Source: Centipeda periodontii DSM 2778 (lineage in GTDB: Bacteria > Bacillota > Negativicutes > Selenomonadales > Selenomonadaceae). From it: DNA of 37,213 nucleotides. Below, in pieces: positions 1-37,213 of the stretch (its first letter is position 1; each line of letters opens with the position of its first letter). Under the pieces are notes generated by a model. The model ran no database searches. It worked only from the letters and a program-made list of their open reading frames with translations, and was not told where the DNA came from. The translations under genes were made by a program, and so were the position numbers. The stretch is taken from positions 2,339,475 through 2,376,687 of the forward strand of contig NZ_GL892076.1 in assembly GCF_000213975.1 (NCBI RefSeq), in the 5' to 3' direction.

Positions 1-153
1 GTTCAACGAAATAAACAGAAGTAATGCGTTTCCCGTAAGAAAGATCTTCGCATAAACCCGCAGTCTGCCCGCCGAAGAAGCGCAGTACATATAGAGCAAA
101 CTCCACAGAATGAAACAGAGCAGTGAAAATCCTGCCGTTTGTATCAGATCCAT
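1..153 (-). CDS. Partial membrane protein (cut by left edge)
   Basis: An open minus-strand frame starts with ATG at 153 and runs 51 codons to the window edge without a stop. A GGAGG site lies 7 nt upstream of the ATG. The visible part is very hydrophobic: residues 5-23 form one likely membrane helix (AGFSLLCFILWSLLYMYCA), a short basic loop follows (GRLRVYAK), and a second hydrophobic stretch starts near residue 37 (FLTGNALLLFIS). Its start overlaps the end of the upstream gene by 10 nt, so the two are probably translationally coupled. Family not recognised; the missing C-terminus prevents a functional call. Confidence 0.6.
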   Translation of the reverse strand, partial: MDLIQTAGFSLLCFILWSLLYMYCASSAGRLRVYAKIFLTGNALLLFISLN

Positions 154-317
154 CCCCTCGCCTCCTTTTCTAATACTGGCACACATTCCACAGGATTGCC
201 ATTGTAATAGCTTGCATCGGAATAGATCACGCTGTATACGTCGGCAGCCTCTGCTCTCAGCGGGAGCAAAAGCACCAATGAGGCAGCGCACGCGAGGAAT
301 GACTTGATATAAGGCAT
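144..317 (-). CDS. Small secreted protein (57 aa)
   Basis: Start chosen at the ATG at 317 because AAGGAGA sits just upstream; an ATG further upstream in frame has no such site. Residues 1-20 are a classical signal peptide: short basic start, hydrophobic core (FLACAASLVLLLPL) and a likely AEA|AD cleavage site near residue 20. The mature part is only about 37 residues, starts DVYSVIYSDASYY and has one Cys. It overlaps the next minus-strand gene by 10 nt, which suggests coupling. It may be a shortened member of a larger secreted family; function unknown. The coding call rests on the ribosome binding site, signal peptide and overlap. Confidence 0.6.
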   Translation of the reverse strand: MPYIKSFLACAASLVLLLPLRAEAADVYSVIYSDASYYNGNPVECVPVLEKEARGWI

Positions 318-385
318 ATTAGTCTCTCCTTTCCATGCTTTCCTCCCAGTATATACGAACGCAATCACAGAAAAATCCACTCTTT

Positions 386-418
386 TAACAAAAAGAGCCT
401 GCCGTCTCCGGCAGGCTC
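386..418 (-). terminator. Rho-independent terminator
   Basis: A perfect 10-bp G+C-rich stem (GAGCCTGCCG / CGGCAGGCTC, 395-404 with 409-418) with a TCTC loop is followed on the minus strand by TTTTTGTT. It sits right after the stop of the gene ending at 446 and ends that transcript. Confidence 0.85.
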
Positions 419-445
419 ATGAGCTTAGCGTGGATATTCCATATT

Positions 446-928
446 TTAGGGTGTCCATGATTGCCTACTGCGTGGTGTATGGACATTTTTTTCAGCCATC
501 CATACATCCATGACTTCGACGAATTTCCGAATGTCGGCTTCGTGCAGCGGATAATAACTGCGCACAATTTTTTCCATGGGTACGGATTCAAGTATGGTCT
601 CGAATGGGATGTTTTTCATCCATTGATAGTAGGCAAGCGCCCATCCTGCCCAATATTCAGGAGATTTTTCTGCATAGAGCGCAGGAGGTTGAGGAGGCTG
701 CTCAATATTTAGTTCCCAAAGGCAGTCCCACAGGAGCTCGCAGCCGGTTCGCCCCGCAACGTAGCGCGGGTTTCCCTTGCCGAATTGATCCGCAACACCG
801 GAATCCATAAAGTAGGCCGCTGTCTCCTCGATGGGGATATGGCAGGTATTAACGGCATAGTCAAACATATTGCCTAGATTCTCCTGAGCGTCGACGATAT
901 AGAGATCTGAGTAGGCTCTTGTCGGCAT
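446..928 (-). CDS. Conserved hypothetical protein (160 aa), downstream of a Fic gene
   Basis: Start ATG at 928, preceded by GGGAGGGGATAAAGG. The soluble protein has an N-terminal motif Y-S-D-x-Y-x-x-D-A, then AVADQFGKGNP-like and EYWAGWALAYYQW segments. I remember this general sequence pattern from Firmicutes proteins that often sit beside toxin-antitoxin-like genes and often carry an extra C-terminal helix-turn-helix; none is visible here, the protein ending soon after a Lys/Arg-rich tail. That recollection is not a database match. It lies 63 nt downstream of the Fic frame on the same strand, with its own terminator after it, so the two may form one transcript. Function unknown; an antitoxin or partner role is inference. 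Confidence 0.65.
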   Translation of the reverse strand: MPTRAYSDLYIVDAQENLGNMFDYAVNTCHIPIEETAAYFMDSGVADQFGKGNPRYVAGRTGCELLWDCLWELNIEQPPQPPALYAEKSPEYWAGWALAYYQWMKNIPFETILESVPMEKIVRSYYPLHEADIRKFVEVMDVWMAEKNVHTPRSRQSWTP

Positions 929-991
929 CCTTTATCCCCTCCCGAATAATGTGCTTGATGTGTTGGATATAACATACGTTTTTCACATATT

Positions 992-1758
992 TTAACGTCG
1001 ATGGACATGCCGCAGGAAGCGCGGATGATCCCATGTTTTGACCAGTGCCTCCTTCAAAAAGAGTTTGAACGGCGCAAGTTCTTCTTGCGTATCAAAGGCT
1101 TCCAACGACTGATAATAGAGGTTTTATCCTCCTCATGAATCACGATCGGCGGATGGTTGTGCTGCAACAGGAAGTAGTTCATGGCAAGCCGTCCCGTGCG
1201 CCCATTCCCATCTGAGAATGGATGTATATTCTCGAATTTCGCATGGAAATATGCAGCGGCCGTGAAGATATGGTCGTTCGTTCGGAGCGCAACCTGTCGA
1301 ATTTCCTCAAGTAAGGCAACAAGTTCCCTCTCCACATCCTCCGGCGGGCTTCCGACCTCATACCGACCAGTGACATAATCATGTTTCTTGAATGCGCCCG
1401 TCCGCTCACCAACCTGCCAGCTGCGCGTATCATAGGTGTTTTTCGTCAGCTCATAATGGAGCTGCAGGATAAACTCCTGTGTCAGCGATTCTTGGCGGTC
1501 GAAGGCATCCAAAACAAAATTGCTGGCGTCTTTTGCGTTGCGTATTTCAAAGATCGTTCGGACATCGCCCGTGAAGTTTGTCACGCCGTCGCGGTCGAAG
1601 ATTTCACGGGTGTCATTGTATGTGATATTCGGATTCTCTATTTTCCCAGAGTGATAGGCAAATTGAATCACATATCCATTGAGTGCCGCCTCTAGTTCGG
1701 CGGCATTTTGGATCTTCAAATTCTGCCATGCGGAAAGGATCTCGCTGTATTTGTCCAT
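992..1758 (-). pseudogene. Fic-domain protein (class II), frameshifted near the C-terminus
   Basis: Fic proteins usually transfer AMP from ATP to target proteins. The core motif HPFSDGNGRTGR is complete (His near residue 179). The N-terminal segment S37-G-K-I-E41-N matches the class II inhibitory helix motif (S/T)xxxE(G/N), so activity would be self-inhibited in the same polypeptide. The frame starts at the ATG at 1758 after GAGAGG. After residue 212 it shifts at an A-run (four T on the plus strand, 1122-1125). As it stands it ends at 1054 with a Lys/Arg-rich non-Fic tail (234 aa). With one more A it continues in a typical Fic C-terminus (LYYQSLEAFD..., ...TWDHPRFL) to a stop at 992, giving 255 aa. 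It may be a real inactivating mutation, a slippage-prone tract or a sequencing error. Confidence 0.85.
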
Positions 1759-1791
1759 GCATATACCTCTCAGCCTTTATCTTCTCATGAC

Positions 1792-1797
1792 ATTATA
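1792..1797 (-). promoter_or_regulatory. -10 element upstream of the Fic gene
   Basis: TATAAT on the minus strand, about 35 nt before the Fic start and only a few bases from the end of the IS30 remnant. No good -35 at 16-18 nt was found, so this is a weak call. Confidence 0.35.
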
Positions 1798-1802
1798 CCA
1801 CA

Positions 1803-2414
1803 TTATTTCCGAGAAAAGCGGCTTTTGACACCATCAAAAAGTGTGTCGATTTTCCTTTCCAGGTGAGGATTTTCCTGCACGTCGATGCTCGTTCCTTTGG
1901 GAATATATTGGCGGAGGATGCCGTTGTGACGCTCATTCTGAGGGCGTTCCCATGAGCGATAGGGGTGAGCGAAGTATACCTTCGTGCCAAGGCTCTCAAG
2001 CTGCGTAAACGTCTCGAACTCTGTCCCATTGTCAACAGTAATTGTCTTGAACACTTGGCTGAAACGTGCCTCTCCATATTCCGATTTCAAATGGGCGATG
2101 GCTTCTTCGATGCCGGCGCATGTGCGCCCCGAGATGCAGATTGCGATGTAGTCGTGCGTCACCTTTTCCACAGCGGTAAATACGGCTACACCGCTCCCTT
2201 TTCGTGATCCGACAACGGTGTCGGCTTCCCAGTGTCCGATTTCCGTGCCTTCGTCCACAATGGCAGGACGCTCTTCTATGCTGCGCCCTTTCAGGCGCCT
2301 ATTCTTGCGGTTTCGCTTGCGCTTGCACTTTCGTCCGAGTGCTTGCGGGACAGCGAACAGCGTCAGCGGAATCCTGCCCGCCCACAGCATATTGTAAAGC
2401 GTCTTGGTATTTGC
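1803..2414 (-). pseudogene. IS30-family transposase remnant
   Basis: The frame encodes the DDE catalytic part of an IS30-type transposase: GHWEADTVVG (first Asp), TVDNGTEFE (second Asp) and WERPQNERHNGILRQYIPKG (Glu region). An upstream basic segment (RKCKRKRNRKNRRLKGRSIEE) is also typical. The N-terminal DNA-binding part, about 130-150 residues in the family, is missing: the open frame begins abruptly after a TAA at 2415-2417. The C-terminus lacks the usual PRKxLGYxTP motif and ends in about 25 unrelated residues. Both ends are therefore lost, and I could not find terminal inverted repeats. An ATG at 2390 could start a 195-aa product, but it would not be an active transposase. Confidence 0.85.
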
Positions 2415-2444
2415 TTATTTTATTCCCTCGTGCTAAAATAAGCA
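2411..2444 (+). promoter_or_regulatory. Promoter with overlapping palindromic operator
   Basis: TTGCTT (2411-2416) and TAAAAT (2434-2439) are spaced 17 nt. A perfect 11-bp inverted repeat, TGCTTATTTTA (2412-2422) and TAAAATAAGCA (2434-2444) with an 11-nt centre, covers both hexamers. This is the layout of an autorepressed promoter. It reads toward the antitoxin-like gene at 2599. Confidence 0.6.
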
Positions 2445-2479
2445 TGAAGTCGATTGATGTCATTCATCAGCCAACAGAA

Positions 2480-2513
2480 AAGCCCCAACGGGAGTGATGA
2501 CCCGAAGGGGTTT
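2480..2513 (+). other. Leader hairpin before the 2599 gene
   Basis: AAGCCCC-AA-CGGG, an 8-nt loop, CCCG-AA-GGGGTTT: a two-part G+C-rich stem with a symmetric AA/AA internal loop, followed by TTTATTTA. It lies in the leader between the promoter at 2411 and the gene at 2599 and could be an attenuator or a decayed terminator. Confidence 0.5.
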
Positions 2514-2598
2514 ATTTATGCGCTGATGAGACGCCATCATGCCGGTGCCACATTGCGACTGGTTACTACCGCGCCAGCATCTCGAAGGAGTGAATGTC

Positions 2599-3015
2599 AT
2601 GGAGATATACACCTACAACGATTATTTGCGCGACCTCCTGAGGGGCGCGCCCTGCATCTTGGCGTATGATACGGCTGCGGATTATTTGGGGCTTTGGAGT
2701 GGAAGCACGAATCCGCATACGGCAAAAATCTATGTATGTAAGCCTCTGAATATCGAAGGGACAACGGAGTACCTGCTCCCCTCCTTTGATGTTGTGGAGC
2801 ACGAGAATCGTCTTGGGCTTCTCTGCACGACCATCAACCAGACGATCAATGATCTTCTGCGTGCGGATGGAGATAATCAGGTCATACAGGAAAGTTTGGC
2901 GACCATTTATTACAAGAATGGAGAGTCCTTCGATTCGCTTCGTATCGACGGCGATCTGCTTCCTGCGTTCGAGCATTATAAGGATTGGGCGATTGAATAT
3001 TATGATGAAACATGA
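2599..3015 (+). CDS. Putative antitoxin-like / regulatory protein (138 aa)
   Basis: Start set at the ATG at 2599 because GAAGGAG lies 8 nt upstream; an ATG 60 nt earlier in the same frame has no such site. The protein is soluble and acidic, with segments IYTYNDYLRDLL, ASYLGLWSG-like (AADYLGLWSG), a beta-rich middle, LCTTINQTINDLL and a C-terminal FEHYKDWAIEYYDE. The pattern of an N-terminal element followed by the 'YLGLxxG' and 'INQTINDLL' blocks recalls AbiEi-type or similar antitoxins, but I cannot name the family with confidence. Context supports a regulator: an inverted repeat overlaps its promoter and it sits among toxin-like genes. No full toxin follows on the same strand, only a possible 39-codon frame. 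Confidence 0.6.
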   Translation: MEIYTYNDYLRDLLRGAPCILAYDTAADYLGLWSGSTNPHTAKIYVCKPLNIEGTTEYLLPSFDVVEHENRLGLLCTTINQTINDLLRADGDNQVIQESLATIYYKNGESFDSLRIDGDLLPAFEHYKDWAIEYYDET

Positions 3016-3021
3016 ACAACA

Positions 3022-3141
3022 ATGAACGACAGAGAGAAAAGGGACACCCGCCTCCAGCTGCGTCTTTGCAAAGAGCGCATCCGCGTCGCGCCATCCCTTT
3101 TGATCGGTCTGGCGCAGACGGGAACACTCTCGGAACACTAA
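3022..3141 (+). CDS. Possible 39-aa ORF or gene remnant
   Basis: ATG at 3022, 7 nt after the preceding stop, followed by 39 codons to TAA at 3139-3141. The peptide is strongly basic in its first half (DREKRDTRLQLRLCKERIR) and less so afterwards. There is no clear ribosome binding site, so translation would rely on coupling. It may be the leftover start of a lost partner gene. Not recognised. Confidence 0.25.
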   Translation: MNDREKRDTRLQLRLCKERIRVAPSLLIGLAQTGTLSEH

Positions 3142-3204
3142 TTGTGCAGATAGTAACACATTCACAAATTTTTTCAAGTATCAACGATATGTCGGCTCTT
3201 TACC

Positions 3205-3426
3205 TCAACCATCCAGCAGCCCTCCAAAATATGTCAGCATTTCTTCACGCGTGCTTGCCGAAATATCTCCTTCCTTCATGGCATATTTCGTTTCGGAAAA
3301 GAGATGGCTCAGCTCAGAAATCATGAAGGGACGATTCTTCTCCTCATACGCCCGATAAAACGCTGTCATATATTCACAAAGCACCTCTTCATAGTCCGCC
3401 GGATTGTACTTATACTGCGTCTCCAT
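3205..3426 (-). CDS. Small protein B flanking HipA-like kinase (73 aa)
   Basis: Start chosen at the ATG at 3426: GGAGG lies 8 nt upstream, and the same arrangement precedes the paralogous gene at 4592. The protein begins METQYKYNPADY and shares with the 4368-4592 product the pattern QYKYNPxDY, LCExM, FY, TKxAMKE, and a closing aromatic segment. It is predicted soluble and helical, without a visible DNA-binding motif. It follows the kinase gene with a 28-nt gap and is last in a three-gene minus-strand unit (small A, kinase, small B). A role as partner or inhibitor of the kinase is inference. Its family is not recognised. Confidence 0.7.
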   Translation of the reverse strand: METQYKYNPADYEEVLCEYMTAFYRAYEEKNRPFMISELSHLFSETKYAMKEGDISASTREEMLTYFGGLLDG

Positions 3427-3454
3427 CCTCATCGCCTCCGATCCGGATTCATAC

Positions 3455-4375
3455 TTATTTTTCCGCTCCGTGTGCGGTCGTTTGTTCTTTTTCGTTGCAC
3501 TTCTTGAGCGCAGGTAGGAGAATCTGATCCCGACGCAGCGCAAGAGACTTTTTCATGTACTCTTTGGAGATGTCCGAAAGCCCTTCCGTACCGTCGATGA
3601 ACGCATCAATGCGTGCGGATGCCGCCTTGATGCGCGGCACGATGCGCTGAATCGCACGGTGCAGGTCTTTGGGCGGGTTCTTGAAAATCTCGTGATAAAG
3701 AATCCGTTTCCCGTTCATTCGATATACTGAGTTCAGATTGTACTCTTCCTGCTTCAACACATTTTCATCTTCCAGCAGTTGTACCTTTTTCTCATCCGAT
3801 TTCAAAGGAGAGAGGGATGAGCCGCAGTCATAGACAGGAGCAGGTGAGAATTTTCCGTCCGGCGTCTCGATCAGTCCCCAGTTATCCAAATGACGATCAC
3901 CGTTTCCGATGAACGCATCGACAACGAACATATCCCAAAAATAGTTTTTGATTTTCTCTTTATCCTGAAGCAGGGGGGAATGTTCGAGCACATCCATCAC
4001 ATCCTCGACCGTTGTTGTTCTGCGGGTGTTGCTGTCTGTGTCATTGAGAAGAAATCTGCTGAACTCAATCAAGTTCCCTTCGCCATTTTGACAGAAGAGT
4101 TCACAGGCAACAACAATTTTTTCCTTCTTGTTCATGGGATCTATACACGTTGCAAGAAATGTCTCCTGCGCCGGGATTCCGAGACAACGAAAAATATTGC
4201 AGCCGATATGTTCCGAAAATTGATTGTTGATGTAGCTGAGCGTCGTCCTTTTGGTGGAACGGACAGGGTCGGGGAACTTCACCATATAGGTTTTCCCCTC
4301 ATAAATCAAGGTGCGTTTTTTCTCCGAACCGCCAAAACGATTGCTGCGCCACGTCTCATTGGTGAGGTCAAGCAT
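3455..4375 (-). CDS. HipA-like / CtkA-type Ser/Thr kinase (306 aa)
   Basis: HipA-fold kinases phosphorylate proteins on Ser/Thr (HipA itself targets glutamyl-tRNA synthetase). Visible motifs: a Gly-containing loop NRFGGSEKKR (12-21), an ATP-binding lysine in YMVKFPDP (about K33), the catalytic GNGDRHLDNWG (D160, N165) and the metal-binding VYDCGSSLSP (D183). At 306 aa it is much shorter than E. coli HipA (about 440 aa) and lacks its N-terminal domain, so it is closer to the short CtkA/HipT-like forms. The start at 4375 overlaps the stop of the upstream small gene by 8 nt (coupled translation). No HipB-like helix-turn-helix gene is adjacent. Target and toxicity are unknown. Confidence 0.85.
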   Translation of the reverse strand: MLDLTNETWRSNRFGGSEKKRTLIYEGKTYMVKFPDPVRSTKRTTLSYINNQFSEHIGCNIFRCLGIPAQETFLATCIDPMNKKEKIVVACELFCQNGEGNLIEFSRFLLNDTDSNTRRTTTVEDVMDVLEHSPLLQDKEKIKNYFWDMFVVDAFIGNGDRHLDNWGLIETPDGKFSPAPVYDCGSSLSPLKSDEKKVQLLEDENVLKQEEYNLNSVYRMNGKRILYHEIFKNPPKDLHRAIQRIVPRIKAASARIDAFIDGTEGLSDISKEYMKKSLALRRDQILLPALKKCNEKEQTTAHGAEK

Positions 4376-4592
4376 CCGGTATCAACTCCTCATAATAGGC
4401 AATGATGTCGTCCCGCTCCGCAGGAGAGAGAAAATGCTCCTTCATCGCCTGTTTCGTATCAAAATAAATTCGCTCCCAGATACCCGATAGGCGAAGCGCA
4501 TTTCCTTCGGGAAGAGCCGCATAAAAATCCATCATACTCTCACAAAGATAGTCCACATAGTCCGTGGGATTGTATTTATACTGCTGTGCCAT
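4368..4592 (-). CDS. Small protein A flanking HipA-like kinase (74 aa)
   Basis: Three ATGs follow GAGAGGAGG in a row; the third (4592) is chosen because it gives the same 8-nt spacing and the same N-terminus (M-x-x-QYKYNP) as the paralogue at 3426. Even the DNA around the start is alike in both genes (GGAGGCGATGAKGATG, then CAGTATAARTACAATCC), so the pair arose by duplication. The protein is acidic, soluble and rich in aromatic residues. It is first in the unit and overlaps the kinase gene by 8 nt. A partner or antitoxin role toward the kinase is inferred from position only. Confidence 0.75.
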   Translation of the reverse strand: MAQQYKYNPTDYVDYLCESMMDFYAALPEGNALRLSGIWERIYFDTKQAMKEHFLSPAERDDIIAYYEELIPDA

Positions 4593-4612
4593 CATCATCG
4601 CCTCCTCTCCCA

Positions 4613-4618
4613 ATTATA
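4613..4618 (-). promoter_or_regulatory. -10 element of the HipA-like unit
   Basis: TATAAT on the minus strand about 21 nt before the small protein A start. No good -35 match is visible, so an activator or a weak promoter is possible. Confidence 0.4.
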
Positions 4619-4653
4619 CCGCGAACTTGAATTTACTTACGAACTGGTTGATT

Positions 4654-5295
4654 TTATGGCTCTACCCCCACCCCCATCGTCTGCTTCGACAAGTCAAAAC
4701 CGAACTGCATTGGATCGGCAGGATCCCAGATGCGCGTCTCCTCATTGTAGCGAACGGGCACATAGAACGTCACCGTTCCGATCGGCTCAAGTGCGCGGAA
4801 CACCTCTGCCGTCGCCTCCACCGCAGTCCTCCTCAGTTCCTCGGGTGTGCCGTCCAGCTTCATCCGTGCACGCAGGAGGGAAGACGCCTTCTCGCGCGCC
4901 GCCATCATATTGAACCGTGTCACCGTCACCTCGACCGTCGCCAGTCCTTTGCCCTGCTCCGAGACCGCCGTCTCCACCGTTGCCGTGCGCAGAGATTCGA
5001 GATACGCATCGCCGATCTCGGCCGCCTCCTCAGGCGAGAGTATCGCTCCGGATGTCTGGAGTGCGTTGGTGAACGCCGCCCTCATATTGAACGCATCCGT
5101 CGGTGCGCCATAGGACTTCAATCGCTTCTGCGCCTCCTCATCCTGCCGCACAAACGCATCGCAGTAGAGCTTGATGCTCTCCGCCGCATCCGCACGCTCC
5201 ATGCGCCCAATCGTGCCGGCATAGAGCGCCACCAGACTTGCAATGACAAAAATCCCGATGAATATCACGGGGAATCGAATCTTTGATGAAATCAC
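4654..5295 (-). CDS. Membrane-anchored extracytoplasmic protein (213 aa)
   Basis: The start is the GTG at 5295, with GGAGGAG 12 nt upstream (rather far) and a TATAAT just before that. Residues 8-30 (FPVIFIGIFVIASLVALYAGTIG) are one membrane helix or uncleaved signal. The rest is outside the membrane and highly charged, including an SIKLYCDAFVRQDEEAQKRL helix, a central AEIGDAYLESLR part and a C-terminal beta-rich TVTFYVPVRYNEETRIWDP. This architecture resembles DUF5105-like proteins with a duplicated helix/strand unit, but there is no lipobox Cys. Single gene; function unknown. Confidence 0.65.
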   Translation of the reverse strand: MISSKIRFPVIFIGIFVIASLVALYAGTIGRMERADAAESIKLYCDAFVRQDEEAQKRLKSYGAPTDAFNMRAAFTNALQTSGAILSPEEAAEIGDAYLESLRTATVETAVSEQGKGLATVEVTVTRFNMMAAREKASSLLRARMKLDGTPEELRRTAVEATAEVFRALEPIGTVTFYVPVRYNEETRIWDPADPMQFGFDLSKQTMGVGVEP

Positions 5296-5328
5296 CTGTT
5301 TATCACTCCTCCATTATATTCTATCGCA

Positions 5329-5364
5329 CAAAGCTCCACGCTTTATTAGCGCGGAGCTTTATTT
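5329..5364. terminator. Stem-loop terminator after the MBL gene
   Basis: AAAGCTCCACGC and GCGCGGAGCTTT pair with one mismatch around a TTTATTA loop. It is 7 nt past the stop of the hydrolase gene. The U-rich side (TTTATTTTGTG) is better on the plus strand, so minus-strand termination may be weak. Confidence 0.6.
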
Positions 5365-5370
5365 TGTGTT

Positions 5371-6501
5371 TTACGCCCGTCCCTCCCACCAGTGCGGGAA
5401 GTCGGCGGGATGCTCGATGTCCACCATCTCACCGATGAGCGGCGTAACCATTTGGTAAGAGCGCCCCGCACTCTCCCTCAGGAGATCGGCATAGGGCGCC
5501 TGCCATGTGTGCAGAGCGAGTGCGAATTTCCCGCCGTGCGCGGGGAGCAGGATGCGTGCACCGACATCCTCCGCCGCCTGCGCCGTTTCATTCGGCAGCA
5601 TATGGATTGCATGCCACTGCATATTGTACTGCCCGTTCTCCATCATCGCGAGATCAAAGCCGTCAAAGCGCCGCCCGATGTCCTTGAAGTGCTTCCCATA
5701 GCCGCCGTCCCCGCTGATGTAGACGCGGCGATGCGGCGCGACGATGGCAAAGCCGCACCACTCGGTGTTGTTGCGTGTGAGGAAGCGCCCCGAGAAGTGC
5801 TGCGACGGCAGGACGTGGATGTGAAAATCATCGGCGAGTGCGATGTCCGTATCCCAGTCCTCCTCATGCAGGTGTGCAAGGTCGAATCCCCATTGCTCAA
5901 AGAACTCACCGACACCGAGCGGACAGATGATCTCCTTCACTTTCGGTTTCAGTGCCATCACGGTCGCATAGTCGAGATGGTCCCAGTGATCGTGCGTCAT
6001 GAGCAGCACATCCAGCTCCGGAATATCCTCCGCCGTATAGACGTTGCTCCCGTGAAATGCGCGGTTGATGAAAAAAATCGGCGAGCCGTAGTCGGAGAAT
6101 ACGGGATCGACAATCATACGCCGCCCGCCGACCTGTAAATAGAACGTCGAATGCCCCATCCAGATCGCGACATCCTGCTCACGCGGGATGGCATGAAGAT
6201 CGGTCTTGCGGCTCGGAATCAGTTCCTTCGGCACACGCCCGTCATCTCCGCCAAAGAGGACGCGATAGAGTGTCTCGAGTCGATTTGGCTTCTCCTCATC
6301 GGGCAGATCGTCCATCATCACCTCGATCGGCTCAAGGCAGACGAACTGGCCGTTTACGTAGTGCGGCGATGCCTGAATCCGTTTCAGGCGTTCCCCCGAT
6401 GGTGCTCGTCCGAATTTCTCCTGCCGCACAAAGAGTCCCGCGCCGCCCACGAGCACTCCAAGCCCCGCCAGCGCGCCAAAAATGAAATTCCGTCGTTTCA
6501 T
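5371..6501 (-). CDS. Metallo-beta-lactamase-fold hydrolase, exported (376 aa)
   Basis: Belongs to the UlaG/NAPE-PLD-like branch of metal-dependent hydrolases. The sequence shows GHSTF, then the metal motif THDHWDHLD (HxHxDH type), a later His in SQHFSGR, SGDGGYGKHF (bridging Asp) and a final PAHGGKF. The N-terminus MKRRNFIFGALAGLGVLVGG has a twin arginine followed by a hydrophobic stretch, so Tat export or membrane anchoring is likely. The gene stands alone, with a terminator-like stem after it. Substrate unknown: members of this branch act on lactones, phosphodiesters or phospholipids, and nothing here decides between them. Confidence 0.85.
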   Translation of the reverse strand: MKRRNFIFGALAGLGVLVGGAGLFVRQEKFGRAPSGERLKRIQASPHYVNGQFVCLEPIEVMMDDLPDEEKPNRLETLYRVLFGGDDGRVPKELIPSRKTDLHAIPREQDVAIWMGHSTFYLQVGGRRMIVDPVFSDYGSPIFFINRAFHGSNVYTAEDIPELDVLLMTHDHWDHLDYATVMALKPKVKEIICPLGVGEFFEQWGFDLAHLHEEDWDTDIALADDFHIHVLPSQHFSGRFLTRNNTEWCGFAIVAPHRRVYISGDGGYGKHFKDIGRRFDGFDLAMMENGQYNMQWHAIHMLPNETAQAAEDVGARILLPAHGGKFALALHTWQAPYADLLRESAGRSYQMVTPLIGEMVDIEHPADFPHWWEGRA

Positions 6502-6566
6502 AAAGTCCCCACCATAAAATCAGCATTGCTATTGGAGTATCATTGTATCATAAATTCCTTTGCATT

Positions 6567-6605
6567 CAAGTATTGAGTGAACCTCAGGCTCTTTGTCAAT
6601 ACTTG
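6567..6605. repeat. Inverted repeat upstream of the MBL gene
   Basis: CAAGTATTG (6567-6575) and CAATACTTG (6597-6605) form a perfect 9-bp inverted repeat with a 21-nt centre. It lies 66 nt upstream of the hydrolase start. The rest of 6502-6660 shows no gene. Confidence 0.5.
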
Positions 6606-6660
6606 GGGAGAAAAATAATGGGGATTTTAAGGAACCTCTTCTCCTCCTTCTGCTGGGGAT

Positions 6661-6822
6661 AAAGGAACCACTGATAAAACAGACCCTCAGATTGGCGCAG
6701 ATTTTTTGTCCGATTGAGGAGGCAAACCGGACGCATAGCCAAAGCTATGTGGAGGATTTGCAGGCGTTGTGCGGACAAAAAAGATGCGCTAAGATGGCGG
6801 TGCTGAATTTATCAGTGCTTCC
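6661..6822 (+). repeat. MITE-like dispersed repeat, full copy 1
   Basis: Begins AAAGGAACCACTGATAAAA and ends TTTATCAGTGCTTCCT, so the ends are imperfect inverted repeats. Inside it shares long blocks with the copy at 8896-9056 read on the opposite strand: GATTGGCG-AGATTTTTT-GTCCGATTGA, GAGGCAAACCGGACGCA, TGGAGGAT and the GGTGCTGAAT end. It has no credible coding frame. Confidence 0.75.
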
Positions 6823-6841
6823 TCAGTTCATTCACCGACAG

Positions 6842-6866
6842 GAGCCGTTTAATTGACGGCTCTTTT
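6842..6866 (+). terminator. Stem-loop with U-run
   Basis: GAGCCGT (6842-6848) and ACGGCTC (6856-6862) enclose TTAATTG and are followed by TTTTAT on the plus strand. It abuts the broken end of the zeta-toxin remnant and may derive from a terminator brought in by the rearrangement. Confidence 0.55.
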
Positions 6867-7015
6867 ATATATCTGCGAGCTTTGTCTTGCCCGCCCCCGG
6901 CTGCCCGGCAAGAAGGTAGCCTGTGGATTTTTTGATGGGTGACCGCGCCCAATAAATCGGCTTTGATTTTTTCTTTTTGTTCATCAAGCTCCTTTGCGCT
7001 GTAGTTCTCCGGCAT
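6865..7015 (-). pseudogene. Zeta-type toxin remnant (Walker A only)
   Basis: Zeta toxins are P-loop kinases that phosphorylate UDP-N-acetyl sugars. From an ATG at 7015 (GGAGG upstream) the frame reads MPENYSAKELDEQ, then KADLLGAVTHQK. A run of six A breaks the frame; with five A it continues STGYLLAGQPGAGKTKLADI and meets TAA at 6865. GQPGAGKT is the Walker A motif. Everything after it, about 200 residues in the family, is gone, and a dispersed repeat lies about 40 nt further on. Without the shift the frame runs on to 6812 as nonsense. The start overlaps the antitoxin-like gene by 32 nt, normal for toxin-antitoxin operons. The toxin cannot be active. Confidence 0.75.
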
Positions 7016-7277
7016 CTCCAGCCTCCAACTCTCGAACGTAGGCACGGGCACGCACAAATTCCTGCTTCAGTTTCGCTATATCTTCCGGTGTATTATAGCG
7101 GTCGCCAAGAATCCCGTGCAAAGTTGTGCGGAGTTCGCTTTGGAAGCCGGACATCGGATGCACTGCGTCCTGCGCATCAAGCCCCATGCGATCCTTGATA
7201 CGGCTCACATCTGCCAAAAGCTCTGCAAAACCTTCGTGCAGGATCTCCTTTGCTTCAATAACTTCATACGGAATCAT
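6984..7277 (-). CDS. Antitoxin-like protein of the zeta-type pair (97 aa)
   Basis: ATG at 7277 follows AAAGGGGGCG; TATAAT lies 22 nt upstream. The protein is soluble and helical, with EVIEAKEILHEGFAELLADV, VHPMSGFQSELRTTLHGILG and a charged C-terminal helix. The gene directly precedes and overlaps a zeta-toxin remnant, so by position it is the antitoxin of that pair. It is not recognisably an epsilon or PezA protein, having no clear helix-turn-helix. Its own reading frame is intact although the toxin is destroyed, making it an orphan. Confidence 0.65.
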   Translation of the reverse strand: MIPYEVIEAKEILHEGFAELLADVSRIKDRMGLDAQDAVHPMSGFQSELRTTLHGILGDRYNTPEDIAKLKQEFVRARAYVRELEAGDAGELQRKGA

Positions 7278-7298
7278 TGTATCGCCCCCTTTGTTCGC

Positions 7299-7304
7299 AT
7301 TATA
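7299..7304 (-). promoter_or_regulatory. -10 element of the antitoxin-like gene
   Basis: TATAAT on the minus strand, followed at a suitable distance by the AAAGGGGG ribosome binding site. No strong -35 is seen; the stem at 7312-7347 lies directly upstream. Confidence 0.45.
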
Positions 7305-7311
7305 CCACAAG

Positions 7312-7347
7312 GGCGCATCAAAGACTATATCCGCCCTTCGATGCGCC
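7312..7347. terminator. Stem-loop between gene remnant and antitoxin gene
   Basis: GGCGCATCAAAG (7312-7323) and CTTCGATGCGCC (7336-7347) pair over 12 bp with one G-U type position. On the plus strand it is followed by TTTGTCTT. It separates the remnant at 7354 from the antitoxin promoter. Confidence 0.5.
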
Positions 7348-7353
7348 TTTGTC

Positions 7354-7407
7354 TTACGCAAAACAGCAGGGAATGTTGAGCGCATGAAGTCCCGATATAT
7401 ATTTCAT
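7354..7407 (-). pseudogene. Orphan 5' end of a gene (17 codons)
   Basis: GAAAGGAG precedes an ATG at 7407, and a TATAAT lies further upstream (GATGCTATAATAGAGG). The frame reads MKYISGLHALNIPC and then stops after three more residues. A good promoter and ribosome binding site leading to 17 codons suggests a truncated gene rather than a functional peptide. I have a weak recollection of longer Firmicutes proteins starting like this; unconfirmed. Confidence 0.4.
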
Positions 7408-7468
7408 GTCAACGCTCCTTTCCGTTCTTCCCGCCTCTATTATAGCATCTTCTCCGTTTTGTAGTCAT

Positions 7469-7510
7469 ATCTACGCCAATCGGAAGGTCTATTTTGTCAG
7501 CGATTCCTTA
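7469..7510. repeat. Dispersed repeat, partial copy (one end)
   Basis: The 42 bp from ATCTACGCCAATCGG to GATTCCTTA match the right end of the copy at 8896-9056 almost base for base (9016-9056). The other 120 bp of the element are missing. Confidence 0.75.
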
Positions 7511-7511
7511 G

Positions 7512-7577
7512 CTTCCCCCGCCAGAGCGGGGGAAGTGGCGAGCACAGCGAGCCGATAGGGGCATTCGTGCAACAGCC
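7512..7577. repeat. Palindromic intergenic repeat after the aminotransferase gene
   Basis: CTTCCCCCGC and GCGGGGGAAG form a perfect 10-bp stem with a CAGA loop. A short GTGGCGAGC-ACAGCGAGCCGAT segment follows, then TTCGTGCAACAGCC at 7564-7577, which recurs exactly at 18145-18158. It can end the aminotransferase transcript. With 7278-7511 this fills the gene-free gap. Confidence 0.6.
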
Positions 7578-7597
7578 TCTTGCAAACATAGCATCGT

Positions 7598-8863
7598 TTA
7601 GAGTGCTGCGACCTCTGCAGCGACACGAAGGAACTGTGTGATCTCTGCAGGTGTGTTGACATGCAGCGGTGAGAGACGCACAACGCCCTCCGAATCGAAC
7701 TCGCGCACCATGCGGTTGGAGTAGCTGCTCTCTGCCGAGCGTTCAAAGGCAACAATGCCGCGTTTCTCGAGCTCTTTTGCAGCGGTCTTGACATCCATTC
7801 GGTCAAACTCCGCACCGACAATGAGGTCGCGCTGCACGAGATCCGGATCGTCCATCTTGACCGTAATGCCCTTGATGTGCCGAAGTCCGGGAGCCTCGCC
7901 CGTCCCCTCGAGCATCAGCTCGAGCAGAGCATGCTCATGCGCTGCAATGCGCTCCATGCCCGCGACAAAGGAGGAGCGGCGATCCGTGGATGCGCCGCCA
8001 AGACCGCATACATAGTCGACGACAGCGGACACGGAGGCAAACTGTCCCGTTGCGGGGCTGCCGATCTCCCAGTCATCCGCAGCCCTTCCGATGAGTTTAT
8101 GATGCGGGTACTCCTTGATGCGCGCAGAGAGATACATGAGGCCGAATCCACGGCACCCGAAGAATTTATACGGCGCAATATTCATCGCGTCGACGCCGAT
8201 CTCCTCCGGATTGAGGACGCCGTGCGGAGCGTGCTGCACCGCATCGCTGATGATATACATATCCGGATTGATGTGCCGTGCCTCCTTCGCAATGGTTGCG
8301 ATATCCATGATATGTCCGGAGATATTCGATGCAGCCATGACGCTCAGGATCGCCGTGTTCTTATCCACGAGCGCGAGAATTTTTTCCACATCGACACCAC
8401 CCGTCGCCGGATTTGCTCGCGCAACGCGCAGCTCTCGTCCGTGCTTTTCGGCGTACATGGTCATGGCGTCAAAGGACGATGGATGCTCTAGGATTGTGGT
8501 CACACAGTTCGTTCCCTCAGCATGCTCGCTCAAGAGGCGCACAATATACATCATGAGCTGAGATGCTGTATATCCCGTTGCAACCTCTCCATCACGGCAG
8601 TTGAAGATCATGCGGATATCCGCACGCGCCCGGTTCTCGAGCTCCGCAAGTTCAAGCGCGAGACGGTTGGAATGCTCCGAGGCATCCGGCATCAGATCCG
8701 CGTCATAGAAGGCTTTCTCCGCCGCCGTAAGCCGCAGAGAACCTCCGGCGTTATCGAAGAACAGGCGTGCATCCTCGTTCCGATCGCGATCCACATACGC
8801 AAATTGCTTCCGAATTTCTGCAAGCTCTGCCTCTGTAAACAGCTGTCCAAACTTTGTTTCCAT
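7598..8863 (-). CDS. Class V aminotransferase / cysteine desulfurase-like enzyme (421 aa)
   Basis: PLP-dependent enzyme of the NifS/Csd fold. Start ATG at 8863 after AAGGAG with 8-nt spacing. Motifs: LFFDNAGGS near the N-terminus (substrate loop), GYTASQLMMY and TTILEHPSS (cofactor phosphate and ring region), the PLP-binding Asp in IISDAVQHAPHG, and the Schiff-base Lys in NIAPYKFFGCRGFG. The C-terminal domain ends VVRLSPLHVNTPAEI, where the RxSxxxYNT motif of desulfurases would be. I see no clear catalytic cysteine loop, so it may be a lyase or aminotransferase rather than an iron-sulfur cluster desulfurase. Monocistronic; no neighbouring Suf or Isc genes. Confidence 0.85.
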   Translation of the reverse strand: METKFGQLFTEAELAEIRKQFAYVDRDRNEDARLFFDNAGGSLRLTAAEKAFYDADLMPDASEHSNRLALELAELENRARADIRMIFNCRDGEVATGYTASQLMMYIVRLLSEHAEGTNCVTTILEHPSSFDAMTMYAEKHGRELRVARANPATGGVDVEKILALVDKNTAILSVMAASNISGHIMDIATIAKEARHINPDMYIISDAVQHAPHGVLNPEEIGVDAMNIAPYKFFGCRGFGLMYLSARIKEYPHHKLIGRAADDWEIGSPATGQFASVSAVVDYVCGLGGASTDRRSSFVAGMERIAAHEHALLELMLEGTGEAPGLRHIKGITVKMDDPDLVQRDLIVGAEFDRMDVKTAAKELEKRGIVAFERSAESSYSNRMVREFDSEGVVRLSPLHVNTPAEITQFLRVAAEVAAL

Positions 8864-8895
8864 GTCAGCATCTCCTTTTCCCGCGTCAAATAACT

Positions 8896-9056
8896 AGGGA
8901 AGCACTGATAGATTCAGCACCATCATCTTGGCGATCTTTTTTGCCCGCTTTTCGCCCTCGATCCTCCACAGAGCACCACTCTGCGTCCGGTTTGCCTCTT
9001 CAATCGGACGAAAAAATCTACGCCAATCGGAAGGTCTATTTTGTCAGTGATTCCCT
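8896..9056 (-). repeat. MITE-like dispersed repeat, full copy 2
   Basis: Inverted relative to the copy at 6661. Left end AGGGAAGCACTGATAG, right end TTTGTCAGTGATTCCCT. It is 161 bp, the same length as copy 1 and collinear with it along its whole extent. It lies in the gap between the aminotransferase start and the flavodoxin terminator; the rest of the gap (9057-9155) is AT-rich with no gene. Confidence 0.75.
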
Positions 9057-9159
9057 CTATGATTTTCTCTAATTATATAGCAGTTCCTAGGAAATAGAAA
9101 ATTGATTATCTGACTATTAAATATAGAATTCACTTATATTGTGCATGACAACAGAAAAT

Positions 9160-9191
9160 GACCGTATCGCAGAAACTTCCGCAATACGGTC
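9160..9191. terminator. Terminator of the DUF2225-flavodoxin operon
   Basis: GACCGTAT and ATACGGTC form a perfect 8-bp outer stem, extended by inner GC pairs. ATTTT follows on both sides, so it can act in both directions. It ends the minus-strand operon. Confidence 0.8.
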
Positions 9192-9208
9192 ATTTTTATT
9201 GATGTTTC

Positions 9209-9697
9209 TCAGATGCCGAGCGCTGCGATCCATGAGTTGATCGCCATCGGCGTCTCCCCCATCTCGAAGCGGCGCCCTTCCTTCATCAGCGCCCCCTCCG
9301 CCGAGGGGCGCAGATGTACGGTCGTCTGTCCCATCGAGCTGCCGCCCGATGTCACAAACGGAACAATGATCTTGCCCGTCAGATCATGGCTCTCGAGGAA
9401 GGTGTTGATGATGTGCGGTGCGACGTACCACCAGATCGGGAACCCGACAAAGATGACGTTGTACGGCGCAAGATCGATCGGCGCGCCGCCAAGTGCCGGT
9501 CGACTGTTCGGGTCGCGCATCTCTGTACTCGTCCGGCTCTTCTCGTCATTCCAGTTGAGATCATCCTGCGTATAGGGAACGGCGGGCACAATCTCATAGA
9601 GGTCCGCACCGATGACATCGGCGATCCTGTGCGCAACCTGCTCCGTTCGCCGCGAGGGAGATGCAGAGAAGTAGGCAATCAGCATTTTCCCATGCAT
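9209..9697 (-). CDS. Flavodoxin-family protein (162 aa)
   Basis: FMN-binding electron carrier. Start ATG at 9697: AGGAGG is 7 nt upstream, and the preceding gene's TAA ends 1 nt before it. The N-terminus MLIAYFSASPSRRTEQVA is the FMN phosphate loop, in a divergent form (S-A-S-P-S-R-R-T); later come FVGFPIWWYVAPHIINTF and PFVTSGGSSMGQT, both typical of the Flav_4-type subgroup that includes many NADPH-linked flavodoxins. It is last in a four-gene operon with proteins of unknown function, just before the terminator. The redox partner is unknown. Confidence 0.9.
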   Translation of the reverse strand: MHGKMLIAYFSASPSRRTEQVAHRIADVIGADLYEIVPAVPYTQDDLNWNDEKSRTSTEMRDPNSRPALGGAPIDLAPYNVIFVGFPIWWYVAPHIINTFLESHDLTGKIIVPFVTSGGSSMGQTTVHLRPSAEGALMKEGRRFEMGETPMAINSWIAALGI

Positions 9698-9698
9698 G

Positions 9699-11342
9699 TT
9701 ATTTCCTCCTCGCAAGATACTCTTGTGCGAATCCGGAATCCTCCGGCAGGATGTCCGACTCGAACATGCGGTTCCACGGGAACGTCACCACAACGGTGTC
9801 CACCTCCGCGATCGGCGGCAGGTTCTCCTCAATGAATTGATTCATCATGCGCGATGAACGCATGGAGACGGCATCCATCTTCGTCCCGAGGTTGCCGTAG
9901 AAGCCGTCGCCGCGCAGCCATGTGAGCTGGCGCGCAATCGTGTTGCGCACATTCGCCTGATACGCCCAGTCATCGAGATAGCGCGTCGTGAGCAGGTAGT
10001 CGATCGAATCCCCGTCCATATGACGAACGAGCATCCCTTCGCCGAGCGCAAAGCCGGAACTGTTCGTCGGCGTGTTCCACCCCGCATATGCCTGAATCTT
10101 ATAGAGGAGCCCGCGACGCTGCATCTCGTCCATGAGGGCATTGTCCGAGCCGTTCGCAAAGGCAATGTCAGCAACAGCAACCGGATAGCCCTTCGCCACA
10201 TAGTCCGATACGATATCGGCAAAGTATGTTGTCCCATCACGCGGCGTACCATCGTTGAGCACGGCATTTGCCTCATAGGTGCGCCCATCCGGATTCGTGT
10301 TCACCGTGAGTACGACATCCGCCTTCTCCGGCGCACGAACCATCATACCCCCCGCCGCGAAAACAGCATCCGAGATCGACGTGCTGATCTTCTCATCCGA
10401 GTATGCAGGCACGGTATCCGCACCGCGTCCCCAGTTATAGCGGGCGTAGACAAAGGGAATCTCATGTTTTTGTTCGTTCACGGCGCGTGTCAGCATGAGC
10501 AGGGCGATCTCGTCGATGCCCGCCATCGTCTGGAACCGCGTCTTACCGAGATCGGCGCCCTCCTCCGTGAGATGACGGCTCTCGAGATGCGTCTGCGAGA
10601 ACGGCGCATTGTCATCGCGACCGAGTGTGAGATAACGGAATGTACCGTGTTTGCGCAAAAGGTCAATCAGATATTCATTGACCGCATAGTTTTTCTCACG
10701 GCGTCCCATCCAGTCGGCAAGCGCCTCCTTCGGGATCAGGCGCCCGAGGAAGTCATATTCCTTGCGCTCACGGCGCGAGAGTCCCTCGACCTCCTCCTTG
10801 TCACGCAGAACCGTGTAGCGGAAGATATCCGCACCATAACGGCGGTAGTACTCCGGCTCCTCGTGTCCCGATGCCTCGCCGGAGCGCGGCGTCCGCATGA
10901 TGGAGCCGAACACGTAAAGCGGAGTCTTCGTATGAGAACGCTGCAATGCATCAAAGCGAGCTGCGCGTGCGAGCACCTGATCGCGTGTAAAGGAATGCTT
11001 GCGCGATCCGACGAGGCTGCCGTAGATCATCGCATCCGATGAGATCACCGCCGCCTTGACACCCGGCTGTGCCAGATTTTCATCCAGCCATGTCCAGAGT
11101 GCATCCGGGTGCCCCCAATCCTCGCGATTCCCGAGCAGATCCCGCGGTGGGGTAATGACATCATAGCCCACACGCTGCACCACATCCGCCGTCTGCTTGC
11201 TTGAGATCGGGCGGTTATCATGCGGGATAAAAACAATCTTCTCCGTAACCGGCTCCTTCTTTGCCGCGTCGATCGACTGCGGCACAAGGAACACGGTCAG
11301 CATTGCAATACAAAGTGTACGAATCCAAGAAAATCTCGTCAA
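9699..11342 (-). CDS. DUF4127 family protein, exported (547 aa)
   Basis: Start is the TTG at 11342, with AAGGAGG six nt upstream; it overlaps the previous gene's stop by 4 nt. Residues 5-26 form a signal peptide (WIRTLCIAMLTVFLVPQSIDA). The family pattern is clear: IPHDNRPIS near residue 40, DVITPPRDLLGN, ISSDAMIYGSLVGSR, and a middle LGRDDNAPFSQT followed by an alpha/beta C-terminal half. The function of DUF4127 is unknown; the paired Asp residues suggest metal or nucleotide/sugar binding. Membership in an operon with a flavodoxin and a zinc/TPR protein gives no clear answer. Confidence 0.85.
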   Translation of the reverse strand: MTRFSWIRTLCIAMLTVFLVPQSIDAAKKEPVTEKIVFIPHDNRPISSKQTADVVQRVGYDVITPPRDLLGNREDWGHPDALWTWLDENLAQPGVKAAVISSDAMIYGSLVGSRKHSFTRDQVLARAARFDALQRSHTKTPLYVFGSIMRTPRSGEASGHEEPEYYRRYGADIFRYTVLRDKEEVEGLSRRERKEYDFLGRLIPKEALADWMGRREKNYAVNEYLIDLLRKHGTFRYLTLGRDDNAPFSQTHLESRHLTEEGADLGKTRFQTMAGIDEIALLMLTRAVNEQKHEIPFVYARYNWGRGADTVPAYSDEKISTSISDAVFAAGGMMVRAPEKADVVLTVNTNPDGRTYEANAVLNDGTPRDGTTYFADIVSDYVAKGYPVAVADIAFANGSDNALMDEMQRRGLLYKIQAYAGWNTPTNSSGFALGEGMLVRHMDGDSIDYLLTTRYLDDWAYQANVRNTIARQLTWLRGDGFYGNLGTKMDAVSMRSSRMMNQFIEENLPPIAEVDTVVVTFPWNRMFESDILPEDSGFAQEYLARRK

Positions 11343-12070
11343 TGTGTACCTCCTTTTTCCGCCGCATCCCCTGTGTCAACGGAACCGCTTTCCTGCAGAA
11401 TTGCCCGGAGTGCTTCCCCTACATCATCGGGCATATTCAGTTTCGTATCAAACATAATGCCGCCCTCGCGCACGGCAGCTCCCTCGATCTCGACCATATC
11501 CGTCAGCTTGTGCCCGCGGAACGTCGTCTGACCGAGCTTCGAGGCGGCAAGCACCTCATGGAAATCCACGTACACCTTGTTGCCGCGAATATTCACGGGC
11601 AGACGGTCAGAGACATCAAGATGCCCCATCATGCGCTCCACCATCGAGAGCGAGATGCGCGAGAACACCCATGAGACGAGTCCGTGATTCGGGATATTCT
11701 TCTCCCGCACACAATAGACCGCATATGACTTATCCCCGACATGGACGAATTCATCGATCGTCCCCGAGAGTTCGATCGTCTTATATTTTTTCGTCGTTGT
11801 GCAGGTGAGATCGAGACGCCCGTTTTCGTGCGAGCGAAGCATAATCCCACGGATCGTACCATCCGTCCCGAGGTTCTTCGCGATCGCCTCGTTCAGCATC
11901 GAATCGCGCACGAAGAGATGCCCCTCGGCAATCTGCGCGAGTGTCTCACGATCCCAAGTATCGCGCAGCACCGTGAGGACAGGGCGATAATCTTTCACTG
12001 CCTCGCGGACACTGCCCCAGTCGATCTTCTGCACCTGCTCGATAAAATTTGCAGGGATATCAATGACCAT
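11339..12070 (-). CDS. Hypothetical protein (243 aa) between DUF2225 and DUF4127
   Basis: The ATG at 12070 overlaps the preceding stop (TGATG). The protein is soluble and lacks a signal sequence. Its first 90 residues are helical; residues 90-210 look beta-rich with repeated pattern (IRGIMLRSHENGRLDL, KTIELSGTIDEFVH, LPVNIRGNKVYVDFHEVL, FRGHKLTDMVEIEGAAV). This resembles the LmeA/DUF2993 lipid-binding fold only loosely, and I do not make that assignment. Translational overlap on both sides says its product is made in step with the neighbours. Confidence 0.75.
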   Translation of the reverse strand: MVIDIPANFIEQVQKIDWGSVREAVKDYRPVLTVLRDTWDRETLAQIAEGHLFVRDSMLNEAIAKNLGTDGTIRGIMLRSHENGRLDLTCTTTKKYKTIELSGTIDEFVHVGDKSYAVYCVREKNIPNHGLVSWVFSRISLSMVERMMGHLDVSDRLPVNIRGNKVYVDFHEVLAASKLGQTTFRGHKLTDMVEIEGAAVREGGIMFDTKLNMPDDVGEALRAILQESGSVDTGDAAEKGGTH

Positions 12071-12768
12071 CAATTCTTCGCCTTCTCCGCTTCCGCCTTC
12101 TTCTCACGCAGATCGAGCCAGAGATTCTGCGTGCGCTCGAAGAGCTTCGTATCGTTCTTGCGCACTTCCTGATCGCTCATGATCTGCGAGAGCATCTGCG
12201 TCGCCTTCTCATAGTCGCCCAGACGATAGTATGCCGCCCCCGCAATGTAGAGCGCCATGCTGTCGCTCATCCCGTTGATGGGGTAATGCTCCGTCATCAC
12301 CGACTTCTCATAGAGCTCGGCAGCACGACGTAGCATCTCTGCCTCCTTTTCGTGTTCCTCCGTATCGCGGTAGACCCATGCCATGCCCATGCAGTAGCCC
12401 GCCTGCTTTTGGAGCGTCCAGCCGAGGCGCTCGGCAAAGTAGATGCCGAGCTTGTACGCGCGGATCGCCTCTTCCACCGTGCGCTCCTCCTTGTACGGCA
12501 GGTTGATCTTGTGTCCTGCGAGAAGCTCCTGGATCTTCGCCTTGTCACGCGCACTCAGCGGCTCCTCCGTGAACTGCTTCTCATCGGCGGCAAAGCCGCA
12601 GTGCTCACACAACCAGACACGATAGCGATAGGGATTCACCCCCTGATAGTGTACGCAGAAGTCCTCATCCGTCCCCAGCGTGATGAGGCGCGCCTTCAGC
12701 TTCGTCACATGCGTCTTTTCCCCACAGACCGGACATGGCTTCTCAACGGTGTAAGTATACTCAGACAT
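12070..12768 (-). CDS. DUF2225 family zinc/TPR protein (232 aa)
   Basis: Start ATG at 12768, preceded by GGGAGGAAG. An N-terminal CPVCGE and a later WLCEHCGFAA form a four-Cys zinc site (about residues 12-60). After it come TPR-like helices: AIRAYKLGIYFAERLG, CMGMAWVYRDTEEHEKEAEML and AGAAYYRLGDYEKATQML. A Lys/Glu-rich end follows. DUF2225 proteins are common in Firmicutes and of unknown function. First gene of a four-gene operon; stop and start of the next gene overlap by one base. Confidence 0.85.
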   Translation of the reverse strand: MSEYTYTVEKPCPVCGEKTHVTKLKARLITLGTDEDFCVHYQGVNPYRYRVWLCEHCGFAADEKQFTEEPLSARDKAKIQELLAGHKINLPYKEERTVEEAIRAYKLGIYFAERLGWTLQKQAGYCMGMAWVYRDTEEHEKEAEMLRRAAELYEKSVMTEHYPINGMSDSMALYIAGAAYYRLGDYEKATQMLSQIMSDQEVRKNDTKLFERTQNLWLDLREKKAEAEKAKN

Positions 12769-12902
12769 AATTCTTCCTCCCTATCTGAAAATCCATTTTA
12801 GCATACCATAAAATGGCAAAAAAAGAAATATCGTACATGTCATCATTGAAAACCTGTCCCATAAAACCAATTTTGCAGAAAAAGAGCCGCAAGTTTTCCA
12901 TA

Positions 12903-12932
12903 TTTACACATAACCTTTGTAAATCATATAAT
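12903..12932 (+). promoter_or_regulatory. Promoter/operator of the transaldolase-PTS operon
   Basis: TTTACA (12903-12908) and TATAAT (12927-12932) are 18 nt apart, upstream of GAAAGGAG and the first gene. TTTACA and TGTAAA form an inverted repeat over the -35 and spacer, a likely binding site for the PRD regulator encoded at the end of the operon. Confidence 0.7.
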
Positions 12933-12964
12933 AATTTCAAGGCAACTCTAGAAAGGAGTATCAT

Positions 12965-13681
12965 ATGAAATTACAGGATTTAAACATCAAGATTTTCGCC
13001 GACGGTGCAAATCTGGAGGACATGCTCAGCGTCTATCACAAGGGTGTCGTCCGCGGCTTCACCACTAACCCGTCCCTGATGAAGAAGGCCGGCGTCAAGG
13101 ATTACAAAGCATATGCCCGCGAGGTTCTGCAGCACATCCCGGATGATCCTGTGTCCTTCGAAGTCTTTTCCGATGATTTCGTCACAATGGAGAAGGAAGC
13201 GAACACAATTGCCGCATTGGGTGACAATGTGTATGTCAAAATCCCGGTGACGAACACGAAGGGCGAATCCTCCGCGCCGCTCATTCAAAAGCTGTCCGCA
13301 AAAGGCTGCAAGCTCAATGTCACGGCGATCTTCACGCTGGAGCAGACACAAACCGTGGTCGATGCGCTGTCAGCAGATACACCTGCCATTGTCTCGGTGT
13401 TTGCAGGCCGCATTGCCGACGCCGGCGCCGATGCCGCCGCGCTGATGAAAGAGGCTGCTGCAATCTGCGCAGCAAAGCCGAAGGCAGAACTCCTGTGGGC
13501 AAGCTGCCGCGAATTCTACAATATCATCGAAGCCGAAAAATGCGGCTGCCACATCATCACCGTACCGAATGATATCTTGGCAAAGAGCAAGAACTATGGC
13601 AAGGATCTGGAGGCATACTCACTCGAAACGGTACAGGGCTTCTACAAGGATGCGTCCGGACTCGGATTTACGATTTTGTAA
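12965..13681 (+). CDS. Transaldolase / fructose-6-phosphate aldolase-like enzyme (238 aa)
   Basis: Small transaldolase-family class I aldolase. GAAAGGAG precedes the ATG at 12965. Motifs: IFADGANLEDM (entry Asp), GFTTNPSLM (signature of the family), NVYVKIPVTN (Schiff-base Lys), LNVTAIFTLEQ and SVFAGRIADAGAD, and a C-terminal ITVPNDILAK. Length fits the short TalC/FSA type. These enzymes cleave or transfer three-carbon dihydroxyacetone units between sugars, such as fructose 6-phosphate or sedoheptulose 7-phosphate. It is the only enzyme in an operon with an ascorbate-type PTS, so it probably acts on the phosphorylated import product or a derivative of it. Confidence 0.9.
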   Translation: MKLQDLNIKIFADGANLEDMLSVYHKGVVRGFTTNPSLMKKAGVKDYKAYAREVLQHIPDDPVSFEVFSDDFVTMEKEANTIAALGDNVYVKIPVTNTKGESSAPLIQKLSAKGCKLNVTAIFTLEQTQTVVDALSADTPAIVSVFAGRIADAGADAAALMKEAAAICAAKPKAELLWASCREFYNIIEAEKCGCHIITVPNDILAKSKNYGKDLEAYSLETVQGFYKDASGLGFTIL

Positions 13682-13707
13682 GGCCGACAGGCTGTAGGTG
13701 ATATGGC

Positions 13708-14166
13708 ATGATTGAAAATTTGTTTACCGAACAGACGGTGGCTGTCAATGTGGCAGCAAAAGACTGGGAGGAAGCAGTTCGCTATGGTGGAGCAATGTTT
13801 GAAGCCGTCGGCAATACAACGGCGGAATACGCAGACGCCATGGTAAATACGGTCAAAGAGATCGGGAGTTATATCGTCATTGCCCCGGGGATTGCAATGC
13901 CGCACGCGCGTCCGGAGTATGGTGTGAAGAAGCTGGGCATGGGATTCGTGCGGCTCGCATCTCCTGTCCCCTTCGGCAACGAGGAATATGATCCTGTGGA
14001 TTTGCTCATCTTCCTCTGTGCGACCGATCACAATTCCCACATCTCCGCGCTGGCAGAGCTCATGCAGCTCCTCGAAGACGAAACGTTCTTGGAACGCGTG
14101 CGTGCTGGCATGACAAAGGAAGAGATTCTTTCCTACATCCAAAGCGGAGCTTTTAGGGAAACATAA
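13708..14166 (+). CDS. PTS EIIA component, fructose/mannitol/ascorbate type (152 aa)
   Basis: Phosphocarrier of the PTS, taking phosphate from HPr. The active-site His is in GIAMPHARPEYG (near residue 67). The flanking NYIVIAPGI-like (SYIVIAPGI), VRLASPVPFGN and CATDHNSHISALAELMQLL parts fit the EIIA-2 domain. The ribosome binding site is weak. It is the second gene of the operon, 26 nt after the transaldolase. Confidence 0.9.
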   Translation: MIENLFTEQTVAVNVAAKDWEEAVRYGGAMFEAVGNTTAEYADAMVNTVKEIGSYIVIAPGIAMPHARPEYGVKKLGMGFVRLASPVPFGNEEYDPVDLLIFLCATDHNSHISALAELMQLLEDETFLERVRAGMTKEEILSYIQSGAFRET

Positions 14167-14200
14167 AGAATCCTGTTATGCAAAGAAAGGAGTCAATCGT

Positions 14201-14476
14201 ATGAAATTGAAAGTATTGACGGTATGCGGCAACGGCATCGGCAGCAGCCTCATGTTGGCGATGAAGATACAGGAAATCTGTGCAGAGGAGGCCATTGACG
14301 CGGATGTCGAGTCCTGCGATTTTAATTCCGCGCAGGGGCGCCCTGCTGACCTCATCGTCACGGTCAAGGAACTGGCACAGCAGTTTGAGGGGCGCAACGT
14401 AGCCGTCATCCGCAGCTATGTAAACAAAAAGAAGATCAAAGAGGATGTGCTCGACGCCTTGCTCGCTCTGAAATAA
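14201..14476 (+). CDS. PTS EIIB component, ascorbate type (91 aa)
   Basis: Takes phosphate from EIIA and passes it to the incoming sugar. The start ATG has AAAGGAG upstream. The phosphocysteine loop is clear: TVCGNGIGSSLMLA, with Cys near residue 10. The rest is the usual alpha/beta fold, with ADLIVTVKELAQQF in the middle. Small size and sequence fit SgaB/UlaB-type EIIB. It is adjacent to the membrane component. Confidence 0.92.
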   Translation: MKLKVLTVCGNGIGSSLMLAMKIQEICAEEAIDADVESCDFNSAQGRPADLIVTVKELAQQFEGRNVAVIRSYVNKKKIKEDVLDALLALK

Positions 14477-14503
14477 CACCGACAAGACAGGAGGTAGTTT
14501 CAC

Positions 14504-15868
14504 ATGGAGTTCTTGGAATTTTTACGCGACGTGCTGCAGCAGCCGGCACTCCTGATTGGTATTGTATCCCTTGTGGGTCTGGTCGCACTGAAAAAGCCAT
14601 TCTATAAGATTATGACCGGCACGCTGAAGCCGATCCTCGGATATCTAATGCTCGCTGCCGGCGCAGGTTTCATCGTAGAAAATCTGGATCCCCTCGGCAA
14701 GATGATTCAGGAGGGCTTCCATATCACCGGCGTTGTCCCGAACAACGAAGCGATCGTGTCCGTGGCACAGCAGGTGCTCGGCGTAGAGACGATGTCCATC
14801 CTCGTTGTCGGTCTGGTCGTCAACCTCTTGATCGCCCGCTTCACAAAGTTCAAGTATGTCTTCCTTACAGGACATCACAGCTTCTTCATGGCGTGCCTCC
14901 TCTCCGCAGTACTCGGCACAGCCGGCATGAAGGGCATGGAGCTCATCTTGAGCGGCGGTTTCCTGCTCGGTGCTTGGAGCGCGATCTCGCCTGCAATCGG
15001 TCAGGGCTATACGAATCGTGTCACAGAACATGACGGTATCGCCATGGGGCATTTCGGCAGTCTGGCATACTACATCTCGGCTTGGGTTGGTTCCAAGGTC
15101 GGCGATGCAAAGGACAGCACGGAAAACATCGAGATTCCGGAGAAATGGGGGTTCCTGAGGGATACCACCGTCTCCACCGCCATTACCATGACGTTCTTCT
15201 ATCTGCTCGCAGCCATTGCAGCCGGTCCTACCTATGTCGGCACGCTGTCCGGCGGCATGTCCCCATTTCTCTTTGCGATCATGGCAGGTCTGAAATTCGC
15301 CGTCGGCGTCACAGTCGTCTACTCCGGCGTTCGCATGATCCTCGGTGATCTGATCCCGGCATTTGAGGGTATCGCAACGCGCGTCATCCCGAACGCAGTT
15401 CCTGCGGTTGACTGCGCGGTCTTCTTCACCTATGCGCCCACAGCTGTGGTCATCGGCTTTGTTGCATCGTTCATCGGCGGCATTGTCGGTATGCTGCTCC
15501 TCGGCGTTGCCGGTAGCGTGCTCATCATCCCCGGTCTTGTTCCTCACTTCTTCTGCGGCGCTACGGCCGGTATCTTTGGAAATGCCACCGGCGGGCGCAG
15601 AGGTGCGGCGATCGGCGCATTTGTCAACGGACTTCTCATCAGCTTCACGCCGGCCCTCCTGCTCCCCGTCTTGGGATCGCTGGGCTTCCAGAATACCACA
15701 TTCGGTGATTTTGACTTCGGCGTTCTCGGCATTGTCATCGGCTCTCTTGCGAATGCATTGGGAGAAACGGGGATCTTTATTATCCTCGGGCTCTTCTTGG
15801 TCGTCTTGTTGGTGCCAAACTTCATCCAGACCAAAGGAAAAGTCATCAACAATCCTGACGAAGAATAA
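14504..15868 (+). CDS. PTS EIIC permease, ascorbate type (454 aa)
   Basis: Polytopic membrane transporter of the UlaA/SgaT family. A strong AGGAGG lies ahead of the ATG at 14504. Many hydrophobic helices and conserved blocks are visible: ALLIGIVSLVGLVALKKP, LGYLMLAAGAGFIVENLDPLG, FLTGHHSFFMACLLSAVLG and HFFCGATAGIFGNATGGRRG. Length (454) fits. This family carries ascorbate in E. coli but also other substrates; there are no ula catabolic genes (UlaD, UlaE, UlaF types) here, so the sugar is open. Confidence 0.92.
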   Translation: MEFLEFLRDVLQQPALLIGIVSLVGLVALKKPFYKIMTGTLKPILGYLMLAAGAGFIVENLDPLGKMIQEGFHITGVVPNNEAIVSVAQQVLGVETMSILVVGLVVNLLIARFTKFKYVFLTGHHSFFMACLLSAVLGTAGMKGMELILSGGFLLGAWSAISPAIGQGYTNRVTEHDGIAMGHFGSLAYYISAWVGSKVGDAKDSTENIEIPEKWGFLRDTTVSTAITMTFFYLLAAIAAGPTYVGTLSGGMSPFLFAIMAGLKFAVGVTVVYSGVRMILGDLIPAFEGIATRVIPNAVPAVDCAVFFTYAPTAVVIGFVASFIGGIVGMLLLGVAGSVLIIPGLVPHFFCGATAGIFGNATGGRRGAAIGAFVNGLLISFTPALLLPVLGSLGFQNTTFGDFDFGVLGIVIGSLANALGETGIFIILGLFLVVLLVPNFIQTKGKVINNPDEE

Positions 15869-15885
15869 TATGTCACGTCAGTTCC

Positions 15886-15915
15886 ATGGGAAGTGCCTGC
15901 TGAGGCACTTCCCAT
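15886..15915 (+). terminator. Perfect 12-bp stem between EIIC and the regulator gene
   Basis: ATGGGAAGTGCC and GGCACTTCCCAT with a 6-nt loop (TGCTGA), followed by GTTTCC. It can partly end the transcript before the regulator gene. The U-run is poor, so read-through is likely. Confidence 0.55.
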
Positions 15916-15945
15916 GTTTCCATTCTCCCAAAAGGCGGTGATCTT

Positions 15946-17997
15946 TTGCTGAACGAACGCTGTGGTGAAATCCTGCGCCGTATTCTACAGAGCAAAACAG
16001 CTCTGAGAGTCGAGATATTAGCGAAGGATCTTGGCATAAGCGAGCGTACGATTCGCTATGACCTGAATCGCATCGATGACTATCTGAACGAGCAGGGGCT
16101 CCCTCCCCTATCTCGGAAGTCGCGCGAGGGCATTTCCCTCCACCTCACGGCAGCGCAGGTGTCACGCTTTCAATCCGGTGCCTATAAAGAAGAACCCTAT
16201 CGTTATGTGCTCTCACAAAAGGAGCGCATTGCCGCAATCGCCTATACGCTCCTATCTCATAACGACTATATTCCAGTACAACTATTGGCAGACAGCCTGC
16301 ACGTCAGCAAGACGACAATCTACGCCGATATACAGGAGTTCAAGGAGCAGCTCGATCCGACGGGCAGATATGTCAAGACAGCAAAAGGAAAAGGAGTCCT
16401 TCTGACGGGGAATGAATCTGCTCTGCGAAATCTGGTGCTACACAGTCTTTTGATGAACTCTGATGAACTGAATTTCTCCGATGTTTCCTATCTTGAAATG
16501 TTCCGCCTTATCCCGTTGGAACGATTGCAGGATTTTGTCAAAGAGGCAGAAACGCAGCTGAATAAGTTTTTCTCTGATTATGCCCTGCGTAATATGGTGC
16601 TTCATCTGGCGATCGCCGTGAAGCGGATTCAGCTCGGAAGAACAGTGGAAATGGTGCACGAAGAGCTCAGTCACCTGATCAAAGCGCCGGAATTTTCCGT
16701 TGCAGCAGGGATTGCCGCACGCCTCGAGGAAACGTGCGCTATTCACATTCCCGAGTCTGAGATTGCCTATATTACAATTCATCTGCTGGGCAGCAGCTTC
16801 TCCACGGAAACACAAGCACAGGATATTTACCTTCAGATGGTGGTTTCCACATTGATTGCGCGCATGTGTCAGGAATGCGGTATTCCATTCGACCGCGATG
16901 AACAGCTATATGAGAACCTGGGCGAGCATATGGGACCGGCCATCTATCGGTTCCGCCATGGGATCAATATCAACAATCCATTGATCGACGAAATTAAGGC
17001 GGACTATCCCCATATTTTCGGATGTGTACGGCGGGCGATGTCACAGTTGGAAAAGGAGTGGAACATCCAACTCAGCGATGCAGAATGCGGTTATCTCTCC
17101 ATTCACTTTCTGGCTTCCAGAGAACGCATGCAGAGGAGGCATAAGAGAAAAGCACGCGTCCTTCTCATCTGTGACGCAGGCATCGGTACATCGCAGCTCA
17201 TCCTTTTGCGTTTGCATTCCATTTTTGACTTTGAAACCGTGGGGACAATGCCTGCGCATGTAGCTCCGGAGCAGCTGCGAAAAAATGACCTCGATCTTGT
17301 TGTCACAACGATCCCCCTGTCGAACTGTCCCGTTCACTGCATTCAGGTCACACCGTTTCTGACAGAAAAAAACATCAGCGATCTCAGTATCTTCTTCTCC
17401 CAATACGATCGAAGTGCAGACATGGCGCCCGCCGAGGATCTTTCGGATCGCGTGCTCCGGGAGATCAGTCCCTTTTGTGTGATTGAACAGCCCGTGGAGC
17501 TGCGCAGCGCACTGGAGCGAATCTTAGGGAGCCGGCGAACCGTGCGTCCCTCCCTGCGGGAGCTGCTGAGCCCGCGCCGTATTCTCCTGAATGCTGCGGC
17601 GCAAGATTGGCGTGAGGCGGTGCGCCTCGGAGGTGACCTGCTCCTGTGCGATGGCTGCATCACAGAACATTACATTCAGGCAATGCAGGAAAACATTGAA
17701 AAGCTGGGTAACTATATGATTCTTTTCCCATATATTGCAATGCCACACGCACGTCCGGACGAGGGGGCTCTGTGCAGTGCATTCAGCATTGTGGTCTTGC
17801 AGTCGCCCATTCCATTTGGCTCCGATACACAGGTACAGATCATCATCACCCTCTCGGCGGTCGATTACGAAACGCATACACAGGCGCTCAAGGATCTGAT
17901 GTATCTCTTGGAAAACACACCATTTTATGACGGACTGATTCATGCGTCATCTGCCTCCGATGTACTGGAGCTCTGCACGATCAGAGAAACAATATAA
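15946..17997 (+). CDS. PTS-controlled transcriptional regulator (PRD, EIIB, EIIA domains; 683 aa)
   Basis: MtlR/LicR-type activator. The start is TTG at 15946, with AAAAGGCGG upstream. Order of domains: N-terminal HTH (residues about 10-50, LAKDLGISERTIRYDLNRI), a second HTH around residue 110 (LADSLHVSKTTIYADIQEF), two PRD modules (His in NMVLHLAIAV and YITIHLLGS; then RFRHGININN and YLSIHFLAS), an EIIB-like domain (LLICDAGIGTSQL), and an EIIA domain (IAMPHARPDEGALCS). Phosphorylation of the PRD histidines by HPr and the PTS usually sets the activity. No CAT RNA-binding domain, so it acts on DNA. It probably controls the promoter at 12903. Last gene of the operon. Confidence 0.9.
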   Translation: MLNERCGEILRRILQSKTALRVEILAKDLGISERTIRYDLNRIDDYLNEQGLPPLSRKSREGISLHLTAAQVSRFQSGAYKEEPYRYVLSQKERIAAIAYTLLSHNDYIPVQLLADSLHVSKTTIYADIQEFKEQLDPTGRYVKTAKGKGVLLTGNESALRNLVLHSLLMNSDELNFSDVSYLEMFRLIPLERLQDFVKEAETQLNKFFSDYALRNMVLHLAIAVKRIQLGRTVEMVHEELSHLIKAPEFSVAAGIAARLEETCAIHIPESEIAYITIHLLGSSFSTETQAQDIYLQMVVSTLIARMCQECGIPFDRDEQLYENLGEHMGPAIYRFRHGININNPLIDEIKADYPHIFGCVRRAMSQLEKEWNIQLSDAECGYLSIHFLASRERMQRRHKRKARVLLICDAGIGTSQLILLRLHSIFDFETVGTMPAHVAPEQLRKNDLDLVVTTIPLSNCPVHCIQVTPFLTEKNISDLSIFFSQYDRSADMAPAEDLSDRVLREISPFCVIEQPVELRSALERILGSRRTVRPSLRELLSPRRILLNAAAQDWREAVRLGGDLLLCDGCITEHYIQAMQENIEKLGNYMILFPYIAMPHARPDEGALCSAFSIVVLQSPIPFGSDTQVQIIITLSAVDYETHTQALKDLMYLLENTPFYDGLIHASSASDVLELCTIRETI

Positions 17998-18000
17998 GCA

Positions 18001-18019
18001 TTCCCCGTTTGACGGGGAA
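18001..18019 (+). terminator. Short stem after the regulator gene
   Basis: TTCCCCGT and ACGGGGAA pair with a TTG loop 4 nt past the stop. The following AGGGGGACCGCGCAAGCGGTGG carries a second short stem (CCGC-GCAA-GCGG). No U-run, so a repeat element is as likely as a terminator. Confidence 0.4.
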
Positions 18020-18053
18020 GGGGGACCGCGCAAGCGGTGGAAGGGATACAAAG

Positions 18054-18162
18054 AAGGGGGCTGTTGTACGAAGTTAAGGAAGCACTGATAAATTCAGCAC
18101 CGCCGTCTTGACGGACTTCATTTTATCAGCGATTCCTTAAAAACTTCGTGCAACAGCCCCCT
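18054..18162. terminator. Long composite stem between convergent genes, with short repeat copy inside
   Basis: AAGGGGGCTGTTGTACGAAGTT pairs with AACTTCGTGCAACAGCCCCC around a 64-bp internally deleted copy of the dispersed repeat (18076-18139, AAGGAAGCACTGATAAA to TTTTATCAGCGATTCCTT). TATTTTTG follows on the plus side and TTCTTTG on the minus side. It sits between the converging regulator and glucanotransferase genes and can terminate both. Confidence 0.7.
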
Positions 18163-18208
18163 ATTTTTGCGGCGATCAAGCGCTGTTCCTATGAGCTCAT
18201 GCCTTGCA

Positions 18209-21200
18209 TCACCGATGGTAGCGCACACAGAGTGCCTTGAGCTTCTTCGGGTCGAGTTCGAGGAGGTAGTCCTTCTTGAGGCTCCAGCGCCAGTTGATGC
18301 CGACGGTGCCCGGTGTGTTCATGCGGGCGCGCTCGTCAAGTGCGAGGAGATCCTGCATGGGGATGATCGCCATGCGGGCGCGCGAGGCGTATGCCGCCTT
18401 GATGAGGCGCTTGCATATCGTTTTCGGACGATCGGAGGTCGTACCCGTCATATTCGCGAGCGTCTCACGCAGCACCTCGTCGATGTCGTGCGTGAACCAG
18501 CCGACGGTGGTATTGTTGTCGTGTGTCCCCGTATAGATGATGCTGTTCTCGGGCGTAACAAAGCCAACGCGTCCCGACTCGTTCGGCTCAAGCATGAAGT
18601 GGACAATCTTCATGCCGGGGAAGCCGCAGTCGTCACGCAGACGCTCAACCTCGCTCGTGATGATGCCGAGATCCTCGGCGACAATGTTCATCTCACCAAG
18701 CTCCCTCTCAATCTCATCGAAGAAGGGCTTGCCCGGCCCCTTGAGCCAGCGGCCGTTGATCGCGGTCGTCGCCTTGCCGTCGACCGACCAGTAGGACTCG
18801 AATGCGCGGAAGTGGTCGATGCGAATGATGTCGACCTGTTCGTGCAGCTTGCGAAAGCGACGCTTCCACCATGCGTAGTTCTCCGCCTTCATCGCGTCCC
18901 AGTTGTACTGCGGGTTGCCCCAGAGCTGTCCATTCGCGGCAAAGTAGTCGGGCGGTACGCCCGCGACGGTACGCGGTGTACCATCCTCATTGAGGTCAAA
19001 GAGGTGCTGATTCGCCCATGCGTCTGCGCTGTCCTGTGCGATGAAGATGGGCATATCGCCGAGGACTTCGATGCCTTTCTTTTTCGCATAGTCATGCAGA
19101 CGATTCCATTGGAGATGGAAGATGTACTGCTTGAAGCGATCCAGTTCCACCTCATCCCTCTGCCGCTCGGCAAGTGCCTTGAGCGCCGCAGGGTCGCGGT
19201 GCTTGATCTCGTCCGGCCACTCTGTCCAAGGTTTGCGTGCATATTCTTTCTTTGCCGCATGGAAGAGGGCGTAGTCATCCAGCCAGTACGCTTCTTTTGC
19301 ACAGAACTCTTGGAATGCCTGATCCTGTGCGCTCGTCTTGCGGAACACGCGAAATGCTTTTTCGAGCAGTTCCTTCTTGAACTGTTTGACGCGTTCAAAG
19401 TCGATGAACGCCGTGTTCGCCTCGTATGGCAGGAAGAGATCCTTCTCTGTCAGCCAGCCGCGCGCGGCAAGATCCTCGGGATCAATCATCATGATATTGC
19501 CCGCGAACGCGGAGATGGACTGATAGGGCGAGTAGCCATGTCCAACGGGACTGAGCGGCAGAATCTGCCAGATCTTCTGCCCCGCCTCGGCGAGGAAGTC
19601 GAGGAAGCGATATGCTTCCTTGCCAAAGTCGCCCACGCCGTATTTTGACGGCAGGGAGGTCGGGTGCAGGAGGACGCCCGCCTTACGTTCGTAACGTTGC
19701 GGCTCCTCACGCTGACGCAGGAGGAGTCCAAAGAGCGGCGGAATCTTGATCCGCAGGCGTCCGCGCTCCACCTCGTATGTGCGCGAGGGCTTGAACGCAT
19801 CCTCAAACACGCCGCAGGCGAAGTCGCTCACCTCCACATCAATGGTCTGCGTCTCGGTAAGGTTACGGTTGAATGCGGCGATAAAGACACCGTCCTCCTT
19901 CTCCTGATTGAACACATCGTAGCCCGAGCGAATGGTGCGTGCATAGGCGATGACATCACCCGCACCGTAGAGCGGCAGGATATCGCCCGTGCGCAGTGCA
20001 TCGTTCTCGTTGCGGATCGCGATAAAGCGCTCGAACCAGCCGCGGATCTCCTTGTTGCCATGCACCCAGTCGTAGGGGCGGCGGTTGAACGGATCTTTGA
20101 AGCCCTCCATGCCGATCTCGTCGCCATAGTAGACGCTCGGCACGCCGGGATAGGTCATCTGCCAGAGGGTCGCCATGAGGAGGCGGCGCGAGCCGAGATC
20201 GAACTGCTCCGGCGTCATGCGCACGCGCGACTGCTCGATGGCGGGCATCCCTTCATAGTAGGGGACGCCGGCGAGTACGGTGATCGCGCGCTGTACGTCA
20301 TGGCTGCCGATGAGGTTCATCATCGCATAGAGATTTTCCTTCGGATAGTTCTCGATCTGACTTGCGAGCCGTCGTGCTGTCTGGCGTCCATCGACCGCGC
20401 CCGTGAGGAAGTCGAGCATCATCGTGCGCAGCGGGTAGTTCATTGCTGAATCCATCTCGCTCCCAGAGAGGTATTCGCGCGGCGTACCGTAGGCGACCTT
20501 GTTCGAGGCATCCTCCCAGACCTCACCGATCATGACGGCATCGGGGTTGCGCTTCTTCAGCTCGGCAAAGAACGTCTTGGAGAACGTCGGCGGGAGCTCG
20601 TCGATCACGTCGAGGCGCCAGCCCGCAATCCCCTCGTTCATCCAGTGGTGAAGCACGCTGTCCTTGCCTGTAATGACGAAGTCCATATAGGCAGGGTCGG
20701 TCTCGTTGACGTTCGGCAGCGTGTCGAAGTCCCACCAACAGTCGTACTCGTTCGGATAGTTGCGGAAGTGGTACCACGAGTAGTACGGCGACTCCTTCGA
20801 CTGGTACGCGCCGAGCGAGCTGTACTGATGCTGGCGGTTGAAGTAGATGCTGTTGCTGCCTGTATGGCTGAACACGCCATCGAGAATGATGCGGATGCCG
20901 CGCTCCTCTGCCGCCGTGACGAGGGCACGAAAGTCCTCAATATCGCCGAGCACGGGGTCGATCTTGTGGTAGTCTCCCGTATCGTAGTGATGGTTGCTTT
21001 CGGACTCGAAGACGGGGTTGAAGTAGATGCACGAGATGCCGAGCTGCTTCAGATAGTCCAGCTTCTCCATGACCCCGCGCAGGTTCCCGCCGAAGAAATC
21101 ATAAGCGATGATCTCCTTTGTGTCGGGATCCTTGAGATACATGGGGTCGTCTGTCCAGTCCGTGCGGATGACCGCGCCTTTCTTGCGGACGATGGTATCA

Positions 21201-21658
21201 CCCGAACGCGCGAAGCGATCCGGAAAGATCTGGTACATCACGGCATTCTTGAACCAGTCCGGTGTACGTGCGCCCTTGTTGTAGATCGTGATCTGATAGG
21301 ACTCGGGAGCCTCCATGGTGAGCGCTCCAATGCCGCCCAACATCTCCGGGTTGTTCCCATAAAAATAGGTGCCGCTTTCCGCTGTAATGATGAAGTAATA
21401 CCAAACCAGACAGCCATAATCCGGCAGATTGATCCATGCCGTATAGAATTTCTGCTCGTTCTGTCCGTCCTTTGTTTCGAGTGGGATCAGACGCTCCCCC
21501 GTCTGATCCTGCCAAAGGCGCACGAGTACCTGATGGATCGGCTCAAATGTCCGAATGCGAATGCCGAGCCGCAGACGACTCCCCGCCTCCGCCGCTCCGA
21601 CGATGGAGCGAAAATAAATATTCTGTGAGTTGTGCTCCACCTGATACGATTCCAGCAT
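18209..21658 (-). CDS. Fused GH13 alpha-amylase/neopullulanase and GH77 4-alpha-glucanotransferase (1149 aa)
   Basis: Two enzymes in one chain. Residues 1-130 are a CBM-like beta domain. Residues about 140-650 are a GH13 module: region I DGVFSHTG, region II GWRLDVIDE (nucleophile Asp near 349), region III MIGEVWED (acid/base Glu near 377) and region IV LIGSHDVQ (Asp near 452), typical of maltogenic amylases and neopullulanases. Residues about 655-1149 are a MalQ-type GH77 module: GVLLHPTSLPSKYGVGDFG, IRIDHFRAFESYW, IVAEDLGIIT and YTGTHDNNTTVGW. Together they can hydrolyse or debranch alpha-glucans and move the chains, so they process glycogen or malto-oligosaccharides. AAGGAG is 8 nt upstream. 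No signal peptide, so cytoplasmic. Last gene of the glycogen cluster. Confidence 0.93.
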   Translation of the reverse strand: MLESYQVEHNSQNIYFRSIVGAAEAGSRLRLGIRIRTFEPIHQVLVRLWQDQTGERLIPLETKDGQNEQKFYTAWINLPDYGCLVWYYFIITAESGTYFYGNNPEMLGGIGALTMEAPESYQITIYNKGARTPDWFKNAVMYQIFPDRFARSGDTIVRKKGAVIRTDWTDDPMYLKDPDTKEIIAYDFFGGNLRGVMEKLDYLKQLGISCIYFNPVFESESNHHYDTGDYHKIDPVLGDIEDFRALVTAAEERGIRIILDGVFSHTGSNSIYFNRQHQYSSLGAYQSKESPYYSWYHFRNYPNEYDCWWDFDTLPNVNETDPAYMDFVITGKDSVLHHWMNEGIAGWRLDVIDELPPTFSKTFFAELKKRNPDAVMIGEVWEDASNKVAYGTPREYLSGSEMDSAMNYPLRTMMLDFLTGAVDGRQTARRLASQIENYPKENLYAMMNLIGSHDVQRAITVLAGVPYYEGMPAIEQSRVRMTPEQFDLGSRRLLMATLWQMTYPGVPSVYYGDEIGMEGFKDPFNRRPYDWVHGNKEIRGWFERFIAIRNENDALRTGDILPLYGAGDVIAYARTIRSGYDVFNQEKEDGVFIAAFNRNLTETQTIDVEVSDFACGVFEDAFKPSRTYEVERGRLRIKIPPLFGLLLRQREEPQRYERKAGVLLHPTSLPSKYGVGDFGKEAYRFLDFLAEAGQKIWQILPLSPVGHGYSPYQSISAFAGNIMMIDPEDLAARGWLTEKDLFLPYEANTAFIDFERVKQFKKELLEKAFRVFRKTSAQDQAFQEFCAKEAYWLDDYALFHAAKKEYARKPWTEWPDEIKHRDPAALKALAERQRDEVELDRFKQYIFHLQWNRLHDYAKKKGIEVLGDMPIFIAQDSADAWANQHLFDLNEDGTPRTVAGVPPDYFAANGQLWGNPQYNWDAMKAENYAWWKRRFRKLHEQVDIIRIDHFRAFESYWSVDGKATTAINGRWLKGPGKPFFDEIERELGEMNIVAEDLGIITSEVERLRDDCGFPGMKIVHFMLEPNESGRVGFVTPENSIIYTGTHDNNTTVGWFTHDIDEVLRETLANMTGTTSDRPKTICKRLIKAAYASRARMAIIPMQDLLALDERARMNTPGTVGINWRWSLKKDYLLELDPKKLKALCVRYHR

Positions 21659-21690
21659 AGCACCCTCTCCTTTCCTAAAAATAAACGCAC

Positions 21691-21746
21691 AGAAACCACT
21701 GGAGAATCAAATGTTCTTATTTGAACCAAATTCACCAGCGGTTTCT
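21691..21746 (-). terminator. Inverted repeat between glgA and the GH13-GH77 gene
   Basis: AGAAACCACTGG (21691-21702) and CCAGCGGTTTCT (21735-21746) pair with one mismatch; inside are CAAAT and ATTTG. It may be a terminator for glgA or an mRNA end-protecting stem. No clear U-run on the minus strand. Confidence 0.45.
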
Positions 21747-21817
21747 TAGGGGGTGCGTCGTGGAAGACTCAAATACGGTCAACCCACGCACAAATCGAAA
21801 TTCTGCAAGGGACAATC

Positions 21818-23263
21818 TCAGCTTTCGAGCAGGAGGCGCTCATAGAGAGTTTCGTACTCCTTCGCCGAGCGTTTCCAACTAAAGTCGCTGTGCATCGCCG
21901 TAAAGATAAGCTGACGCCACTCGCGCAGATTCCCATAGGCGGCAAGCGCGCGCTTCAAGGCATACATCATCTCATGTGCATTGTATTCGTAGAACAGGAA
22001 ACCGTTCCCCTTATCCACATCCGAACGATCGAATTGGATGACGGTGTCCTTGAGTCCTCCCGTCTCACGCACAACAGGAATCGAGCCGTAGCGCATCGCA
22101 ATAAGCTGTCCGAGTCCGCACGGCTCGAACATGGACGGCATGAGGAAGATGTCGGACGCCGCATAGATGCGTTGCGCCAGCTCGTTCGAGAAACGGATGT
22201 TGATCGACACCTTGTTCGGATAACGCCACGCCAGTTCCTTGAACCAATCCTCATAGCCGCGGTCACCCGTACCGAGGAGGACAAACTGCACATTCTCATG
22301 CTGGAGAATTTCATCCAGCACGCGTACGACGAGATCCAGTCCCTTGTTCGCGACAAGGCGTGTGATCATCGCGACCATCGGCACGCGGCGGTTCTCCGGG
22401 AGTCCCAGATCGCGCTGCAGGCGCACCTTGTTGTCGGTCTTGCCCTCGACCGCCTTTTTGATGTCGTAGTTGACATAGAGGTTCTTGTCCGTCTGCGGAT
22501 TGTAGACATCGTAGTCGATGCCGTTGACAATCCCGAAAAGTCTTTCACGGCGTTTGCGGAGAAGTCCCTCAAGATGTTCGCCGTAGTAGTCGTACTGGAT
22601 CTCCTCGGCGTATGTCTTGCTGACGGTGGATACATAGTCGGCATAGATGATGCCGGCTTTCATAAAGTTGACCGCATCGAAGAACTCGAAATCACCGTTA
22701 TTGAAATACTGCCAGTCAAGCCCAAGCACATCCGTCATGACATCCTTCGGGAAGACGCCCTGATACTTGAGGTTGTGGATGGTAAAGAGCGTCTTGATCC
22801 CCGTATAGCGCGAGTCATCCATATGCTCCAGCTTGAGGAACACCGGGACGAGCGCGGCGTGCCAGTCATTCGAATGGATGATGTCCGGCCAGAAATCAAG
22901 CGCAGGCAGGAGGTTGAGGACAGCGCGGCTGAAGAACGAGAAGCGCTCGGCATCGTCCGGATAGCCGTAGAATCCCTCGCGGTTAAAATACTCCTCGTTG
23001 TCCACAAAGTAGTAGGTCACACCATCGAGTACGTATTTGTCAATACCGACAAACTTGTCCCGCCATGCAACATTCAGGACCCCATCATAGATATGCTCCA
23101 TGGAGTTCCTGATGTCCTCAGCAATTGCACCATACTTCGGCAGAATAACGCGGCAATCCACCCCATCCTTGACGAGTGCGGCAGGGAGCGAACCCGCCAC
23201 ATCTGCAAGACCACCGGTCTTTACAAAGGGAACTGCCTCCGATGCTACATATAGTACCTTCAT
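21818..23263 (-). CDS. glgA: Glycogen synthase GlgA (481 aa)
   Basis: Transfers glucose from ADP-glucose to the growing alpha-1,4-glucan (GT5). Start set at the ATG at 23263 because AAGGAGG is 8 nt upstream and the protein then starts MKVLYVASEAVPFVKTGGLADV, the standard GlgA start with the ADP-glucose KTGGL motif; an earlier in-frame ATG would add 17 unrelated residues. Other motifs: IHSNDWHAALVP, TIHNLKYQGVFP, GIVNGIDYDVYNP, MITRLVANKGLDL and MFEPCGLGQLIAMRYG. Length normal. Part of the minus-strand glycogen cluster, downstream of glgB. Confidence 0.95.
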   Translation of the reverse strand: MKVLYVASEAVPFVKTGGLADVAGSLPAALVKDGVDCRVILPKYGAIAEDIRNSMEHIYDGVLNVAWRDKFVGIDKYVLDGVTYYFVDNEEYFNREGFYGYPDDAERFSFFSRAVLNLLPALDFWPDIIHSNDWHAALVPVFLKLEHMDDSRYTGIKTLFTIHNLKYQGVFPKDVMTDVLGLDWQYFNNGDFEFFDAVNFMKAGIIYADYVSTVSKTYAEEIQYDYYGEHLEGLLRKRRERLFGIVNGIDYDVYNPQTDKNLYVNYDIKKAVEGKTDNKVRLQRDLGLPENRRVPMVAMITRLVANKGLDLVVRVLDEILQHENVQFVLLGTGDRGYEDWFKELAWRYPNKVSINIRFSNELAQRIYAASDIFLMPSMFEPCGLGQLIAMRYGSIPVVRETGGLKDTVIQFDRSDVDKGNGFLFYEYNAHEMMYALKRALAAYGNLREWRQLIFTAMHSDFSWKRSAKEYETLYERLLLES

Positions 23264-23374
23264 CCCTATATCCTCCTTTTCCTCACGGGAGGATGCCGTA
23301 ATCATCCATCCCATGAGTCGATCCTCTAATTTATCTCAGCTTTCCTCATTCTCCTATCAATGCGTACAGTTTTC

Positions 23375-25774
23375 TTACGACTTTGCTGCACGCGTTTTCT
23401 TTGGTTTTTCTTCTCCTTCTGCCGCCTTTTTACGCGCGGGTGACTTCTTTGTCGCCGTCATGGTCGCCGTGCGCTTCTTCGGCGCGGCGGCTGCGGCTTC
23501 GGTCAGCTCCTCTGCGCTCTTTGTCTTGGCGGTTTTCTTCGGCGCAGCCTTCTTTGCGGGCTTTTCCGCCTCCGTCTCCTTTGCGGCAGCTTTCGTGGTC
23601 TTCTTTGCTGCCGTCCTTTTTACGGGCGCGGCAGAAGACTCATCCTTCTTCGCTGCAGCGCGGGGACCAGCGGACTTTTTCTTTGTTTCTGTTTTCGCCG
23701 CTTCCTTGTCTGCCGTCTTTGTCGTCGTACGCTTCTTCGGTGCCGGTTTTTCCGTCACCGTATCCGCTTCCGATGCCTTTGCGGCAGCGGCTCCGGTCTT
23801 AGGCGTTACTGCTTTTTTTTTTGCAACGGCATCCACCGTCTCGGGAATCTCGTGGTCGGGCGTTCCCGCACCGCTCTGGCGCTTCAGACGGTAGAAGGTC
23901 GAGGCAAGCGGCGGCACCGTGATGACAATGGACTGCTCACGTCCGTGGAACGCATAGTCCTCGCTCACGATATCGCCCGTGTTGAGAACACCGCTGCCGC
24001 CGTAGGCTTCCTCGTCGGAGTTGAACACCTCGACATAGGTGCCCTTCGTCGGTACACCGATGCGGTAGCCGTGGCGTACCTCTGGGGTGAAGTTGTGGAC
24101 GCAGACGATGAAGTCGCTGCGATCCTCGGCGCGGCGGATAAGCGAAATGATGCTGTTCTCGTTGTCGTTGCAGTCGATCCACTGGAAACCGTTCCAGTCA
24201 AAGTCGACCTGCCAGAACGCCTTGTTGTCGACATAGAATTTATTGAGCGCCTTCGAGTAGGCGAGCATCTTCGTGTGCATCGGGTACTGCTCGACGAGGT
24301 GCCAGTCCATGCTGTCGTCAAAGTTCCACTCGATGAAGTGCCCGAACTCACCGCCCATGAAGAGCAGCTTCTTGCCCGGATGTGCGATCCAGTAGCCGAA
24401 GAAACCGCGCAGACCCGCGAATTTCTGCCAATAGTCGCCCGGCATCTTGCTGATGAGCGAGCACTTTCCATGCACGACTTCGTCGTGTGAGAGCGGCAGA
24501 ACGAAGTTCTCGGAGAAGGCATACATGAGGGAGAATGTGATCTTGTCCTGATTCCACTTACGGTAGATCGGATCAAGGCTCATGTACGAGAGCATGTCGT
24601 TCATCCAGCCCATGTTCCACTTGTAGTTGAAGCCCATGCCGCCCATGTAGACCGGCTTGGAGATGAGCGGCCACGCGGTCGACTCCTCCGCAATCATGAG
24701 TGCGTTCGGATGGTACTTGAAGATCGTCTCGTTGAGCTTCTTCAGGAAGTCCATCGCCTCAAGGTTGCCCGTGTCGCCGTACTTGTTCGGCTGCCACTCG
24801 CCGTCCTTGCGCCCGTAGTTGAGGTAGAGCATGTTCGCAACCGCGTCGATGCGCAGGCCGTCGATGTGGAACTCCTCGAACCAAAACAGCGCGTTCGAGA
24901 TGAGGAAGCTCTGCACCTCCGTGCGCCCATAGTCAAAGTTCGTGGTGCCCCACTCCCAGTTCTCCGCACGCATCTCATTGTCGGACTCGTAGAGGTTCTT
25001 GCCGTCAAAATGGCGAAGCCCCTGTTCGTCCTTGCAGAAATGTCCGGGCACCCAGTCCATGATGATGCCGATGCCGTTCTGGTGGGCCGTATCGACGAGA
25101 TAGCGGAAGTCGTCGGGCGTGCCATAGCGGCTCGTCACGGCGAAATAGCCCGTTGCCTGATAGCCCCACGAACCGTCATAGGGGTGTTCGCACAGTGGCA
25201 TGAACTCAATGTGAGTATAGTTCATGTCCTTGACATAGCCGATGAGTTGATCCGCCAGATCGCGGTAGGAGAGATACTCCCCCTCAAGCGTGCGGCGCCA
25301 CGATCCTGCATGCACTTCATAGGTGAGCATCGGACGCTCGTAGGAGGACTCCTCCTCTTTGCGCTTCTGCCACGCCTGATCGCCCCACACATAGTGGTTC
25401 ATGTCGTAGGTGCGGGATGCCGTCTGCGGCTTCTTTTCCGCGTAGAACCCGTAGGGGTCCGCCTTCATGATACGGGGACCGCCCCACTGCGGCTCAATCG
25501 CGTATTTGTAGATCTCGCCCTCTCCGAGCCCCTCGACAAAGGTCTCCCAGATCTCGCCGTCGTCGATGCGGTTCATCGGGTTGATAAAGACATTCCAGTC
25601 GTTGAACTCGCCGACAACACTGACGGCATTTGCATTCGGCGCCCATACCGTAAATCGGATGCCCTTTTTCCCGTCCTGTTCGACGAAATGCGCTCCGAGC
25701 ATTTCCTGTGCATGATAGTTTGTGCCCTGATGAAAGAGGTAAAGATCAAACTCACTGAGCGTAGATGTTTTCAT
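23375..25774 (-). CDS. glgB: 1,4-alpha-glucan branching enzyme GlgB with Lys/Ala-rich tail (799 aa)
   Basis: Makes alpha-1,6 branches in glycogen (GH13). AGGAGG is 7 nt before the ATG. Order: CBM48 (GIRFTVWAPNANAVSVVGEF), GH13 catalytic domain with GLRIDAVANMLYLNYG (nucleophile Asp near 308), LMIAEESTAWP (Glu near 360) and LSHDEVVHG, and a C-terminal beta domain ending PPLASTFYRLKRQ at about residue 634. The next 165 residues are extra: low-complexity Lys, Ala, Thr and Pro with repeated AAKK, KKRT and KKTAK pieces, like the tails of histone H1 or bacterial HU. The frame is continuous with no stop or shift. The ordinary enzyme of this class ends near residue 640. Confidence 0.94.
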   Translation of the reverse strand: MKTSTLSEFDLYLFHQGTNYHAQEMLGAHFVEQDGKKGIRFTVWAPNANAVSVVGEFNDWNVFINPMNRIDDGEIWETFVEGLGEGEIYKYAIEPQWGGPRIMKADPYGFYAEKKPQTASRTYDMNHYVWGDQAWQKRKEEESSYERPMLTYEVHAGSWRRTLEGEYLSYRDLADQLIGYVKDMNYTHIEFMPLCEHPYDGSWGYQATGYFAVTSRYGTPDDFRYLVDTAHQNGIGIIMDWVPGHFCKDEQGLRHFDGKNLYESDNEMRAENWEWGTTNFDYGRTEVQSFLISNALFWFEEFHIDGLRIDAVANMLYLNYGRKDGEWQPNKYGDTGNLEAMDFLKKLNETIFKYHPNALMIAEESTAWPLISKPVYMGGMGFNYKWNMGWMNDMLSYMSLDPIYRKWNQDKITFSLMYAFSENFVLPLSHDEVVHGKCSLISKMPGDYWQKFAGLRGFFGYWIAHPGKKLLFMGGEFGHFIEWNFDDSMDWHLVEQYPMHTKMLAYSKALNKFYVDNKAFWQVDFDWNGFQWIDCNDNENSIISLIRRAEDRSDFIVCVHNFTPEVRHGYRIGVPTKGTYVEVFNSDEEAYGGSGVLNTGDIVSEDYAFHGREQSIVITVPPLASTFYRLKRQSGAGTPDHEIPETVDAVAKKKAVTPKTGAAAAKASEADTVTEKPAPKKRTTTKTADKEAAKTETKKKSAGPRAAAKKDESSAAPVKRTAAKKTTKAAAKETEAEKPAKKAAPKKTAKTKSAEELTEAAAAAPKKRTATMTATKKSPARKKAAEGEEKPKKTRAAKS

Positions 25775-25834
25775 ACGATCCCCTCCTGTATTTTCCTAGG
25801 AGCGTGCGGTTCCTATCCGCGCGCCCTTTTCTTC

Positions 25835-28300
25835 TTATGAGATAATGACGGGGTGGATATTCCAGATCTCCCGTGCATACTCGTCAATTGTGCGGTCGGA
25901 CGAGAAGCCGCCGGAGTGCGCGACGTTCATTGCCGCCGTACGTGCCCAGCCGTCCTTGTCCTTGAACCGGCGCATGACCTCGATGCGTGCGTTGTCATAC
26001 GCATTGAAGTCCTTCAAGATAAAGAATTCATCGTTCGCGTGCAGGAGATAATCATACAGCGAACGGAAATCCCCATAGGTACCATCGACGAGCTGGTTCA
26101 TCACCGTGCGCACCTTCTCATTCGTGTTGTATTCATCCCACGCTGAGTAGGCCCCCGTCGCATAGTAGTTCATAACCTCCTCGGCCTTAAGACCGAAGAT
26201 GACACAGTGCTCACTGCCCACTGCATCCCGGATCTCGACATTCGCGCCGTCGAGCGTGCCGAGTGTGATTGCGCCGTTCATCATGAACTTCATATTGCCC
26301 GTGCCCGACGCCTCCTTCGACGCCGTGGAGATCTGCTCGCTGACATCCGCTGCTGGATAGACAAGCTCGCCGATGGAAACACCAAAGTTCTCAATGAAGA
26401 TGACCTTCATAAAGTCATTGACGCGCTTATCCTTGTTGATCCGGTCAGCAACCACATTGATAAGACGAATCGTTTCCTTCGCGATGTAGTAGCCGGGTGC
26501 CGCCTTGCCGCCAAAGAAATACGTCACGGGCTGCGTCAGGAAAGACGGCTCATTCTGAGCACGGTGGTAGCGATACATGATGTGCAGAATGTTCATCAGC
26601 TGCCGCTTATAGGAGTGGATGCGCTTGACCTGGATGTCGAACATCGAATCCGGATTCAGCTTGACACCGTTGTGGTGCTCAATATATTGGGCAAGCCCCT
26701 CGCGGCGCAGATGCTTAATCTTCATGAGCTGCTCAAGGAAGTTCTTGTCCTCGACGTGGTCATGCAGACCGTCCATCTTCTCCGGATGACGGTGCCACTC
26801 ACGGCTATTGAGTATATTGTCAATCAGCGCGGCAAGCTCGGGATTTGCTCCCATAAGCCAGCGTCGATGCGTAATGCCGTTTGTCTTGTTGTTGAACTTG
26901 CGCGGCGTATAGTCGTAGAAATCTTTGAGCGTCGTGGACTTTAGGATCCCTGTATGGATCTTCGCCACACCGTTGACGCTGTGTCCGCCGACAATGGAAA
27001 GACGCGCCATGTGGATCACGCCGTCCTGAATGATGGAAAGAGCACGCACCTTGTCCTCGTTGTTCGGGTAGCGGCGGCGCACTTCCTCGATATGACGGCG
27101 GTTGATCTCATCGATGATCATGTAGATGCGCGGCAGAAGCGGCTTGAACATATCAAGGCTCCACGTTTCAAGTGCCTCCGGCATGATCGTATGGTTCGTA
27201 TACGCGATCGTATCACGCGTAATTGCCCACGCATCCTCCCACGTCAGCCCCTCATCGTCAACAAGGACACGCATGAGCTCTGCCACGCAGAGCGCCGGGT
27301 GTGTATCGTTGATGTGGATACCGATCTTCTTGCCGAAGTCGTAGATGCCCATGCCCGTCTTCTTGTAGTGACGGACAATGCTCTGCACACCTGCCGAAAC
27401 AAAGAAATACTCCTGAATGAGACGCATACGACGCCCTTCAAACGTGCTGTCGTCCGGATAGAGATAGCGCGTGATGGACTCGACAAAGTTGCGATAGTCA
27501 TTGCGCTGCTGAATCTGCTCCTGCGTCAGAAGCCCATAGTCGGAGAAGTCACGGTTGACCTCCGCGTTCCACATGCGCAGCGTATTGACCGTTGCATTGT
27601 GGTAGCCGACAATCGGCATATCGTACGGCACCGCCATGACAATCATCGAGTTCTCGTGGACAAGCTCGAGCTTGCCGTTCCCGATGTCGCGCATATAGGC
27701 ATTGCCGCCAAATTTGACATCGACCGACTTGTCCGGCTTGCGGTACTCCCATGCGAAACCATCGCGCAGCCAGTTGTCCGGAATTTCGACTTGGTTGCCG
27801 CCGACAATCTTCTGCTCGAAGAGCCCGTACTGATAGCGAATCGTACAGCCATGTCCGGGCAGACGATGTGCTGCGAGAGAGTCGATAAAGCAGGCGGCAA
27901 GACGCCCTAACCCACCGTTGCCAAGCCCCGCATCCGGCTCTGCCTCGTAAGCGTCCGAGAGATTCAGCTTGAAGTCCTTGAGGACATCCTTCAGTGCCTC
28001 TTCGATGCCGAGATTGATGAGGTTGGATTTCAAGAGTCTGCCCAGCAGGAACTCGATGGAGAAGTAGTAGATCTGCTTCTCCTTCCGCTCCCCATACTGC
28101 TTGTTCGTCTTGATCCAATTGTCCGAGATGGACTGTTTGGCGGTTGCTGCGATCGTCTTATAGATCTCGATCTCCGTCAGTTCCTCTACCTCGCGGCCAA
28201 ACAAAACATGCGCGGTTGTGATAAAACGGCTCTTCAAGATCTTTTTCATTGTCTCGAGAGCTTTCCCTGTCGGCCTCATGACCTGATCCTTCTGTGCCAA
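25835..28300 (-). CDS. glgP: Glycogen phosphorylase GlgP (821 aa)
   Basis: PLP enzyme releasing glucose 1-phosphate from glycogen (GT35). Start placed at TTG 28300: AAAAGGAG lies 8 nt upstream, and the protein then starts MAQKDQVMRPTGKALE; the ATG at 28279 is a possible alternative. Upstream codons in the same frame are an artefact of the leader hairpin. Motifs: YFSIEFLLGRLL, EPDAGLGNGGLGRLAACF, IHINDTHPALCVAELMR, FGGKAAPGYYIAKE and the PLP-lysine motif EASGTGNMKFMMNGAITLG. Length fits the family (about 810-830). Lies between glgD and glgB. Confidence 0.95.
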   Translation of the reverse strand: MAQKDQVMRPTGKALETMKKILKSRFITTAHVLFGREVEELTEIEIYKTIAATAKQSISDNWIKTNKQYGERKEKQIYYFSIEFLLGRLLKSNLINLGIEEALKDVLKDFKLNLSDAYEAEPDAGLGNGGLGRLAACFIDSLAAHRLPGHGCTIRYQYGLFEQKIVGGNQVEIPDNWLRDGFAWEYRKPDKSVDVKFGGNAYMRDIGNGKLELVHENSMIVMAVPYDMPIVGYHNATVNTLRMWNAEVNRDFSDYGLLTQEQIQQRNDYRNFVESITRYLYPDDSTFEGRRMRLIQEYFFVSAGVQSIVRHYKKTGMGIYDFGKKIGIHINDTHPALCVAELMRVLVDDEGLTWEDAWAITRDTIAYTNHTIMPEALETWSLDMFKPLLPRIYMIIDEINRRHIEEVRRRYPNNEDKVRALSIIQDGVIHMARLSIVGGHSVNGVAKIHTGILKSTTLKDFYDYTPRKFNNKTNGITHRRWLMGANPELAALIDNILNSREWHRHPEKMDGLHDHVEDKNFLEQLMKIKHLRREGLAQYIEHHNGVKLNPDSMFDIQVKRIHSYKRQLMNILHIMYRYHRAQNEPSFLTQPVTYFFGGKAAPGYYIAKETIRLINVVADRINKDKRVNDFMKVIFIENFGVSIGELVYPAADVSEQISTASKEASGTGNMKFMMNGAITLGTLDGANVEIRDAVGSEHCVIFGLKAEEVMNYYATGAYSAWDEYNTNEKVRTVMNQLVDGTYGDFRSLYDYLLHANDEFFILKDFNAYDNARIEVMRRFKDKDGWARTAAMNVAHSGGFSSDRTIDEYAREIWNIHPVIIS

Positions 28301-28393
28301 ATCGTCCACTCCTTTTCCAAACTTCTCTTGTTTCCCCCGACCTTCTATTCCTGCATGTGACAAGAATCCCCTAAGAAGTATCAGAAACAAGAA

Positions 28394-28450
28394 GCCGTTA
28401 TAGCCCCCTCCCGTTCCGATGATCGAAACGAGGCGGGAACCGCTAACGGC
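28394..28450 (-). terminator. Stem-loop between glgD and glgP
   Basis: GCCGTTA (28394-28400) and TAACGGC (28444-28450) enclose an inner CCCG/CGGG stem. On the minus strand it is followed by TTCTTGTTTCTGATACTTCTT. It can reduce read-through from glgD into glgP, as a partial terminator. Confidence 0.6.
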
Positions 28451-28461
28451 AAAAACAAATC

Positions 28462-29568
28462 TTAAATCGTGATATTCTTCTTGATGACGAGCGGATACTC
28501 TGCGGCTCCCTTCAGCCACTTCTCCGCTGTGATCACAACGTTCTTGTCGCAAATGACATTTTCGACAAGCGCGCCATCCTGAATGTCACATTTCTGCATG
28601 ATGATCGAATTCCGGATCTTCACATCCTTGCCCACGTTTACCCCGCGGAAGAGGATGCTGTTCTCCACCTCGCCGCGTACGATGCAGCCGTTCGCAATGA
28701 GAGAATTGGTGACCTTCGCCGTCTCCTTATACTGGACGGGCACACCGTCCTTGATCTTTGTGTAGATGGGGCGGTCACCCATGAAGAGACTCTGCCAGAC
28801 CTCCGGATCGAGGATCTCCATGTTCGCCCGATAGTAGGTCGACATAGAGTCCACATGCGCCATGTAGCCGTCGTGCTCGTAGGCGAACATCGTATAGTCG
28901 CCGGCACGCCGGATGATGCCGTCGAGTACGAAATCCTGCCCGCCGCGCTCGTAGGCATAACGGACAATCTCGACGAATGCACGCTTATCCATGAGATAGA
29001 CCCCCATGGAGACCTTCATGCCCTGATAGGCAACCGGCTTCTCCGCAATATCGAGGACAAGCCCGTTCTCCGCCGTATCAAGCACAATATTATTGCCCGT
29101 GTTCTCGTCGATCGTCGTATGCGAAACGAGTGTGATATCTGCACCTGTATTCTGATGGAACCGCAGCACCTGATTGAAGTCGATGTTGTAGACGAAGCTG
29201 CCGTTCGTCAGCAGAATGTAACGTGTGGAGGCATGCTCGATGAAGTCCAGATTGTGATAGAAATTCTTGAGATCGCCCTTGCGGCGCTGCGCGTCGTCGT
29301 GCGCGGCAGGCAGATAGAAGAGTCCATCGTGGCGACGCGCCAGATCCCAGTCTTTGCCGGAACGCAGGTGATCGAGCACGGAACGCGGTTCATCGGGGAG
29401 CATGATACCCACCTTGTTGATGCCGGAATTGACCATGCTTGAGAGGGAAAAATCAATCAGGCGATAACGTCCGGCGAAAGGAATGGATTCAACAGCACGT
29501 CGGTCGGCGAGTTCACGGATGAGACTTCCGTCCTCCTGCAGGTTAATGAGTCCCATTACGCTATTCAT
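28462..29568 (-). CDS. glgD: GlgD, ADP-glucose pyrophosphorylase regulatory-type subunit (368 aa)
   Basis: Paralogue of GlgC found with it in Firmicutes; in characterised species it raises the activity of GlgC. It starts MNSVMGLINLQEDGSLIREL and so lacks the GGxGxRL nucleotide-binding motif of the catalytic subunit, while keeping the rest: FAGRYRLIDFSLSSMVNSG, LTNGSFVYNIDF and C-terminal left-handed beta-helix repeats (IRNSIIMQKCDIQDGALVEN). Thirty nt downstream of glgC on the same strand. Confidence 0.93.
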   Translation of the reverse strand: MNSVMGLINLQEDGSLIRELADRRAVESIPFAGRYRLIDFSLSSMVNSGINKVGIMLPDEPRSVLDHLRSGKDWDLARRHDGLFYLPAAHDDAQRRKGDLKNFYHNLDFIEHASTRYILLTNGSFVYNIDFNQVLRFHQNTGADITLVSHTTIDENTGNNIVLDTAENGLVLDIAEKPVAYQGMKVSMGVYLMDKRAFVEIVRYAYERGGQDFVLDGIIRRAGDYTMFAYEHDGYMAHVDSMSTYYRANMEILDPEVWQSLFMGDRPIYTKIKDGVPVQYKETAKVTNSLIANGCIVRGEVENSILFRGVNVGKDVKIRNSIIMQKCDIQDGALVENVICDKNVVITAEKWLKGAAEYPLVIKKNITI

Positions 29569-29598
29569 TGTATGTTCACTCCATTCTCTTCCTGCGGC

Positions 29599-30753
29599 TC
29601 AGCCGACGCGCTGCTCGGTCGAGGCAGCCGACACCGTCTCTCCCTCGGGGATGACCGTGATCTGCGACTCCTCGCCGATCACCTGTGCCCCCTCCTCGAT
29701 CACGGCATGCTGGGCGAGGATCGCATAGTCCACTACGGCACCGCTCTCCACGACGGCCGACGGGAGCAGAACAGAGTTGCGTACAATGGCACCCTTGGCG
29801 ATGCGAACGCCCGGGAAGATCACGGAGTTCTCGACCGTACCGAGGATCATGGATCCCTCGCTGATCATGGAACGCGTAATTTTCGCCTCCGTGCCGACGA
29901 ACTGCGGCGGCATGGACGGGTTGAACGAGAAGATACGCCATCTGCCCGAGAACTCAAACGGCGGCTTGTCCTGCAGGAGGTCCATATTCGCCTGCCAAAG
30001 GCTCTCGATCGTACCGACATCCTTCCAGTAGCCGTTGAAGGCATAGGAATAAAGACGTCCCTCGTCGGCGAGCATCTTCGGAATGACGTCCTTGCCGAAA
30101 TCGTGACTCGAAGTTTCGCTCTTCGCGTCTGCCGTGAGATACTCCGCGAGATAGTCACGATTGAAAATATAGATTCCCATGGAAGCAAGGTTGCTCTTCG
30201 GCTTCGCCGGTTTTTCCTCAAACTCGACAATGCGTCCGGTCTCATCCGTATTCATGATGCCAAAACGAGGCGCCTCATCCCACGGCACCTCGAACACACC
30301 GATCGTCGCCTGCGCCTTGTTCTTCTTGTGCGACTCGAGCATCCACGCATAGTCCATCGTATAGATGTGGTCGCCGGAGAGAATGAGCACGTAGTCGGGA
30401 TCCGTCATGTCGATGAAATTAAGGTTCTGGTAGATCGCATCTGCCGTACCGCGATACCACTCCGCCCCCTTTTCACGTGCATAGGGCGGCAAGACAAAGA
30501 GCCCGCCGTCGCGCTTATCGAGATCCCACGCGCTGCCCGAGCCGAGATACTGGTTCAGCTCGAGTGGCCGATACTGCGTCAAAACGCCGACCTTTTCGAT
30601 GCCGGAGTTGACACAGTTACTGAGCGGGAAGTCAATGATGCGGTATTTCCCCCCAAACGGAACCGCCGGCTTTGCGACGCGCTTCGTCAGCGCACCAAGA
30701 CGGCTGCCTTGTCCGCCTGCCAGAATCATTGCCAAGCACTCTGTTTTTCTCAT
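29599..30753 (-). CDS. glgC: GlgC, glucose-1-phosphate adenylyltransferase (384 aa)
   Basis: Makes ADP-glucose from ATP and glucose 1-phosphate, the committed step of glycogen synthesis. Start at the ATG at 30753, with GGGGAG 8 nt upstream; an in-frame ATG further upstream would add 19 residues not found in the family. Motifs: [54 protein letters not shown], and a C-terminal beta-helix domain ([15 protein letters not shown]). First gene of the glycogen cluster, behind a long leader. Confidence 0.95.
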
Positions 30754-31048
30754 AGGTAATTCTCCCCTCACGGATACCAGGCGGTATCCCCAACATATAT
30801 GCAACGGCAAATCGATCGGGCTCGCCGTACACCCATCCGTTTCGCCGTATTCCTGCCGATTTCAATGAGTTTTCGCTCATTTTAGCCGTATTGTTCCTCC
30901 TGAATTCGTTTTATGATATTTACCTAATTCGATAAATAAGCCGAATTTCCTGCAAGTTTTCAGGGCACTTTCAGGCTTTTTTCAAATTTATCAAAGAGAT
31001 TGCAGGAGGACTTTTGTACTTGCTATTTTTTATATTTATCATACGATT
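30754..31048 (-). promoter_or_regulatory. Leader of glgC with small hairpins (about 290 nt)
   Basis: Between the promoter at 31049-31077 and glgC there is no gene. It holds GGATACC-AGGC-GGTATCC (30772-30789), AATGAG/CTCATT (30864-30881) and three copies of TACGGC (rc of GCCGTA) at spacings of about 20-45 nt. An AGGAGG without a start codon at the right distance lies near 30894-30899. A regulatory leader is inferred; no known riboswitch is recognised. Confidence 0.35.
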
Positions 31049-31077
31049 ATTGTACCCTATGTTTGTGTCCGAATCAA
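31049..31077 (-). promoter_or_regulatory. Likely promoter of the glycogen cluster
   Basis: On the minus strand TTGATT (31072-31077), a 17-nt spacer and TACAAT (31049-31054). It lies about 295 nt before glgC, back to back with the rpsT promoter. Confidence 0.55.
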
Positions 31078-31099
31078 GAAGTTGTGCAAAGAAAAAATA

Positions 31100-31128
31100 T
31101 TGCTTTTTGCAATTCCGTGTGATAGAAT
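31100..31128 (+). promoter_or_regulatory. rpsT promoter
   Basis: TTGCTT (31100-31105), 17-nt spacer, TAGAAT (31123-31128) preceded by TGA, giving an extended -10 form. The rpsT start is 36 nt downstream. Confidence 0.7.
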
Positions 31129-31163
31129 GACGCAGTACATTTTTCGTCGAGGGGGTGAACGAT

Positions 31164-31430
31164 TTGCCGAACATCAAGGCATCCATTCTGAGTGTAAAGT
31201 CTGACGCCAAGCGCCGTGCACGCAATGTTGCGGAGAAGACGCGCGTCCGCCGTGCCATCCGCAGTGTCAATGACGCTGTTGCCGCAGGCAACGCAGATGA
31301 GGCGAAAAACCTCCTCGTTGCGGCATACAAGTCCATTGACCAGGCGGCTGCGAACAACGTCTATCACAAGAACGCTGCAGCCCGCAAGAAATCGCGTCTT
31401 GCCAAGAAGGTCAACGCACTGGCTCAGTAA
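31164..31430 (+). CDS. rpsT: 30S ribosomal protein S20 (88 aa)
   Basis: Binds 16S rRNA early in 30S assembly. The start is TTG at 31164 (MPNIKASILSVKSDAKRR); GAGGGGGTG lies about 6 nt upstream. A GTG nine bases earlier is in frame but would overlap the ribosome binding site. The helical, basic sequence with KRRARNVAEKTRVRRAI and a C-terminal NAAARKKSRLAKKVNAL is diagnostic. Single-gene transcript with its own promoter and terminator. The non-ATG start is common for S20 in other bacteria and is often linked to its autogenous control. Confidence 0.96.
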   Translation: MPNIKASILSVKSDAKRRARNVAEKTRVRRAIRSVNDAVAAGNADEAKNLLVAAYKSIDQAAANNVYHKNAAARKKSRLAKKVNALAQ

Positions 31431-31435
31431 GATAG

Positions 31436-31468
31436 TAAAAACGCCATTCCGAGCTGGATGGCGTTTTT
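31436..31468. terminator. Bidirectional terminator between rpsT and the MFS gene
   Basis: AAAAACGCCAT and ATGGCGTTTTTT pair around TCCGAGCTGG. It has a T-run on both strands and sits between two convergent genes. Confidence 0.85.
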
Positions 31469-31490
31469 TATGTCTATTTTTCGGCTATGA

Positions 31491-32648
31491 TCAAACCATC
31501 TTCTTAAAAACATAGAAGCCGACGGCTGCCTGCAGAATGCTGAGTGCGGCAAGCATGCCGAACGCCGTCTGCAGATTCGTGAGTGCGGAGACAAAGCCGA
31601 TCGCGGCGGGACCGGCGAGAATGCCGAGGTAGCCCATCGTACTGACGGCGGAAACCGCCGTGCCGATGGGCATGACGTTCTGCCGCCCCATCAGAGAAAA
31701 GAATACGGGCACGATGTTTGCACTGCCAATGCCGATGGCAAAGAAGCCCAGATAGAGAAGCGTGTCCACAGGCGCAAACATGACGAGCAGGATACCGACG
31801 AAGGTGAGCAGCGCACCGCCCACGGCGACGGGACGCTGACCGATGCGCTGCACGGTACGGTCGCCAAGGAAACGCATGAGGAGCATTGCCGCCGAAAAGA
31901 TCGAGAAGCCCACACCCGCGAGCGAGAGATCCATGCCACGCACCACTGTCAGATAGACGCCGCTCCAGTCCATCACCGCTCCCTCGCTGAGGAACGCAAT
32001 GAACGCCGTGATGCCGACAAAGACAACGATGCCGCGCGGGATCGCGATGAGAGTGCCGCCGCCCCCACCATACAGAATTAGATTTCTGCCGAATACTGCT
32101 GTGAGTGTGAGGATCAGCACCGATGCAATCGCCGTGGACTGGAACGCGGTCAGTCCAAATCCCCCGACCCACACGCCATAGAGCCCTGCACCGACGAAAC
32201 CGCCGAGGCTCCAAAAGCCATGCATCCCGCTCATGATGCGCCGACCGATCCCCTTCTCCACGATGACCGCTACAACATTGATGACGACATCAAGGCATCC
32301 CATAAGTGCACCAAAGAGGAGAATCACCGGCACGGCGATCCAGAAAGAATCCACCAAACAGATCGAGAGGAGTACGGCAGCGTAGAGAATGCCTGCGACA
32401 ACGAGCACACGACGGCATCCGAGGCGCGCCGAGAGGGCACCCGAAAGGGGCATCGTCAAAAGCGAGCCGATACCGATACAGAGCAACAAGAGTCCCAGCA
32501 CATCATCACCGACCGCAAGCCGCTCACGCAGGAGCGGCACGAGCGGTGCCCACGACGCCGCACCGAAGCCGCCGATAAAAAAGAAGGCACGCGTTGCGTG
32601 CGCCTCCCTGTCACCAATCTGCCGCTCCTGCGTCTTCATATCCGCCAT
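31491..32648 (-). CDS. MFS transporter (385 aa)
   Basis: Major facilitator protein with about 12 hydrophobic helices. Start at ATG 32648: GGAGG is 8 nt upstream, so the ATG five codons earlier, which itself overlaps the GGAGG, is not used. Visible: FFIGGFGAASWAPLVPLL in helix 1, the loop 2-3 motif LSGALSARLGCRRVL (GxLxDRxGRR type), FGALMGCLDVVINVVAV, and in the second half FLGDRTVQRIGQRPVAVGG. It fits the FucP/YbjJ-like general MFS group with unknown substrate. The C-terminus ends in helix 12 (FVSALTNLQTAFGML, then FYVFKKMV). Confidence 0.85.
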   Translation of the reverse strand: MADMKTQERQIGDREAHATRAFFFIGGFGAASWAPLVPLLRERLAVGDDVLGLLLLCIGIGSLLTMPLSGALSARLGCRRVLVVAGILYAAVLLSICLVDSFWIAVPVILLFGALMGCLDVVINVVAVIVEKGIGRRIMSGMHGFWSLGGFVGAGLYGVWVGGFGLTAFQSTAIASVLILTLTAVFGRNLILYGGGGGTLIAIPRGIVVFVGITAFIAFLSEGAVMDWSGVYLTVVRGMDLSLAGVGFSIFSAAMLLMRFLGDRTVQRIGQRPVAVGGALLTFVGILLVMFAPVDTLLYLGFFAIGIGSANIVPVFFSLMGRQNVMPIGTAVSAVSTMGYLGILAGPAAIGFVSALTNLQTAFGMLAALSILQAAVGFYVFKKMV

Positions 32649-32663
32649 TTCCCATTCCTCCAT

Positions 32664-32691
32664 AAAAAGAGCGCCATCCCCACAGCGCTCT
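32664..32691 (-). promoter_or_regulatory. Attenuator-like hairpin before the MFS gene
   Basis: On the minus strand AGAGCGC, a 10-nt loop and GCGCTCT are followed by TTTTT and, at once, by the GGAGG of the MFS gene. A terminator placed in the leader just ahead of a ribosome binding site suggests transcription attenuation. It could also be a terminator of an unseen upstream transcript. Confidence 0.5.
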
Positions 32692-32880
32692 GAAAAACTT
32701 CCGCCATTCTATCACAGGGACAAAAGGCTTTGCAAGAAATAAAAGGACTGCTGTCGCATTTCCGAAGAAAAATGAACGTCATATTGTATTTGCAAACCAT
32801 TGAAAAGGGTTTTCCTTATTTATGTCGAAATTTTCCGTATTAAATGTTTTTGCTTCATTGGATTTTTAGGAGGAATATGT

Positions 32881-34452
32881 ATGCCAAACGAATCGCAAAG
32901 CAGCGCACCGCCGCAGAAACAGGAGGTCGGCGGCATCCTCGGATGGATTGAAAAGATGGGCAATCGAATTCCCGATATAACGATGCTCTTCATCTGCGCC
33001 TTTGTCATCACCTGTATCGCATCCGCAATTTTATCCCAAATGCACTTTGACTATGTGCATCCGTCGACGGGCGCGCCGATCGAGATCACGAACATGCTGA
33101 GTCCGGCATCGCTCGTGACGCTGCTCACGAAGATGGTGACGAACTACACAGGCTTCCCTCCGCTCGGCATGGTCATCGTGGCAACGCTCGGCATCGGCAT
33201 CGCAGACGGCTCGGGCTACATCAACACGGGGCTGAAAAAGATCCTCTCCGTCACACCGAAAAAGCTCATCACGCCGATCGTCATCCTCGTCGGTATGATC
33301 AGTCACCTTGCACCGGACTCAGGGTACATGATCATCATCCCGATCGCCGCGTACATGTTCTACGCGACGGGCAAGCATCCGCTCGCGGGCATCGGCGCAT
33401 CGTTCGCCGGCATTGCGGGCGCCTTTGCCGCCAACTATACGCCGTCGGCAATTGACCCCGTCATCCAAGGGTTCACGCAGATGGCAGCGCAGATCATCGA
33501 CCCGACCTACGAGGTCAACGTGCTGTGCAACTATTTCTATGCATTCGGCTCAACCTTCATCGTCATCGCAGGATGCTGGTGGGTGACGGAGCGCGTCGTG
33601 GAGCCATGGTGCCGCAAAGCATGTCCCGTAGATGACGACATCGACGTACCCGCGCAGGATTTCTCGATCACGCCGCAGGAGAACCGCGCATTTTACATCG
33701 CGAGCGGCGTGCTCGTCGCACTGCTCGTCGGGCTTGTGCTCGCACTCCTGCCCGAGGACTCCCTCCTGCGCGACCCGGCGACCGGCAATATTGCCAGCTT
33801 CAAGGCGCCTGTCATGCAGTCCATCGTCGCGATCATCTTCCTGCTCGCGGCGGCAACGGGCGTCGTCTACGGCATCATCAGCGGGAAATTCCGCAGCTCG
33901 AAGGACTTTACAAAGTCCATGGAGGAGATCACCAAGACGCTCATTCAGCTCATCGTCTTCTACTTCTTCGCCGCGCAGTTCATGTATGCATTCGGCACAT
34001 CCAACATCGGCGCACTCATCGCCATTGCGGGCGCGGAGTTCCTCAAATCGCTCGCACTGCCGCCACAGGTGACGATCTTCGGCATCATCATCTTTGTCGG
34101 CATGCTCAACCTCATCATCACATCCGCCTCTGCAAAGTGGGCGATCCTCGCGCCGATCTTCGTTCCGATGCTCATGGCGGTCGGCATCGCGCCGGAGCTG
34201 ACACAGGCGGCGTTCCGCGTAAGCGACTCCGCGGTCAACGTCTGCACGCCGATGTTCGCATTCTATCCACTCATCATTGTTTACTGTCAAAAATACTACA
34301 AGAACACGGGTGTCGGTACGCTCAGCTCACTCATGCTGCCGTACACCATCACACTGCTCATCACGCTGACAATCATGCTCTACGTCTTCTGGTGGTTCAA
34401 CATCCCACTCGGTTTCCAAGCAGACTATGTGTACCCGCGCGTGATGTTCTAA
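32881..34452 (+). CDS. abgT: AbgT-family transporter (523 aa)
   Basis: AbgT proteins import p-aminobenzoyl-glutamate or, in some bacteria, export sulfonamides. The start is ATG 32881 with GGAGG 7 nt before it; a longer frame upstream has no site. The sequence has many helices, the family blocks NRIPDITMLFICAF, MISHLAPDSGYMIIIPIAA, AANYTPSAIDPVIQGFT and, in the C-terminal half, SASAKWAILAPIFVPMLM and DSAVNVCTPMFAFYPLI. It is 13 nt from pepT, so they share a transcript. Substrate: p-aminobenzoyl-glutamate or a small peptide is inferred from family and neighbour. Confidence 0.92.
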   Translation: MPNESQSSAPPQKQEVGGILGWIEKMGNRIPDITMLFICAFVITCIASAILSQMHFDYVHPSTGAPIEITNMLSPASLVTLLTKMVTNYTGFPPLGMVIVATLGIGIADGSGYINTGLKKILSVTPKKLITPIVILVGMISHLAPDSGYMIIIPIAAYMFYATGKHPLAGIGASFAGIAGAFAANYTPSAIDPVIQGFTQMAAQIIDPTYEVNVLCNYFYAFGSTFIVIAGCWWVTERVVEPWCRKACPVDDDIDVPAQDFSITPQENRAFYIASGVLVALLVGLVLALLPEDSLLRDPATGNIASFKAPVMQSIVAIIFLLAAATGVVYGIISGKFRSSKDFTKSMEEITKTLIQLIVFYFFAAQFMYAFGTSNIGALIAIAGAEFLKSLALPPQVTIFGIIIFVGMLNLIITSASAKWAILAPIFVPMLMAVGIAPELTQAAFRVSDSAVNVCTPMFAFYPLIIVYCQKYYKNTGVGTLSSLMLPYTITLLITLTIMLYVFWWFNIPLGFQADYVYPRVMF

Positions 34453-34465
34453 GGAGGAAGTTGAA

Positions 34466-35731
34466 ATGAAAACAAACGCAATCGAAGAAGCTCTTGTCGA
34501 GCGCTTTCTTCGCTACGTCCGTGTGCCGTCACAGAGCAAGGCGAACGGCGGTAAGGTCGTGCCGAGCACAGAGGAACAATGGGATATGGCGCACCTCCTG
34601 CAAAAGGAGCTGGAAGCCCTCGGCATGCAGGAGGTATCGCTGAGCGACAAATGCGTGCTGACGGCGTATTTGCCCGCCAATCTGCCGCCCGATGCGCCGC
34701 GTGTCCCCGCGATCGGATTTTGTGCTCATCTGGACACCGTTGATGTTTCGCTCAGCCCTGTGGTCAAGCCGCAGCGCATCTCCTACGCGGGCGACGACAT
34801 CGTGCTGAACGCAGAGAAAAACATCGTTATGCGGGCGACAGAGCACCCAGAGCTCACCCCCTATGTTGGGCAGGAGCTGATCGTCACCGACGGCACGAGT
34901 GTCCTCGGCGCAGACAACAAGGCTGCAATCGCCAACATCATGACGGCACTCGCAACGCTTGCGGGTGATCCTGCGCTCCGGCACGGCGAAGTCTATGTCG
35001 CCTTTGTCCCCGACGAGGAGTGTGGGCTCTGGGGCTCGAAAAATATGGACTTTACAAAGTTCCCCGTCGACTACGCCTATACCATTGACTGCTGCGCCCT
35101 CGGTGAGGTCGTCTATGAAACATTCAACGCAGGCTCGGCAGAGGTCACGATCTACGGTGTGAGCGCGCATCCGATGAGCGCAAAGGGCGTGCTCGTAAAC
35201 CCGACCCTGCTTGCCGTGGATTTCGTCAATCTCTTTGACCGCAGGGAAACGCCGGAGTGCACAGAGGGAACGGAGGGCTACATCTGGTGCCAAGCGATCC
35301 GCTCCAATCCGACGACCGCAATGGTCGAGCTCAACATCCGCGACCATGACAAGACGCGCTACGAGGAGCGCAAGCGCCTCATCGTCGCAAACGTTGAGAA
35401 ACTCCGTCAGATGGAGCCGCGCTGCCGCGTCGAGTATACGATCGAGGACACCTACGGCAACATCGCCGACGCTGTGACCGACGAAAACCGTCAGGCGATC
35501 GACAACATCTACGAGGCGATGGAGGGCCTCGGCATCACGCCGCGTACGATTTCGATGCGCGGCGGCACGGACGGCTCCTTCATCTCGACGAAGGGCATCC
35601 TCACGCCGAATTATTTTACAGGCGGACTCAATTTCCACTCGAACTATGAGTTTCTGCCCATCCCCTCCCTGCGAAAGTCCTATGAGCTGACGATGGCACT
35701 CATCGCACTCACGTACAAAAAGGCACAGTAA
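34466..35731 (+). CDS. pepT: Peptidase T, tripeptide aminopeptidase (421 aa)
   Basis: Zinc-dependent M20 peptidase removing the N-terminal residue of tripeptides. AAGGAGG is before the ATG. Metal and catalytic motifs: FCAHLDTVDV (His, Asp), GADNKAAIA (Asp), FVPDEECGLWG (Glu pair), YTIDCCALG (Asp), MRGGTDGS and GGLNFHSNYE (His). Length is right for PepT (about 410). In this operon with AbgT it may hydrolyse imported di- or tripeptides, or aminobenzoyl-glutamate; which one is not shown. Confidence 0.93.
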   Translation: MKTNAIEEALVERFLRYVRVPSQSKANGGKVVPSTEEQWDMAHLLQKELEALGMQEVSLSDKCVLTAYLPANLPPDAPRVPAIGFCAHLDTVDVSLSPVVKPQRISYAGDDIVLNAEKNIVMRATEHPELTPYVGQELIVTDGTSVLGADNKAAIANIMTALATLAGDPALRHGEVYVAFVPDEECGLWGSKNMDFTKFPVDYAYTIDCCALGEVVYETFNAGSAEVTIYGVSAHPMSAKGVLVNPTLLAVDFVNLFDRRETPECTEGTEGYIWCQAIRSNPTTAMVELNIRDHDKTRYEERKRLIVANVEKLRQMEPRCRVEYTIEDTYGNIADAVTDENRQAIDNIYEAMEGLGITPRTISMRGGTDGSFISTKGILTPNYFTGGLNFHSNYEFLPIPSLRKSYELTMALIALTYKKAQ

Positions 35732-35801
35732 CGGAAGCGATGTGATGAAAGCGCAGCGAAAAGCAAATCAAAACTGAGAAGAGGCTGTCCTTCGGTGCAA
35801 A

Positions 35802-36452
35802 TCATTGGTGCTCGCTCGCCAGAACGAATGCATAGACATTCTGTGCTCCCGCACGTTTCAAGACACGTGCACATTCCGTGAGCGTTGCCCCGGTCGTCAT
35901 GATGTCATCCACGAGCAGGATGTCCTTCTCCGTAACATCTGCGCCCTCGGTGACGGCAAAGGCACCGCGCAGTTCCTTTTGGCGTTCCGTGCGTGTGCGC
36001 TCGTAGAGAGGCGCCGTTTCACGCGTGCGGACGAGAATCCGGGCAAGTGAGATGCCATGCACCCTGAGCCACGGCGCAAAGATCTCCTCTGCCTGGTTGA
36101 ACCCGCGCGTACGCGCACGCTCCGGCGCGAGGGGAACGGGAATGGCGGTCAGGGGGCGTGGAAGCTCCGCAAGTGTCGACTCCCCTGCCTTTAGAATCGT
36201 GTGCAGGGCGGGAAGTGCAGATTTCTTCTTTTGATATTTCAGTGCACGCAGGAGGTCGCGCACCCCCTCCCGATAGTGTGCAAACGCCCAGATGCCCTCA
36301 AGTGCCTCACGAGCATCCCCCGCACGTACGAGCATATGCAGACCGATGAGACGTGATGCACAGTCCGAGCAGAATGCACCTCTGTACTCAACATAGGCGG
36401 AGCAGTTTGGACAACGCGGCGGAAAGATGAAATTCAGGAATATTGAAAACAC
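35802..36452 (-). CDS. comF: ComF family phosphoribosyltransferase-like protein (216 aa)
   Basis: Related to the DNA-uptake protein ComFC and to amidophosphoribosyltransferases. The sequence starts with a zinc-finger-like PPRCPNC ... CSDCASR, then a helical linker, and a PRTase domain with IPVPLAPERARTRGFNQA and the PRPP loop DILLVDDIMTTGATLTEC. Two starts are possible: the GTG at 36452, preceded by TTGGAGAAATAAAT (GGAG at 8 nt), or an ATG 18 nt earlier without a good site; the GTG is chosen. Lone gene; role in natural transformation inferred from the family. Confidence 0.85.
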   Translation of the reverse strand: MFSIFLNFIFPPRCPNCSAYVEYRGAFCSDCASRLIGLHMLVRAGDAREALEGIWAFAHYREGVRDLLRALKYQKKKSALPALHTILKAGESTLAELPRPLTAIPVPLAPERARTRGFNQAEEIFAPWLRVHGISLARILVRTRETAPLYERTRTERQKELRGAFAVTEGADVTEKDILLVDDIMTTGATLTECARVLKRAGAQNVYAFVLASEHQ

Positions 36453-36494
36453 ATTTATTTCTCCAATCATTCCAAGGATAACATCAAAAAACTA

Positions 36495-36523
36495 TTGCGC
36501 GAAGGCTCTGTTTATGATATGAT
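36495..36523 (+). promoter_or_regulatory. Promoter of the 36.5-37.0 kb unit
   Basis: TTGCGC (36495-36500), a 17-nt spacer and TATGAT (36518-36523). A perfect 12-bp palindrome GAGATATATCTC (36537-36548) lies just past the expected start of transcription and could be an operator. Confidence 0.6.
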
Positions 36524-36529
36524 AAATGC

Positions 36530-36957
36530 AAGAAAAGAGATATATCTCCGAACAACGTGAACGCTATAGAAAGGAGAATGTCTATTGACACATTTCATTC
36601 AGCGCGGTGGCCATGCCCCCTGATGGGAATGCATCTTTGAAGAAGAACAGAGACAGCAAATATAATCGCTGATCTCCTATGGCATTGCATTGGCAAGGAA
36701 TGGTTGCAGCGCCGTCATCCCCGTACGGTCGGGTGCGTGACAATCTCTCTGTACGATTCGTTTTTCGAAAACCTAGCGCGCAAATTGGATGATATCAGAG
36801 ATCTCCAAAACGGTTTCAGCTGAACGTACAATACAAGTTCGTGCGGACATAGGTGTCTGTGCAAGGTAAAACAACTGAATAAGGAACGTGTTTAACTTCT
36901 ATGATAATTGTGATCTGACCGGCAGCTTGCTCGAAACAGAGCGGCTGTCGGTTTTTT
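36530..36957 (+). ncRNA. Candidate noncoding RNA or leader transcript (about 430 nt)
   Basis: A promoter (36495) and a strong terminator (CCGGCAGC-TT-GCTC, GAAACA, GAGC-G-GCTGTCGG, T6; 36919-36957) frame a stretch with no long reading frame. AGAAAGGAG near 36571 is followed by either a TTG frame of 12 codons (MTHFIQRGGHAP) or an ATG frame of 20 codons, both ending in TGA. The later part has an open stretch of about 60 codons without a start or ribosome binding site. Not a tmRNA, RNase P RNA or 6S RNA that I recognise. It could be a decayed gene, a leader-peptide unit or an sRNA. Confidence 0.35.
36919..36957 (+). terminator. Rho-independent terminator
   Basis: Two-part stem CCGGCAGC/GCTGTCGG and GCTC/GAGC with a GAAACA loop, followed by six T. 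It ends the plus-strand unit starting at 36495. Confidence 0.85.
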
Positions 36958-37013
36958 GATAACAGAACAATCTTTTATTTTCATATATTGTTTAGTACAA
37001 CATTTTCTTATCC

Positions 37014-37213
37014 TCACGTACGAGAAAATGCTCTGACAATTTCACCCCCGGGGAGAATATCTAAAAGTGCTTCAATTTGTTCTGATTCTTTTACACCTGT
37101 TTTACACCAAATAGAAAAGTGCTCACAGTTATTCGTTAAAAGATTATATCCTTTTTGTCCAATGCAAGAACGAGCTCGTTTAACTGTTTCTGCTGATGAA
37201 TATATTTTTAAAC
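37014..37213 (-). CDS. LRAT-domain protein, C-terminal fragment (cut by right edge)
   Basis: A minus-strand frame enters from the right edge and runs 65 codons to TGA at 37014-37016. It reads ...ARSCIGQKGYNLLTNNCEHF, then SIWCKTGV. NNCEHFSIWC is the active-site motif of the LRAT/NlpC-P60-like fold (catalytic Cys in NCEHF), used by acyltransferases and some peptidases or toxins. The rest lies outside the window. Codon use is AT-rich (AAA, TTA, GAA and ACA), unlike the G+C-rich genes nearby, suggesting recent acquisition. Function cannot be given without the N-terminus. Confidence 0.75.
   Translation of the reverse strand, partial: LKIYSSAETVKRARSCIGQKGYNLLTNNCEHFSIWCKTGVKESEQIEALLDILPGGEIVRAFSRT

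Follow-up and report, generated by a model that had tools for sequence, protein, structure and literature searches.

A histone-like C-terminal tail on the glycogen branching enzyme of Centipeda periodontii, the A10 run at its entrance, and a possible link to the nucleoid

Nucleoid tethers are known for granules of PHA and of polyphosphate. PhaM, PhaF, and AlgP position PHA and polyphosphate granules on the nucleoid (PMC13052382, PMC9239181, PMC3556143; these and the following articles are cited for parts of their text unless a main text is named). In AlgP of Pseudomonas aeruginosa, which acts on polyphosphate granules in Pseudomonas, granule spacing depends on the C-terminal KPAA domain, and fragments of the protein were shown to bind DNA (PMC9239181). 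In a csrA mutant of Escherichia coli, glycogen lies at the old pole and the chromosome is shifted or excluded (PMC4836754). Old-pole glycogen likewise shifts or excludes the chromosome in wild-type E. coli entering stationary phase, and the glycogen condensates of this species rearrange nucleoid, ribosomes, and RNA (PMC12706056). S. ruminantium has been tabulated as a glycogen accumulator (PMC10395257).

A second group of precedents concerns homopolymeric runs within coding sequences. For bacterial RNA polymerase, a stretch of nine A's or T's is an efficient slippage site, and the dnaX gene of Thermus thermophilus carries a late A9 run with stops in both other frames, as a result of which about half of its product is short (PMC1088944, PMC5009743). 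Ribosomes of E. coli slide on AAA runs and terminate at off-frame stops, robustly so at A11 (PMC4363877).

The word glycogen occurs zero times in the main text of a 2025 review of organelle positioning, and the main text of an extensive survey of frame transitions in prokaryotes (PMC3711429) names neither glgB nor branching enzyme nor glycogen. The terms lysine-rich and histone are absent from the part consulted of a lengthy review on the alpha-glucan enzymes of prokaryotes (PMC11046441). A search of titles and abstract beginnings, with most subscription journals outside its reach, returned no published histone-like GlgB tail or A10-type run.

The glgB locus and the tail of its product

The DNA analyzed here (the window) is a stretch of 37,213 nucleotides from Centipeda periodontii DSM 2778. 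It contains a glycogen operon on the minus strand, whose members were assigned by Pfam: a GlgC/GlgD-type nucleotidyl transferase (28462..29568), the glycogen phosphorylase gene glgP (25835..28552), the branching enzyme gene glgB (23375..25774), the glycogen synthase gene glgA (21818..23314), and an alpha-amylase/4-alpha-glucanotransferase (GH77) fusion of 1149 aa (18209..21658). Herein, glgP adjoins glgB upstream and glgA adjoins it downstream. The true start of glgP probably lies inside its open reading frame, since the Pfam match begins at residue 191.

GlgB is encoded by a single open reading frame of 799 aa. Its core, residues 1–634 (23873..25774), consists of a CBM48 domain, a GH13 barrel, and an all-beta C domain. 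The corresponding Pfam matches are CBM_48 at residues 26–109, followed by the alpha-amylase barrel and Alpha-amylase_C at residues 532–630, all three above the cut-off; GlgB_N stays below it with 19.7 versus 27 bits. By its domain content, the protein is a GlgB branching enzyme. The core ends at about residue 634 (...STFYRLKRQS), and the frame continues unbroken for 165 further residues. This tail, residues 635–799, is rich in K, A, T, and P and carries a net charge of +23; its codons occupy 23872–23378 (minus strand) and the stop codon 23377–23375. The initial annotation had described a GlgB frame running on without a shift for about 165 such residues in the interval 23375–23880, and both the reading and, approximately, the interval are correct.

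The tail is made up of 23% K, 26% A, 15% T, and 7% P. It was compared with 1,062 mechanically called open reading frames, drawn from the window and 60 further stretches of 20 kb, together 1.24 Mb or about 45% of its genome. The most lysine-rich 80-residue stretch of this sample is the GlgB tail with 29% K, the runner-up having 17%, and GlgB is the only frame whose most lysine-rich stretch combines at least 20% K with at least 60% K+A+T+P. When frames are ranked on the net charge of their final 120 residues alone, GlgB is only fifth, after arginine-rich mechanical frames. A search of the own genome for tail-like sequence returned the tail itself as its sole match, and a degenerate KKxAAxKK pattern matched one place, outside glgB, equal to the one match of its backwards control. 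Growth by tandem repetition was rejected for the window's tail because no DNA-level tandem repeats (score of at least 30) were found in 23300–23900.

Disorder of the tail is probable. Order-promoting residues have a median of 6.5% in 81 tails of the family versus 37% in the cores, and the AlphaFold model gives the window's tail a pLDDT of about 21–31 per block and assigns it no secondary structure, in a model that is poor as a whole (mean 46.7, alignment of 30).

Occurrence of the tail and constraint on its sequence

All 14 genomes of the genus carry the tail in frame, with 145–184 aa and a net charge of +22 to +32, which excludes an assembly artefact. At the level of the family, 110 GlgB C-termini were read among at least 174 genomes with a GlgB match; two are cut by contig ends, leaving 108 complete proteins. 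Alignment across related Negativicutes had been proposed in the initial annotation as a check, and it places a tail of at least 30 aa on 81 of these 108, the remaining 27 having fewer than 30 residues. The 81 tails span 30–255 aa; 77 have a net charge above zero and 70 one of at least +10. Their alignment has a mean column identity of 18% and zero invariant columns. Hence, composition is common to them, and sequence is not.

Some lineages do without the tail. Among the 20 genomes read from four genera (g10, g12, g15, and g18), it never exceeds 12 residues, and in four of five genomes of a further genus (g22), what follows the core is a linker of some 42 residues whose net charge is near zero. 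The tail is therefore dispensable. The possibility that relatives encode it separately, likewise raised by the initial annotation, does not hold: no K/A-rich frame was found up to 2 kb downstream of 27 tailless or short-tailed GlgB loci, and a glgA homologue lies downstream of glgB in each of the 106 family loci with at least 900 nt of flank, tailed and tailless alike. A separate gene or an annotation fusion is rejected on these grounds.

Beyond the family, tails were classed as K-rich if they had at least 25 aa, a net charge of at least +5, and at least 15% K+R. Of 34 GlgB from other Negativicutes families, 14 have such a tail (in f3, f13, and f27), many of them short (28–84 residues); these 34 are the best-scoring of the matches listed rather than a random draw, and six additional family GlgB were read alongside. 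Clostridia loci show K-rich tails of 35–88 residues in a set of at least 80 loci that is biased, one of the six search peptides having come from the tail, and that is not used for rates. In all four Clostridia genomes searched, each with two to three GlgB-like matches, a long frame occurs in one copy only, the other copies being judged by open-frame length. The long-frame copy adjoins GlgC- and GlgA-type genes in two of them (G334 and G335), and in the other two (G336 and G337) it is a short-frame copy that stands beside GlgC and GlgA.

On a tree of the cores with 215 rows, of which 117 are tailed and 98 are not, tail state changes at least 21 times, compared with 71 on average after label shuffling. 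This tree excludes L115–L126 (mostly duplicates of family records), L169 (a fragment), and the two rows cut by contig ends. The tail is inherited within clades and gained or lost repeatedly, the count being blind to gain versus loss; similar enzymes of other groups seem to have gained it separately. Within the genus, pN/pS over the 14 genomes is 0.07 for the core and 0.47 for the tail (0.42 over gap-free columns), from which the tail appears loosely constrained; the low-complexity alignment is uncertain and leans to matches, so that this constraint may be overstated.

The A10 run at the tail entrance

Near the start of the tail, the coding strand has ten consecutive A's at 23813..23822 (minus strand), read within GCA AAA AAA AAA as Ala651–Lys654, a candidate slippage site that had escaped the initial annotation. 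Past the run, the +1 frame reaches a TAA stop after one codon (23806..23808) and the –1 frame a second TAA after four (23799..23801). In all eight genomes that carry A10, loss of an A leads to a stop after one more residue and gain of an A to a stop after four. Two features of a dnaX-type site are present in the sequence: an in-frame A or T run of at least nine and nearby stops in both other frames (eight of eight A10 genomes). Off-frame stops this close have a chance of 3–29% per genome under synonymous shuffling and are unremarkable alone.

In the own genome (2.76 Mb, both strands searched), the run in glgB is the sole one found of at least ten A's, and the same holds, overlapping matches being merged, for G005, G011, and G013; two other genomes of the genus have two such runs each (G008 and G012) and two have four each (G002 and G006). 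Over the 14 species, the entrance run is A10 in eight, A9 in G010, A8 in G001, and A7 in G007, and G003, G004, and G009 have no entrance run of seven A's or more. The eight A10 genomes together with G010 have the nine most similar cores (95–100%) among the matches listed, so the A10 probably has a single origin.

Lysine codon choice at the entrance differs from that in the rest of the tails. KKK is written AAA AAA AAA in eight of nine cases at the entrance versus none of 16 elsewhere in the tails of the genus (Fisher 8e-6), and KK pairs are written AAAAAA in 19 of 21 versus five of 141 (Fisher 3e-18); both values ignore shared descent, the A10 being confined to one clade. Among the eight A10 genomes, the average difference at fourfold sites is 36%, and core lysine codons differ by only 15% between pairs. 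A single codon is used throughout in 26 of the 47 columns that are lysine in all eight, and AAA is used by all eight in five of the 47, three of these five being the A10. The run is kept against the codon trend, in one clade whose lysine codons are fairly conserved anyway.

Runs of this kind recur outside the genus. In 116 tails, runs of A8 or longer number 12 in 12.2 kb of entrance, eight in 23.0 kb of the rest of the tail, and seven in 216 kb of core; these 116 comprise some duplicates and the Clostridia loci of the biased set, and the entrance zone was chosen after the data had been seen. For A9 or longer, the same tails have seven runs at the entrance and one elsewhere. These seven belong to family f3, which is Megasphaera-like by the tree (three genomes), the genus of Propionispira (two genomes), one Anaerovibrio, and G178.

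Conserved RNA structure downstream of the run is scant, with only two of the eight consensus pairs in the eight genomes situated past the A10, which favors slippage of the simple kind. Frameshifting by the ribosome at a downstream structure is disfavored but may still contribute, as the 80 nt after the A10 in the window fold better than their shuffles (z –2.66). No antisense terminator or promoter was found at the T10 of the opposite strand.

Candidate ligands, rival explanations, and comparison with known systems

The initial annotation had likened the tail to histone H1, which holds in part. The Pfam family HC2 (histone H1-like) matches seven of the 81 family tails at E ≤ 0.01, with a best E of 1.6e-7, whereas for the tail in the window neither HC2 nor any other Pfam family gives a match at a cut-off as loose as E ≤ 10. 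An HC2 search over 107 family genomes gave 22 places in 19 genomes, three of them GlgB tails, and none in the 14 genomes of the genus, the own genome included. Twelve of the other 19 places were inspected alongside the three GlgB tails. Eight of the twelve are ends of DNA topoisomerase I, identified by Pfam for two and by a shared N-terminal motif for six, in eight genomes that all lie outside the window's genus; the other four are not topoisomerase. Hence, a histone-like stretch recurs in the family on a true DNA enzyme. The AT-hook core tetrapeptide RGRP occurs in 12 of the 81 tails from five genera, with 0.065 expected by shuffling, and is absent from the window's tail. Pfam AT_hook reached its cut-off on none of the eight tails tried, the best score, from the tail of a relative, being 16.0 versus 17.4 bits. 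The topoisomerase I stretches and RGRP, which come from relatives and not from the tail in the window, argue for DNA, and among the polyanions proposed, DNA would be the best fit; membrane binding and condensation of granules, which the initial annotation also named, may apply as well.

We tentatively favor, at somewhat less than even confidence, the reading in which the tail is a selected, nucleic-acid-binding polycation by which GlgB and its glycogen are held at the nucleoid, with slippage at the A10 giving two forms of the enzyme. From the sequences, we infer a probably disordered tail that would bind nucleic acid without sequence specificity, chiefly chromosomal DNA. This contact would tether the branching enzyme and its glycogen to the nucleoid and counter the polar collection of glycogen; the tail may work like the histone H1-like ends of PhaF, PhaM, and AlgP, here built into the glycogen-making enzyme itself. 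The A10 and the stops in both other frames, together with the precedents of dnaX and of ribosome sliding, predict that slippage by RNA polymerase, or sliding by the ribosome, would give some GlgB molecules that end near residues 655–658, tail-free. A more far-reaching version, which we regard as doubtful, is a nucleoid tether dosed by programmed slippage: the A10 would set the ratio of tailed, chromosome-bound to untailed enzyme, glycogen would be spread along the nucleoid instead of gathering at the old pole, and this solution would have been reached several times, A9 entrance runs being present in f3, Propionispira, one Anaerovibrio, and one further genus as well.

Other polyanions were considered as targets. 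The tail could be a general condenser of RNA or polyanions that binds RNA or ribosomes or condenses GlgB together with anionic polymers, glycogen condensates then recruiting or holding the enzyme and the chromosome being no target. The composition of the tail suits RNA as well as DNA, and the rearrangement of ribosomes and RNA by E. coli glycogen condensates is in line with such a role (PMC12706056, part of its text); the topoisomerase I stretches and the RGRP of five genera, found in relatives, suggest DNA instead, and we consider this alternative unlikely. Binding to polyphosphate, by which the tail would join two storage polymers, was also among the tethers named in the initial annotation and has a parallel in the similar tail of AlgP, which acts on polyphosphate granules (PMC9239181, likewise in part). 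Nevertheless, a PPK1 domain match is found in 45 of 107 family genomes and in none of the 14 genomes of the genus. Taking a long tail as at least 60 aa with a net charge of at least +9, 90 genomes divide into 21 with long tail and PPK1, 35 with long tail and no PPK1, 20 with PPK1 and no long tail, and 14 with neither, a comparison confined to PPK1. With no positive association, polyphosphate is unsupported as a target and a highly improbable one; of the polyanion tether proposed at the outset, the DNA part may stand. An acidic partner such as GlgA or GlgP, or the inner face of the membrane, could be docked by the tail in place of nucleic acid. The invariable position of glgA downstream of glgB, in tailed and tailless loci alike, would suit this. 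Of the 165 tail residues, however, eight are hydrophobic or aromatic, and the alignment of 81 tails lacks an invariant column, which would be unusual for a specific dock and makes docking improbable.

Two further explanations concern the origin of the tail and the use of the run. A near-neutral, low-complexity extension, begun by loss of a stop codon and enlarged by slippage-like growth into a harmless, drifting basic tail, would account for the wide length range, the rapid sequence turnover, and the 27 of 108 family GlgB read that have fewer than 30 residues. It is opposed by the charge of at least +10 held in 70 of 81 tails, the pN/pS of 0.47 (a constraint possibly overstated, as above), the lack of DNA tandem repeats in the window's tail, the recurrence on the same enzyme at the same end, and the lack of a comparable frame in the own-genome sample, and we judge it distinctly unlikely. 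As to the A10 alone, it may be a phase-variation switch by slippage at the DNA level, or tune polarity onto glgA, rather than set a ratio of two forms. Homopolymers are mutable, and ribosomes that had slipped would reach a stop some 480 nt ahead of glgA (23314); however, the site is in frame in all 14 genomes of the genus (one per species), unlike what frequent switching would give, and this use of the run seems unlikely.

Should the tether to the nucleoid be real, it would provide a natural contrast to E. coli through which the partitioning of glycogen becomes directly testable, and a portable genetic means of moving glycogen within the cell. The A10 would represent a new use of transcriptional slippage, namely to decide if an enzyme is made with or without an addressing tail.

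Compared with ordinary bacterial GlgB of family GH13, the protein of the window has the same core domains and the same operon partners (glgA, glgP, and a glgC-type gene) but differs by its cationic tail of 165 aa. With respect to HC2 and the AT-hook, the likeness is one of composition and extends to matches in relatives only. In T. thermophilus dnaX, the sense-strand run is A9 and lies at seven-eighths of the gene, and in glgB it is A10 and lies at residue 654 of 799. Both genes have close stops in the two other frames, and a slipped mRNA would yield a form that lacks the C-terminal extension; the gene and the extension differ, and slippage was measured in dnaX and is predicted in glgB. A further comparison is with PhaF of Pseudomonas putida, PhaM of Ralstonia eutropha, and AlgP, storage-polymer proteins with a histone-like C-terminal end, for which DNA binding and granule placement on the nucleoid were proposed or shown and which lead us to infer the same for the tail of GlgB. 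They are granule-associated proteins on PHA or polyphosphate, whereas GlgB is a branching enzyme acting on glycogen. The end of AlgP is rich in K, P, and A and near in size to the window's tail, with a repeat region of 154 aa within a predicted disordered end of 195 aa according to the part of the source cited; its KPAA repeats are regular, unlike the repeat-free tail of GlgB. The likeness is thus one of layout and composition, with no homology claimed, and what GlgB shares with these tethers is a lysine-rich C-terminal tail on a protein of a storage polymer.

Tail variants of GlgB within the family

The glycogen operon of the window encodes a fusion protein (1149 aa; 18209-21658, minus strand) in which an alpha-amylase-type GH13 domain is joined to a GH77 4-alpha-glucanotransferase. 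In genus g22 of the Selenomonadaceae, GlgB (loci L055, L056, L058, and L059) keeps the tail linker GAGYIAPE...EVKGREEKE and lacks the lysine-rich part; these four loci are a natural tail-minus set. The tail of genome G022 (locus L076, 2077-2508, minus strand) looks frame-shifted midway when compared with related genomes of genus g3, and the reading remains basic (KQKQKKRLSRRQQEQEKLR).

Other proteins matching the histone H1-like family HC2

Eight loci of family genomes (L329, L330, L332, L333, L334, L335, L337, and L340) carry N-terminal histone H1-like K/A/T stretches on DNA topoisomerase I, identified by Pfam for two and by a shared N-terminal motif for six, with L332 exhibiting such a stretch at the C terminus as well. 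The HC2 matches further include an EKAAA repeat protein (L331, genome G159) and a frame made of R/I/V repeats (NRRIVNRRII; L338, genome G032).

GlgB tails outside the family

Among the Clostridia, the K-rich tail resides on the GlgB copy adjoining the GlgC/GlgA genes in genomes G334 and G335 (L341-L344), and on the other copy, not the GlgC/GlgA-adjoining one, in G336 and G337 (L345-L348). In Ruminococcus sp. RUG12253 (L146), the GlgB tail is 265 residues long, is built of AAPKAEVKEEVK repeats and has a net charge of -5; in contrast to the K-rich GlgB tails, it is of another, mixed-charge type.
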